Shown here in pieces: positions 1 to 52,493 of a DNA stretch of 52,493 nt. The translations under genes and the position numbers were made by a program. The stretch is from assembly GCA_016204275.1 (NCBI GenBank), contig JACQKZ010000014.1:1-52493 (forward strand). Direction: 5' to 3'. The first letter of the stretch is position 1, and every line of letters starts with the position of its first letter. Under the pieces are notes generated by a model. The model was given only the letters and a program-made list of their open reading frames with translations, did not search any database and had not been told where the DNA came from. This stretch comes from Nanobdellati archaeon (GTDB lineage: Archaea > Nanobdellota > Nanobdellia > UBA10117).

Positions 1-210
1 ACAGATACAGATGGCGGCAAGAGTATAAATTTCGGCACGTGTACTGGCACGAATGGCACATTAACAGACGGCTGTACATTCTGGGTCGGCAACAATCAAC
101 AATATATTGTAGAACAGTACTGCTTAGCGGATGGCCAGTGCGGTTCTGACTATCGCGCATTCGATTGTTTCGCGATAGGCAAGGTCTGCCAGAACGGAGC
201 TTGCGTTTAG
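1..210 (+). CDS. C-terminal fragment of a Cys-rich secreted/surface protein (truncated by window start)
   Basis: Frame 1 open from base 1 to TAG at 208-210: TDTDGGKSINFGTCTGTNGTLTDGCTFWVG...CFAIGKVCQNGACV*; multiple Cys pairs. Confidence 0.6.
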   Translation, partial: TDTDGGKSINFGTCTGTNGTLTDGCTFWVGNNQQYIVEQYCLADGQCGSDYRAFDCFAIGKVCQNGACV

Positions 211-248
211 CTGAAAGGCTTAAAAGATTTTCTGTTTAGTATTTTTTT

Positions 249-623
249 ATGAAAGTCAGTCCATTCGAGGAAGTTAAAGTGCTCGATCAGGTCAAGCCTG
301 GCATATACAAGACAAAAAAACTGGCGGATGGAGTATCGCTGAAATCGAAGGAAGTAATAAAACAGGCCAGCAGTGTCATTCTTGCTGCGCGGGCGTGCGA
401 TGGAATGTTTTACCGCATCAATTCAGATATAGCAGAAACATTGTCTAAAAATGCGGATTTGCTAAAAAAAGGCTACATAAATGCAGTCCTCGAAGAGGCG
501 CTTCCTCTTAACGGAGTCCATGGTTCGCGTTTTGTAATATTTCACCCAAAAAACACAGATCAGGCATTCCTCCTTGGCGATGTCCAAACCGCGCTGAAAA
601 AGCTAACAAAAGTGTCATTATAG
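249..623 (+). CDS. hypothetical protein
   Basis: 124 aa ORF, good spacing with next gene, no recognised motif. Confidence 0.65.
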   Translation: MKVSPFEEVKVLDQVKPGIYKTKKLADGVSLKSKEVIKQASSVILAARACDGMFYRINSDIAETLSKNADLLKKGYINAVLEEALPLNGVHGSRFVIFHPKNTDQAFLLGDVQTALKKLTKVSL

Positions 624-657
624 AAAGTTTTTTAAACCCAATGTCCCCAAGCCAGCC

Positions 658-1050
658 ATGCAATCGAAACATATTGTTGAAAAAGTGAATGGGCAGGTAT
701 TTTTGCGGATGCAGCCATTGGAGGAGCAACCGCAGAATCACGTAGTTGCAATAATCCAGAATGTATCAAAACAAGTGTTAGTGAGCTACTTGGCAGTTTA
801 TGATTACTCTGGCCAGCTCCCGCACGGAACTACCGTAGGCCTGCAAGATGGGCTTTGCGGCGCGATTTATGAGGAAGATGGCAGTAAAAAAATTATAGTG
901 CAAAAAGATGTGGCACATGGGCGCGTGTTAGAAGGCGCAGTTGCAGATTCTCTGGAAAAATTTTCAAAATCTGTTGAGAAAGAAATGTGGTATGTATTCA
1001 GCAGGCACGCAACGCCAAGCGCAGCATTAGATGATATATTTTCAAACTAA
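658..1050 (+). CDS. hypothetical protein
   Basis: 130 aa ORF; plausible composition; no recognised family. Confidence 0.65.
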   Translation: MQSKHIVEKVNGQVFLRMQPLEEQPQNHVVAIIQNVSKQVLVSYLAVYDYSGQLPHGTTVGLQDGLCGAIYEEDGSKKIIVQKDVAHGRVLEGAVADSLEKFSKSVEKEMWYVFSRHATPSAALDDIFSN

Positions 1051-1051
1051 C

Positions 1052-1552
1052 TCAGTCAGACTTTTTTATTTCGTGGTGTGCCTTAACTAATCTCTTGTGT
1101 GCATGCACAAGCCTTGCAGCAAGAACTCGGATGGCCCTTTGGCTAACCCTTAGAAACCTGCCGGCCAGCCGTTCTTCCTTAACAAGAGCTTCTATTTCTT
1201 TTCCTTCTTTTATGAATACCGATTCGTGCAGCGTTTTTTGGACAAGCTCAGAGCCCTGGCCGAAATCCCTGAAGAATGCAAACGCCCGAAAGATAAGGTA
1301 AAAAGGAAAAACAGCCAGAATTTCAAGCCAGTAAAGTTTCACAAACTTTTTAACATCATGAATCCTGCGCCATTTCATAATCAAATCCAAAATAAAAATT
1401 AAAACAATTATGGCATCTGTGATTGTAACCCACGGTTCGTATTTGTCAAAATCAAAAAATACTTCCCCGATTATTAAAACAGCGAGCGCGATGACTGCCG
1501 GAAATACTAGGGCATCAATAAGCTGTTCAAGCCTTGAGATTCTAGTGGCCAT
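1052..1552 (-). CDS. membrane protein, ion-channel voltage-sensor-like
   Basis: TM segments with charged intervening residues (FILDLIMKWRRIHDVKKF, FYLIFRAFAFFRDFG) followed by coiled/amphipathic C-terminus. Confidence 0.6.
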   Translation of the reverse strand: MATRISRLEQLIDALVFPAVIALAVLIIGEVFFDFDKYEPWVTITDAIIVLIFILDLIMKWRRIHDVKKFVKLYWLEILAVFPFYLIFRAFAFFRDFGQGSELVQKTLHESVFIKEGKEIEALVKEERLAGRFLRVSQRAIRVLAARLVHAHKRLVKAHHEIKKSD

Positions 1553-1612
1553 AGCTTAAATTTAATTCGCACGTATATAAAACTTTATAACTATAATAAA
1601 ACACTCAAAGTT

Positions 1613-2611
1613 ATGGGTATTAACCTCAAAGACCTAGTAATTAAACATCCTATTCAGCTTGAAGACCTGAAGGGAAAGAAGCTGGCGGTTGATGCGTTTA
1701 ATATAATTTTTCAGTTTCTCTCGAGCATCCGGCAGGCCGATGGAACTCCGCTGAAGGATTCTAAGGGAAATGTTACCTCTCACCTTTCGGGTTTGTTTTA
1801 CAGAACGGCAAATTTTCTCGAGGCAGGAATAATGCCGTGCTTTGTGTTTGACGGGAAAGCGCCGGAGGAGAAGCAGGCCACACAGGAGGCCCGCGAAGCC
1901 GTTCGAGAGGGGGCGCGGGAAAAATATGCGGCTGCGCTGGAGAAGGGCGAGCTGGCAGAGGCAAAAAAATATGCGCAGCAGACTTCCAGACTGACTGGCG
2001 AGATGATTAACGAGGCAAAAGAACTCCTTGATGCGATGGGTGTGCCGTGGGTGCAGGCCTTGGCAGAGGGGGAGGCGCAGTGTTCCTACATGGCAAAAAA
2101 GGGGCACGTATGGGCGGCCGCGTCGCAGGATTATGATGCGCTGCTTTATGCAACCCCGCGCCTGATTCGGAATTTGTCAATTTCCGGAAAGAAAAAAATT
2201 GCAAACACATTGAAATACGAGAAGACACAGATTGAAATGATTGACTTGGCAGAGTGCCTTAACTATCTGGCCATGGACATTGATTCGCTGATTAAGGCCG
2301 CCCTGTTAATTGGAACAGATTACAACCCTGGCGGCGTGCAGGGGATCGGCCCGAAGACTGCGCTTAAAGTTGTGCGAGAGAAAAAGTTTGATGAGTACGC
2401 CGAGAAGATACCAAACTGGAAAAAATTATTTGACCTTTTCAAGAATCCACTAGTCACAACAGATTACAAGCTGGATTGGAAGCAGCCTGACGAGAAAAAA
2501 CTGAAAGAGATTCTGGTTGACAGGCATGACTTCAAGGAAGACAGGCTGGCTAGCACTGTAAAACGAATTACTGGCATTGACAGAGGGCAGAAGGGACTGG
2601 GCGAGTTCTGA
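1613..2611 (+). CDS. fen: flap endonuclease FEN1
   Basis: MGINLKDLV...KKLAVDAFNIIFQFLSSIRQ, EGEAQCSYMAKKGHVWAAASQDYDALLYATPRLIRNL, LIGTDYNPGGVQGIGPKTALKVV, C-terminal PIP-like QKGLGEF; TATA-like tatataaaa about 30 bp upstream. Confidence 0.97.
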   Translation: MGINLKDLVIKHPIQLEDLKGKKLAVDAFNIIFQFLSSIRQADGTPLKDSKGNVTSHLSGLFYRTANFLEAGIMPCFVFDGKAPEEKQATQEAREAVREGAREKYAAALEKGELAEAKKYAQQTSRLTGEMINEAKELLDAMGVPWVQALAEGEAQCSYMAKKGHVWAAASQDYDALLYATPRLIRNLSISGKKKIANTLKYEKTQIEMIDLAECLNYLAMDIDSLIKAALLIGTDYNPGGVQGIGPKTALKVVREKKFDEYAEKIPNWKKLFDLFKNPLVTTDYKLDWKQPDEKKLKEILVDRHDFKEDRLASTVKRITGIDRGQKGLGEF

Positions 2612-2613
2612 GT

Positions 2614-3042
2614 ATGAAACCAAAAATATTTATTTCATATAGATTTAGTGGCGAAAACAAAGAAAAATTAAAAAATACAATGCGGCAAATTCATAATGCT
2701 ATAGAGAAATCTGGTTGCAGTTGCTATTCAACAATTTTTGATAGTGATCAATTTGCCAACGAAAACTGGAGCGGCAAGAAAATTATGCAAAAATCATTTG
2801 GAGAAATTGATAGCTCAGACGTAGTTTTATTTTTAGTACAAAATAAAAAAATAAGTCCTGGCATGTTAGTAGAATTAGGCTATGTACTTGCCAAAGGCAA
2901 AAAATTGTTATTGGCAATTAATAAAAAAGTAACTGATAGTATATTTAGAAGACAAATTGCGGAAATAATTGAATTTAAAAGTTTGACCGATCTCAAAGGC
3001 AAGCTCTCAGAATTAAAGTGCGATTATACTAAACTCCCATAA
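2614..3042 (+). CDS. TIR-like / nucleoside 2-deoxyribosyltransferase-like domain protein
   Basis: N-term KIFISYRFSGE, SSDVVLFLVQNKKISPGMLVELGYVLAKGKKLLLAI typical of TIR/NDT-fold proteins; markedly more AT-rich than neighbours. Confidence 0.65.
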   Translation: MKPKIFISYRFSGENKEKLKNTMRQIHNAIEKSGCSCYSTIFDSDQFANENWSGKKIMQKSFGEIDSSDVVLFLVQNKKISPGMLVELGYVLAKGKKLLLAINKKVTDSIFRRQIAEIIEFKSLTDLKGKLSELKCDYTKLP

Positions 3043-4103
3043 TCTTTATTCTGCATCAGCACCCCATCAACATCTTTTTCGGTAACCCTTGCCAGCCTCT
3101 TCTTGTAAGTTTTCAAAAACCTTTCCAGCTCTTTGTATAACTTTTCTTTTAATTCTGAGCTGAGGATTTTTCCTTTTCTGTAATTTTTTTCTAACTTGTC
3201 TGCCTCAGTTTGGCTCAGGAAGTACGCAGTAAGATATTTTAGCGCGACGTCGTTTTCTGGAATTCCGCCGAGCTTCCTATGCTCTGCCAAGCTTTGCCGG
3301 CCACCAGAAAATGCGCGCATCACTTTCTTTTTTACGGATTGCAGGTCTTCGTCCAAGAAAATTGCGGACTCCGGGCGGGACTTTGACATTTTCTCACCAT
3401 CAATTCCCGGCAGGAGAACGGAGCAAACCTCTGCAGGCTTCGGCAGATTAAACTTCGCTGCAAGGTCGCGAGAGATGCGGATGTATGGATCTTGATCTAG
3501 GCCGACTGGAACTAAAACTTCCTTGTATCCAAGAACGAGCGGGAGTAGGATGTGCGCCGCTTGGACAACCGGGTAGAAAAACATTCCCGAATTTGTGTCA
3601 TCACCATAACCATAGACTGCTTTGATTGTCGAGCCAGTCACTTTTTTTGAAAGTTTTATCGCTAAATTATAGATGTTTGTGTAAATCTGGTCAATGTAGA
3701 CATGCGTCTTCTTCGGGTCAAATCCCAAGGCAAGCAGTTCTTTTACCAGATGCCTCGCATTCTGCAATGCTTCTTTCTGTGTCTCAACCTTGCCGACAAC
3801 GTAAGATTCATCATCGGATATTGGGATGAACGAGTGCACGCCATATTTTTTCTGGAAGAACAAGTGCACGTCTAAAAATGATTTATGACCTAAATGAATT
3901 TTAGAGCTTGGGTTGAAGCCCGATATTATCGCGACTCGCTCGCCCTTTTTTAATTTTGATAAAAACAAATCCAAATCGCGGTGCGAGAACAGCAGTCCAG
4001 ATTGGAAACCCCGGAAGGCAGGCAGGCCCTTCAGCTCAGCAGTGTAGCTAAGCCCGAAGTCTTTCATTAACTGCTTTTGGTCTGCATCTGGTTGAAGTTT
4101 CAT
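3024..4103 (-). CDS. trpS: tryptophanyl-tRNA synthetase
   Basis: Class I aaRS signatures HLGHK and KMSKS; archaeal/eukaryotic TrpRS-type DDTNSGMFFYPVVQAAHILLP. Confidence 0.88.
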   Translation of the reverse strand: MKLQPDADQKQLMKDFGLSYTAELKGLPAFRGFQSGLLFSHRDLDLFLSKLKKGERVAIISGFNPSSKIHLGHKSFLDVHLFFQKKYGVHSFIPISDDESYVVGKVETQKEALQNARHLVKELLALGFDPKKTHVYIDQIYTNIYNLAIKLSKKVTGSTIKAVYGYGDDTNSGMFFYPVVQAAHILLPLVLGYKEVLVPVGLDQDPYIRISRDLAAKFNLPKPAEVCSVLLPGIDGEKMSKSRPESAIFLDEDLQSVKKKVMRAFSGGRQSLAEHRKLGGIPENDVALKYLTAYFLSQTEADKLEKNYRKGKILSSELKEKLYKELERFLKTYKKRLARVTEKDVDGVLMQNKDYGSLV

Positions 4104-5056
4104 ATCTTATCACTCTTGTTATTGTTTATTAATGTTTGCCTTACGCGCTCAACTTCTTGCATAAATTCCCTTACGCGGGTTTCAGATATTCTATAATCAT
4201 ATGGCTTAACATTTCTTTCTCCCGCGACTTTCTCACCTTCTTTCAGGCTTGTGCTGACTATTGCGCCGTCCGCGTATTTGAAAAGTTCTAAAACGTTTTC
4301 TTTATCAACGCCGCTGCCCAGCAAGATTGGAAAATCTCCTGCGGCACTTCTGGCTTCTCTCAGTTTCTCCATGTTCGGCGCATCTCCAGTCCACCTTCCC
4401 GTCAGGATGATAGCATCCGCCCCCGACTCAATGGCCTGCTTTGTGGAAAGCGCCATGGTTTTAGTTTTATCCAGCATTTCGGCATGTTTGACTTGTACAT
4501 CTGCGAAAATTGCAACGCCCTCCGCGCCAATGCTTCTGCGATACTCAATAACATCTTTTGCGTTGCCACAAATATCACCAAAGTCTGTTTTAACATCGTC
4601 CACAAAAACAGGCACACGTATGAATTTTGCGCCAATCACCTTTGCAATTGCCAGAGCAGCACGATAATCATTAAATAAAACACTTACGCCGATTGGTAAA
4701 TTAGTTTTTTTCCTGATTTCTGCGCCGAAATACGCCATCATCGCAATTGTTTCCGGGCCGACGTTTATCTTGTGCGGGAAGTCGTAGTTGTTTTCTATTA
4801 TTATTCCATCTACACCAATGCCTGCGTGACGCAGTTCATATTCATCTGCACTAATGCCACCATATGTTAAAACTAAGTGGCGCTCTTCATCAGTCAATTT
4901 TCCCATATTTTTGGCTAGAAATGCTTCTAAATCAAAATTAGCCTTTTCTAATATTGCGTCTTTGCTAGTGAAGCCAGCATATCCTAACATTGGCGAGAAA
5001 TGCAGTGCACCGATTATCGGTTTTTTGATTCCAAATATTTTTTCAAGTGTTTTCAT
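4100..5056 (-). CDS. BtpA/SgcQ family TIM-barrel protein
   Basis: PIIGALHFSPMLGY, GVDGIIIENNYDFP, IGVSVLFNDYRAALAIA, DAIILTGRWTGDAP typical of BtpA family. Confidence 0.85.
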   Translation of the reverse strand: MKTLEKIFGIKKPIIGALHFSPMLGYAGFTSKDAILEKANFDLEAFLAKNMGKLTDEERHLVLTYGGISADEYELRHAGIGVDGIIIENNYDFPHKINVGPETIAMMAYFGAEIRKKTNLPIGVSVLFNDYRAALAIAKVIGAKFIRVPVFVDDVKTDFGDICGNAKDVIEYRRSIGAEGVAIFADVQVKHAEMLDKTKTMALSTKQAIESGADAIILTGRWTGDAPNMEKLREARSAAGDFPILLGSGVDKENVLELFKYADGAIVSTSLKEGEKVAGERNVKPYDYRISETRVREFMQEVERVRQTLINNNKSDKI

Positions 5057-5315
5057 TTTTTACTCCTAACCGTTCTTCTAACGCACGAATACTATGGATA
5101 CTGTTAATTGATATTTCTGCCCGCTCGAAATTATATTTCTGAGCGTGAGCTACATCGCTGCCCAACAGAACAACTTCGCGCAAGTCAAATGTTACTCCGC
5201 GCTCCAGCACTAATTTTCCATTTTTTATTTCTTTTGCAGTGCCATGATAACCGACGTGCATAACTTGCACAAAATATTCATCGCCATAAACCACACGTAC
5301 GCCATTAATTTCCAT
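5043..5315 (-). CDS. hypothetical protein
   Basis: 90 aa ORF overlapping both neighbours by short stretches, operon-like. Confidence 0.6.
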   Translation of the reverse strand: MEINGVRVVYGDEYFVQVMHVGYHGTAKEIKNGKLVLERGVTFDLREVVLLGSDVAHAQKYNFERAEISINSIHSIRALEERLGVKNENT

Positions 5316-5532
5316 TTTTCACTTCCTCTTTAATAAAAGATCCTAATTTTGTAAAATACAGTGGCAGGCCATTCTCAAACTCAACCAGCCCAATAGAACG
5401 CAAATGTTTCAGAATGTGTTTGACTGTAGATTGTGGATAATTCTTAGAAAGCTCACGCACAATTGCCGAAAAAGTTTTGTTTTGATAATTAGAAACACAA
5501 CTAAATATTTCAAGCTGTCTTTTGGTGAGCAC
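5305..5532 (-). CDS. winged-helix DNA-binding protein
   Basis: LTKRQLEIFSCVSNYQNKTFSAIVRELSKNYPQSTVKHILKHLRSIGLVE helix-turn-helix/wing pattern. Confidence 0.6.
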   Translation of the reverse strand: MLTKRQLEIFSCVSNYQNKTFSAIVRELSKNYPQSTVKHILKHLRSIGLVEFENGLPLYFTKLGSFIKEEVKNGN

Positions 5533-5703
5533 TCTTTCTACAAATGTTTTCAGTCCTGTGCCACCGATATGACGAACCTCTTAATTGAAGTTCGCCTTTT
5601 GTTTGTTTCATAAATTAACCTGTTTGTTACTGTATATAAAGCTTCTGGATAACATTTTTGCCCTTGAAAATGTTTTAAACCTTGACCTTTCTAAAATATG
5701 TGT

Positions 5704-5967
5704 GGGGTCGTAGTTCAATCCGGTAGAATGGCCGCCTCCAGGTACAGCCCCTTTCTTTTTGAAAAAGAAAGGTGCTCTACGAAACCGCCAAAGAAAACGG
5801 TGGGTTCCATGAACCCACAAAGCGCGTTTCGCAGGAGATAGCGGCTGATCTTGGTTCAAAGCGGACTCTGTACGCTTTCGTATGAAATCGCTGATTTCAG
5901 ACGTTCCGCTAAAACTGCGGTTTTAGCGTTATCAGCGAACAGGTTCGATGCAAATCCTGGCGACCCC
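5704..5967 (+). tRNA. tRNA-Trp (anticodon CCA at 5738-5740) with intron at 37/38 and a second insertion in the T arm
   Basis: Acceptor GGGGTCG (5704-5710)/CGACCCC (5961-5967); D stem GTTC/GAAT; anticodon stem GCCGC (5731-5735)/GCGGC (5841-5845); loop CTCCAG. Intron 5742-5839 inferred from BHB: exon CTCC pairs intron GGAG (5834-5837), bulges AG^G and AT^A. T-stem CCTGG near 3' end. Confidence 0.75.
5742..5839 (+). other. predicted archaeal tRNA intron (98 nt) in tRNA-Trp
   Basis: Bulge-helix-bulge-like junctions; intron carries hairpins CCTTTCTTTTT/GAAAAAGAAAGG (5750-5772) and GTGGGTTC-CAT-GAACCCAC (5800-5818). Confidence 0.65.
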
Positions 5968-6023
5968 ACTCATAAATTAAATATAGCATGCAACGCATTT
6001 TGGCGCTACCCCATATTAAAATT

Positions 6024-6623
6024 CTATATTTTTAGATATTTTTGTACAAGCTTATATACAGCATAAAAAATAAAGTATCCGGCAATCACATCCACAGTGT
6101 AATGTATTTTTATCAGCAAAATGTCAACCGCAATCAAGGCAGAAAACAGGAAAAGCAAATATCTAAGATTTTTATTAGTTGTGATAAGTGCAGCAGCAAA
6201 CGGCAGCGCCGCATGTGCTGACGGAAATAAGTCGTTGTCAAACTCGAAGCCGTCAACCAGTCTCGGTGGCCGGCCAGCGGGGGCTTCAAGCAAAGTAACA
6301 GAAAACATCAAAACCCGCAGCAAAAGCGCAAAGCCAAACACGTAATGATATTGTGCGAACTTTGCTGGCTCTTTAAACAAAAACCAGAAAAACAAGAACA
6401 AAAGTATCAAAACAAAACCATACAAATAAAAGCCGATTGTCAGAGGGTTGTGCACAGTCGGCAATAGGTCTAACACAAAATCTTTCGAAGGCTCAGCAGG
6501 AAATTTCTGTAAATATCTGCCAGCCAAAATCCAAAGAGCGATTGAAATAAGTGTGAGCGACAGCGAAGCAATAAATGCATTTCTATATTTAGCGTTTTTT
6601 ATTAATTCAAAAAGTTTTATCAT
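6024..6623 (-). CDS. PAP2-superfamily membrane phosphatase
   Basis: LFPSAHAALPFAAAL ... KIHYTVDVIAGYF, multiple TM helices. Confidence 0.85.
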   Translation of the reverse strand: MIKLFELIKNAKYRNAFIASLSLTLISIALWILAGRYLQKFPAEPSKDFVLDLLPTVHNPLTIGFYLYGFVLILLFLFFWFLFKEPAKFAQYHYVFGFALLLRVLMFSVTLLEAPAGRPPRLVDGFEFDNDLFPSAHAALPFAAALITTNKNLRYLLFLFSALIAVDILLIKIHYTVDVIAGYFIFYAVYKLVQKYLKI

Positions 6624-7672
6624 TTTATTTTTACATCAAACACATATCGCCATGTTTTTGGCGCATACGAGCCAGCCTTCAGCACGCGCAGTATCTTGGC
6701 ATGCCTACCTTCTTTTTCAGCAATTTTTTTAATCTTTTCCTCAGCATCGTTCAGCTTATCCTCGCGCACAAAGGCATAAAAGTGTATAGTGCTATTTTTG
6801 TTTGCGTATTTAATTGCTAATTCTAAAAAATCCCAGCTTTTTTCCGGGAATGGCATTATTATCCGGTCAAATTTTTGGCCAAGTTTTGGCAGAACTTCGT
6901 TAACGTCGCCCAAAACAGGATTTATGGCAAACCCGAGCCTGTTCAGCCGTATATTTTCTTCCATAAATTTAAACGCGTCGGGATTTATTTCGATTGCGGT
7001 TATCTGAGTGTTCTGATTTTTGCTGGCAATTACAAGCGCAAATGGCCCAATGCCCGCAAACATAACTAGGATCTGTTCGCCATTTTTGACAAGGCCAGCC
7101 ACGCGTTCGCGTTCGCGTGAACTCCTTGGCGAAAAATATGCCTTTCCAAGGTCAGTATGCATCATAAGCCCGCCTTCCTTGTGCATTGTTTCCAGCCTTC
7201 GTTCTCCGGTAAGTATCTCATATTTTCGCAACCGGTATTCTTCATCAGCAGAGCCAACCTTGCCCATTTTTCTTGCTACGACGCCGATGTATGGGAACGC
7301 GCGCTTGAACGCCCATGCTATGCTGACTGCCAGCCTGTCAAGCCTTGGCGGAATCTCTAGGATTGCAATGTCGCCGATAACATCATAGCTGCGCACAAGC
7401 TCGCCAATCTGTTCTTCCGTAAGTATGTTTTTGAGAAGGTGTTTTAAATCAGTCTGGTGCGGCGGAATTTTCTGCAGATTTTTTTCCTCAAACTTCGAGC
7501 CAGGAAATTTTTTCAAAAGAATGTGTTTGTCAAACCGGCCGGCAATCGGCAGAATCAAATACATCTTCTCCGTTTTTCCAATTAGCCGCTCGGTGTCAAG
7601 CCAGCCCTTCTCCCGCAGGAATTGCTTGGCATCTTCACCGTGTATTTTTTTGACTTTAAGACAAACGACCAT
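6620..7672 (-). CDS. trm5: tRNA (guanine37-N1)-methyltransferase Trm5-like
   Basis: FAGIGPFALVIASKNQNTQITAIEINPDAFKFMEENIRLNRL, GDVNEVLPKLGQKFDRIIMPFPEKSWDFL; archaeal Trm5 layout. Confidence 0.85.
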   Translation of the reverse strand: MVVCLKVKKIHGEDAKQFLREKGWLDTERLIGKTEKMYLILPIAGRFDKHILLKKFPGSKFEEKNLQKIPPHQTDLKHLLKNILTEEQIGELVRSYDVIGDIAILEIPPRLDRLAVSIAWAFKRAFPYIGVVARKMGKVGSADEEYRLRKYEILTGERRLETMHKEGGLMMHTDLGKAYFSPRSSRERERVAGLVKNGEQILVMFAGIGPFALVIASKNQNTQITAIEINPDAFKFMEENIRLNRLGFAINPVLGDVNEVLPKLGQKFDRIIMPFPEKSWDFLELAIKYANKNSTIHFYAFVREDKLNDAEEKIKKIAEKEGRHAKILRVLKAGSYAPKTWRYVFDVKIK

Positions 7673-7702
7673 AAAATTCTTACTAAACGCCGATTTAAAA
7701 CT

Positions 7703-9001
7703 TTAAGCCTGAAGGGCAGGCAACGCCATCTCTGCCCTTGCAAGCTCAGGCAGCAATTGCTCAGCCATACTAATCGATTTATCGAGTTTTTGTAAAATAG
7801 ATATTTTTGTCTTACTGTTGGGCAGCCTTAGCAAAGCAGCCCTCAGCCTGCCGTCCTCGCTTTTGCCAACAGAAACAATTGATCTTAGTATATTTGAAAT
7901 TGCAAGAAATGCATTTCTTTTGATGTTTATGTTAATATTCTTTTTTTCGGATTGGTATGTGTTCATCGCCCGTTCAACAGATAAAAATAAATTTTGCGAT
8001 GTTTGTATGTCTGCAAGGCTGAGCACGCGCTTAATATCAGTATCTTTTGATTCTGTTTTAAGAACGTTTTTAAGCGCGTTGGTTAATTGTTTGAGCGCGG
8101 TGCCAAGTTCATAGTCTACTTTGTCAATCGCGCGCGCAGTTTGCTCTTCCCATGCAAGCCTGGCCTTTTCAGCTTCCAATCGCTGAAGCTCAGCCCGCTC
8201 TTTTGTAATATCTTGTTCTTCAGCGGCTAAAAATTGTCCCAGGGCAGCGGCCTCCTGTTGCTCAGAAAATCCGCGCCTGCGTTCCTGTGCTACCACACGC
8301 TGTTCAACAACAGCCATTTGTTTTGCCATTCCTTTTTGTATCTGTTGCATAACCTGCTGCCTTGTTTTTGCAGTAATTTTTATAGACATCTGGCCCTGTT
8401 TTTGCTGCTGGGCCAGCCGATTGATAAACTGAAGTTCTCTCTGTTTTCTTTGCTCTTCCATTTGTATGCGTTGCAGCTTTTGCCGCAGCAGTTGTACCCG
8501 CGCGTTTTGGCCAATTTTTTCTGCTGTTGTTATTTCGCTGTTTATATCTTTTATTTTTTTCTGCGCGTCTTTCAGTTCCGCGCTCTTTTGTTTTTTAATC
8601 GCAGCCAATGCCTTCGCGGCACGATTGGAAAGTCGGGCTTCTCCCTTGCCAGCCGTAGCAGCTCTTTTTTCAGCAGCCATTGCCGGCCCAGCAGCGCCGG
8701 CAGCTTCCGCCCTGCTTGCCTGCGCATCGGAGGCGGCTTCCACTTGCGCGTCTCTTGCGGCGCTGCCTTCTTCTGACAATGCTTCCTCATCTTCATAAAT
8801 TTCTTTTTTTTCAGTTTCTAAACCAAATCTTGCCAGCCTCTCCTCTCTGTTTTCAGCCCTTGCCTCGCTGCTAACCGCGCCGGCCAGCCCGCGCATACCT
8901 CTTGTCAGCGCCCATGTCAGCGCAATAACCACACCAAAAATTCCAAAGCCGCCAAGAGCCCATACCGCACCACCTCCAAAAATATCGACAGGGAAAGCCA
9001 T
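7703..9001 (-). CDS. membrane-anchored coiled-coil protein
   Basis: N-terminal TM (GAVWALGGFGIFGVVIALTWALT), long Ala/Lys/Gln/Glu-rich coiled coil. Confidence 0.75.
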   Translation of the reverse strand: MAFPVDIFGGGAVWALGGFGIFGVVIALTWALTRGMRGLAGAVSSEARAENREERLARFGLETEKKEIYEDEEALSEEGSAARDAQVEAASDAQASRAEAAGAAGPAMAAEKRAATAGKGEARLSNRAAKALAAIKKQKSAELKDAQKKIKDINSEITTAEKIGQNARVQLLRQKLQRIQMEEQRKQRELQFINRLAQQQKQGQMSIKITAKTRQQVMQQIQKGMAKQMAVVEQRVVAQERRRGFSEQQEAAALGQFLAAEEQDITKERAELQRLEAEKARLAWEEQTARAIDKVDYELGTALKQLTNALKNVLKTESKDTDIKRVLSLADIQTSQNLFLSVERAMNTYQSEKKNININIKRNAFLAISNILRSIVSVGKSEDGRLRAALLRLPNSKTKISILQKLDKSISMAEQLLPELARAEMALPALQA

Positions 9002-9045
9002 GTCTTATTAACCTGGCTCATATTTAAAAACCTTATATCTGGATT

Positions 9046-9807
9046 TTGCATATGCTATACCTAATAGGGCTTGGGCTTGATTGGAAGGACACTAGTTTGA
9101 AAGCCCTTGAGGCCCTGCACAAGTGCGATGATGTCTATCTTGAGAGTTATACATCTCTTTCGAACTATACAATTCTACAATTAGAAAAACTAATCGGAAA
9201 AAAAATAAAAGTCCTTGACAGAAAAAAAACTGAGGAGGAAATGCCATATCTAAAATTTGCACACTTAAAGGATACAGCAGTTTTAATCCACGGCGATCCT
9301 CTGAGTGCGACAACGCACTTCGAAATTCTTGCAGAAGCGCAAAAGGAAAAAATAGAAACAACCGTTATTCATGCGCCTTCAGTGTTTACCGCGATTGCAG
9401 AGACAGGGCTGAGCTTGTATCGCTTTGGAAAAGTTGCTTCAATCCCAATTCCGGAGAAAAATTTCCAGCCCGAAAGTTTTTTTGATATTTTAAAAGAAAA
9501 TTTATCTATTGGCGCGCACACCTTGTTTCTATTAGACCTGCGGCCAGATGAAAATAGGTTTTTACAAATCAAAGATGCAATTAAAGTTTTAACGGAAATT
9601 AACGTAAGAAGAAAAGAGAAATTATTTTCTGAAAATACTTTTATTGTTGCCTGCGCGCGGTTAGGCACTGCAACTAGTTTAATAAAATCCGGCACTGCGG
9701 CAGAGATTGCTAAAATAAATTTCGGCGAGCCGCCTTATTGTTTAATTGTGCCAGCCAAACTAAATCATAAAGAAGAAGAATATTTAAAGACAATGAGTGA
9801 TACGTAA
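9046..9807 (+). CDS. dphB: diphthine synthase (diphthamide biosynthesis methyltransferase)
   Basis: MLYLIGLGLDWKDTSLKALEAL, VLIHGDPLSATTHFEIL, APSVFTAIAETGLSLYRFGKVASIPIPEKNFQPESFFDIL. Confidence 0.95.
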   Translation: MHMLYLIGLGLDWKDTSLKALEALHKCDDVYLESYTSLSNYTILQLEKLIGKKIKVLDRKKTEEEMPYLKFAHLKDTAVLIHGDPLSATTHFEILAEAQKEKIETTVIHAPSVFTAIAETGLSLYRFGKVASIPIPEKNFQPESFFDILKENLSIGAHTLFLLDLRPDENRFLQIKDAIKVLTEINVRRKEKLFSENTFIVACARLGTATSLIKSGTAAEIAKINFGEPPYCLIVPAKLNHKEEEYLKTMSDT

Positions 9808-9809
9808 AC

Positions 9810-10310
9810 ATGGACAAACGATTAGTTGCTTCGCTGATTATCGGGCTAGCCATTCTCGCGTTTATCTTCGCAGGCCAGCAGAAACAAACAAGCTGGACTG
9901 AACAACAAATCCCGCCAGAAATTCAAAACACGAGCCAGCAGGTCAAAACTGGCATCCACGGCACAGTCACGCTAACTTCTGGGGATTGCATGCCAGGGGA
10001 ACCAAGCAGAACGCATCCATGCACCCAAACAAAAATCTCAAGGACAGTCTACATCCGCGAGCCAGCCACAATAGCTAACATGGATGGAACTTATTTGAAA
10101 ACAAAAACTAATTTGGTGGCTCAAATGACTTCTGATTCTAATGGATATTACGACGTTACTCTACCGGCCGGCACGTACAGCGTTTTCGTGGAAGATGGTA
10201 GTAAGGAGTACTGTAACTTCGGCGGCGGCTTAGGGGAAGAATGCCAAGTTACTGTAACAGATGGTGGGATGGCGGAGTTTAACATAGATATAAACAAAGC
10301 AGTTTATTAA
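9810..10310 (+). CDS. secreted/membrane-anchored protein with carboxypeptidase-regulatory-like beta-sandwich
   Basis: N-terminal TM (SLIIGLAILAFIFA); GIHGTVTLTSGDCM..., GYYDVTLPAGTYSVFVEDGSKEYC. Confidence 0.65.
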   Translation: MDKRLVASLIIGLAILAFIFAGQQKQTSWTEQQIPPEIQNTSQQVKTGIHGTVTLTSGDCMPGEPSRTHPCTQTKISRTVYIREPATIANMDGTYLKTKTNLVAQMTSDSNGYYDVTLPAGTYSVFVEDGSKEYCNFGGGLGEECQVTVTDGGMAEFNIDINKAVY

Positions 10311-10392
10311 AATTTAGCCAACCAAATTCTAAACCCAAGAAATAGCCTTTTGAAGTGAGTTAACTTTATATGTCCTGCCAGCCAGCTAAAAT

Positions 10393-10983
10393 GTGAAAAT
10401 GGCCAGCGTGGATTCTGAGATTGCAACAGAAATTACCGAGCTAAAGGAAATTGTCGCGGCGCATAATGAAATAATAAAAGCCGGCCAGAAAATAAAAAAC
10501 GCAGCCACACTGTTTAGGCGCAAGCCGCTGGATTGGGCAAACATACGCCAGATTTTATTCGGCGGGAGCGGCGCGGAAGCAGATTTAATGGAAGCCCAGT
10601 GGCAGCTGCGCCTCGCAGTTAATGAGGACCAGCGGTTTATTAGGCTGGCAAATGAGTTCGAGCGGTTTGTAATAGCAGATGGGCGCAGCAGGCTTTCGCG
10701 AATAGAAAATTCATGGGTAAATTCAGCCAGGCTGGCAGCAGCAAAGCTGAAAGCGGTTGCAGAATATATTGGCACAACAAAAACAAACCTGTTGCACATA
10801 GACAGGGAAATTAGCGAGTTTCTGAGGGACTATGCGGCGTTGCCGCATACATTCAACGCTACAGAGCGCCTCGCAAACAAGTTGATTGAAACTACTAACG
10901 TGTTCCCACAGACTACTGATTTGTTAAATAAAATAATAACTGACATAGAAAGAATGCTTAAAGTGCAAAAACAGCTCAGATAA
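10393..10983 (+). CDS. helical/coiled-coil hypothetical protein of appendage locus
   Basis: 196 aa ORF (start perhaps 10399), alpha-helical composition. Confidence 0.65.
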   Translation: MKMASVDSEIATEITELKEIVAAHNEIIKAGQKIKNAATLFRRKPLDWANIRQILFGGSGAEADLMEAQWQLRLAVNEDQRFIRLANEFERFVIADGRSRLSRIENSWVNSARLAAAKLKAVAEYIGTTKTNLLHIDREISEFLRDYAALPHTFNATERLANKLIETTNVFPQTTDLLNKIITDIERMLKVQKQLR

Positions 10984-11149
10984 ATCCAACTTGCTATTTA
11001 AGCGGGTTAGAGGGCTTGTAAAACGCACTGAAATGTGGGGTTTCAGTGAAAATGCTTTGCATTTTCGTGGTGATGGAAAATCCCTCCGGAATTTTTCATA
11101 AACACATGCGTTCCAATAAACTTTTAAATCTCTGCACTAATATAATCCT

Positions 11150-11512
11150 ATGGCTGCCGAAGAGATATTTAACAAAATAATTTCGAGACAGCTCAAGCTG
11201 GCTGGCGAGATAGATAAAATCGCGACGTCTGCCAACCTTTTGCGCAGCGACCTTACGCACGTGGCAAGCTTGGGCGAGCGTGTAAGGGCGAGAAAAAAGG
11301 AAAATGATGAATTGCGGGAAGCCTACAGAAAAATGGCCCGCGAAAAAGGCGTAACAGCTGTTGCGCTTAATGCCCAGATGACAAGAGTCATGCAGGCCGC
11401 AGCGTACGAAGGCAGCGCGCACAAGGATGCACACAGCATGCTCAAGCGCTTCGAAGAGCATTTTAAGGAAATTGAGGAAGGCATGCATCAGATACGTAAA
11501 CTGCTCAGATAG
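11150..11512 (+). CDS. helical hypothetical protein
   Basis: 120 aa ORF, TATA-like upstream; helical charged composition. Confidence 0.65.
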   Translation: MAAEEIFNKIISRQLKLAGEIDKIATSANLLRSDLTHVASLGERVRARKKENDELREAYRKMAREKGVTAVALNAQMTRVMQAAAYEGSAHKDAHSMLKRFEEHFKEIEEGMHQIRKLLR

Positions 11513-11555
11513 TATTGTAGTTTAGACAGTATACTGGCAGTATACTGCTGGTATA

Positions 11556-12386
11556 CTATGTTGTAATCGGCCTTGTAATTGCTTCTTTTATTTTGCGCGG
11601 CACGTTTGCAAGCCAGTCCGTAAAATTATCCAGCCTGCGCTTGTTAGTAGCGGCTGCAACTATAGAATATGTGTCCCACTCCAGAATACTTTTTGGCACA
11701 TCGGTCGCTTTGTACCTGACGATTATTTTATTTTCACTCCCAACGTATGCCATTGAAATTGTTCTGCCATAGGTTTCGGGCGCGGCTGGCTTCACGACTG
11801 CGGGCATTGCTGGGCTGGCCGTAACTGGTGGTACTGGCGCCGCAACACCAAGCCTTGGAATTTTGCTTGCAACTAATTTTAAAGAATATGCAGCTTTTGG
11901 CGCAATAACATCTGTCACATATTTAGCAGCGTACGCTAGCCAAGGCAGGCCAAGTTTGTTTTGGCGCGCGAGTGCGGCATAGTATTTTAATTTTTCTTTT
12001 GGCTCAGGGCTTTCAATTTCAAATTTCATTCTGCCCAAGTAATCTGTTTTCTTTTTTATCTGCGAGCCAAGATAAGTTCCTGCAGCCAGGCCAGCTAAAC
12101 CGCCAGCAGGCCCGCCAAACCAGAAGCCAGCAATCAGGCCGGTTAAGCCACTGGCGGATGTTGCGCGCCAGCTTACCGGCGAAAATCCGCGCTTGATGCT
12201 TTTTATTAAATCTGATGGCGTGGTTCTGCAATACTCATAAAGGGAGAACTCGAATTTTATGTTCGCGTTGTAAGCGCCGCTTGAGGTTTGCTCGACAAGC
12301 CTGTCAGCTCTTCGCGGGACAGAGTCCACTATGTTTTCAATGCCCCAAGCCAGCTTGCCTAGTCCGATCATACGATACAACTGCAT
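11556..12386 (-). CDS. hypothetical protein with glycine-zipper membrane hairpin
   Basis: 276 aa; GLTGLIAGFWFGGPAGGLAGLAAGTYLG. Confidence 0.65.
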   Translation of the reverse strand: MQLYRMIGLGKLAWGIENIVDSVPRRADRLVEQTSSGAYNANIKFEFSLYEYCRTTPSDLIKSIKRGFSPVSWRATSASGLTGLIAGFWFGGPAGGLAGLAAGTYLGSQIKKKTDYLGRMKFEIESPEPKEKLKYYAALARQNKLGLPWLAYAAKYVTDVIAPKAAYSLKLVASKIPRLGVAAPVPPVTASPAMPAVVKPAAPETYGRTISMAYVGSENKIIVRYKATDVPKSILEWDTYSIVAAATNKRRLDNFTDWLANVPRKIKEAITRPITT

Positions 12387-12468
12387 AGTAGTTATAAAAA
12401 GCTTTTGCTTGTCTTTTCGCGTATTCTACGAGGAATAGTTTTAAATAATAGCAGAATAAATTAATTAG

Positions 12469-13260
12469 ATGGCCATGGTGTTAACAGGCATTAAACGTTC
12501 TATTGTAGCGTTAGCTGCTTCGCTGACTTTGTTCGCGCCAGCTCTTGCGGCTAAGCCTACCGCGGCGGTGCAGGACGCGCTTGGCACAGCGTTTACTTAT
12601 CTATGTCCGAACAGCGATGCACTGCAATGCCCGACTCTTGATTTCATAACCGCGTTCGGAATTGTTTTTGGCGTAATACTTCTTGGCTTGTACTTGGTGC
12701 CGCAGTTCAAGGACGCAGAAGGGCCGGCAAAGGCCGCGCTTACATTGATCGCGGTTTTCATGGGATTAGGAACTGCGATTTATGTCTGGTTCCAGAAGAT
12801 TCCATTTACTGGTTTTATCGCGCCGATGGGCCTGTTCCTGACAGCAATTGTCCTTGCGCTTATCGCCGCAAATGTTTTATTGGCAATGCGCACCGGCGAA
12901 ATGTCCAGTGCACATTATGTTTTGGTTGGCGGTTTGGTTCTGTTTATCGCAGGCATAGCGTTATATTATTTTGGACAGCCTGACTGGGGCGCCATGCTGG
13001 GGTTAATTGGTGTATTCGGGCTAGTAATCGGCGGCGTGATGATTGGCATGACTGGCAGGTCAGAGGGAGCATCTTTGTTTGGTGGGGGTGGCGGTGCAAG
13101 AGAAGCGGACGTTGCAAGGGATGTGGCGGGCGCAGGCGGAACGCTTCACGGACTTGACGAAGCAGCAGCGACACCAGACCCTACAGCAAGAAGGGCGGCG
13201 GAAACTGAGGAGTGGGAGCGGCTGATAGCAGAGATGGGCGACATAGTTGGTAGGACATAA
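12469..13260 (+). CDS. polytopic membrane protein with signal peptide
   Basis: SIVALAASLTLFAPALA signal-like, about 5 TM helices, Gly-rich cytosolic tail. Confidence 0.75.
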   Translation: MAMVLTGIKRSIVALAASLTLFAPALAAKPTAAVQDALGTAFTYLCPNSDALQCPTLDFITAFGIVFGVILLGLYLVPQFKDAEGPAKAALTLIAVFMGLGTAIYVWFQKIPFTGFIAPMGLFLTAIVLALIAANVLLAMRTGEMSSAHYVLVGGLVLFIAGIALYYFGQPDWGAMLGLIGVFGLVIGGVMIGMTGRSEGASLFGGGGGAREADVARDVAGAGGTLHGLDEAAATPDPTARRAAETEEWERLIAEMGDIVGRT

Positions 13261-13261
13261 A

Positions 13262-13906
13262 ATGGCAGAACCAAGCGCGGCACAAGTTAACATGCTAAGA
13301 AAGGCAATAGCAAAAAGAATTTTGCAAATCTCAGAAGTCGCGCTTAAAAAAGCAAAAGCAGGTTTGGATACATCAAAAGAAAGAGAACTTGTTAAAAAGT
13401 ATTACAATGATTTGGCGCGAGCAGAAATAAGTTTCCGCACGATTTACGCAAAATGGTGGCGGGCAGCAGGCGCTGTTAGAGAGGCAGAGTACATAACTGC
13501 AAGACAACTGGGCCAAATATATGTTGTAGTAAAAGAGGTACGAAGTAAGCTCATTAAAGCTAAAAAAACTAATCCTGGAAGCGCAAACATACAAAATTAT
13601 TTAGCAAACTTCACAACTATTGCAAGAGCATTAGTTCAAGCAGAAAAGGCAGTAAATGATATTATCGCTGTTGGAACAGCCAGAGGAACAAAAAAACACG
13701 TAGCCGGATTAAAAAAGTACATAAAAGAAGCCCGCAACATCCTATATAATGTATTTGTTAAAAATCGCAATCCTTCGTCAGTTTTTTTTAAGATAGTTGG
13801 TAATTCAACTATGCGAAATATAGATGGCGCTATAATACTATGCGATAAAATTTTGAAAGAAGAAAACATGGCAGAGTCAATATTAAGAGGTGCAGGAAAA
13901 CTTTAG
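13262..13906 (+). CDS. helical hypothetical protein
   Basis: MAEPSAAQVNMLRKAIAKRILQ start chosen (ORF extends to 13247); charged helical. Confidence 0.65.
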   Translation: MAEPSAAQVNMLRKAIAKRILQISEVALKKAKAGLDTSKERELVKKYYNDLARAEISFRTIYAKWWRAAGAVREAEYITARQLGQIYVVVKEVRSKLIKAKKTNPGSANIQNYLANFTTIARALVQAEKAVNDIIAVGTARGTKKHVAGLKKYIKEARNILYNVFVKNRNPSSVFFKIVGNSTMRNIDGAIILCDKILKEENMAESILRGAGKL

Positions 13907-14020
13907 ACAAAATATTAAATAAGTGCTGGCATTCCAGTGCGGTGGATGCGATAATCTTATAAATAAGCAAGATATAATAAAGTTAGTATTATGGTCTCTG
14001 GTAGACTGTGAGGTAAAAAA

Positions 14021-14644
14021 ATGGATTGGAGAAATAGTTTAAAGACATTAAAAACTGCGGTATGGTCAAAGGGCGGCGCGATAGGAAATCAGTTGCGGAC
14101 CGCAGGCGCTAATACAAAACTTCGGACGCGCGTGTCAGCACAGCACCTTCGTGCAGCTTTTCTAGAAGAAAGTTATTTGCTGGCAATAGACAAGTCACTT
14201 CATAGTGCGATGAATCGCGTCGACCCGGAAATTAGGGCAGAGATGGAAAGTGATAAGCGCATATTAGTCGGCGCGGAAAGTGCCGCAATTACAACTCATA
14301 ACATACAGCTTCAGATAACTTATTTAGAGTCAGATATTAAAAAAATCCAAAGGCTGATTAAGCTTGAGAAACAATATAATGGACTCAATGCATACGCCCC
14401 GAAAATTGTAGCCGAAAAGATGCGGCTAGTAGAGCAGTTGCACGTATTATTTGCAGATACGGATAAAAAAATCGCAAAAATAGATGCACAATTGGAATGG
14501 CTGTATAAAGTTACTGCAAAATTGCAGTTGACAAGACAGACTGCAGAAGCAGAGCATGTGCATATATATCAATACATACGGTATGCGCGCCGCACATTAG
14601 GGCAATACAAGAGCGTTCTGGCAGGGTTGAATAAACTAGCTTAA
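14021..14644 (+). CDS. helical hypothetical protein
   Basis: 207 aa ORF MDWRNSLKTLKTAVW... Confidence 0.65.
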   Translation: MDWRNSLKTLKTAVWSKGGAIGNQLRTAGANTKLRTRVSAQHLRAAFLEESYLLAIDKSLHSAMNRVDPEIRAEMESDKRILVGAESAAITTHNIQLQITYLESDIKKIQRLIKLEKQYNGLNAYAPKIVAEKMRLVEQLHVLFADTDKKIAKIDAQLEWLYKVTAKLQLTRQTAEAEHVHIYQYIRYARRTLGQYKSVLAGLNKLA

Positions 14645-15303
14645 TTATAACCCTGATTAATTATTTTTTTTAATTCAGTTTTTGTTTTTTCTAACAGCTT
14701 TCCAGTCCGTAAAACATAATTAACTTTTGTCCGCAGCAACTTAGGCCCAACATCATTTGAGAATTTTAGTTTTATGTTTACAATGTTGGTTGTCAGTCCG
14801 TATTGCTCAATCATGCCATTGAGCAGAGCCGCAGATTCGGAATAAACCGAACCCATACATACTAAATTATCAATGCAATTATCTCTCAAAGCAACTTCGC
14901 CCTCTGGCGCGGTTTCAAACACAGCGATTAAATCATCATACATTTTTGCAGCAAGCCGCAGGCCTGCAGCACCGCTCTTTAGAAGATTTACAGTGCGATT
15001 TAAATCTAACAAGGTTTTTTCTCCAACAGCCTTGGCAACAAAACCGAGCAGCTCTTTTCTTTCAGCAAGTGCTTCTTCGAGGGACCTAAGCTCAGGATGA
15101 TTGCTTTTTTCCCGCTGGCCTTCAGATAGGCTAATAACAGTTGTAGCTGCCTGCTCACTTACCCTGCCAGCAATCGCGCAAAGGTCTAACATTTGTACAA
15201 CATTGCCTAAAACAAAATCAGATTCATCTTCGCCTCCGCTGGCGCAAATATATGTTAGGTAGTGGCTGGATTTTGGAATTTGCCCGCGCCCGATAAATTT
15301 CAT
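14641..15303 (-). CDS. hypothetical protein, paralog of 15300..15947
   Basis: Shared pattern xLTYxxAxxxEDE / MYxDL / NIxxxxxFxxxxxPxxLxxKVNxxxRxxxxLxxTKxELxKI with the adjacent ORF. Confidence 0.65.
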   Translation of the reverse strand: MKFIGRGQIPKSSHYLTYICASGGEDESDFVLGNVVQMLDLCAIAGRVSEQAATTVISLSEGQREKSNHPELRSLEEALAERKELLGFVAKAVGEKTLLDLNRTVNLLKSGAAGLRLAAKMYDDLIAVFETAPEGEVALRDNCIDNLVCMGSVYSESAALLNGMIEQYGLTTNIVNIKLKFSNDVGPKLLRTKVNYVLRTGKLLEKTKTELKKIINQGYN

Positions 15304-15947
15304 AATTTTCCCCCCAGCACTTGTTTGAAATAACCCACTAATCCAACTGCCGAAAATGGGTATCGGTGTCCACTAATTTTTTCTAATTCTAATTTTGTTT
15401 CGTTAGATATTTCATTGCTACGAATTATAGCATTAATTTTTTCCTGTATGATGTCAGGCCCAAATTTATTTGCAACTTTTGCGTCTATATTTGTATTCGT
15501 AAGGACTATATTATTGTGTGCTGCGCCAAGCTGTTCCATAATGCCCGCAGGCACAATGTAAACCATTTCAAGCCGCGCTAGCTTTCTAAAAAAAAGCCGT
15601 TGTGAATCTATCGGCAAATCCGCGGTAGACTCTACAAGCTTTGTTAGATCGGAGTACATATCTTTTGCTAAAGTGAGTCCGTAAACACCGCTAAGCACTA
15701 TCATCCATGCTTTATCCACACTTAATGTTGTGGTATTATCTAATAAATCCGCAAGTGCATCATCGTTTAAATTAGCCGGCAGCCCGAACTCAACTTGCCC
15801 GCGGGCATGCAGGTCTTTGTCAGGGGCATAATTTTTTACAATCAGATAAAAAATATTTGTAAGACAAACAGCTCTCTGCCTTACGCGCTTAATTTCTTCA
15901 TCTGCGTTCGCAACCAAATAAGTTAAATCGTATGCCGGATTAGACAT
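15300..15947 (-). CDS. hypothetical protein, paralog of 14641..15303
   Basis: Same pattern; ATGA-type overlap with downstream gene. Confidence 0.65.
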   Translation of the reverse strand: MSNPAYDLTYLVANADEEIKRVRQRAVCLTNIFYLIVKNYAPDKDLHARGQVEFGLPANLNDDALADLLDNTTTLSVDKAWMIVLSGVYGLTLAKDMYSDLTKLVESTADLPIDSQRLFFRKLARLEMVYIVPAGIMEQLGAAHNNIVLTNTNIDAKVANKFGPDIIQEKINAIIRSNEISNETKLELEKISGHRYPFSAVGLVGYFKQVLGGKL

Positions 15948-16000
15948 ATATTATTTGGCACCAAAAGTTATTTAAGCATTCCTACTGCTCAAGTAAACAA

Positions 16001-17872
16001 ATGCCAATTCCTGTCCAGCAAGACATAATCGGCCACACCTACCGGGATGCCTGGCAGGCCGCAGGGGGCGCCCTGAAACAGAAAACACCAAATGGACTAG
16101 AAAGTATTTTGGAAAATCTAGGCATTGATGAACATGCAATAGTTTCCAGCGCGGATGAAGCCTGGTGGGTTTTAGCTGCGGCCAGTACATACGAACCAAA
16201 CTCGATTCACCTGGCAGAGGCCAGCGATGTTTTCGGCGACGGAAGATTTGTGTTTCCAGTTCCGGTTTATTTGGAAAGAGAGGAAAAGCCAGGCCTGCTG
16301 CATCGCCTGAGGGAGAATCATCCCTATCTGTATAAAGGGCTTGTTGTCGCAACAGTCATTGGAACTATGGGCTTGGCAGCCGCTGCAGGTTTCACAATAG
16401 TAAAACACGCGGGCGCGCAGAATGAAACCGAATGCGATGCCAGAATATATAACGTAAGAATCACTAAGGATTTCAATGAATCAAGTCATTGGGACGGGCT
16501 TCCAGTTATGGTATATTATCAAGAGGAACTAAGCTGCGATTTTTCGGGATGGGATGTATCTATTAAATTTGTTTCAGATAATAATACATCAGAGGCATCT
16601 GGTACCGGACTGGCAACTTTCTCAAAAAAAGGAGTGCATAACTGGTCTACCGCAGCCATACTCCTGACGGGCCAGAATCCAAAGCTAATAATTAATAAAA
16701 CATTCTGGCAGGGCAGCGGCCAGCCAGCCATACATATCAGTTATGTTACAGATATTTTTATTTCCTACTCAGATAAAGTTGTCAAATGGGCAATAAACAA
16801 CGCGCCAACACTAAGGTTTGACTCGCGCGAAAAATATTTTCCAACAGATCCGTACGGCGACGGGGATGCAGATGTTAAAAATAATCCAGGCAACTGGCCG
16901 CAAAAGTTTTCTGGCAGGCCAGTAATTTTCTATTCAATAAAAGACGAAATCTTGTACTTAAGTGATGATGCAAAGGTACATCCCGAAGATTATAAAGATG
17001 ATTTAGAAAGTAAGGTGTATGTTCAATACTGGGCGCACTATGTCTGGAACGAGTGGCGCGGAACGGATAAGCACAAACTAGACAATGAACTTATGGTAAA
17101 AGAAGTTGACAGGCAGACAGGCGAAGTCACAAGAACATCGATGAGCATGCATATCTGGAACAATGTTTATGATGGAAATGTTTCTACCGCGTATGTTGAA
17201 AATGGCAGCCATGGCATGTCAAAAGACGGAAAGAGCTTTTTCTTGGAAGATTTTTCAACTGTTGGCATTACACTTACGCCAGATGATTATGAAATCAAAC
17301 CGCTAGACGTAATGGAAAACTATCGCGATCAGGATTTCCCAGGGGACCGCGGAAAATTCCCGGGGGAACAGGAGCGCCATAATAATCCTGAAAAAACATT
17401 TGAAACAATAAGCTGGCCAAAGTCTTTGGCATTCTCAGTCAAAAATAGTCCAAACTTGGAATTAATTTTAAAAAATCCAAATGTTGCGGCTGTCCAGCAG
17501 GGCGAGACAGTTTACGCGGTTAATAATATCGGCTCGGAATTTTTAAGTTCAATTGAGTTCAAAACTACTGGCAGGCAAACCGAAACATACAACACAGAAA
17601 TTAAAATCGAGTATAATAATATGGTTAAAACCGCCAGTGTAACTTTATCAACGAAGCCAGGCCAGCCCCAGTATTTTCAGGCGAATGAAAGTGGATTAGA
17701 ACTTGATAAAGATGGCGATGGGCTTAAAGAAACGCATGTCCAGTACTCCTCAGGCCAGCCTGTTAGCGCAGGGCTAAAAGAAAAAATCCTCGTTGCAGGC
17801 ATAGCAGCAGGCGGCGCAATAGCAGGAATTTTGGGTTTTGGAGCGTGGCGCAAAAAGCGGAAAAGTTTATAA
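16001..17872 (+). CDS. large membrane-anchored surface protein
   Basis: N-terminal cytosolic domain (DIIGHTYRDAWQAAGGALK...), TM (LVVATVIGTMGLAAAAGFTIV), extracellular domain, C-terminal TM plus KKRKSL; Ca-loop-like LDKDGDGLKE. Confidence 0.8.
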   Translation: MPIPVQQDIIGHTYRDAWQAAGGALKQKTPNGLESILENLGIDEHAIVSSADEAWWVLAAASTYEPNSIHLAEASDVFGDGRFVFPVPVYLEREEKPGLLHRLRENHPYLYKGLVVATVIGTMGLAAAAGFTIVKHAGAQNETECDARIYNVRITKDFNESSHWDGLPVMVYYQEELSCDFSGWDVSIKFVSDNNTSEASGTGLATFSKKGVHNWSTAAILLTGQNPKLIINKTFWQGSGQPAIHISYVTDIFISYSDKVVKWAINNAPTLRFDSREKYFPTDPYGDGDADVKNNPGNWPQKFSGRPVIFYSIKDEILYLSDDAKVHPEDYKDDLESKVYVQYWAHYVWNEWRGTDKHKLDNELMVKEVDRQTGEVTRTSMSMHIWNNVYDGNVSTAYVENGSHGMSKDGKSFFLEDFSTVGITLTPDDYEIKPLDVMENYRDQDFPGDRGKFPGEQERHNNPEKTFETISWPKSLAFSVKNSPNLELILKNPNVAAVQQGETVYAVNNIGSEFLSSIEFKTTGRQTETYNTEIKIEYNNMVKTASVTLSTKPGQPQYFQANESGLELDKDGDGLKETHVQYSSGQPVSAGLKEKILVAGIAAGGAIAGILGFGAWRKKRKSL

Positions 17873-17908
17873 ACAGCAGTCGATAAGCGAATTAATAAGA
17901 GGTATGAA

Positions 17909-18550
17909 ATGGTCATTTCATTTTTAGCACAAGCCGCAGAAGAAACAGCCAAGGCATTCCCGACAACAGTCTCGCAGGTTTCTGGCGTGGCGCCATTGGA
18001 TAACGTTATTGCGCTTTTGCAGCAGTTTGGATTCTTCCGTGTTGTCCTGCCGTTCTTATTAGTTTTTGCACTATTTTATGGCGTATTATTAAAAACCGGA
18101 GTTTTGGGCGAGCATGATAAGCCATGGGTAAAATCAGTAACCGCGATAATAAGTTTGGCGGCAGCCTTTTTTGTAATTGGCTACACGCCGGTTGTTGATG
18201 CGCTGGTAGTATTTATACCACAGGCATCTTTCCTGTTAGTTATTGCACTTGTAGTTTTGATGGTGTTTGCGTTTTTCGGTTTTAAGACAGAGAGTGCGTT
18301 AGGGGATGCAAAGCCATGGACGTGGGCGCTTATAATTCCAGTAATTTTGATTGTGATTGCAATGGTTGGTTCTGCGGCTGGCAAGAACATACCAGTTCTG
18401 TCAGGGCTTACACAGTTTTTAATTGGCCAGGGGGCACCATTTGAGCTAACGCCAGACACGCAGGCACTTTTGCTTGGCCTTGGCTTGATAATTGGCCTGC
18501 CATTAGTAATAGTTTATCTTGTTCTCAAGAGTTCTGGCGGCGACGAGTAG
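17909..18550 (+). CDS. polytopic membrane protein, paralog of 18648..19223
   Basis: FGFFRVVLPFLLVFALFYGVLLKTGVLGEHDK ... VFAFFGFK. Confidence 0.75.
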   Translation: MVISFLAQAAEETAKAFPTTVSQVSGVAPLDNVIALLQQFGFFRVVLPFLLVFALFYGVLLKTGVLGEHDKPWVKSVTAIISLAAAFFVIGYTPVVDALVVFIPQASFLLVIALVVLMVFAFFGFKTESALGDAKPWTWALIIPVILIVIAMVGSAAGKNIPVLSGLTQFLIGQGAPFELTPDTQALLLGLGLIIGLPLVIVYLVLKSSGGDE

Positions 18551-18647
18551 TGATACGATTATATCGTTAGTTACGGCGCCAATGTAACCCAAAAATTACC
18601 GAGCAGGGCAGGCAAAGATTTATATTCTATCTATTAAATAGATAAAC

Positions 18648-19223
18648 ATGGCCGCGTTGATCGATGCAGTAGGAATACTTAGCAAGATGGGTTTTTATCA
18701 GACGATCTTCCCGTGGCTTTTAGTTACCGCCATGATGTATGGCCTGCTGACAAAGTATAAGATGTTTGGCGAAAAGTCCGGCACAATTAATATAATAATT
18801 TCTTCGATTGTCGGCCTTGTGTTTATATCATTTGTAAAGGCATCACTATTTTTGCAGAATGTCCTGCCATTCGTAACTGCATTCATAATTATGCTGTTCT
18901 TCCTGATGATGATATTCCTTTTTGTTGGCGTAAAAGAGGAGACAATAGGAGAGGCGTTCAAGCAGCCCTCGCTCTACTGGCCGCTCGTACTTATTTTCCT
19001 TGTTTTTACATTTATAGTTATTCCGCAAATATTTCCTGAGCTGGCAATCGGCGCAAATCCAGAGCTCGCATCACAACTAAATTATACTGCTAACCAGCAG
19101 CCCCAAGACATTTTGTTTCAGCAGTCCCTCGGCATAATATTCAGCCCGAAAGTGGTTGGCTTGTCAATAATGATTTTGATTTTTGCAATTGGAACTTATT
19201 TTATAACAAGAGAACAAATATAA
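18648..19223 (+). CDS. polytopic membrane protein, paralog of 17909..18550
   Basis: MGFYQTIFPWLLVTAMMYGLLTKYKMFGEK ... IFLFVGVK. Confidence 0.75.
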   Translation: MAALIDAVGILSKMGFYQTIFPWLLVTAMMYGLLTKYKMFGEKSGTINIIISSIVGLVFISFVKASLFLQNVLPFVTAFIIMLFFLMMIFLFVGVKEETIGEAFKQPSLYWPLVLIFLVFTFIVIPQIFPELAIGANPELASQLNYTANQQPQDILFQQSLGIIFSPKVVGLSIMILIFAIGTYFITREQI

Positions 19224-19242
19224 TAATATAATTGCTGAACTT

Positions 19243-20052
19243 TTATTTTTTGGTACTCTTTTCTTTCTTCTTTTTCTCAACCAATGCCTGCAATTCTTTA
19301 ATGTTCGCGGTGAACTGTGGCATTACAGTCTGAAAAATTTTCTGCATCGCTTTTAATTCTGTGCTGACATCCGAAATTCCCTTTGAGTACTCATCCATTC
19401 GCGCCATGACTGATTTTTCGATGTTGTCCATCTTTGCGCGCAGCTTATCAGATTCATCGACAAGCCAGTTCATTTTTCCCTCAGCATCCTCGCGCCACTT
19501 TTGCGCAGACTCAAAATCTTTTTTGAACTTCGACCATTTTTCCGCGATTATTGATTCTGAAATCTGTTGTATGTCCTCAGTTAGAAGTGTGATAACTTCA
19601 TCCCTATGTTGTTCCTGCATATTTGGAGGTGGCGGCGGCCTTGGCATGCCCGGCGGAATCTGCGGCATACCCTGCTGAGATTCAAAGCCAGCCCCCTGTG
19701 CAAAATCGTAACCTTGTAATTCCGCAAGAATTGTATCTGCCGGATAGCCCTCTACTTTTAATCGCGATGCTATTTGATTATTATTCATGCCCTGCCCGCG
19801 CAGCTCTGAAATCCTCTGATGGATTGGCGGCATCGCAGGATTTGGTATGAAGATTGGTGTTTGCGGAATTTGCCAGACTGGTGGAACTGGCGGCTCTAAA
19901 CTATCTTGGGGCGGGCCCATCGGCTCGCCAGAATCACTGGGCTGCTGGCCAAACATAGGCGGCGGCAGTATTGGTGGCAGGCCAGGCGGGGGCGGCGGAA
20001 TGCCCAGCGGGTATTCATCATCTTTTTTCTTTTTGTTTCCAAAAAGCGCCAT
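19243..20052 (-). CDS. proline-rich coiled-coil protein
   Basis: Start MALFGNKKKK at 20052 (TAATG overlap with upstream gene); PPPPPGLPPILPPP; C-terminal coiled coil. Confidence 0.7.
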   Translation of the reverse strand: MALFGNKKKKDDEYPLGIPPPPPGLPPILPPPMFGQQPSDSGEPMGPPQDSLEPPVPPVWQIPQTPIFIPNPAMPPIHQRISELRGQGMNNNQIASRLKVEGYPADTILAELQGYDFAQGAGFESQQGMPQIPPGMPRPPPPPNMQEQHRDEVITLLTEDIQQISESIIAEKWSKFKKDFESAQKWREDAEGKMNWLVDESDKLRAKMDNIEKSVMARMDEYSKGISDVSTELKAMQKIFQTVMPQFTANIKELQALVEKKKKEKSTKK

Positions 20053-20543
20053 TACTCTTTCACCTTCACTTTCAGGTCTGTTAAAATATTTCTTACTACT
20101 GTTTCTATCTCGCTTCTGGTTACAAAATTCATCGGCTGCCACATGCTCACATATCTTTCCAAAATTTTTACTTCTTCCCGCGAGGCAAGCTCCTCGAGCC
20201 GCTTGGCCAGCCTTTCAGTAATATCTTTCAGCGCGTCAAAATCACCGCGCAATGCCTGAACGCTGCTTTCAGTTTCCTTTACTTCGTCAACAACAGCTTT
20301 ATGTTTTTCAATTAGCGAGTTGTCCAGCAATTCGATATGCCCGCGCAGCGATTCAATCCTGTCTTCGATAAGTTTTAGCCTGGCAGAAAGTGAGGATAGC
20401 TGCCCGCGCAGCTCGGTTTTAATTGCGTTCACGTCTGCCTGTGGCTTCTGCTGGAACTGTGCAAGCAAGGGCGGTGGCTGGCTCGGCGGCTGAAACGAAG
20501 AAGGATAGGGCTGCATCTGCTGCTGCATACTAAATTCGGCCAT
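20052..20543 (-). CDS. coiled-coil protein
   Basis: ELRGQLSSLSARLKLIEDRIESLRGHIELLDNSLIEKH heptads. Confidence 0.7.
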   Translation of the reverse strand: MAEFSMQQQMQPYPSSFQPPSQPPPLLAQFQQKPQADVNAIKTELRGQLSSLSARLKLIEDRIESLRGHIELLDNSLIEKHKAVVDEVKETESSVQALRGDFDALKDITERLAKRLEELASREEVKILERYVSMWQPMNFVTRSEIETVVRNILTDLKVKVKE

Positions 20544-20652
20544 GTTTATACATTTATGGCTGAATATAAAAAGCTATTGGAGTGTTGAGGCGCAGAATAA
20601 CAGTTCAGCGTTAGCTACTAAAACTTTTAAACAGGCTTGTACAATAGTAATC

Positions 20653-22935
20653 ATGGCCACTGATCAAAAGCCAGAGCCAGCGCAGTACAAGCTAGCCCAC
20701 GAAGGTTCAGATCGTGTGCTAAAGTTTGATTACGAAGCTGAAACCCGTGCGCCTTCAATAGAAGACGATGAAGTTACGATGACGCGCGTGTTTGATGCGC
20801 TGCTCGAGGCTGGCGATGTAACCCGTGTTTCTTTTTTACAGCGCGAGGAATTTTCATACGATTATTCGCAGATAAAACTTTTATCAGAGCTTGCAAGGAT
20901 TTATAAAAAATTAGTAGATGAAGAAAATATTCTTGACATAAGCGGGCTGACTGGCCCCGAGTGCGAGCGCTTCTACCCTGGCTGGCTGGATTTTCTCAGG
21001 CATAATGTTTTGTTGGGCATAAAATCAGATCCAGTTGGATCTTTTGTAAATATAAAGAGGCAAATCAGGGAAGAATTATTAAAGCAAAGGAATCCGCCGC
21101 TTCCAGAGTACTCTGCCTGCGGCCGCACTTATTTAATTTTGTTACAGCATGCCGCAGACATAATGGAAACATCAAAGCTGATACAAATTGCTGAGCCAAA
21201 TCTCGATGGCTATGTTCCGGGAAACAGGGATATTTACAGGAAGGTATTCAAGCCGTCCATCCGACCGTTATTTATGTATACAAAAGCAGTTACAAACTAC
21301 CCTGCGGGCGCAGTGGAGCTAGAAACATATAAAGTCGGCGAGGACTCGCAGGTTTTGATACTCAAAACACCGCACGATATCCGCCCGATTTATCATCTGT
21401 CTCCGCCGGAATTCGGGCTGACTGAAGATAAGTATGCCCTTCTCACAGAAGCCAAGGCAGTTTTGTCAGAACACAAGCCCCAGCGCGAGGAGTTTCTTCA
21501 AATAGAAAGAACAAGGGAAATTTTCTTCAACATCTCCCGCGATCTGATAAAAGACCTTGCGCGTTCCAAGGGATTGAAATTAAATTACCATGAAATAGAA
21601 GAGCTGGCCCGCATACTCGTTCGCTATACAATTGGCTTTGGCCTGATAGAAATTTTGCTTACAGATTCAAATATACAGGATATTTCGCTGAATGCGCCAG
21701 TTGGTTCATCGCCAATATCAATTATTCACGCGAATTACGGGGAATGCAGGACAAATATAGTGCCAGCACACCGCGAGTCTGAGAGCTGGGCAACAAAGCT
21801 TAGGCTGATTTCTGGCAGGCCGTTTGACGAGGCAAATCCTGTTTTAGACACCGAACTTTTAGTTCCCGGCGGGCGTGCAAGGGTTGCGGCAATTCAGCAG
21901 CCGCTTTCGCCATCAGGCATCGCGTTTGCGTTCCGAAGGCACAGGGAAAAGCCGTGGACGCTTCCGTTATTCATGCAGCAGAAAATGCTCACGCCGCTTG
22001 CAGCCGGCTTGATCAGCTTTTTAGTGGACAATGCAAGGACTATGTTAATCGCAGGAACAAGAAGTGCCGGAAAAACATCACTGCTTGGCGCGCTGATGAT
22101 CGAGATCATGCGGTCAAATAGAATTCTGACTGTAGAGGATACGCTGGAACTTCCGATTGCACAGATGAAGAAACTTAATTATGATATACAATCTATGAAG
22201 GCCCGCTCGGTAATCACTGGCTCGGAAGCTGAATTGCCAGCAGAGCAGGCCATCAGGACCGCATTGCGCCTTGGCGATTCCGCGCTGATAATCGGCGAGG
22301 TCCGTTCGGTCGAGGCCCGCGCGTTGTTTGAAGCGATGCGTGTAGGCGCCCTCGCGAAGGTTGTTGCCGGAACAATTCACGGCGATTCGCCCTACTCTGT
22401 TTTCGATCGCGTAGTTAACGACCTTGGTGTGCCAAAAACAAGTTTTAAGGCGACAGATATTATAATTGTTGCGAATCCAGTTACAGATCCATCTGGCCTG
22501 CGCTCATTCCGCAGGCTTGTGCAGGTTGCTGAGGTGCGAAAGCACTGGACTGAAGATCCATTGGCGGAAAAGGGCTTTGCTGACCTGATGACTTACGATG
22601 CAAAAAACGATTTGCTGGCCCCAACAGACGTTTTGCTGGAGGGCGAGTCAGAAGTCCTGAAATCCGCTGGCCTGCACGTGAAGGAGTTTGCAGGCAACTG
22701 GGACAGCATCTGGAAAAATATAGAACTGCGGGCAAAGGTAAAGCAGGCAATCCTTGACATTTCTGAAAAGGCAGGCAACCCGGACCTGCTTGAAGCCCCG
22801 TTTGTTGTAAAGGCAAATGACCAGTTTCACATTATTTCTGACAAGGTCGCGCAGGAAGTCGGCACGACAGAAGCGGACAGGGTTTTCGCAATCTGGAATG
22901 ACTGGCTGAAGCAGGAAGTTAAACGGCACTTTTAA
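20653..22935 (+). CDS. type II/IV secretion-type ATPase (TadA/GspE/ArlI-like)
   Basis: Walker A AGTRSAGKTS, TVEDTLELP (Asp box), LRLGDSALIIGEVRSVEARALFEAMRVG, TIHGDSPYSVFDRV (His box). Start MATDQKPEP. Confidence 0.93.
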   Translation: MATDQKPEPAQYKLAHEGSDRVLKFDYEAETRAPSIEDDEVTMTRVFDALLEAGDVTRVSFLQREEFSYDYSQIKLLSELARIYKKLVDEENILDISGLTGPECERFYPGWLDFLRHNVLLGIKSDPVGSFVNIKRQIREELLKQRNPPLPEYSACGRTYLILLQHAADIMETSKLIQIAEPNLDGYVPGNRDIYRKVFKPSIRPLFMYTKAVTNYPAGAVELETYKVGEDSQVLILKTPHDIRPIYHLSPPEFGLTEDKYALLTEAKAVLSEHKPQREEFLQIERTREIFFNISRDLIKDLARSKGLKLNYHEIEELARILVRYTIGFGLIEILLTDSNIQDISLNAPVGSSPISIIHANYGECRTNIVPAHRESESWATKLRLISGRPFDEANPVLDTELLVPGGRARVAAIQQPLSPSGIAFAFRRHREKPWTLPLFMQQKMLTPLAAGLISFLVDNARTMLIAGTRSAGKTSLLGALMIEIMRSNRILTVEDTLELPIAQMKKLNYDIQSMKARSVITGSEAELPAEQAIRTALRLGDSALIIGEVRSVEARALFEAMRVGALAKVVAGTIHGDSPYSVFDRVVNDLGVPKTSFKATDIIIVANPVTDPSGLRSFRRLVQVAEVRKHWTEDPLAEKGFADLMTYDAKNDLLAPTDVLLEGESEVLKSAGLHVKEFAGNWDSIWKNIELRAKVKQAILDISEKAGNPDLLEAPFVVKANDQFHIISDKVAQEVGTTEADRVFAIWNDWLKQEVKRHF

Positions 22936-23044
22936 AATAAGTTGCATTGCGTAGCAATGCGACACGGGGGATTGGAAGTGACTAAGAACGAAGGGGGCGG
23001 AGCCCCCTTGGGTCTTAGGGCTGAAGATGGAAGTTAAACGGCAC
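22914..23044. repeat. palindromic insertion bounded by 16-bp perfect direct repeat
   Basis: GGAAGTTAAACGGCAC at 22914-22929 and 23029-23044; internal hairpins GTTGCATTGCGTAGCAATGCGAC (22941-22963) and CTAAGA...GGGGGCGGAGCCCCC...TCTTAG. Confidence 0.7.
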
Positions 23045-23105
23045 GCTAACCAAAACCTTTAAAAGTAACTAAAATATACTTTTTGTTACTAAAAGTTACT
23101 TAAAA

Positions 23106-23354
23106 ATGCACAGCATCAAAAAAGAACTCGCGCGCGAAGCCAAAAAAATAGCAAAAGCATTTGGACAGCCAGAAATATCGGCCAAGCCAGTCAAATTAGA
23201 TGTCGAGCTTTACAATGAAATAGTAAAAATTATATCAAAAAAAGATTTTAAGTACCGCTATACGAGCATATCCGCATTTGTGAATGAAGCAGTTTATGAA
23301 AAAACAAAATCCTTAAACGAGGCAGGAACAAAACTAAAGATGGCAAAATTATAA
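23106..23354 (+). CDS. small protein, possible ribbon-helix-helix-like
   Basis: VKLDVELYNEIVKIISKKDFKYRYTSISAFVNEAVYEKTK. Confidence 0.5.
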   Translation: MHSIKKELAREAKKIAKAFGQPEISAKPVKLDVELYNEIVKIISKKDFKYRYTSISAFVNEAVYEKTKSLNEAGTKLKMAKL

Positions 23355-25453
23355 TGGTAGATTCCGCGCTAGTTGAAAAATATCGGGCGAAGATTGAGAG
23401 CCAGCTCGAGCTAGGTGAAAAATTTGAGGACATGTCTTACTCGCGCGAATACGAATTATTTAAGGATGAACAGTACCCGAAGGCTACGCAGTTTTACGAA
23501 AAGCTCTGCCAGAAATCCGCGCAAATCATTAAGATTCAGGTCGCGCCGAAGGACGCGGAAAAAGTAGCTCCGGCGATACAGCTTGCCCACCTAAATGTTA
23601 CTCCAGAGGGCGTTTACTCCTTCGCGTATCTAGTAACATTTATTTCTATCGCGGCTTTTATGATTCTCGGCATAGTATTTTTTAATTTGTTTGTTATGCT
23701 GATTGGTTTGTTAGTTAGTTTAGCAGTCCTTTTCCTGCTGCCGACAATTCCAAAGCAGATTCTTACAAGCTGGCGGGCCCGCGCATCTGACCAGCTGGTT
23801 TTGGCGGTTCTTTACATAGTTATTTACATGCAGCACACCGCAAACCTTGAGCGCGCGCTTAAATTTGTGGCAGAACATATGCCTCCGCCGATTTCACTGG
23901 ATTTTACAAAACTGCTCTGGGATATGGAACTGAAAACTTACGAAAGCGCACAGAAGGCGCTGATCGCTTACGCAGAGACGTGGCGCGGCTGGGACAATGA
24001 ATTTATTGATTCTGTAAATTTAATAGTCGGCTCGCTTTATGAGCCTGACCCGCAAAGGAAGAAAGAGCTTCTCGACCAGTCTGTGACAGTTATTTTGGAT
24101 GGAACACAGGACCACATGCTGGCCTTTGCGCATAATTTGCAAAGCCCTATGGAAGCCCTGCACATGCTTGGCATAGTCCTTCCGGTTATGGGTATGGTAA
24201 TGCTGCCAATGATAGGCGCATTTTTGGGCGCGTCATTCCAAAGCTGGCAAATCATACTGCTCTACAATATTATTTTGCCATTGACTGTTTATGGAATCGG
24301 CACTTCTGTTCTTTCCACGAGGCCGGCTGGCTCTGACGAGTCAGATGTCTACAAATATATACAGCAGCAGTACGGCACGCCCAAGCCAGTAATTTTCGGA
24401 AAGGAGGTTAACATCTCGCCGAAGCTTCTCGCAGGCATACTTTTTGTGCTTAGCATGATTCCTGTATTTATTTATGTGGCAGGCATGGCACAGCTTACGC
24501 CGGAAAAACTTGATGATGTAATTTATGGCACGCCGCTGTTGTTCATCAGTATCTACTCTGTTGTTATGATTGGCCTGTGCATCGGCCTCTACTTCTACTG
24601 GTCTGTCGCGCCGCTCATGAAAATTAAGCACGATGTCGAAGATATGGAGCAGGAATTTGCCTCAACTATTTTCCAGCTTGGCGAGCGCCTGCAGGAACAC
24701 AAGCCGCCCGAGCAGGCAATCATGGACTTAGAAGAGACAATGCAGCAGAGCAAGGTAGCAAGTTTCTTTAACGTGATAGTAAGCAACATCACAAAACTCG
24801 GTGTAGGTTTAAGAGATGCAATTTTTAACGAGCGCTATGGCGCGATCGCGCTTTATCCGTCAGGCATAATCAAAAGCACGATGTCAATCTTAGTTGAGGG
24901 CGCGAAGAAAAGCCCAGAGGTTGCCGGCCGCTCACTAATAACAATCTCAACGTATTTGAAAACAGTCCACACAGTTACAGAGAGAATGAAGGACTTGCTT
25001 GCGGATACAACATCAGCAATGCAGTCGCAGGCAAAGATTTTTGTTCCAGTCATATCTGGAATTGTAGTCGGGCTTGCCTCACTTACAGTTGGCATACTCC
25101 GAAACCTGTCGCATCAGCTTCAGGCAATCGCCCCGGGCGGCGTTGAGGCAGGCGAATCAGCCGCACAGGTCAGCCAGACATCTGGCCTGCTGGACATATT
25201 CCAGACAAAGTTTGCCATCCCGCCCTACCTTTTCCAGTTAATCGTTGGCATTTATTTAATCCAGATAGTTTACCTACTGTCTTATTTGCTTTCGGGCGTA
25301 ATAAATGGCCATGACGAGATGGAGAAGCGCTACATGCTGGCCAAGAACTTGATATTCTCGACAATATTTTACGCAGTAATAACAGTAGCAGTCGTGCTGT
25401 TGTTCAATAACTTAGTGGCACCAATATCTAAAATAACATTTAACGAAGAGTAA
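23354..25453 (+). CDS. TadC/ArlJ-like secretion membrane platform protein
   Basis: 699 aa with two duplicated TM/cytosolic halves; LHMLGIVLPVMGMVMLPMIGAF and QSQAKIFVPVISGIVVGLASLTVGIL; directly downstream of ATPase. Confidence 0.85.
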   Translation: MVDSALVEKYRAKIESQLELGEKFEDMSYSREYELFKDEQYPKATQFYEKLCQKSAQIIKIQVAPKDAEKVAPAIQLAHLNVTPEGVYSFAYLVTFISIAAFMILGIVFFNLFVMLIGLLVSLAVLFLLPTIPKQILTSWRARASDQLVLAVLYIVIYMQHTANLERALKFVAEHMPPPISLDFTKLLWDMELKTYESAQKALIAYAETWRGWDNEFIDSVNLIVGSLYEPDPQRKKELLDQSVTVILDGTQDHMLAFAHNLQSPMEALHMLGIVLPVMGMVMLPMIGAFLGASFQSWQIILLYNIILPLTVYGIGTSVLSTRPAGSDESDVYKYIQQQYGTPKPVIFGKEVNISPKLLAGILFVLSMIPVFIYVAGMAQLTPEKLDDVIYGTPLLFISIYSVVMIGLCIGLYFYWSVAPLMKIKHDVEDMEQEFASTIFQLGERLQEHKPPEQAIMDLEETMQQSKVASFFNVIVSNITKLGVGLRDAIFNERYGAIALYPSGIIKSTMSILVEGAKKSPEVAGRSLITISTYLKTVHTVTERMKDLLADTTSAMQSQAKIFVPVISGIVVGLASLTVGILRNLSHQLQAIAPGGVEAGESAAQVSQTSGLLDIFQTKFAIPPYLFQLIVGIYLIQIVYLLSYLLSGVINGHDEMEKRYMLAKNLIFSTIFYAVITVAVVLLFNNLVAPISKITFNEE

Positions 25454-25458
25454 GAGAT

Positions 25459-25589
25459 AGGTTTTTAACGTAAATTAACGTAACGCAAGCCGAACTTTGT
25501 TCGGCTTTGGTTTCTTGGCCAAGAAAAATGCCGAAGCATTTTTCTCTGGAATATATGAATTTTTCTCGCGTTTACCGTAACAAAAACCT
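25459..25589. repeat. imperfect long inverted repeat with nested hairpins
   Basis: AGGTTTTT (25459) ... AAAAACCT (to 25589); internal AAGCCGAACTTTGTTCGGCTT, TTTCTTGGCCAAGAAA, AAAAATGCCGAAGCATTTTT. Confidence 0.6.
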
Positions 25590-25616
25590 TAAATAGTATT
25601 TCGGAAAAATAATTTC

Positions 25617-25733
25617 ATGGGTTCTGAAGCAGGGTTCGAGTGGGCGGTGGAAAAATTATTAGTTCCAGCTATCGCAATCGGCCTGATGGCTGCAATTCTG
25701 CTTTACGTGCTTTTTCGCATTATTTATGCGTAA
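25617..25733 (+). CDS. 38-aa single-TM protein
   Basis: MGSEAGFEWAVEKLLVPAIAIGLMAAILLYVLFRIIYA*; archaeal TATA-like region upstream (cttaaatagt). Confidence 0.5.
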   Translation: MGSEAGFEWAVEKLLVPAIAIGLMAAILLYVLFRIIYA

Positions 25734-25734
25734 G

Positions 25735-25864
25735 GCTTTGTTGAAAATGTTAAAATTATGACTGTCGCCGCCTTTTGAGTGTTGAGGCTTTAGCCTCAAC
25801 TGGCGGCGGCGAGCGAAGCGAGTAAGGCATAATTTTGACTAAGTTCGAAGACTTTCAACAAAGC
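25735..25864. repeat. 130-bp long inverted repeat (MITE-like or structured RNA)
   Basis: 12-bp perfect terminal inverted repeats GCTTTGTTGAAA/TTTCAACAAAGC, inner AAAATTATG/CATAATTTT, GCCGCC/GGCGGC, TTGAGGC-TTTA-GCCTCAA. Confidence 0.7.
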
Positions 25865-25969
25865 TATGCATAAGCAAAGTTTTTTAAATACCCTATTCCT
25901 AAACTGTGTGGAGATAAGCTGGCCACATAAAGCGGAACATTCCGTTAGTGTTGCAGCTATGAGTTAAAA

Positions 25970-26449
25970 ATGGCAGCAAAAGCACAGGGTTTACCGATAA
26001 ATTTAATTATACTAGCGATTATAGCCGCATTGGTTTTAGTTTTAGTTGTTGCGTTTACAGTTGGCGGGGCAAGCAACATCTTCGGAAAAATCTCAAAAGG
26101 CAGCAAGGTAATCGGCGGAGACTTGGAAACAACAAGGGCGGCCTGCAAGTCCTTCTGCGACAGAATACAGTCTGTTTCAAGCATTGACGACTGGACAAAG
26201 AGCCAGTACTGTGTAAGATCTTTTGCGCTCGACTTGGACAGCGATGGAAAGTCAGGCGGGTTTGATGTAAATGGCGGCGCGCTGGACACGGGCAAGTTCA
26301 ACAAGGCAAAACAACAGGAAGCTGGCCTGAACTGCTGGGATTCCGCAGTCGCGGTCAACTGCCAGGTTGAAGTAAATTTCCCTGACGGCTCAGCAAAACT
26401 CTGCACACCAAAGGCAGGCGCGGCTTGCGATGCTAATCAATGTGTATAG
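25970..26449 (+). CDS. pilin-like protein (class III signal-like KAQGLP)
   Basis: MAAKAQGLPINLIILAIIAALVLVLVVAFTVGG; conserved Cys; Ca-loop-like DLDSDGKSGGFD. Confidence 0.8.
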   Translation: MAAKAQGLPINLIILAIIAALVLVLVVAFTVGGASNIFGKISKGSKVIGGDLETTRAACKSFCDRIQSVSSIDDWTKSQYCVRSFALDLDSDGKSGGFDVNGGALDTGKFNKAKQQEAGLNCWDSAVAVNCQVEVNFPDGSAKLCTPKAGAACDANQCV

Positions 26450-26459
26450 AGGTATGACA

Positions 26460-26876
26460 ATGAAAAATAAACTACCACGAAAGGCACAGGGCTTGCCCCT
26501 GACAACAATCGCAATAGCTATTTTGGTCTTTTTGACCTTAGTTGTAGTCGTTCTGTTCGCGACAGGCTCTTTTGGAAAGCTGTTCGGAACAGGAGCAAAG
26601 CTGACCAGCGCGGCCGGCGGCGAGGTCGGCGCGGACCAAGCTACATGTAACTCACTCTGCTCAAGTTCACTACAATTGCCAAGCACAGCTAATTTCATAG
26701 CGGGCGGTTACTGCACTAAAGCTATGAAGTATGATACCAATAAAGACGGCAAAATAGATATTAACGACGGCGGTGGCGATGGTGTAGTAAGATGCTGGGA
26801 GGACCCAGTTGCAATAACTTGCTCCGGAACGCTAGGTTCTGGCGATGCAGTGTCTAATGCAAACTGCCCGCCATAA
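26460..26876 (+). CDS. pilin-like protein (paralog)
   Basis: KAQGLPLTTIAIAILVFLTLVVVVLFATGSFGKLF; DTNKDGKIDIND EF-hand-like loop; start at 26454 or 26460. Confidence 0.8.
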   Translation: MKNKLPRKAQGLPLTTIAIAILVFLTLVVVVLFATGSFGKLFGTGAKLTSAAGGEVGADQATCNSLCSSSLQLPSTANFIAGGYCTKAMKYDTNKDGKIDINDGGGDGVVRCWEDPVAITCSGTLGSGDAVSNANCPP

Positions 26877-26879
26877 AAT

Positions 26880-27290
26880 ATGTCTAATAAAGCGCAGGGC
26901 CTGCCATTGACAACAATTGCGATAGCTATACTAGTAATCTTGACTTTGGTGGTTGTCGCGTTGTTTGTGACTGGCGGGTTTTCTAAAGTTTTTGGCGTAG
27001 GTGCAAAAGTCACAAGCGGCGGGGCAGGCAGTGTAGATGCAGACAGGGCAGCCTGCCAGTCGCTATGTGCGCAGGCACTCAATTCGCCAACACTAGTGCT
27101 ATTCAAGAATTCTGGTTACTGCAAAAAAGTTTTGAAAGCTGATCTGAATCTTGATGGTAAAATAGATGCAACAGTAACTGAAGGAGTTACAGAAAACAAT
27201 TTCCGTTGCTGGGATGCGGCATCAACGTATCCTGTTGGTATAACGTGCCTTGGAACATTGCCTAATGGTGAGGTTTCGAGTTGTATTTGA
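26880..27290 (+). CDS. pilin-like protein (paralog)
   Basis: MSNKAQGLPLTTIAIAILVILTLVVVALFVTGGFSKVF; DLNLDGKIDA. Confidence 0.8.
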   Translation: MSNKAQGLPLTTIAIAILVILTLVVVALFVTGGFSKVFGVGAKVTSGGAGSVDADRAACQSLCAQALNSPTLVLFKNSGYCKKVLKADLNLDGKIDATVTEGVTENNFRCWDAASTYPVGITCLGTLPNGEVSSCI

Positions 27291-27334
27291 TGTTAGGGCA
27301 AAACAATTATAAACTTCATTTCTCTTTTATTTTC

Positions 27335-29968
27335 ATGGCCACATCCAAAAAGGCGTTTACATTTAGAGTGCTTGCCATTGGCATTGTCACAATTGTCGCA
27401 ATTATTATAATTCTGCTAGCAACCTCACAGCAGGTTGGGGGTGCAACCTCCCCGCTTGGCAGGCTTGGCGCGTCTGTGAAGGAAGCGATTCCATTCATAC
27501 CCGGCGTAGGTGATTTAATTCCGAAGCCCTGCTACAGCAATACCGCAGTTACTTTGTCCGCTGGCGATAATTTCAAAAGGTGCCTGTGGTCGCCGCCAGA
27601 AAGATATGGAAGCGCAGGTGGAATAGATAATACAATATCCGGCGTTTACTCTTGCCCGGCGGGCCAGGTAGTAGATTTTGTGGATTTTACGCCAAACCTT
27701 GCGCCAACAGACTTGTTTAAAATTTACTCCGGCACAGCATCAGATGACAGCATTAAACAGGGTGCGGAGTCGTTGTATGTTCAGTTTGCAAAAGAGGACA
27801 CCATAAGTTTGTATTCAATAAGCACACAGTCAATAAAATTTGCAGTTAAAACTGGCCAGCCGCAGGTGCGCGAGTTTAAACAGTATGCTGGTGCGGTTGT
27901 CAAAAATATTTACTGCAGTGAGCGGCTTGCGCCAGACTTGGAGCCAAGGGTATTTGAGTTTACAAAATTCGGAAAACAATTTTTTGGAGTAGCACCGATT
28001 TTATTTGAGAACGATGAGCTTACGGTTACGCATGGCTGGAGAAATAATATATGGCAGACAGAAGACCAAGCATGCCTTGATGGCCAGCTGATAGAAAGAA
28101 CCACAATCAAAGATCCAATTGGCCAGGTTATGGCTAGTGGTACGTTAATGGGTAGTAGTACGTGTACGAGGCAGGCACAACTTCTTGCCTTTAGAAATCC
28201 CGGAACTGGCAAGTATGTTTTGGAGTCTGTCGTAGACCCAAATAACCTGCTATCAGAAAGTAATGAAGGCAACAACAAGCGCACAGCTACATATACAGTT
28301 ATTCAGTCTGGTGGTTCGTTAGCTTGGGGTTACCGCTGCACTAAATCAAGTGATTGCGCTGCGACATCGTATTGTGAGTGGAGCAAAAGCCATTTCAGAG
28401 ATGAAGGAAAAGGTGAGTGCTTTGAAAGAATTGCGAGATACAACAATTGTGGCGATGAGATGGAATATAAATTGGATAACTCGTGTCTCGGAGATAGTCA
28501 CTGTTATACTAATATTATTATTCCACTGGCAACATGCGCGCCAAATTTGGAAACAGGCATAGACCTGAGTCCGGGTATTGCCGCCAGTTCTACGCAAATC
28601 ACTGATACAGGTTCAACTGGTACTATAACTTGGGGCGTTTCAAACGATGGTGGGGTAGCTGCGGCAGCACAGTCTGACGCTGAGTTGTGGTTGGACGGCG
28701 TTAGGGTAGATACATTTAAGACAGCGGCACCATTTGCACCAAGATCCTATCAAGAAAAAGGCACAGTTAACTTTAAAGATAAATACAAAGCAGTTGTAAA
28801 AGTAGATATTAATAATGCAGTTCAGGAAGTAGTAGAAGAAAATAATATTTTGACTTTGTGTTTGGTGGTTTACCCAATAACATATTACGAAGATGTAGAT
28901 GGTGATGGTTATGGAGATGCTTCACAGTCGCTTACAGATTGTGTGCCAAAGCCAGCAGGTTATGTAGATAATAGTGATGATTGTAATGATCGTGATGACT
29001 ACGTACATCCCGGCGCGCAGGAAATATGTGTAGATGGCATTGACAGCAACTGTAACGGCTTTGGCGATGAGAGTTACATCGCGACTCCGGGCGCTTGCAT
29101 ACCGAGATGCACTGGAACGCCAAGCGCGAAGTGCAGTGATTTTAGGGATATTACTTCCTGCATAGCTAAGAAGTGTGATTGGGATAATCTATTTAACTTT
29201 TGCAAAGGCAGTATGCCGCAGTGCGAGGATAAAAGTACAAAAACAACATGCCAAGATATTGGCTGTCAATGGCAAGACTACTGCGTAGACTCCGATGGCG
29301 ATGGCTATGGCAGGCAAGGCACAGTATTATCTGCGTGCACATATACAGATAAGGCAGATTGTGATGATAGTTATAATAAAGTATACCCTGGCTATCCTGA
29401 AATGTGCGATGGAAAGGACAACGATTGCAACGGCGTAGTCGATGATGGACTGTCCTTCTTTGGCAATGATCTTTATGACATTGGGCCAGACCGTCAATAT
29501 CCGACCGCAGATGATGTTTATTACAGAGACCTGGCTGGCACTCGAAACATGCAAGGTGTTTGCAACGTACCAGGTTATGACGCTTATGTTACCTGCAAAA
29601 ATAATTTGTGGCAGTGGGATTATGCAAAAACTGCAGCACAGGTTGGCTGGGTGTATGAAACACAGCAGGGAAACACAAACCTTGCTTACTGTAACACAGG
29701 CGATAGTGATTGTGATGGTTTGTTGGACTGCGGAAGTTATGATTGCACATCAAAAACATGGGCAGCCGGCTCTGGAGAACATAATAATGGAGTCTGTGGT
29801 CAGTATTGCACTAATTGGGCAAATGATTATTGTAACGCAATAGGCGGTGGGCAGGGTGGTGGGGGAGGTGGAGGAGGCACTGGTTGCATACAACAATGTG
29901 TGACTAATTCAGATTGTGCGGGTTGCAGCCCTAGTTCTACTTGTCAGGGCAATGGGTATTGCAGTTAA
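27335..29968 (+). CDS. large surface protein, pilin-like N-terminus with CARDB-like and MopE-type metal-binding motifs
   Basis: MATSKKAFTFRVLAIGIVTIVAIIIILL; ESNEGNNKRTATYTV (CARDB-like); YYEDVDGDGYGD...DDCNDRDDYVHPGAQEICVDGIDSNCNGFGDE and DSDGDGYG...DCDDSYNKVYPGYPEMCDGKDNDCNGVVDD. Confidence 0.85.
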   Translation: MATSKKAFTFRVLAIGIVTIVAIIIILLATSQQVGGATSPLGRLGASVKEAIPFIPGVGDLIPKPCYSNTAVTLSAGDNFKRCLWSPPERYGSAGGIDNTISGVYSCPAGQVVDFVDFTPNLAPTDLFKIYSGTASDDSIKQGAESLYVQFAKEDTISLYSISTQSIKFAVKTGQPQVREFKQYAGAVVKNIYCSERLAPDLEPRVFEFTKFGKQFFGVAPILFENDELTVTHGWRNNIWQTEDQACLDGQLIERTTIKDPIGQVMASGTLMGSSTCTRQAQLLAFRNPGTGKYVLESVVDPNNLLSESNEGNNKRTATYTVIQSGGSLAWGYRCTKSSDCAATSYCEWSKSHFRDEGKGECFERIARYNNCGDEMEYKLDNSCLGDSHCYTNIIIPLATCAPNLETGIDLSPGIAASSTQITDTGSTGTITWGVSNDGGVAAAAQSDAELWLDGVRVDTFKTAAPFAPRSYQEKGTVNFKDKYKAVVKVDINNAVQEVVEENNILTLCLVVYPITYYEDVDGDGYGDASQSLTDCVPKPAGYVDNSDDCNDRDDYVHPGAQEICVDGIDSNCNGFGDESYIATPGACIPRCTGTPSAKCSDFRDITSCIAKKCDWDNLFNFCKGSMPQCEDKSTKTTCQDIGCQWQDYCVDSDGDGYGRQGTVLSACTYTDKADCDDSYNKVYPGYPEMCDGKDNDCNGVVDDGLSFFGNDLYDIGPDRQYPTADDVYYRDLAGTRNMQGVCNVPGYDAYVTCKNNLWQWDYAKTAAQVGWVYETQQGNTNLAYCNTGDSDCDGLLDCGSYDCTSKTWAAGSGEHNNGVCGQYCTNWANDYCNAIGGGQGGGGGGGGTGCIQQCVTNSDCAGCSPSSTCQGNGYCS

Positions 29969-29972
29969 CAAA

Positions 29973-30638
29973 ATGAAAATAAAATTCAAAAAAGCAGATG
30001 GGGGTTTTGCCTTTGGCACAATGGCAAAGGCAATATTATTTTTAGTAGTAGTAATCGCCATAGTTATGGCAATAGCCGCGCATGCCAAGGGCAGTGCCTC
30101 GCCGGCTGGCAAGCTGTTGAGTGGAGCTGGACAGGCGGCAGAAGGCATACCTGGCGTAAAAGAACTTAAAAAAAGCATATCCGGCTCGTGTTATCCTGAT
30201 GATGCAAAATTTTATACTTATGGGGTGTATTTTTCAGACACAACGCAGCATATAAGCCGCGGCGATAATTTCGCGGACTGCATGTTTTCGCCGCCGAGCC
30301 CCAGTTACGGAAGCGCAAGTTATGAACAAACATACTACATTTCGCAAAAGTTTGAGTGCCCAACAGGCACAATCGTAACAGATGTAAATTACAATCCATA
30401 TTTTGCTGATGATTCTGATACATTCAAAGTATTTTCTTCCAGCGATTTAACAATAAATGAAAACGGCGTTACAATAAGATCACAAATAACACCAGACAGA
30501 AATAGTCTCAGCGTAAATCTGCCGTCTAAAAGCTTAAATACAAATGCAGTCCATTTTAAGTTTGGTGTTGAGCATAAGGCCGCGCACAGCTTTAACGAGC
30601 ATAAGGGAGTAGTTGTGACCGGTATATCGTGTGCATAA
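29973..30638 (+). CDS. pilin-like surface protein
   Basis: MKIKFKKADGGFAFGTMAKAILFLVVVIAIVMAIAA; shares CYPDDAKFYTYG..SRGDNFADCMFSPPSPSYGSA motif with 27335..29968 (CYSNTAVTLSAGDNFKRCLWSPPERYGSA). Confidence 0.75.
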   Translation: MKIKFKKADGGFAFGTMAKAILFLVVVIAIVMAIAAHAKGSASPAGKLLSGAGQAAEGIPGVKELKKSISGSCYPDDAKFYTYGVYFSDTTQHISRGDNFADCMFSPPSPSYGSASYEQTYYISQKFECPTGTIVTDVNYNPYFADDSDTFKVFSSSDLTINENGVTIRSQITPDRNSLSVNLPSKSLNTNAVHFKFGVEHKAAHSFNEHKGVVVTGISCA

Positions 30639-30639
30639 A

Positions 30640-30801
30640 ATGAAAATAAAAATGAAATCCAAAAAGGCGATTGAGTGGTATTACATTGCGCTCTTGATAA
30701 TACTCATACTTGGCGTTATACTTGTTCTGCTCTGGCAGGCCGGCGCCTTCAGGCAGCTTGGTGCTACAGCGGATCAGGCGTTATTCGCGCCGATTAAATA
30801 A
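30640..30801 (+). CDS. 53-aa single-TM protein
   Basis: MKIKMKSKKAIEWYYIALLIILILGVILVLLWQAGAFRQLGATADQALFAPIK*. Confidence 0.65.
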   Translation: MKIKMKSKKAIEWYYIALLIILILGVILVLLWQAGAFRQLGATADQALFAPIK

Positions 30802-30802
30802 A

Positions 30803-30967
30803 ATGGAACAAAAAAAAGCAGTTGCATACTTTCCCGAGTGGCTGTTCTACATGATATTATTTGTCGCCGCGATAATTATTATTTTGCTTTTGTACGCCGC
30901 CTGGGCAGGAAAATTAGGGCCGCACTTCGCGTACCTTGGCAAGCAGGCAGGCACAAGCATAATCTAG
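30803..30967 (+). CDS. 54-aa single-TM protein
   Basis: MEQKKAVAYFPEWLFYMILFVAAIIIILLLYAAWAGKLG...; TAAATG spacing with previous ORF. Confidence 0.65.
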   Translation: MEQKKAVAYFPEWLFYMILFVAAIIIILLLYAAWAGKLGPHFAYLGKQAGTSII

Positions 30968-31008
30968 GCAGAGATAAAGCTTTAATACTAAAAAGTTTTA
31001 GCAAGCGC

Positions 31009-31653
31009 ATGGCCGTTGGCAAAAAGGCAGATATTAAGTTCATAGCTTTTCTAATATTAGCGATAGTCGGCGGCGTGATATTTGTTGTGTTTGTGGTATT
31101 GCCCACAACAACAGGCATCAGCTCTGACGCGGGCGATAGTTTTTGCCATCTTAACGCTGCGTTAAAAAGTGCTATGTTTACGGGCGGCCATTGGGTAATA
31201 CCACTGCTCTCATGCCACGAACGCACCACTAAAGTAGATGCGAATAATTGGGATGAATGTGATGCCGATGGAAAACGCGGGTGGAAGTCAGCAAACAACA
31301 GAGTGTCCTGCGCAGCCTACCAGCTCGCAATACTAGGCAAGCGCTGTTTTGAAATGTATGGTGAGGATACATATAAGTTTAGCGCGTCAGAAACAGGCAC
31401 ATATCCATGTTTTAAGGCGAAGGTTGTTGATTTTACTCCTTCCGGAACAGTGATTGACGAAAGCAAATTTACTGAAGGTATGCGCACAAACGGCTACTGC
31501 ACAAATGCTGGTAGGTTTAATAACGATAATTTTGCCTGTGGTAATTCAGAAAATGTGGCTGGCTGGAGAGACATAAAGTCAGGCGAGAACAAAATTTGTT
31601 TTGATGAATTTGGCGGCAGTGACGATGGAATAAGAGTAAATGACGGTTGTTAA
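31009..31653 (+). CDS. pilin-like Cys-rich surface protein
   Basis: MAVGKKADIKFIAFLILAIVGGVIFVVFVVLP then Cys-rich ectodomain. Confidence 0.75.
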   Translation: MAVGKKADIKFIAFLILAIVGGVIFVVFVVLPTTTGISSDAGDSFCHLNAALKSAMFTGGHWVIPLLSCHERTTKVDANNWDECDADGKRGWKSANNRVSCAAYQLAILGKRCFEMYGEDTYKFSASETGTYPCFKAKVVDFTPSGTVIDESKFTEGMRTNGYCTNAGRFNNDNFACGNSENVAGWRDIKSGENKICFDEFGGSDDGIRVNDGC

Positions 31654-31679
31654 TTATGTGCCAAGCGCAATTTCAAATC

Positions 31680-32876
31680 CTACTCGCCTGGCTGCCGTTT
31701 GCTGCTATCATACATTCTATTTGGAACAAATGAAAATGAAACGCTGCCAGATGATTGTGAACCAGTTTTATCAGTTATTAATATATCAGACTCAAATGTA
31801 TAAACGTTATTTCCGCCTCCGATTTCTGTTTTATCAATTAATAGATATATGCTAGATCTTCCGGCAGCGTCTATGCTGCGTGTTTGGAGTGTACTCTGCG
31901 CATTAGCTGTCTTAACTTCCATGCCCCCTTTTAGAATATGCGCACTCAACGATATGTTAAAATTTTGATCTGCATCTACACGAGTGTGGTTATTTATAAC
32001 ATCCGGAAGTCGAAAGTCTAAACCGACATATACTTTGCTTTTATCTTCTGGGTGATCTGGATGTGTCCCAGTTCCGTATATACTAATTTGCTCTATAAAC
32101 TTTGGCGAGGACAAAGACGTAATTACTTCTGTTGTACCGCCCTTGCCATTTAAATTTATTTTTAGCTTACTTTCTTTGTTGTAGTAATTCCTTAAATCTG
32201 CACTATATACCTCATCTCCTATAAGAGTTACTATAAGCTGAGGTTCTGTAGTTAGTTGAAGTGCTACGTGGCCAGTCTTTTCACCAGGCGTGTATAAATC
32301 AGCAGTAACGCCAGAAACTTCAGAAAAATTTGCCGGCAGGAGTTCGATGTGAAGACTGTTCTTACCTTCTTTGCTCTCATAGGCAGAGCCATTGAATGCG
32401 TAATCATAGATAGAGCTATAATGTAAACGTAAATCTGCGATTTGTGGCCCGCCACCTTTTATATCTTCAGGCTTTTTCGCTGGCGCGCTTCCAAGGCAGC
32501 CGGCCAGCCCAACAGTAAACACAACCGCGCCAACAACAAGGAGCTTGCGCGCCAAGTCGTAGCCAACCGGATGTTTTTGTTTTAATCGTTCGAAAAATCC
32601 TGGCTTTTCTGGCCGGTCAAGAAATAAATTTGCTTCAAACTTGTTCCCATCGTGGTCTGAAAAAGCAACGTTTGGCTCGTACGCGCCGGCCAGCCCAAAC
32701 AATAATCTCGCATCATCTATGTTTCTTACTTTTTTGTGCGGATCAAACCCCAACTGTGCAACAATGCTTTTCAGTTTTGTTTCAAGGCCATCCTCTACGA
32801 TTTCAGCGGCAGCGCCGCCGGATTTTATCCAGGCAGTTTCATAAGTCAGGCCAATCAAATCATCTGGCGAAGTCAT
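31680..32876 (-). CDS. membrane-anchored surface protein sharing N-terminal domain with 16001..17872
   Basis: DLIGLTYETAWIKSGGAA...GAYEPNVAF...EKPGFFERLKQKHPVGYDLARKLLVVGAVVFTVGLAGC; start MTSPDD at 32876. Confidence 0.75.
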   Translation of the reverse strand: MTSPDDLIGLTYETAWIKSGGAAAEIVEDGLETKLKSIVAQLGFDPHKKVRNIDDARLLFGLAGAYEPNVAFSDHDGNKFEANLFLDRPEKPGFFERLKQKHPVGYDLARKLLVVGAVVFTVGLAGCLGSAPAKKPEDIKGGGPQIADLRLHYSSIYDYAFNGSAYESKEGKNSLHIELLPANFSEVSGVTADLYTPGEKTGHVALQLTTEPQLIVTLIGDEVYSADLRNYYNKESKLKINLNGKGGTTEVITSLSSPKFIEQISIYGTGTHPDHPEDKSKVYVGLDFRLPDVINNHTRVDADQNFNISLSAHILKGGMEVKTANAQSTLQTRSIDAAGRSSIYLLIDKTEIGGGNNVYTFESDILITDKTGSQSSGSVSFSFVPNRMYDSSKRQPGE

Positions 32877-32952
32877 GCAAGCACAAGCATAGCAAATTAT
32901 AAAAATGTTTCGGTTCAAAACGCTTAAATATCTATATATTACAGTTTAGCTA

Positions 32953-35613
32953 ATGGCCACATTACTGCGGAGCAAAAAAGCAGGCATAGTTGGAGTTATA
33001 ATAGACGTAGTAGTCGCGTCGATATTTATTTTAATGGCAGCGACTTTTATCTCAGATATTTTGGGCAGCTTCGTGAACTGTACCGGCCAGATTGAAGATG
33101 CGTCAAGGGTTGCCTGCCTTGGAAATGGGGATGGCAAGGTAGTCTGCGTGGACAAAGATAGTGGAACAGAAAAATTCTCTTGTGAGGCTGGCTCCAAGTG
33201 GCAGGTAAAGACAGCCGCCTCGCTGCCAAAGCTCGAATGGCTTGCGCCCGCGCAGGCAGGTAGTTTAGCAGCAAGCAATATTTTTTTCGGCTTGGGCGAT
33301 CACTTTTGCGCTTATGACTGGAAGGGCGAAAACCTGTGGGGATTCAACGGCTGCGCGGATTTGAGCGATGTTGCAATACCAACTGGCTCTGATGCAAATA
33401 GCGACACGGTTTGTTTCGGCAATGGCGGAAGCCATACATTTTATTGTTTGGATAAAAAGACAAGCGAGGTAAAGCTCAAGGTCCATTCAAATCCTGACTG
33501 GGGCAGTACTATAAACGCTATGTCGACGCCAGTATTAAGCAAAGAAGGAAACACAAATTATGCCTATTTTGGTTTGGGAAATCGCGTGTGCAAGTATGAC
33601 GTTGCAAAAGGCGATGTAAAAGATGCGCCGAATCAGGCGGCGTGGTGCTTTATAACAGATCATACAATACCTACTGTAGTAGTTCACGGGACTGACTTTG
33701 ATTGGTATTGTTTCGGCGGCGGGGCAGACCATACAGTTCATTGCCTTAGTTCATCAGGCCAATCTGTATTTTCGCTACATGGAAGCTGGAGCGATTGCCC
33801 AGATTTGTTAACATATCATACAAATGGTGAAGGCCTTGGCGATGACTCGCTGGATATAAATAGAGAATGCAGAGCAACAGCAACTCCGCTGCTTAAAGGC
33901 AATTATATTTATGCAGCCGTTGGAAATAGGCTTTGTAAATATGACATAACTAACAGCGGATCAACACATGAAAACGGCGACCGCGCAATTTGGTGTTACA
34001 CTTATGAGACACAGCAATATACATTAGGCATCGCTGCATCTGCAGTAGGTGGTACAATTTATAAAAATGGCGTTGGAGTTGCCAGCGGTTCAGGCAGGTC
34101 AAATACGCAATTTGCAGTAGGCGAAATTAAAGGCGTATATTCCTTCGGAAACTATGTTTGTGCAGAAACTGATGCTATGGTAGGATGTTTTGACGACGCA
34201 GGCAATTTTGTTTTTTCTGCAAAAATTTTGAATTCTAGATATGATGCGGATAACACAAACAAATGGTTACAAAAAGCTTTTGGTGGCGGTTCTAAATCTG
34301 GCACGTCAGGCGATGTTGATGTTAAATTTAGCTGTGCCCGCGAATCCTGCAAGTCAATGGGCCAGCCAGTCCTTTCTGGCGGCAATCTTTACTTTGCATT
34401 GGGTGATTTGCTCTGCAGCTACCCAACCAGTGTATTTGCTGCTGGCAAGCAAGTCGAGATAAGCAATGAGGACGACAAGTCAGACGGCAGGAACTGGTGC
34501 GTTGATGTCAGCGACAAGCAGATTCAGACAGGGGTAGCAGCCCTGCCGGAATTAGAAATTATTGAAAAAGGGCCAGCCTACGCGCTTGCTGGCGCAAATG
34601 GAAAAGCAGATCTGTTTATTTATGCAACCACGAACATGCCGGCAAGCTGTAGATATGATGACGCGGCATTTACATATGATAATATGCCAGATACAACAAC
34701 AAAGGCAGCAAATGCAGTTCACACTTGGGAACTGCCGAATACTGCTATCGGGGAATATTTATACAATGTTGCCTGCAAATCTGGCAAAATACCTGGCGAG
34801 GCAGACGATAGTATAAACGTTTCAGTCCAACAGCAGGACTTGTCAATAAAAAGCTTTACGATTGCGCCGGCCAGCGGCTTTAAGGGTGGCCCTGCTCCAA
34901 CAATAACCACAGTAATAAGTTTCAATGGGCCAAACGCAGTCGGGCCGTATGATATCAGATTAACATATAGATCGCCAAGCGGTACTACGGGAACGGTTGG
35001 CACAGCAACAGTCAGTTCACAAAGCCCTGGCCAGGATGCAACAAAAAGTTTTGTATTCATATCACCGACAGAAACAGGCAGTTACTCTTTCACAATCGCC
35101 ATAGATACAACTGATGTCGTAAAGAACGAGGCAAGCGAGGCAAATAATCAGCAAACGATTAACTGGCAGGTAAACCCGCTGCTATGTGCTGATGGCGAAA
35201 CAGACCTGTCGCTAAGCAATCCGATGGTTGAGTATAAAGACGGAAGTCCCATGAATCTTGGTAACTTTGACCCGAACAAGCGCTTCATGGCACACATTGA
35301 TTTGAAAACCACAAACCATAATTGCATTAACGATGCAAAGGTAAACCTATACGCCAAAGCCCCTTGGATGCCAGCTGAGATGAACTTGGGTGCACAGGGA
35401 GTTCAGTGGGACGGGGTAAGCCCAGACGCAACGCTGAATTACCCAAGCGATTTCGGCTTCGCACCACCAAATGATTGGGCAATATTCCCGAGAAACCCGA
35501 ACACTGGCCAGTATGACAAGGGCACATATACGCTTCGCTTTGCACTCACACCAATTGACGCTGCAGACCCGCCCGCAGGCAATAGCTATACAATAACATT
35601 TACAGTAGTATGA
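32953..35613 (+). CDS. large surface protein: pilin-like TM, PQQ-propeller-like repeats, CARDB-like domain
   Basis: MATLLRSKKAGIVGVIIDVVVASIFILMAATFISDIL; repeats VVCVDKDSGTEKFSC / TFYCLDKKTSEVKL / TVHCLSSSGQSVFSL / MVGCFDDAGNFVFSA; VKNEASEANNQQTINWQV. Confidence 0.8.
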   Translation: MATLLRSKKAGIVGVIIDVVVASIFILMAATFISDILGSFVNCTGQIEDASRVACLGNGDGKVVCVDKDSGTEKFSCEAGSKWQVKTAASLPKLEWLAPAQAGSLAASNIFFGLGDHFCAYDWKGENLWGFNGCADLSDVAIPTGSDANSDTVCFGNGGSHTFYCLDKKTSEVKLKVHSNPDWGSTINAMSTPVLSKEGNTNYAYFGLGNRVCKYDVAKGDVKDAPNQAAWCFITDHTIPTVVVHGTDFDWYCFGGGADHTVHCLSSSGQSVFSLHGSWSDCPDLLTYHTNGEGLGDDSLDINRECRATATPLLKGNYIYAAVGNRLCKYDITNSGSTHENGDRAIWCYTYETQQYTLGIAASAVGGTIYKNGVGVASGSGRSNTQFAVGEIKGVYSFGNYVCAETDAMVGCFDDAGNFVFSAKILNSRYDADNTNKWLQKAFGGGSKSGTSGDVDVKFSCARESCKSMGQPVLSGGNLYFALGDLLCSYPTSVFAAGKQVEISNEDDKSDGRNWCVDVSDKQIQTGVAALPELEIIEKGPAYALAGANGKADLFIYATTNMPASCRYDDAAFTYDNMPDTTTKAANAVHTWELPNTAIGEYLYNVACKSGKIPGEADDSINVSVQQQDLSIKSFTIAPASGFKGGPAPTITTVISFNGPNAVGPYDIRLTYRSPSGTTGTVGTATVSSQSPGQDATKSFVFISPTETGSYSFTIAIDTTDVVKNEASEANNQQTINWQVNPLLCADGETDLSLSNPMVEYKDGSPMNLGNFDPNKRFMAHIDLKTTNHNCINDAKVNLYAKAPWMPAEMNLGAQGVQWDGVSPDATLNYPSDFGFAPPNDWAIFPRNPNTGQYDKGTYTLRFALTPIDAADPPAGNSYTITFTVV

Positions 35614-35641
35614 TATTAATATAGAAGTAACTAAAAATAAA

Positions 35642-36118
35642 ATGACAAAGCGCGCACAAACAGATACAGTTTTGATATTGGGTTTAGTTGTATTTATCGC
35701 GATTATACTGCTTCTTGGCTGGACACGGATAGTTAGCCCGCTGCTCAAATACCACTACACAATTGAGGCTTACGAAGTCGCTTTGGGGCTGGACGCAGCA
35801 GCCGCGGCGCCGGAACGGCTGCAGTCCGCGTTTATTATCGCAAACAAGCTGGCCGCAGAAGGCTCTGCCGAACCATACAAAACAGACCGGCGCGTGGACT
35901 GCACAAACACGGAAGTTAAAATGCAATCAAAATCGCCAGCGTCAAATTGCCAAGGCAATGATAATGATGCTTGTTGGGTTGATGAAGAATCAACAAGCTA
36001 TGTCAATGACAAAAAACTAATCTACTCGTGCAAAAAGCCATTCGGCACATACTCGCTGGAAAAAACATGGGATTATGAAAGTCCAAATGCGCAAAATTTT
36101 TTGAGGGCGATTGATTAA
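35642..36118 (+). CDS. pilin-like membrane-anchored protein
   Basis: MTKRAQTDTVLILGLVVFIAIILLLGWTRI. Confidence 0.75.
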   Translation: MTKRAQTDTVLILGLVVFIAIILLLGWTRIVSPLLKYHYTIEAYEVALGLDAAAAAPERLQSAFIIANKLAAEGSAEPYKTDRRVDCTNTEVKMQSKSPASNCQGNDNDACWVDEESTSYVNDKKLIYSCKKPFGTYSLEKTWDYESPNAQNFLRAID

Positions 36119-36119
36119 T

Positions 36120-36653
36120 ATGAAAATCTGCGGAAAGAGGGGCGGAGGCTGGCTGTCGTTTTTCGTGAATCACATACTATCCATGCTGCTCATAATTTTA
36201 TCAATTTTATTTCTGGGCGTTCTTATGAAATCAGCGTTGCTTTCCAGCACACCAAACAGCGATGTTGACGATTTGCGCTACAATCTCCGTTCCGCAAGGC
36301 TGCTGAATTCTGCAGATTGTTTAGCATACGAACAACCATATCTTGATGCTAATAGCAATGTTATTAACAGAGTCCGCGCTGGGACTATCGATTTAGATAA
36401 ATTTAAAGATAGCAGAAAGTGGTCAAAATGTATTGGCGGCACGCATGCATGGCTTACACTAACTGATTCAACAAGCCCAAAATTTGGTTCTGATGATACT
36501 TCTGATTGGCGCTGGGACAGCGAAAACCTGCCAGTAAACTATAATTTTGATAAGTTAAATCACAGGGATTTTTATCTTGTAAAAATATACAGAAATGATT
36601 TGAGGGAGTTTCATGATGGCTATCTGGGAATTAAGTTTGAAATTGAAATCTAG
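36120..36653 (+). CDS. membrane-anchored surface protein
   Basis: ATG at 36120: MKICGKRGGGWLSFFVNHILSMLLIILSILFLGVLM; TAATATG spacing. Confidence 0.7.
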   Translation: MKICGKRGGGWLSFFVNHILSMLLIILSILFLGVLMKSALLSSTPNSDVDDLRYNLRSARLLNSADCLAYEQPYLDANSNVINRVRAGTIDLDKFKDSRKWSKCIGGTHAWLTLTDSTSPKFGSDDTSDWRWDSENLPVNYNFDKLNHRDFYLVKIYRNDLREFHDGYLGIKFEIEI

Positions 36654-37122
36654 GAAGGCAATCGTCTCAGAAATGGTAAGCTGGGCGCTGGCAGTCCTAA
36701 TCTTAACATTTGCATTTGTACTAATAATAATTGTTACAGTTTTTAATATAGTGCCAAATCCAAAAATAAATATCGAAGGCCTGAGCACAAGCTCTGTCTG
36801 TAACCACGACTTGCTGAACTTACTGCGCGCGAACCCGCCAGAAGACAGAAGCGTGACGTTTGCAGAGCTGGCAGGCATGTCGCAAACAGATAGCGCAATT
36901 CAAACTAAATTTAAAACTTATGTAGAAAATTATCTTGAAAAAAATTTATGGCGCGGCGATACTGGCAAGCGGGGCTGGAAGCTGCAGCTTCTTGACGAAG
37001 AATACGTACCACTGATGTCAACTGGCACATTACAGGATGCCGCAGTATCTAATAGCTGTTCGCAGACAATACCAAACTACGAAGGGGGCGTGCTGACCGC
37101 AAGATTCGGCTTGGCATATTAA
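36613..37122 (+). CDS. pilin-like membrane-anchored protein
   Basis: KSRKAIVSEMVSWALAVLILTFAFVLIIIVTVFNIV; overlaps previous gene by about 40 nt. Confidence 0.7.
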   Translation: MMAIWELSLKLKSRKAIVSEMVSWALAVLILTFAFVLIIIVTVFNIVPNPKINIEGLSTSSVCNHDLLNLLRANPPEDRSVTFAELAGMSQTDSAIQTKFKTYVENYLEKNLWRGDTGKRGWKLQLLDEEYVPLMSTGTLQDAAVSNSCSQTIPNYEGGVLTARFGLAY

Positions 37123-37123
37123 A

Positions 37124-37693
37124 ATGTTCGGCAAAAAATCCTCTATGATGGACTTTGTAATAGTAATACTTTTTGTAATGGGCGCAATTGCAATACTTGG
37201 CCAGAAGGATACGCTAATCTATACCGTCGGCCCAAAAGAGGTTAAGATGCTGCACGCCTATTCAGAAGGGGAGGAATACCGCGAGTACTTGCAGCAGGCC
37301 GCGAAATTTTCCTTCCTGCGCGCGGCGGAGGCTGCGGGCGCCAAAACACAGAATGATTGCATAGTCCAGCTGAACTCACAGAGTTTTCAGGAGGATTTAG
37401 AAGCGAATTTCAAAGAATATGTAAATGCGTATCGGGCAGGAGAGGACTATCTCGGCTTTACGGCATATGTCGGCGGCGGCTTTCAAAAGCCAGTGTTAGG
37501 AGCATTAAATTATAGGATTTATATTATAATTTCCCCTGGCCAGCAATTCGCAGGCCTGATTAGCGTTCCTCTTACAGAACAGATAAATATGAGATACAGC
37601 ATAGACCCGATTGTAATAATTAAAGATTTAAACTGCGATAGTTACTCACAGTATGTTTTAACAGGGAACCAAGTACCAACGCGCGGCGGATAA
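37124..37693 (+). CDS. membrane-anchored protein of appendage locus
   Basis: MFGKKSSMMDFVIVILFVMGAIAILG plus ectodomain. Confidence 0.7.
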   Translation: MFGKKSSMMDFVIVILFVMGAIAILGQKDTLIYTVGPKEVKMLHAYSEGEEYREYLQQAAKFSFLRAAEAAGAKTQNDCIVQLNSQSFQEDLEANFKEYVNAYRAGEDYLGFTAYVGGGFQKPVLGALNYRIYIIISPGQQFAGLISVPLTEQINMRYSIDPIVIIKDLNCDSYSQYVLTGNQVPTRGG

Positions 37694-37903
37694 ATGGAGA
37701 AAATGAAAACGAAAAAAGCAGTAACACCGAACACAGTTCAGCGAATTGCTTTTCCATCCAGAAAAGCGATCATGCCAGATTGGCTGAAGTGGGTAGTAAT
37801 TTTAATAATATTTCTCATAGTTGCTGCCGCGATACTGTGGCAGGCCTACAATGGCGGTTTAGATATAATTAAAAACCCAGGTGTGTTTAAATTCAAGGTA
37901 TGA
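37694..37903 (+). CDS. 69-aa single-TM protein
   Basis: KAIMPDWLKWVVILIIFLIVAAAILWQAYNGG. Confidence 0.65.
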   Translation: MEKMKTKKAVTPNTVQRIAFPSRKAIMPDWLKWVVILIIFLIVAAAILWQAYNGGLDIIKNPGVFKFKV

Positions 37904-38064
37904 AAGAACAAAAAAAAGCGAGCATTGATATAGATTTCCTTCTTCCGTTGATACTAGTCATACTTTTTGTTGCCGCAGTTGCGATCTTTCTCGTATTTAA
38001 GTTCAAGCCAGACGTTTCAGCTCATGTTTCGAATTACATAGTTGCGCCGTTGAAAGGCAAGTAG
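37900..38064 (+). CDS. 54-aa single-TM protein
   Basis: ATGA overlap with previous; MKEQKKASIDIDFLLPLILVILFVAAVAIFLVFKFKPDVSAHVSNYIVAPLKGK*. Confidence 0.65.
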   Translation: MKEQKKASIDIDFLLPLILVILFVAAVAIFLVFKFKPDVSAHVSNYIVAPLKGK

Positions 38065-38080
38065 TTAAAGGAAGTGAATA

Positions 38081-38182
38081 ATGGAGAAATGGGTTGCATG
38101 CTGGCAGAACCAGAATGGAGGTAATATCGGCTGTTGCATTGCGGAGCAATGCGACCAAAGCGCCAGCCGATTTGTCGGCTGA
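38081..38182 (+). pseudogene. interrupted 5' copy of the 47-aa gene (ORF MEKWVACWQNQ...FVG*) created by palindromic insertion
   Basis: First 19 nt ATGGAGAAATGGGTTGCAT identical to start of the next ORF at 38182; terminates at TGATG overlapping that start. Confidence 0.55.
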
Positions 38183-38200
38183 TGGAGAAATGGGTTGCAT
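38081..38200. repeat. palindromic insertion bounded by 19-bp perfect direct repeat
   Basis: ATGGAGAAATGGGTTGCAT at 38081-38099 and 38182-38200; hairpins GTTGCATTGCGGAGCAATGCGAC (38133-38155) and CAGCCGATTTGTCGGCTG (38164-38181). Confidence 0.72.
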
Positions 38201-38325
38201 ATGTTTTGATTTCGGTTGTCGCAGCAGTTATAATAATACTGCTGGTTTTTTCAGGCCTTCTGCCAAAGGCACTTAACGCAGCATCTGGCCAGCTCAAGGC
38301 ACCATCACAGTTTTTGCCAGTCTAA
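38182..38325 (+). CDS. 47-aa single-TM protein
   Basis: MEKWVAYVLISVVAAVIIILLVFSGLLPKALNAASGQLKAPSQFLPV*. Confidence 0.65.
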   Translation: MEKWVAYVLISVVAAVIIILLVFSGLLPKALNAASGQLKAPSQFLPV

Positions 38326-38531
38326 TTCCAGCGCCAGTGTTGTACTATTCCAATTGTTGTTGCAGTTGCCGCAAACATAACCAGCAGAGAACCCATGAAC
38401 CAGAAATTATTCTGCAGCAGGCCATACAGTGTAATCGGAACCGCGGCCAGCCCGAAGGCAAGCGCAGGCAAGTGGTGATGGCTTCTGAACGAGCCGGCTG
38501 TCAATTTAATTTTTCCTAATCGTCGTGCCAT
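38322..38531 (-). CDS. small two-TM membrane protein
   Basis: HHHLPALAFGLAAVPITLYGLLQNNFWFMGSLLVMFAATATTIGIV. Confidence 0.55.
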   Translation of the reverse strand: MARRLGKIKLTAGSFRSHHHLPALAFGLAAVPITLYGLLQNNFWFMGSLLVMFAATATTIGIVQHWRWN

Positions 38532-38561
38532 GCTTTTGTTTTACTTGCTAACTTTAAAAAT

Positions 38562-38939
38562 CTATGCTCGTGCCAGCCTTGCCAGCAATGTGCGCAGATA
38601 GATTGTTTCTGTGGCTATGTTAAGATGTGCAACGCCAATAGAATGTGCATTGTTTTGTGTTCGGTAGTTTAATATTTGCGCAGCAAATTCTTTTACCCGA
38701 TCCAAAGTAAAACCAATCTGCCTTTTAATTTGCAATTGTACGAGGCTGTCTTTAATTGTATGCAGTTGTATGATATCTGTTTTAATAGTATGCAGTGTGT
38801 TGAAAACATCGGTGTTTGCGAATGAACCTAATCTGTTATGTTTTGCAAACATAATCCATCTTTCTTTTAGCATATCAAATATTTGAGCGTCTAAATCGAA
38901 TTGACTGCCAGTTAGGGCGATATGTAATTTAACTGCCAT
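38562..38939 (-). CDS. hypothetical helical protein
   Basis: 125 aa ORF; no motif. Confidence 0.55.
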   Translation of the reverse strand: MAVKLHIALTGSQFDLDAQIFDMLKERWIMFAKHNRLGSFANTDVFNTLHTIKTDIIQLHTIKDSLVQLQIKRQIGFTLDRVKEFAAQILNYRTQNNAHSIGVAHLNIATETIYLRTLLARLARA

Positions 38940-38995
38940 GGCTATACATATAATCTGCCAGATAGATTTAAAAAACCACCTTTAACCTTAGAAGC

Positions 38996-39111
38996 ATGGC
39001 AAAACTAATAAGTGGACAGATAAGCTTGCGGGAGGATTCAGCGGCAAGTGCGTTCGGCGAAGCCGAATGCGCTCAAAGTGCCGGCTGATTTTGCAGCCGT
39101 GGCAAAGCTAA
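38996..39111. repeat. palindromic insertion bounded by 13-nt imperfect direct repeat at L10e start
   Basis: ATGGCAAAACTAA (38996-39008) vs GTGGCAAAGCTAA (39099-39111); hairpins GCGTTCGGC-GAA-GCCGAATGC (39050-39070) and CGGCTGATTTTGCAGCCG (39082-39099). Confidence 0.65.
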
Positions 39112-39632
39112 GGGATGCCCGCGCATACAGGAGAACAAAGCGCCCATTCACACGAATCTCAAAATTACGGTCAAAGGGCTACGTGAAAGGTGCGCCGCAC
39201 ATGAAGACGGTTCAGTATGATATGGGAAACTCGAAACTTCCGTACTCGCACGAGATTCAGCTGATATGTACAAAGAGACAGCAGATTCGCGATAATGCAT
39301 TAGAAGCCGCAAGGCAGGCCGCAGTTCGTTATCTTGACCTGAACGCCGCCAAAGAAGGCTATTATGTTAAACTAAGGGCAGTCCCGCACCACGTAATCCG
39401 CATGAAGCCGCTGGCAACAGGCGCGGGTGCAGACAGATTCCAGCAGGGCATGAGCCTTTCATATGGTTCGCCGGAAGGCCACGCAGCCCAAGTCAAGCCT
39501 GGCAAGATTTTATTCAGTTTTTATGTGAATGAGGGCCAGATTGGCATTGCAAGGGAAGCAGCAAGAAAGGCAGGCACAAAGCTTCCGATGCACTGCAAGA
39601 TTGAAGTTTTAAATATCATTCGGGCTGCATAA
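39099..39632 (+). CDS. rpl10e: ribosomal protein uL16 (archaeal L10e), GTG start
   Basis: (M)AKLRDARAYRRTKRPFTRISK...KGAPHMKTVQYDMGN...RLAVPHHVIR-type MKPLATGAGADRFQQGM...; GTG at 39099 after palindromic insertion. Confidence 0.92.
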   Translation: MAKLRDARAYRRTKRPFTRISKLRSKGYVKGAPHMKTVQYDMGNSKLPYSHEIQLICTKRQQIRDNALEAARQAAVRYLDLNAAKEGYYVKLRAVPHHVIRMKPLATGAGADRFQQGMSLSYGSPEGHAAQVKPGKILFSFYVNEGQIGIAREAARKAGTKLPMHCKIEVLNIIRAA

Positions 39633-39664
39633 TTAATTTTAAAAAAATAAAAACAAAAAGAAAT

Positions 39665-40060
39665 TTACCTTCGGCTTTTTGATATTGCTACTCCGATAAT
39701 TCCGCCTATTAGCCCCAATATCAAGCCAACAATAACCGAAACTATTAGTGCAATAAAACCTATCGCTGCTCCGACTCCGCCGCCTAATGCGCCAAGCAGT
39801 GCACTGCCAACAACACTTACAGCAACAAGTGCTATAATGCCATTTACAAGTCCGCCTAATGCGCCGGTCACAAGACCAGTAACTACGCCTTTGCCCATAT
39901 TTCGGTCTTTAGCATAGTATACAGCAACAGCTCCACCAACAATAGGTGCGATTAACCCAAACAGGCCAGCCTTTACTGCGCCCAGCACCAAGCCGAGCAC
40001 GACATAAACTGCCACGCCTATCCAGATAGCTTTCCAATTCAAATTGGCCATCATTACCAC
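39665..40060 (-). CDS. Gly-rich polytopic membrane protein
   Basis: Repeated GxxxG helices: LVLGAVKAGLFGLIAPIVGGAVAVYY ... GALGGGVGAAIGFIALIVSVIVGLILGLIGGIIGVAIS. Confidence 0.7.
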   Translation of the reverse strand: MVMMANLNWKAIWIGVAVYVVLGLVLGAVKAGLFGLIAPIVGGAVAVYYAKDRNMGKGVVTGLVTGALGGLVNGIIALVAVSVVGSALLGALGGGVGAAIGFIALIVSVIVGLILGLIGGIIGVAISKSRR

Positions 40061-40121
40061 CGAGTATTCCTTTGGCTCGAGCTTTATAAACTTTTATATA
40101 CTATTATATTCTTGCTTTCTT

Positions 40122-41789
40122 ATGGCTGCTAGTGTTAAATGGACTCAGGACATATCAGATACAGATAAAAAATTATTCGGCCGCGAGTCCGTTCTGCTTT
40201 CGAAGCTGAAGAGGGCAGGCCTGCCAGTCCAAAAAGCATTTGTGGTTTCTTCTGCAGCTCAGGCTGACTTTGGCCAGCGCAAAGGCTTCTCGGACGAAAT
40301 AAAAGAAGAAATCGAGGGGGCATACGCATTATTGGGCTTTGAATCTGCCGGCAAAAAAAGTGTTGATGACCTTCTCTCAAAATCGCCAGATGTAGCTGCC
40401 ACGGTCTGGCCAGCCAGCGCCCCGCAGGCAAGAAAGTTAAACATCAGCGGTTTCACAAACATCATGCAGGCAGTCCGCGAAATATGGGCTAAGCACAAGT
40501 CGCCAATAATTATTCAGCGCCAGATAAATCCGGAAAAATCTGGCAGTGCAAGAACTGAAGGCGGAAAACTGAAAATAGACGCGGCTTGGGGTTTTTACGC
40601 GCCAAGCCCAGACAAAAATAGCATGGTTGTTGCAGACGAGTTTGGCAGGCTAATAAGGAAGAACATTCCGGACAGCCTGAAATCCCGGGAGCTAATTTCA
40701 AGCGCAGAGCATGAACTCATAAGCAAGCTTGCCAGCAAATCCGAAAGCGTTGCAGGCCAGCCGATTTCAATCAACTGGTCTTTATCAAATAAAGCGGTTT
40801 ATCTGGACAGCGTAAGCACAAGCGCGGAAACTTACGATTATGCGGCAGGCTTTTCATTCTTGGAAAACGGGCTGGCAAAGCAAAACCTAATAGACAATTT
40901 GCTGAATGTTTTTGATGGCTTAAACATAGGCAAGCCCAAGGCGCCAAAAGGCGCTGAAAATACATCATATCTGGAGATATTTTTTAACACGCTAGCGGAA
41001 CAAGTTCCGCTGCGCACCGCCGAACGAAGTTCGCCGGTTGAAATAGTCGCGCCGATAGCTGATAGGCTGCAGGTGAAAAGCGAAAAGCGAGCAAGTAATA
41101 GCGAATTAGTTTCAATTTATGATGAAGTTTGCGCAACAAATCTTCAGGCGCTGGTAGTTAATACCAAGGCCGCGTGCGTTGAAAATGCAATACTTGACCT
41201 TTCGGAACTTAGCAGCACAGAGAATCTCTCAGAATATGAAAACCTGATTTTTGAGAAGGCCAGCAGCATAAAAAATCCGTGGGTGAGAATATCGAGTCCG
41301 CTTGACAAAGAATCAGCAGAAATATTTTCAGCCGAAGTAAAGGCATTAAAGCGGTTGTCAGAAAACGATCCGGATTTTGGCATACTGGTTTCTGGAATGA
41401 CAACAATCAACGGCTTTAAGCGGGCAAAGGAAATTTTGCGGCAGGCTGGCTTGCAGGCCAGAATCGGGCTGGAGTTCGACAACATGAATTCAATAATGAT
41501 ATCTGATGTTTTGTGCAGGCTTTCTGATTTCGCAACCGCAAATGTGAAAAAACTTCAGCAGCAGATTTCCGGCAGGCCATTGCTTCGCGCGCTGCAGGAC
41601 ATACATAGGGGCGCAAGGGTTGCAGGCATACCGTTTTCGCCTGTGTTGCACTCGCCGGACAAGTCGCTTACCGAATTTTTAATCCGCGATGGCTTCGAAA
41701 CAATTGCGGCGCCGGAAAAAATTTCAGATACGATTAAGCTGCACGTATTAGAAACTGAAAAAAAACTGCTGCTGGTGCGTAGAAATTAA
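40122..41789 (+). CDS. PEP synthase/pyruvate phosphate dikinase-like protein, apparently lacking the phosphohistidine domain
   Basis: ESVLLSKLKRAGLPVQKAFVVSS; SPIIIQRQINPEKSG; C-terminal TIM-barrel-like LVSGMTTINGFKRAKEILRQAGLQARIGLEFDNMNSIMISDVLC; no GGxTSHAAI found. Confidence 0.6.
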   Translation: MAASVKWTQDISDTDKKLFGRESVLLSKLKRAGLPVQKAFVVSSAAQADFGQRKGFSDEIKEEIEGAYALLGFESAGKKSVDDLLSKSPDVAATVWPASAPQARKLNISGFTNIMQAVREIWAKHKSPIIIQRQINPEKSGSARTEGGKLKIDAAWGFYAPSPDKNSMVVADEFGRLIRKNIPDSLKSRELISSAEHELISKLASKSESVAGQPISINWSLSNKAVYLDSVSTSAETYDYAAGFSFLENGLAKQNLIDNLLNVFDGLNIGKPKAPKGAENTSYLEIFFNTLAEQVPLRTAERSSPVEIVAPIADRLQVKSEKRASNSELVSIYDEVCATNLQALVVNTKAACVENAILDLSELSSTENLSEYENLIFEKASSIKNPWVRISSPLDKESAEIFSAEVKALKRLSENDPDFGILVSGMTTINGFKRAKEILRQAGLQARIGLEFDNMNSIMISDVLCRLSDFATANVKKLQQQISGRPLLRALQDIHRGARVAGIPFSPVLHSPDKSLTEFLIRDGFETIAAPEKISDTIKLHVLETEKKLLLVRRN

Positions 41790-41864
41790 AAATTTTAATC
41801 AATTGTATACTTCTAACTATAAATGTTTTTAAATTACAAACTTATTTTTTAATAAGGTGCAACT

Positions 41865-42194
41865 TTGGGGAGAGCTTGTGTAATCTGCAAGGAAATTATT
41901 TTCAGGCCAGTGTGCACGCTCTGCATGACTGACAGAGTAGAGGATTGGCTGGCCATGAAAAAATTAAACGTCATCCGCGAATTTAGGCAGCAAATCCGCG
42001 CCCTTTTGGATTCTGTAATATCAAGGGAGAAGATGAACTGCTTTTCCTGCCGTTCCGAAGCAACTGCAATATGCAGTTATTGCTTTGGCAGCCGCGTGGG
42101 TGGCTGGCTCAACAAGCAGGACAAAAATCTCGGGCTGGAATTCGCCTGTTACTTTAGGGAAGAGATTGCAAGCCCGAAAATAGCCTTCGCTTAA
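41865..42194 (+). CDS. multi-CxxC zinc-binding protein (TTG start)
   Basis: ACVICKEIIFRPVCTLCMTDRVEDW...MNCFSCRSEATAICSYCFGSRVGGW: two repeats of paired CxxC. Confidence 0.65.
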   Translation: MGRACVICKEIIFRPVCTLCMTDRVEDWLAMKKLNVIREFRQQIRALLDSVISREKMNCFSCRSEATAICSYCFGSRVGGWLNKQDKNLGLEFACYFREEIASPKIAFA

Positions 42195-42238
42195 TGCGTT
42201 TTAGGAAGTTTTTTAAGATTAACTGTTTATTCTAGCAT

Positions 42239-42982
42239 ATGCATCCCAACTTAAAGGAAGCCCTGCGTGATTTGGAAACACCCAAGCAAGAGAAGGAAAT
42301 TAAAGTAACAATAGACAAAGAGACAGAAAAAGCAGTGGAGATATTGCTTGGCGGTTATAATAAATTTGTTGCAGTAAGTTCTGCAACGTGGATAAATACA
42401 TTTGATTTGGAAGGCACATTGTTAGAGTATATGCCGAGAATAAGAAAAATAAATCTAAAACCGAGTGTTATTGAAGAATTTATGAATCGCTTACAGATGC
42501 CAGATAGCAGGGGCGCGGGCGATCGCAAACGTAATATCAATAGGACATACTTTTTAATTTCATCTCTTATTCAGTTTTCTTATGACACGGGCCACAATGG
42601 TTTTCAGATTACTGTCAGCCATTTAGAAAAACCGTACGAACTCGGACACAATTTTATCAGCAACCCAGACAATCCATTACGAATAGAAGTCTTTGGCGAT
42701 ATTGGCAATCTGTGCTTCAGGAATACAAAATGTGTTGATGTAATCATACGCGGGGATGTCGGAAGGCTGTTTGGAGAGGATTCATACGGTTCGTCCTTCA
42801 CAGTCCATGGCACCATGGGAGAGCAATGCGGCATATCCTCTACGTGTTGCACCTTTAAGCATGCATCCAAAAAAACGCTTGATGCAATAGAAGAAGAAGT
42901 AGACAAGTACAGCAGAAACAGATACTACTTGCTAAAAGATGGCAGGGAAATTCCTTACAAGCCAAAGGGGATTAAAAAATGA
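42239..42982 (+). CDS. paralog family member 1 (solenoid-like, MoxR/vWA island)
   Basis: LRDLETPKQEKEIKVTIDKETEKAVE ... DTGHNGFQI ... RIEVFGDIGNLCFRNTKCVDVIIRGDVGRLFGEDS ... YYLLKDGREIPY. Confidence 0.75.
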   Translation: MHPNLKEALRDLETPKQEKEIKVTIDKETEKAVEILLGGYNKFVAVSSATWINTFDLEGTLLEYMPRIRKINLKPSVIEEFMNRLQMPDSRGAGDRKRNINRTYFLISSLIQFSYDTGHNGFQITVSHLEKPYELGHNFISNPDNPLRIEVFGDIGNLCFRNTKCVDVIIRGDVGRLFGEDSYGSSFTVHGTMGEQCGISSTCCTFKHASKKTLDAIEEEVDKYSRNRYYLLKDGREIPYKPKGIKK

Positions 42983-43641
42983 GACGAGAAAGCGCAAGGG
43001 CGTTTCTGGGCGATTTAGAACAGATGGACAAAGAGCGGCAGCTAAGGGTCGAAATAGATAAAGAGCTTGAGCAATCAGTAGATGAATTATTTTCCAGTCT
43101 TACTGCGGCCATAAGAAATTACAAAACAAGCGAAAGGATTATTCTGAATTTACCCGGAAAAAGTATGAATGCGCGTGTTGTCGGTGGGGTTATAAGCAGG
43201 CTTAGTTTAGAAGATGATATTATTAATGAAAATATTTCTAAAAACATTATAACTGAACTAATGCAATATGTTTATGGGTTAGGACACAATAATTTTCAGG
43301 TTTTAACCGCGACCACGCTTGAAAATTTTGGGCATAGACTTATTGGTGAGCCTGGCAGGCCGTTAGAACTAAGCATAACTGGCGATCTTGGCAATGATTG
43401 TTTTTATTCTGTAAAATATGTCGCAGTAACAGTGCGCGGAAACGTAGGCGAAAGTTTTGGGGATGGTTCTAAGTGCTCATATTTTGACATTCATGGTTCT
43501 ATAGGAGCGGTAGATGGTTGGGGTATTGAGGGTTGTACCTTCAGGCATAAATCTCAAGCCGTGCTTGACAAAATTAGAAAAGAAACACGCGGTAACAATA
43601 ATAAATATATTTTGAAAAGTGGCGAAGAGGTGTCACTTTGA
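42979..43641 (+). CDS. paralog family member 2
   Basis: FLGDLEQMDKERQLRVEIDKELEQSVD ... GLGHNNFQV ... LSITGDLGNDCFYSVKYVAVTVRGNVGESFGDGSK. Confidence 0.75.
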   Translation: MRRESARAFLGDLEQMDKERQLRVEIDKELEQSVDELFSSLTAAIRNYKTSERIILNLPGKSMNARVVGGVISRLSLEDDIINENISKNIITELMQYVYGLGHNNFQVLTATTLENFGHRLIGEPGRPLELSITGDLGNDCFYSVKYVAVTVRGNVGESFGDGSKCSYFDIHGSIGAVDGWGIEGCTFRHKSQAVLDKIRKETRGNNNKYILKSGEEVSL

Positions 43642-44345
43642 TGCAGGCCAGCGCAAGGGCATTGCTGGCAGATCTAGAGATGCCAAAGCCGGAAAATGTA
43701 ATAAAAGTACATACGGATAAAACGCTTGAAAAGCTGTTGCCAAAAGCCTTCAAACTATATGAAAAATATCTTTCAAAGTATGAGTATGACTGGCCAATAG
43801 AACTTGCTGGCGATAAGAAAAAAATCTGGAATTATTGTGCAGGCATTAAATTTACGCCAACGCCGAATTTAATTTTTGAGTTCGCGCTGCGCATAGCAGA
43901 ATACCAAAACAGGCAAGGTTTTGGTTGGGTTACTGGCCAGTATATTTCTGCGCTTATTATTCGATCGCACGCCCATGGCAACAACAATTTTAATCTGGAA
44001 CTCAGACATCTTGATACAAAAATAAATTACTTGTTGGGCTTTACTGGAATTGAGGAAAGGCCGCTCAGGGTTTCTGTTTCAGGAAATGTTGGGAATTTTT
44101 GCGGCTTGGACGCCCAAACTCTTCGGCTCACGCTCCGAGGAAATGCGGCCGGCCAGCTGGCTATGAAAGCAAAAGACTCAAGGTTTAAAATTTTCGGAGA
44201 GACAGATTTAGGGGCTGGCTGGTGTGCCAGCAACAGCGTTTTCAAATGCACTGACAGGGAATCTGCAGAACGGATCAAACAGGTAGTTAGAGAAGGCTGC
44301 AGGGTTTACTGGCTAAATAACAAAAAAAGGGTGTTGATTAAATGA
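43641..44345 (+). CDS. paralog family member 3
   Basis: LLADLEMPKPENVIKVHTDKTLEKLLP ... HGNNNFNL ... RVSVSGNVGNFCGLDAQTLRLTLRGNAAGQLAMKAK. ATG at 43641 in TGATG overlap. Confidence 0.75.
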   Translation: MQASARALLADLEMPKPENVIKVHTDKTLEKLLPKAFKLYEKYLSKYEYDWPIELAGDKKKIWNYCAGIKFTPTPNLIFEFALRIAEYQNRQGFGWVTGQYISALIIRSHAHGNNNFNLELRHLDTKINYLLGFTGIEERPLRVSVSGNVGNFCGLDAQTLRLTLRGNAAGQLAMKAKDSRFKIFGETDLGAGWCASNSVFKCTDRESAERIKQVVREGCRVYWLNNKKRVLIK

Positions 44346-45022
44346 ACAAAGGCCTGCAAAAAGTTTTGGGTGATTTGGAGCTGCCGGACAAAGAGCGGCA
44401 GCTAAGGGTCGAAATAGATAAAAATCTGGAAACGACAGTAAATGCGTTATTGGCTGCGTATCCCGCGCTTCTCAAACCCCAGCAGGCGGGCCGCAGCAAC
44501 ATGATTGATTTGGATTGGAAGAAAATAAATGCGCGCGTTATCGGCGAGTTTGCAAGCAAGTGCATTCTCACGTATGGCCAGGAAGAACATACGTCCAAAA
44601 TACTAACCGCGCTCATACAGTACGCTTATGGAGTAGGCTACAATAATTTTGATATTTTGGCCGAAAAAATACCAGAAGACTTTGGGGCTGGCCTTATTGG
44701 TGAGCCTGGCAGGCTTCTAGAAATAAACCTAACGGGCCAGCTGGGTGCAGAATGTTTTTTAGGCGCTAGCTATGTTGCGGTAACTGTGCTGGGAAATGTG
44801 GGCTACGGGTTTGCGCATGGCTCTAAAAATTCGTTTTTTGACATCAGTGGATTTGTTGGGGAAGACATAGGCATATACTCTGAGGGATGCACTTTTCTAG
44901 TCCAATCAGATGAGGCATATGATAAAGTCAGAAAAAGTACTAAAACACACGAAACATGGAAAAGCCGCGTTTACTGCAGGCCGACTGGTCGGGATAATCG
45001 GGTACACATCCTAACATACTAA
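44342..45022 (+). CDS. paralog family member 4
   Basis: VLGDLELPDKERQLRVEIDKNLETTVN ... GVGYNNFDI ... INLTGQLGAECFLGASYVAVTVLGNVGYGFAHGSK. Confidence 0.75.
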   Translation: MNKGLQKVLGDLELPDKERQLRVEIDKNLETTVNALLAAYPALLKPQQAGRSNMIDLDWKKINARVIGEFASKCILTYGQEEHTSKILTALIQYAYGVGYNNFDILAEKIPEDFGAGLIGEPGRLLEINLTGQLGAECFLGASYVAVTVLGNVGYGFAHGSKNSFFDISGFVGEDIGIYSEGCTFLVQSDEAYDKVRKSTKTHETWKSRVYCRPTGRDNRVHILTY

Positions 45023-45114
45023 CCCCGCGCAGGCCATAAATTTGTAATATTAACAAAATGTATAACAAGCCTTATAAGTTTTTCGTATAGTCCAGAATAT
45101 AATTGAGACATAAT

Positions 45115-46605
45115 ATGGCTGAATTTACAAACTTACAAAAATTTCGGGCGGCAGTAGACACAGCAGGCAAGTATTTCATAGATCCGACTTATGCCGTTGT
45201 GCCGGTCGATAATGTCGAGATTGATAAATTTTATCTGTCAATGCTCTCCCTTAATTATGTTTTGCGCGGCAGGATTTTGGTAAGCGGCGAGCCGGGCTCG
45301 GGAAAAACAGTTTCAGGAAACATAATCCATGCGCTGTTCGGGCATATCCCAGTAGTTACAGCAAACGATGCCCAGATGAACTGCTCGCCAGACAAGACAG
45401 AGAATGATTTAGTGGCAAGGATGCATTTCGGAAAAATGGCCAAAGATGGAATTGAGCAGGCAATCTGGCAAAAAAGCCTGGTGTTTCCTTTTATCCACAT
45501 CGACGAGCTGAACAGGCTGACAGAGACAAGGCAGGACAACCTGCTGAACGGCATCAATAGCGGTATCTGGAACAGGTTTAATGAGACAATTATAAAAGGG
45601 CAAGTTCCGATTTTTGCCACAATAAATAATCCAGACAACGGAACATTTGATTTGATACCGCCAATATCTGACAGATTTGATTTGATGATAGAAGCACCGA
45701 CTGGCATTGCAGTTACAGATTTATATATGGCAAATGGCTTAGAGCGGGAAATCGGAAGCATCGCGCATGGCCAGCTGGAAGAGCTGGAGCCAGGCCTGCA
45801 GGAAATTGTCGGCGAGTTTGATAAACTGCTTTCAGATACAAACCTCAGCGGCAAGGACAAAATCGCAAGAGTAAATCTGATAAGAGCAAAAACTGCGGCG
45901 TGGTTTTCAGGCCAGCACGCGCATCCCGCAATAGCTTCACTGCCGCCAGCAACACACCAAATAAAAAATCGAGTTTATTTCTTGACAGAAGCAGAACAAA
46001 AAACAATTCGCGCAGAAATTAAAAAAATACCGTTCAACTCATACACCTTGGTTTATTTGGAGGCGGTCAATCAGGAAATAAACAACTCAGACTTGTTCGG
46101 CTGGAAAAGGGTGGACGATCCGCAGCCAAGGGAAGGCGTTGACGAGAACTTTGCGACCGTTCAAATAAAATCAGGGGTTTCTCCTCGGGCTATCGCCCGT
46201 ACATTCGATCTGGCCCGCGGAATCGCTTGGCTGGCTGGCTCGCCTCAGGTATACATACAACACATGCAGTTAATATTGCCTTATGTCCTTGCGCATCGTG
46301 TCCGTTATCAGTCTGATTTTATTGCAATGCATCGTATGGATAATCGCGGGCAGACACTACAGGAGAAACCCTCAGTGCCAATCTACCTTGCGCGGCGCCT
46401 GCTTGCAGGCATTGATGAGCGGTGGAACAATTCCGCGGCGAAAGTCGTTGGCGAAGTTATTAAATATCGAGATGGTGTAACTAATGACCTGCCAGACCTG
46501 TCTGTCGAGATTAAGGATGAAAAGGGAAAGAAAAAAGATACATACCCGCATCCGCTTTACCGCCACATGTTAGAGTTGCGCAGAAGGCAGGCTAAAGGTA
46601 GATAA
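45115..46605 (+). CDS. MoxR-type AAA+ ATPase
   Basis: Walker A VSGEPGSGKT, Walker B FPFIHIDELNR, sensor IFATINNPDNGTFDLIPPISDRFDLMIE. Confidence 0.88.
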   Translation: MAEFTNLQKFRAAVDTAGKYFIDPTYAVVPVDNVEIDKFYLSMLSLNYVLRGRILVSGEPGSGKTVSGNIIHALFGHIPVVTANDAQMNCSPDKTENDLVARMHFGKMAKDGIEQAIWQKSLVFPFIHIDELNRLTETRQDNLLNGINSGIWNRFNETIIKGQVPIFATINNPDNGTFDLIPPISDRFDLMIEAPTGIAVTDLYMANGLEREIGSIAHGQLEELEPGLQEIVGEFDKLLSDTNLSGKDKIARVNLIRAKTAAWFSGQHAHPAIASLPPATHQIKNRVYFLTEAEQKTIRAEIKKIPFNSYTLVYLEAVNQEINNSDLFGWKRVDDPQPREGVDENFATVQIKSGVSPRAIARTFDLARGIAWLAGSPQVYIQHMQLILPYVLAHRVRYQSDFIAMHRMDNRGQTLQEKPSVPIYLARRLLAGIDERWNNSAAKVVGEVIKYRDGVTNDLPDLSVEIKDEKGKKKDTYPHPLYRHMLELRRRQAKGR

Positions 46606-46613
46606 AACTTCAA

Positions 46614-48413
46614 ATGGCCGCAAACACATTGGAAGATACACTGGTGAATGAGTTCGATAAGCTAAAAAGAAATAAGGAGTTCCAGCCATTTCCAACGGTT
46701 ATACCAAATCCAGAATTATCAACAGTTCCGACTGCCTGCACGGATTTAAGAAAAAAGAAGACTTACGTTGGCGAGAAATTTATAGAAGAACTTGAAAAGC
46801 TCGGTGTTCCGGTGGATGTCGGAGTGCGCGGCGCCTTGAAGCACGAGATTGCACACTGGCTTTTCCACCCGCTGAATGCAGTTCCCGCGCTGGTTCTTGG
46901 CGAGATGGCACAGCGCTTGTTTGGTGATAAGGGCGAGTCGATTTACAGGGAATTTACAGACATAATCTGCAACACAAAATTAATCCTGCGCGGAAACAAT
47001 GAAATTCCGCAAATTTATGGGGCGTTGGCAAAAAAAGACACGATGATTGATATGCAAAAACTATCAGTCGCGTATTATGGCCATCAGGCAGACATGGATT
47101 TGGGAATTAAACTTAACGCGAAGCTTCAGGAAAAATTTGAGATGATGGTTGGCCGGAAGAAAACCGATGACAAGGAAGGTATCAGCGGCATCCAGTTTGT
47201 GTTTGACGATGGCAGGATATTTGAGCGCGGCGGCATGATGGATCGTGCTTCATTAATGGACCAAAGAATAAAACTAATCCGCTATGGCAGGATTGTTGAG
47301 GAGTTCGCGCCAAAAACTACTTACGTTTGCGTAATTTACTCGAATAATCAGATATCTGATGCGCTCAGGACAATAATACGCGAAGTGTCAAAGGGCGACT
47401 ACGAGCGAATTTTGAAATACGCGGTTAAAGTTCTCGGCTACAAGCCGCCGCAGAAAAGCAGTGGCAAGGGCATTGGCATTGGAGGCGGAAACTTTGATGT
47501 AGATGAATCTGTTATAGAATATTATGCAGAGCTTTCAAGGGCGTACCCGATTTTTGTCGCGAAAAAGCCAATGCTCGCGGATTCGAACGACCCTGTTCCA
47601 ATGGCGCGGGCAGAGTGGGAGCCGGAGGACGATCCAAAGACAGCAGACCTTTTTTCCAGCAACGGAAAATTGCTTCCGGGAATAACACAGAAACACATTT
47701 ACATGCCAAGCAGAAAAGCGGATGAAAAATTAAAGACACCGCACACGATTGTTATAATTGACAGCTCTGGCTCGATGGAAAATCCGGCAACAAAAAAATC
47801 CTTCGCTGTTGCTGCGGGCTGTGTTATTGCACGTACCTACTTGGAAAATGAGTCGGATGTATGCGTGGCAAATTTCAGCGGGGATACTTATGTTCTGCCA
47901 TACACGCGCAATCAGGAAAGAATTTTCAGGCAGATTGTGGCCTATCAGGGCGGCGGCACTGAAATTAATTTTGCAAAGCTCAGGAATTTATTCAAGGAGC
48001 AGTTCTTCCACCCAAGTTATAGGGATATGAAAGATTCTGAGCTTGAGCGGTTGGTTGGAAAAAATGTTCCGAAGGAGGCAATAGAAAAAAATCTCAGCGT
48101 AGACTATGAAGATATAGCGCCGAAGCCACTGGGCGAAGTTGATATATTTTGCATAACTGATGGTGGCATAGCTAATCTTGACGAAACCCTTGAATTTTTG
48201 CACAACTCTGCAACTGCTGCGCGAACACATGTAATACACGTTGGAGCGTATTTTGAGCTGAAAGGCCAGTTCCCTGCGGATGTTAGTATCTACCGCGTGG
48301 ATAAGCCCGAAGACATAATGAATATTTCTATTGGCGTATTACATCAGTATTTCGGAGAAAAAGATGAGACAGGAAAACGCGCAGCGTTTGCTAGGCCAGT
48401 TAGAGCGCCCTGA
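46614..48413 (+). CDS. putative metallopeptidase (HEIAH) fused to vWA domain
   Basis: ALKHEIAHWLFHPLN (HExxH); TIVIIDSSGSMENPATKKSFAV (MIDAS DxSGS), GGGTEINFAKL, ITDGGIANLDETL. Confidence 0.85.
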   Translation: MAANTLEDTLVNEFDKLKRNKEFQPFPTVIPNPELSTVPTACTDLRKKKTYVGEKFIEELEKLGVPVDVGVRGALKHEIAHWLFHPLNAVPALVLGEMAQRLFGDKGESIYREFTDIICNTKLILRGNNEIPQIYGALAKKDTMIDMQKLSVAYYGHQADMDLGIKLNAKLQEKFEMMVGRKKTDDKEGISGIQFVFDDGRIFERGGMMDRASLMDQRIKLIRYGRIVEEFAPKTTYVCVIYSNNQISDALRTIIREVSKGDYERILKYAVKVLGYKPPQKSSGKGIGIGGGNFDVDESVIEYYAELSRAYPIFVAKKPMLADSNDPVPMARAEWEPEDDPKTADLFSSNGKLLPGITQKHIYMPSRKADEKLKTPHTIVIIDSSGSMENPATKKSFAVAAGCVIARTYLENESDVCVANFSGDTYVLPYTRNQERIFRQIVAYQGGGTEINFAKLRNLFKEQFFHPSYRDMKDSELERLVGKNVPKEAIEKNLSVDYEDIAPKPLGEVDIFCITDGGIANLDETLEFLHNSATAARTHVIHVGAYFELKGQFPADVSIYRVDKPEDIMNISIGVLHQYFGEKDETGKRAAFARPVRAP

Positions 48414-49065
48414 GCCAGAGAAGCAGTTAAAAGTAGAAATAGATAGAGCTCACGAGAATTTGGTAGATAAAGTTTTGGATATATATCGGCGCGGCGACGT
48501 TTTTGGCTGTTTAACACCCATAGTAGAACTTTCGAGGAGCTTAGTACTGAGCAACAAAATTGTGAATGATGTAGTGCTCAGAATGCAGGCAGAAGGTAGA
48601 ATTGAGGCTAGTGGCAGAACTTATTCTTGGCCCGAAAAATTCGTAACTGAGCTTGTATGCTATTCGTACGCAGCTGGCTACAATGATTTCACATTAATTG
48701 GGAATTTTCAAAGAGGTCTGTTTGCAGACATACACCCATACGCGTTTGGAATGGGTGGTGTGCAAAGGCATAGCTGGAATGAAAAACTCCGTGCAACAAT
48801 CATAGGAAATGTTGGCCATTCGTTTGGAGAAAATGTCAGTGGTGTGGAACTGACGCTAAAAGGTAATATTGTTGGCGAAGAATGTTATTGTAACTGTGCC
48901 AGAGGAGCCAAAGATTCTGTTTTTAAATCCAACTTTGATGCTGCGCTAAAAGAAATAAGCATGGGCGTCGGAAAGAACTGCGCACTATATGCAATACGAA
49001 ATGGCAAAGAATATAAATATAATTTATTTTATAAGTTTGGTAGGCTTGTGGGGTTTGTAAAATAA
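48364..49065 (+). CDS. paralog family member 5
   Basis: Start chosen at 48364 (overlaps vWA gene 50 nt): MRQENAQRLLGQLERPEPEKQLKVEIDRAHENLVDKV ... AAGYNDFTL ... LRATIIGNVGHSFGENVSGVELTLKGNIVGEECY. Confidence 0.72.
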   Translation: MRQENAQRLLGQLERPEPEKQLKVEIDRAHENLVDKVLDIYRRGDVFGCLTPIVELSRSLVLSNKIVNDVVLRMQAEGRIEASGRTYSWPEKFVTELVCYSYAAGYNDFTLIGNFQRGLFADIHPYAFGMGGVQRHSWNEKLRATIIGNVGHSFGENVSGVELTLKGNIVGEECYCNCARGAKDSVFKSNFDAALKEISMGVGKNCALYAIRNGKEYKYNLFYKFGRLVGFVK

Positions 49066-49110
49066 ATTATAATAGCGTAAGTAGGCACCGAAAATTCGTA
49101 GTTTAAAAAA

Positions 49111-49839
49111 ATGAAAAAAAACTTAAAAAAAGTGCTAGGAGATTTAGAAACGCCCACACCAGAGAAAAAGCTAAAGTCTTTTCGCGATGAAACGCTCGAA
49201 GATGCGCTTCCAAAAATTACTGTGTGCTATGAAAAAGCATTGGCACAAAGATTTGATATCGCATCAGATAATTTTAGTGGTAGAGTAGGAAAGCCAAAGC
49301 TAAAAGTTCCAAATATAGCAATCACGCCGCAAATAATTTCCGAATTTTCTGTTGAGTGCTATGGTTATGTTGATATGCCAAATTATGAAACAGCCACAGG
49401 TCTTTATCTTACGGCGCTAATACAAAAATCCTACGGGCAAGGCCACAACAATTTTTCAATTGAAACAAATGGATTAGTTGTTGGCCAATCCTTGATTGGT
49501 CTGGGCGCCTATTTAATTGGAAAAAAAGAAAATCCAATAAAAATTTTTGTCAAGGGCGATTTAGGAGTTGACTTGGGCCTGTGCGCAGAAAACATTGCAG
49601 TAGAAGTACGCGGGAATGCAGGCATGATAGTGGCGCAACGTGCGAAAAGTTCTGAGTTTGTGCTTGATGGCCTGCTGTTTGGTGCCGGGGCTTTTTCAGA
49701 GAATTGTGTTTTTAAGTCAAAATCAAAAGCAGTTCTGAGCGGTATTAAAAAAACCAAAGCCGTAACAAACGCAACGCTATACTGGGTTAACAGGCAAGGC
49801 AAAGATGTTTTGTATGCGAGAGTGACTAGCAAATTATGA
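49111..49839 (+). CDS. paralog family member 6
   Basis: VLGDLETPTPEKKLKSFRDETLEDALP ... GQGHNNFSI ... KIFVKGDLGVDLGLCAENIAVEVRGNAGMIVAQRAK. Confidence 0.75.
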   Translation: MKKNLKKVLGDLETPTPEKKLKSFRDETLEDALPKITVCYEKALAQRFDIASDNFSGRVGKPKLKVPNIAITPQIISEFSVECYGYVDMPNYETATGLYLTALIQKSYGQGHNNFSIETNGLVVGQSLIGLGAYLIGKKENPIKIFVKGDLGVDLGLCAENIAVEVRGNAGMIVAQRAKSSEFVLDGLLFGAGAFSENCVFKSKSKAVLSGIKKTKAVTNATLYWVNRQGKDVLYARVTSKL

Positions 49840-49843
49840 TAAG

Positions 49844-50647
49844 ATGGGGCAGGCAAACGTACAAAAGGCATTGGCTGGCTTGGAAGTTCCAACGCCAGAA
49901 AAAAGTATCAAAGTAATGCGCAGTGAAACGCTCGAGGAAACAGTAAGGCGGCTCTCCGAAGCTTATGAACGCTTTTTGCAGATGGACATTCATGATGTGT
50001 TTGAAAACGGCTATTATTTGGGTAAAGTTAGAGAGTTTGATGCGCTAAACATAACACCACAAGCCATATTTGAGTTTGTAGCTCGGCTAAGCTCGCCAGA
50101 CGAGGAAGCAGATTTTCCGCAGCGGACAGGAAATTTTATTTCAGCCATGATTCAGCGTTCCTATGATGCTGGCCACAACAATTTTGAGATATATGCCGAA
50201 AATTTAGATAGTTCTGAGAGAATTTTTTCAGAGATCGTTGGCAGCACGCAGCGCCGCATCAAACTTAAAGCCACAGGCGATTTTTTGGGTGTGGGATGTT
50301 TCCACAGATTAAAAAATGTTGACGCTAAAGTAATTGGTAGTGTGGGAGAGTCTGCGTTTTCAAGCGCATATTTATCAAATTTTGAAATTTCTGGCAGTGT
50401 TGGCGTGAGCTCTGCGCAGCTTGGCAGGTATTCGAGTTACAAGCTACTTGGCGATGTTTGCGGGAAGAATTTTGGCGTATCGACCACAGATAGCATCATT
50501 ATGCATCGCTCTGAAATTATTCTTGATGCTATTCGCAAGCAGAAGTATGCTGGCAAGTATAATAAATATTATCTGCTGAAAGACGGCAGGGAAATTCCAT
50601 ACACAACAGCGTATAGATTAAAGCAACGGGTGAAAAGCATAATATGA
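49844..50647 (+). CDS. paralog family member 7
   Basis: ALAGLEVPTPEKSIKVMRSETLEETVR ... DAGHNNFEI ... IKLKATGDFLGVGCFHRLKNVDAKVIGSVGESAFSSAY ... KYYLLKDGREIPY. Confidence 0.75.
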   Translation: MGQANVQKALAGLEVPTPEKSIKVMRSETLEETVRRLSEAYERFLQMDIHDVFENGYYLGKVREFDALNITPQAIFEFVARLSSPDEEADFPQRTGNFISAMIQRSYDAGHNNFEIYAENLDSSERIFSEIVGSTQRRIKLKATGDFLGVGCFHRLKNVDAKVIGSVGESAFSSAYLSNFEISGSVGVSSAQLGRYSSYKLLGDVCGKNFGVSTTDSIIMHRSEIILDAIRKQKYAGKYNKYYLLKDGREIPYTTAYRLKQRVKSII

Positions 50648-50747
50648 GGCAAAAATATTTAAAAAGAACGCTTATAACAGAAAATAATTAAAAAAATATA
50701 TCTGCACAATTAGCAAACTATTTAAACCGTAACACTAACTGTCTATT

Positions 50748-51302
50748 ATGGCCACAAGTAAAAAGTCAATTACGCCGATCATCGCAATCATCCTGACAAT
50801 GATGATGGTTGTAGCAGTCGCAGGGGCTATGTTCTACTGGCTGACCAGAATTCAGGAGCAGGGGCAGGGCGGCGTTGAGAGTTTTAACACACGATTTTTT
50901 TCCACAGCAGCGACCGCAGCGAATGTAATCCGCACTAACTACAACGGCACATTTGCCAGCAATGAGTTTATGAGCGTGCTAATACAAAACACAGGCAATG
51001 CCAAAGTCGCTACTCAGGTTAATGCCACGCCTTCGGTGGAGTGGGTTGTGTCCGACTCGGCTGGCCGGACAGTATGCACACAGCCATGGAACGGCGCAGT
51101 TGGCTCAAACAGAAATGTAATCTGCTCACTGGGCTGCGGGGCAGACATTAACCCTGGCCAGATCCGCGAGCTAAGGCTGAACATCACAAGCACAGAGTGT
51201 ACTTTAGTTAATGTAACAAACGGCACCCAGATAAATTTCATAATAACATTCCAGGGCAAGGCAACCGCAGCAGGAAGCTTTGTTAAAGAAGCTTCAAGTT
51301 AG
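50748..51302 (+). CDS. archaeal pilin/archaellin-N-like protein
   Basis: MATSKKSITPIIAIILTMMMVVAVAGAMFYWLTRIQEQGQ then beta-rich ectodomain. Confidence 0.75.
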   Translation: MATSKKSITPIIAIILTMMMVVAVAGAMFYWLTRIQEQGQGGVESFNTRFFSTAATAANVIRTNYNGTFASNEFMSVLIQNTGNAKVATQVNATPSVEWVVSDSAGRTVCTQPWNGAVGSNRNVICSLGCGADINPGQIRELRLNITSTECTLVNVTNGTQINFIITFQGKATAAGSFVKEASS

Positions 51303-51338
51303 CGATAACTTTTTAAGTTTAAGCCCAGCAGTCCGTTT

Positions 51339-51893
51339 ATGCAACAGCAGCAAGTAATCTACCCATTCCCGCCAGAAATACTAGTGCAGCCAGAATTACG
51401 CGCGGGCGATAACGATGAGTATCCCGTTTACGCAGAATCGTGCAAATGGATAGCTAAATTTGAAGACAATACAAAATATAACGTAAACGAACGGATGCAA
51501 TTTTATTTTTCTTTCGTTGAAAATCTTTTAGCATACATGAAAACGCAGAGTATTTTAGAATTACCGTTAGACTCTATAACCACCCATTACACTGGCAATG
51601 ATGGTTGGCCAATGGAAAAAGAGCATTATATTCCATTTCCAAATCGTTCGAACCTCAAACATCCGAAGATAGGTTTGGATGGCATGTTAGTGTACCAAGA
51701 GCAGAGCGAACAAAAGACTTGGTTCGGCCTGAAGAAAGTTAAAGTATCTACAAAAAAAGTCGACCTTCGCGATTTGGCTGGCATGTGTGATTTGTTTTTT
51801 GGCCAAAAAGTGCAAAGCGCAACAAAGCTTGGCCGGCTGACAATTGATTCGTTAGTTCATTCAATTATGAGCGAAGCACATATAACTAACTAA
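51339..51893 (+). CDS. hypothetical protein
   Basis: 184 aa ORF with TATA-like upstream. Confidence 0.65.
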   Translation: MQQQQVIYPFPPEILVQPELRAGDNDEYPVYAESCKWIAKFEDNTKYNVNERMQFYFSFVENLLAYMKTQSILELPLDSITTHYTGNDGWPMEKEHYIPFPNRSNLKHPKIGLDGMLVYQEQSEQKTWFGLKKVKVSTKKVDLRDLAGMCDLFFGQKVQSATKLGRLTIDSLVHSIMSEAHITN

Positions 51894-52095
51894 TTTTTTA
51901 TCTCATGGACACGGCAACTTGGACTCTTTCGGAAGCTTCATACTCTGTCAGATAGCATTCCCGAATATTCGTATATTAAATTATATATAACGCATATAAA
52001 ACAATATATAATAACATCTAAGTTAAAAAAACTAAAAAATAAAATAAAAGAAGGTGCTTTGCCTTGCTTTAGCTTTAATCCCAATTCTCAGAGAC

Positions 52096-52383
52096 TTACT
52101 TTAGTCTGCTGAAAATTTGGATAGCCATCGCAATGGCGCCTATCAACACTAGGATAAAGGCGATCACTGCAAACACGACGTTAATCCAGCCCACGGCTGT
52201 CGTAACGCTCGGCACTCTGTCCGCTACTTCGGACAGTACCGGTGTCAAAAGCAGGAATACTGAACCTGATGCAAAGTATCCGAGCTCCTTTCGCAGTTGG
52301 TCTACGTAGCCGCTGAACTTTAGGAATGCTAATCCTAACAGCAGGCCCACGCCTACACCCAATGTTCCTTCCAAAAAGGCCAT
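52096..52383 (-). CDS. small polytopic membrane protein
   Basis: 95 aa, three TM segments; own AT-rich promoter region at 52390-52440. Confidence 0.65.
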   Translation of the reverse strand: MAFLEGTLGVGVGLLLGLAFLKFSGYVDQLRKELGYFASGSVFLLLTPVLSEVADRVPSVTTAVGWINVVFAVIAFILVLIGAIAMAIQIFSRLK

Positions 52384-52493
52384 TTTTTACCTCCTATACT
52401 TAATTAGCTATTATCGGAAGCAGTATATATAAAAGTTAGTCACAACTCGGAAGTTTTTGTCATTTTATAGAAATTACTATAATAGTATATAAA

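What the first reader, a model, noticed from the sequence alone, without database searches (positions are those of the whole stretch)
42239..50647. MoxR ATPase / metallopeptidase-vWA pair embedded in an array of seven divergent paralogs
Four paralogs upstream and three downstream share an N-terminal 'LxDLExPxxEKxLKVxxDKxLE' motif, a central 'GHNNFxI' motif, a C-terminal solenoid-like 'GDLGxxCFxxVKxVxVxVRGNVGxxFG' segment and often a terminal 'KYYLLKDGREIPY'. They flank a MoxR AAA+ gene and an HEIAH-vWA gene, with short ATGA/TGATG overlaps among several paralogs. MoxR-vWA pairs are established chaperone-like or conflict-system modules; a tandem, fast-diverging partner family surrounding them is not something I recognise. 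The paralogs could be substrates, receptors or variable effectors of the AAA+/vWA/protease machine.
Basis: partly seen in the sequence, partly recalled or inferred. Interest (0 to 1): 0.85.

Follow-up and report, generated by a model that had tools for sequence, protein, structure and literature searches.

The report
Archaeal recognition-protein array around MoxR–vWA protease
In a tiny groundwater archaeon, a molecular machine (an ATP-driven ring protein plus a protease-like partner) is surrounded by a family of fast-changing proteins that all carry the same short N-terminal tag, and related archaea hypermutate the matching proteins on purpose, which suggests an undescribed system in which many swappable binding proteins deliver different targets to one shared machine.

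Summary
In detail: seven paralogs (four before, three after) flank a MoxR ATPase and an HEIAH–vWA gene. The host is a Woesearchaeota-type DPANN archaeon. The genome holds 20 family copies at four loci, all with the same ~31-residue N-terminal tag, then a helical domain and a degenerate GXGXG β-helix (FwdC/GltB-like). The island 42194–50768 is absent as a unit from a sister species that also lacks every dispersed copy. Across 378 genomes of the class, 30 have a related HExxH–vWA gene. In 19 of 32 such operons at least two partner genes share an N-terminus (4 of 85 control operons, P=5e-10), but the partners' bodies differ: β-helix, another β-solenoid, LRR, or C-type lectin. In four genomes (five loci) a diversity-generating retroelement hypermutates those tagged partners: 138 of 142 template/variable-repeat differences lie at template adenines. 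One partner matches the solved archaeal variable protein AvpA (E=7e-10). Best reading: tagged, interchangeable, cytosolic recognition subunits serving one MoxR/vWA-metallopeptidase machine, probably for conflict or defence. The partnership is well supported; tag binding, proteolysis and biological role are inferred. It works like bacterial MoxR–vWA ternary conflict systems but shows neither VMAP nor vWA-fused effectors. New variant of a known kind.

The parts
42239..42982 (+). Paralog 1: N-terminal tag (res. 1-30), helical domain, GXGXG-type beta-helix, C-terminal YYLLKDGREIPY
   Evidence: AlphaFold2 pLDDT ~90 over the beta-helix, <55 over the tag
42979..43641 (+). Paralog 2
   Evidence: shares an 88-nt direct repeat (80%) covering the tag with paralog 4
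43641..44345 (+). Paralog 3 (TTG start at 43638 also possible)
   Evidence: weak FwdC (TIGR03122) match to its C-half
44342..45022 (+). Paralog 4
45115..46605 (+). MoxR-type AAA+ ATPase (AAA_5 + AAA_lid_2; Walker A GEPGSGKT); TTG 45103 also possible as start
   Evidence: 79% identical ortholog next to the vWA ortholog in G001
46614..48413 (+). HEIAH metallopeptidase-like N-terminal domain + vWA domain with intact MIDAS (DSSGSM, GGGT, TDGG)
   Evidence: H77, E78, H81, D116 and MIDAS D383/S385/S387/T449/D516 invariant in 11 homologs
48364..49065 (+). Paralog 5, overlapping the vWA 3' end by 50 nt
   Evidence: same overlap in G001 (L050 6789-6838)
49111..49839 (+). Paralog 6
   Evidence: weak FwdC match
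49844..50647 (+). Paralog 7; extra beta-helix coil(s); terminal KYYLLKDGREIPY
   Evidence: reciprocal best hit in the G001 array, 50% identity
42194..50768 (.). Genomic island: whole module, absent as a unit from sister genome G002
   Evidence: G002 colinear at 74-86% identity up to 42193, resumes at 50769

Best explanation
The island encodes one machine and part of its recognition repertoire. The machine is a MoxR AAA+ ring plus a cytosolic protein that fuses a zincin-like HExxH domain to a peptide-binding (MIDAS) vWA domain. The paralogs are interchangeable recognition subunits: a ~30-residue N-terminal tag, mostly disordered, docks them on the machine (probably on vWA or MoxR), and a helical domain carries a variable beta-helix that binds a target. 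Binding of a foreign or aberrant macromolecule by one subunit would deliver it to, or switch on, the ATP-driven vWA/metallopeptidase, which remodels or cleaves the target or a cellular substrate. Many subunits, here and dispersed in the genome, serve one machine; in related archaea the variable domain is swapped for LRR or for C-type lectin domains that a diversity-generating retroelement hypermutates. Shown by sequence: architecture, partner link, tag conservation, island behaviour, hypermutation in relatives. Inferred: tag docking, target binding by the beta-helix, proteolysis. Most speculative: a defence or conflict role.
For: Linkage: G001 keeps paralog-MoxR-vWA-three paralogs. 30 of 378 class genomes have a related vWA gene; MoxR lies in 28 of 31 of those operons. 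19 of 32 operons (window included) have >=2 partners with a shared N-terminus versus 4 of 85 control operons, P=5e-10. Same family, found without using it: a G000/G001-only profile hits partners in vWA operons of G197 (6e-59), G120 (1e-40), G286, G284 and G243. Tag in trans: all 20 copies in the window's genome, 13 of them away from MoxR-vWA, carry the tag; dispersed copies in G284 carry that genome's own tag; vWA-less genomes' relatives have 0-6 residues there or an unrelated N-terminus. Joint absence: sister G002 lacks the island and every family copy. Recognition role: in G348 (two loci), G268, G097 and G188 the tagged partners end in DGR variable repeats, 138 of 142 mismatches at template adenines; a G348 partner matches AvpA, PDB 5ioo, E=6.6e-10. 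Beta-helix: FwdC E=4.7e-7, PF01493 in a G180 partner E=0.0013. Fast evolution: family orthologs median 50% versus MoxR 79%, vWA 77%, others median 72%. Cytosolic: no hydrophobic segment.
Against: No experiment; tag docking and target binding are inferred. 13 of 20 copies are not next to MoxR/vWA. DGR hypermutation is shown only for C-type-lectin-type partners in other genera; the window's genome has no RT. DGR RTs are no commoner in vWA-positive genomes (10 of 30 versus 97 of 348). 13 of 32 vWA operons lack a recognisable paralog set. No PADLOC match and no known defence neighbour. Protease activity rests on HExxH plus an invariant Asp; Pfam sees only the vWA part. Foldseek found no significant PDB match to the model. 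The family/vWA co-occurrence test (P=1e-6) used a profile that includes sequences found through the vWA gene.
Confidence: 0.6

Rival explanations
1. Assembly chaperone with client proteins: the MoxR-vWA pair is a cofactor-insertion or complex-assembly chaperone (as CoxD-CoxE, RavA-ViaA), and the FwdC-like paralogs are its clients, i.e. scaffolds of a protein complex.
For: Known MoxR-vWA pairs mostly act this way (PMC7159879). The paralogs' C-half resembles FwdC, a subunit of a large enzyme complex. An N-terminal tag could be a client signal.
Against: Sister operons replace the beta-helix by LRR or hypermutated C-type lectin domains, which makes little sense for a fixed complex. Paralogs diverge fast and turn over. 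There is no enzyme subunit in the operons.
Confidence: 0.15
2. Effector/toxin array: the paralogs are variable effectors aimed at the archaeal host or competitors, and MoxR-vWA-metallopeptidase matures, unfolds or releases them.
For: Tandem, fast-diverging paralogs; protease-like domain in the operon; DPANN cells live on hosts; DGR proteins were proposed to mediate host contact (PMC10907252, PMC5006420).
Against: No signal peptide or transmembrane segment. No toxin domain in Pfam, NCBIfam or PADLOC. No evident immunity gene. Binding folds (GXGXG, CLec, LRR) rather than catalytic ones.
Confidence: 0.12
3. Incidental neighbours: the paralog family is an independent expanded family and the MoxR-vWA pair merely lies in one of its arrays.
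For: 13 of 20 copies lie elsewhere. Relatives without the tag exist in genomes without the vWA gene: G093, G132, G295, G357.
Against: The same gene pair is again among tagged paralogs in many other families of the class, P=5e-10. The window-derived profile finds members there. The tag is confined to vWA-positive genomes among those examined, and all is absent together in G002.
Confidence: 0.05
4. Virus-derived morphogenesis module: MoxR-vWA of the archaeal virus tail-assembly type with repeated structural proteins, domesticated or within a provirus.
For: An archaeal phage-tail MoxR-vWA pair is known (PMC7159879); the block behaves as an insertion or deletion unit.
Against: IMG/VR scans found no relative of the vWA protein or of paralog 1. 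No integrase, capsid or terminase gene in the island.
Confidence: 0.04

Closest known systems
MoxR-vWA ternary conflict systems (VMAP-, iSTAND-, FtsH-ternary; Kaur et al. 2020, PMC7159879)
   Same: Adjacent MoxR AAA+ and MIDAS-intact vWA genes with a third, variable component; patchy presence; DGR association in part of the systems.
   Different: No VMAP or iSTAND component seen; vWA carries an N-terminal HExxH domain, not C-terminal effectors; the third component is a multi-copy tagged family, up to 12 in one operon and dispersed elsewhere; found in DPANN archaea, not multicellular bacteria.
DGR-diversified sensors of MoxR systems in multicellular bacteria (PMC10907252)
   Same: C-terminal hypermutated C-type lectin domain in proteins encoded beside MoxR and vWA genes.
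   Different: In many bacterial examples the CLec domain is fused to vWA; here it is on separate tagged proteins. [quoted passage not shown]
AvpA, the crystallised archaeal DGR variable protein (5ioo; PMC5006420)
   Same: G348 partner matches it at E=6.6e-10 over the C-terminal ~95 residues.
   Different: AvpA's function is described as unknown; the window's own partners have a beta-helix, not a CLec domain.
GXGXG beta-helix domain (PF01493; FwdC, glutamate synthase C-terminal domain)
   Same: GxxG-repeat beta-helix preceded by a G-x-N-F motif.
   Different: Single proteins fall below Pfam detection; extra tag and helical domain; no enzyme context.
RavA-ViaA, CoxD-CoxE and other MoxR-vWA chaperones
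   Same: Two-gene MoxR-vWA core.
   Different: HExxH fusion and the variable partner array.

Membership tests
MoxR-vWA ternary conflict system (VMAP type) | Adjacent MoxR AAA+ and vWA genes | tested here: met
MoxR-vWA ternary conflict system (VMAP type) | vWA with intact MIDAS aspartates | tested here: met
   DxSGS and TDGG Asp invariant in 11 homologs
MoxR-vWA ternary conflict system (VMAP type) | VMAP-C third component | tested here: not met
   No Pfam match of any window partner at E<=10. A PF20028 scan of the 68%-complete genome was also empty, but its control genomes rang nowhere, so that scan is uninformative.
MoxR-vWA ternary conflict system (VMAP type) | Variable effector domain(s) fused C-terminally to vWA | tested here: not met
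   vWA domain is C-terminal; no other Pfam domain in 11 homologs
DGR variable protein | RT gene, template repeat and adenine-specific variable repeat | tested here: not met
   Window genome has no RT. Met for partners in G348, G268, G097 and G188.
GXGXG (PF01493) / FwdC beta-helix | Profile match to FwdC/GltB-C repeat | tested here: met
   Seven-sequence profile vs FwdC 9sw6_K E=4.7e-7. Single window proteins are below Pfam detection.
GXGXG (PF01493) / FwdC beta-helix | Fold match of the predicted structure | tested here: inconclusive
   Confident beta-helix in the model, but no Foldseek hit with E<1
HExxH zincin metallopeptidase | Conserved HExxH plus a conserved candidate third ligand | tested here: met
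   H77, E78, H81 and D116 invariant in 11 homologs; that D116 is the third ligand is a guess
HExxH zincin metallopeptidase | Metal binding and proteolytic activity | not testable with these tools
   needs a biochemical assay
Known anti-phage defence system (PADLOC) | Match to a catalogued defence protein | tested here: not met
   only one chance-level match (E 0.05)

The most novel reading that the evidence does not exclude
DPANN archaea carry a protein-based recognition system: one MoxR/vWA-metallopeptidase machine served by a repertoire of tagged, interchangeable and in some lineages retroelement-hypermutated binding proteins (beta-helix, LRR or C-type lectin), which direct intracellular destruction or remodelling of foreign proteins.
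Probability: 0.35. Interest if true: 0.95.

Novelty: new variant of a known kind. Interest (0 to 1): 0.78.

Why it matters
It gives the variable proteins of DPANN diversity-generating retroelements, whose role has been unknown and was guessed to be host contact, a concrete set of partners: a cytosolic AAA+/vWA/metallopeptidase machine. A shared N-terminal tag with exchangeable binding domains gives a directly testable rule for which proteins belong to the machine, in organisms with only about 1 Mb of DNA that nevertheless devote up to twenty or more genes to it.

Tried and rejected
Single-protein Pfam, NCBIfam and PADLOC scans of the paralogs found nothing above threshold. Pattern scans of genome contigs and IMG/VR with the vWA protein, and of IMG/VR with paralog 1, found nothing; alignments of the paralogs and of 11 vWA proteins had no stretch conserved enough for that tool. 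Foldseek on the first AlphaFold model gave no significant PDB hit; the second model was weaker (pLDDT 68.6) and was not searched. DGR RT presence versus vWA presence at genome level shows no enrichment, so only adjacency and the variable repeats inside partners are used. The VMAP-C genome scan is uninformative because its controls rang nowhere. The first A1 search of 93 genomes suggested a genus-restricted family; the larger profile showed that to be a sensitivity and sampling effect. Per-site dN/dS was not attempted: paralogs at 25-35% protein identity are expected to be saturated at synonymous sites.
Full report
WHAT IS THERE. The window belongs to a 705-kb, 68%-complete archaeal genome whose ribosomal protein L10e is 91-95% identical to groundwater DPANN/Woesearchaeota genomes. 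Between a zinc-ribbon gene and an archaellin-like gene lie, all on the + strand, four paralogs, a MoxR AAA+ gene, an HEIAH-vWA gene and three more paralogs. The paralogs are 220-267 aa, 25-34% identical to the first, with a near-constant N-terminal tag, a helical middle, a G-x-N-x-F motif and GxxG repeats. AlphaFold2 on the seven-sequence alignment gives a helical domain and a confident beta-helix (pLDDT about 90) with the tag at pLDDT about 50. No member matches Pfam, but the family profile matches formylmethanofuran dehydrogenase subunit C at E=4.7e-7, and a partner protein in another genome matches GXGXG (PF01493) at E=0.0013. The fold comparison itself was not significant, so the GXGXG assignment rests on sequence.

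A REPERTOIRE, NOT ONE ARRAY. The genome holds 20 copies: seven here, six on contig 9, six on contig 26 and one on contig 14. The related species G001 has more than 20, many in matching arrays. Among the G000 copies the tag block GDLEPPKPEK has mean pairwise identity 0.52, equal to the GHNNF block, while most of the rest is 0.1-0.3. All 20 copies carry the tag at the same spacing wherever they lie. Orthologous family pairs between the two species are 33-55% identical (median 50), against 79% for MoxR, 77% for vWA and a median of 72% for other genes of the same contigs. Within the array, paralogs 2 and 4 share an 88-nt stretch at 80% over the tag, as expected if paralogs exchange sequence or duplicated recently there.

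PRESENT OR ABSENT AS A UNIT. The sister genome G002 is colinear with the window up to base 42193 and resumes at 50769, lacking exactly the module. It also has no family copy anywhere and no vWA homolog. The closest named relative (L10e 95%) likewise lacks both; it is probably the same genome as G002 and is not counted twice.

THE SAME PLAN IN OTHER FAMILIES. A profile of five HExxH-vWA proteins finds the gene in 30 of 378 class genomes from 29 genera. MoxR is in the operon in 28 of 31 loci. In most operons further genes share an N-terminus with each other but differ in the body: nine such genes in G179, seven in G161, six in G223 and G120, twelve in G255. Counted by one rule, 19 of 32 vWA operons (window included) have at least two such genes, against 4 of 85 control operons in the same loci, P=5e-10. 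A profile trained only on G000 and G001 recovers the partners in the vWA operons of G197, G120, G286, G284 and G243; these loci were found through the vWA gene, so this is an independent link. The partner body varies: GXGXG helix (window, G120, G197, G243, G284, G286, G180), another beta-solenoid with GxxFAxxAG repeats (four tandem copies in G045), an LRR protein beside the pair (G047), and C-type lectin.

HYPERMUTATED PARTNERS. In G348 (two loci), G268, G097 and G188 an RT gene and a template repeat lie beside the operon, and the variable repeats are the 3' ends of the partners. Over 12 variable repeats, 138 of 142 mismatches fall on template adenines, the signature of a diversity-generating retroelement. 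[quoted passage not shown] the G268 partner tested had no such match. [quoted passage not shown] Caution: RTs of this type occur in 107 of 378 genomes and are not enriched in vWA-positive ones (10 of 30). What counts is that the variable repeats lie inside the partners and that in four of those ten genomes the RT sits next to the operon (chance about 3e-5 under a rough 2% per-genome expectation).

TAG AND MACHINE GO TOGETHER. Copies in vWA-positive genomes carry about 25-37 residues before the helical domain with a genome-typical sequence, for example MGLENVFGKVEKPVEEKKLEV in G284, including copies on other contigs. Relatives in vWA-negative G093 and G132 have 0-6 residues there or an unrelated N-terminus, and G295 and G357 have unrelated N-termini. 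The numbers are small and the tag part of profile A3 was trained on vWA-positive genomes, but the count of upstream residues used a body-only profile. The G284 tag resembles the window tag (LGDLExPxPEKxLKV).

MECHANISM. From established knowledge of MoxR-vWA pairs, the vWA MIDAS captures a peptide and the MoxR ring remodels what is bound (PMC7159879). Here the vWA protein also has an HExxH domain with invariant H77, E78, H81 and D116. I infer that the tag is the handle by which the partners are held, that the body binds a target, and that the target or another substrate is remodelled or cut. Repertoire size, rapid divergence, joint presence and absence, cytosolic character and retroelement diversification in relatives fit recognition of changing, foreign molecules inside the cell, hence conflict or defence. 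A role in assembly or in host interaction is not excluded.

STATUS. It works like a MoxR-vWA ternary conflict system; it is not filed as a member, since the VMAP component and vWA-fused effectors were tested and not found. I found no paper describing it among the open-access papers searched; subscription papers were not available.

Noticed in passing
L190 (G002:C27) 6070-6227 and 10291-10836: Sister genome has two archaellin-like copies bounding a segment that is inverted relative to the window's right flank; the island's right border coincides with this gene.
   Followed up: partly
L048 111-1514 (G000 contig 26); L053 2740-4164 (G001): The contig-26 paralog array is divergent from a 467-aa P-loop ATPase (weak PF24389 ORC-CDC6-like, E=1.3e-5), conserved next to the array in both species; it may be a second machine.
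   Followed up: partly
L047 12670-15646: Two tandem ~500-aa zinc-ribbon/winged-helix-like proteins follow the six-copy array of contig 9.
   Followed up: partly
G002:C17 and C26 versus G000/G001: The sister without the module has two DGR RTs, while both species with the module have none: possibly alternative diversification strategies.
   Followed up: no
L103 5178-5750; L180 2969-3430 (G284): A small membrane protein recurs between family members in G284, a genome whose first-look search gave 79 family candidates.
   Followed up: no
L186 6164-9385 (G223:C14): A MoxR gene followed by three family members but no vWA gene at the locus; vWA genes lie elsewhere in that genome.
   Followed up: no
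L068 214-1119 (G047): LRR protein with seven repeats directly before a MoxR-vWA pair.
   Followed up: partly
L118 1574-3256 (G188): vWA MIDAS motif reads DNSPS instead of DxSGS in this DGR-linked system.
   Followed up: no
window 25970-30638: Tandem pilin-like genes sharing an AQGLPLTTIAIAI-type hydrophobic N-terminus.
   Followed up: no
window 2614-3042: Small protein with a TIR/SEFIR-like start (KPKIFISYRFSGENKEKLKNTM).
   Followed up: no
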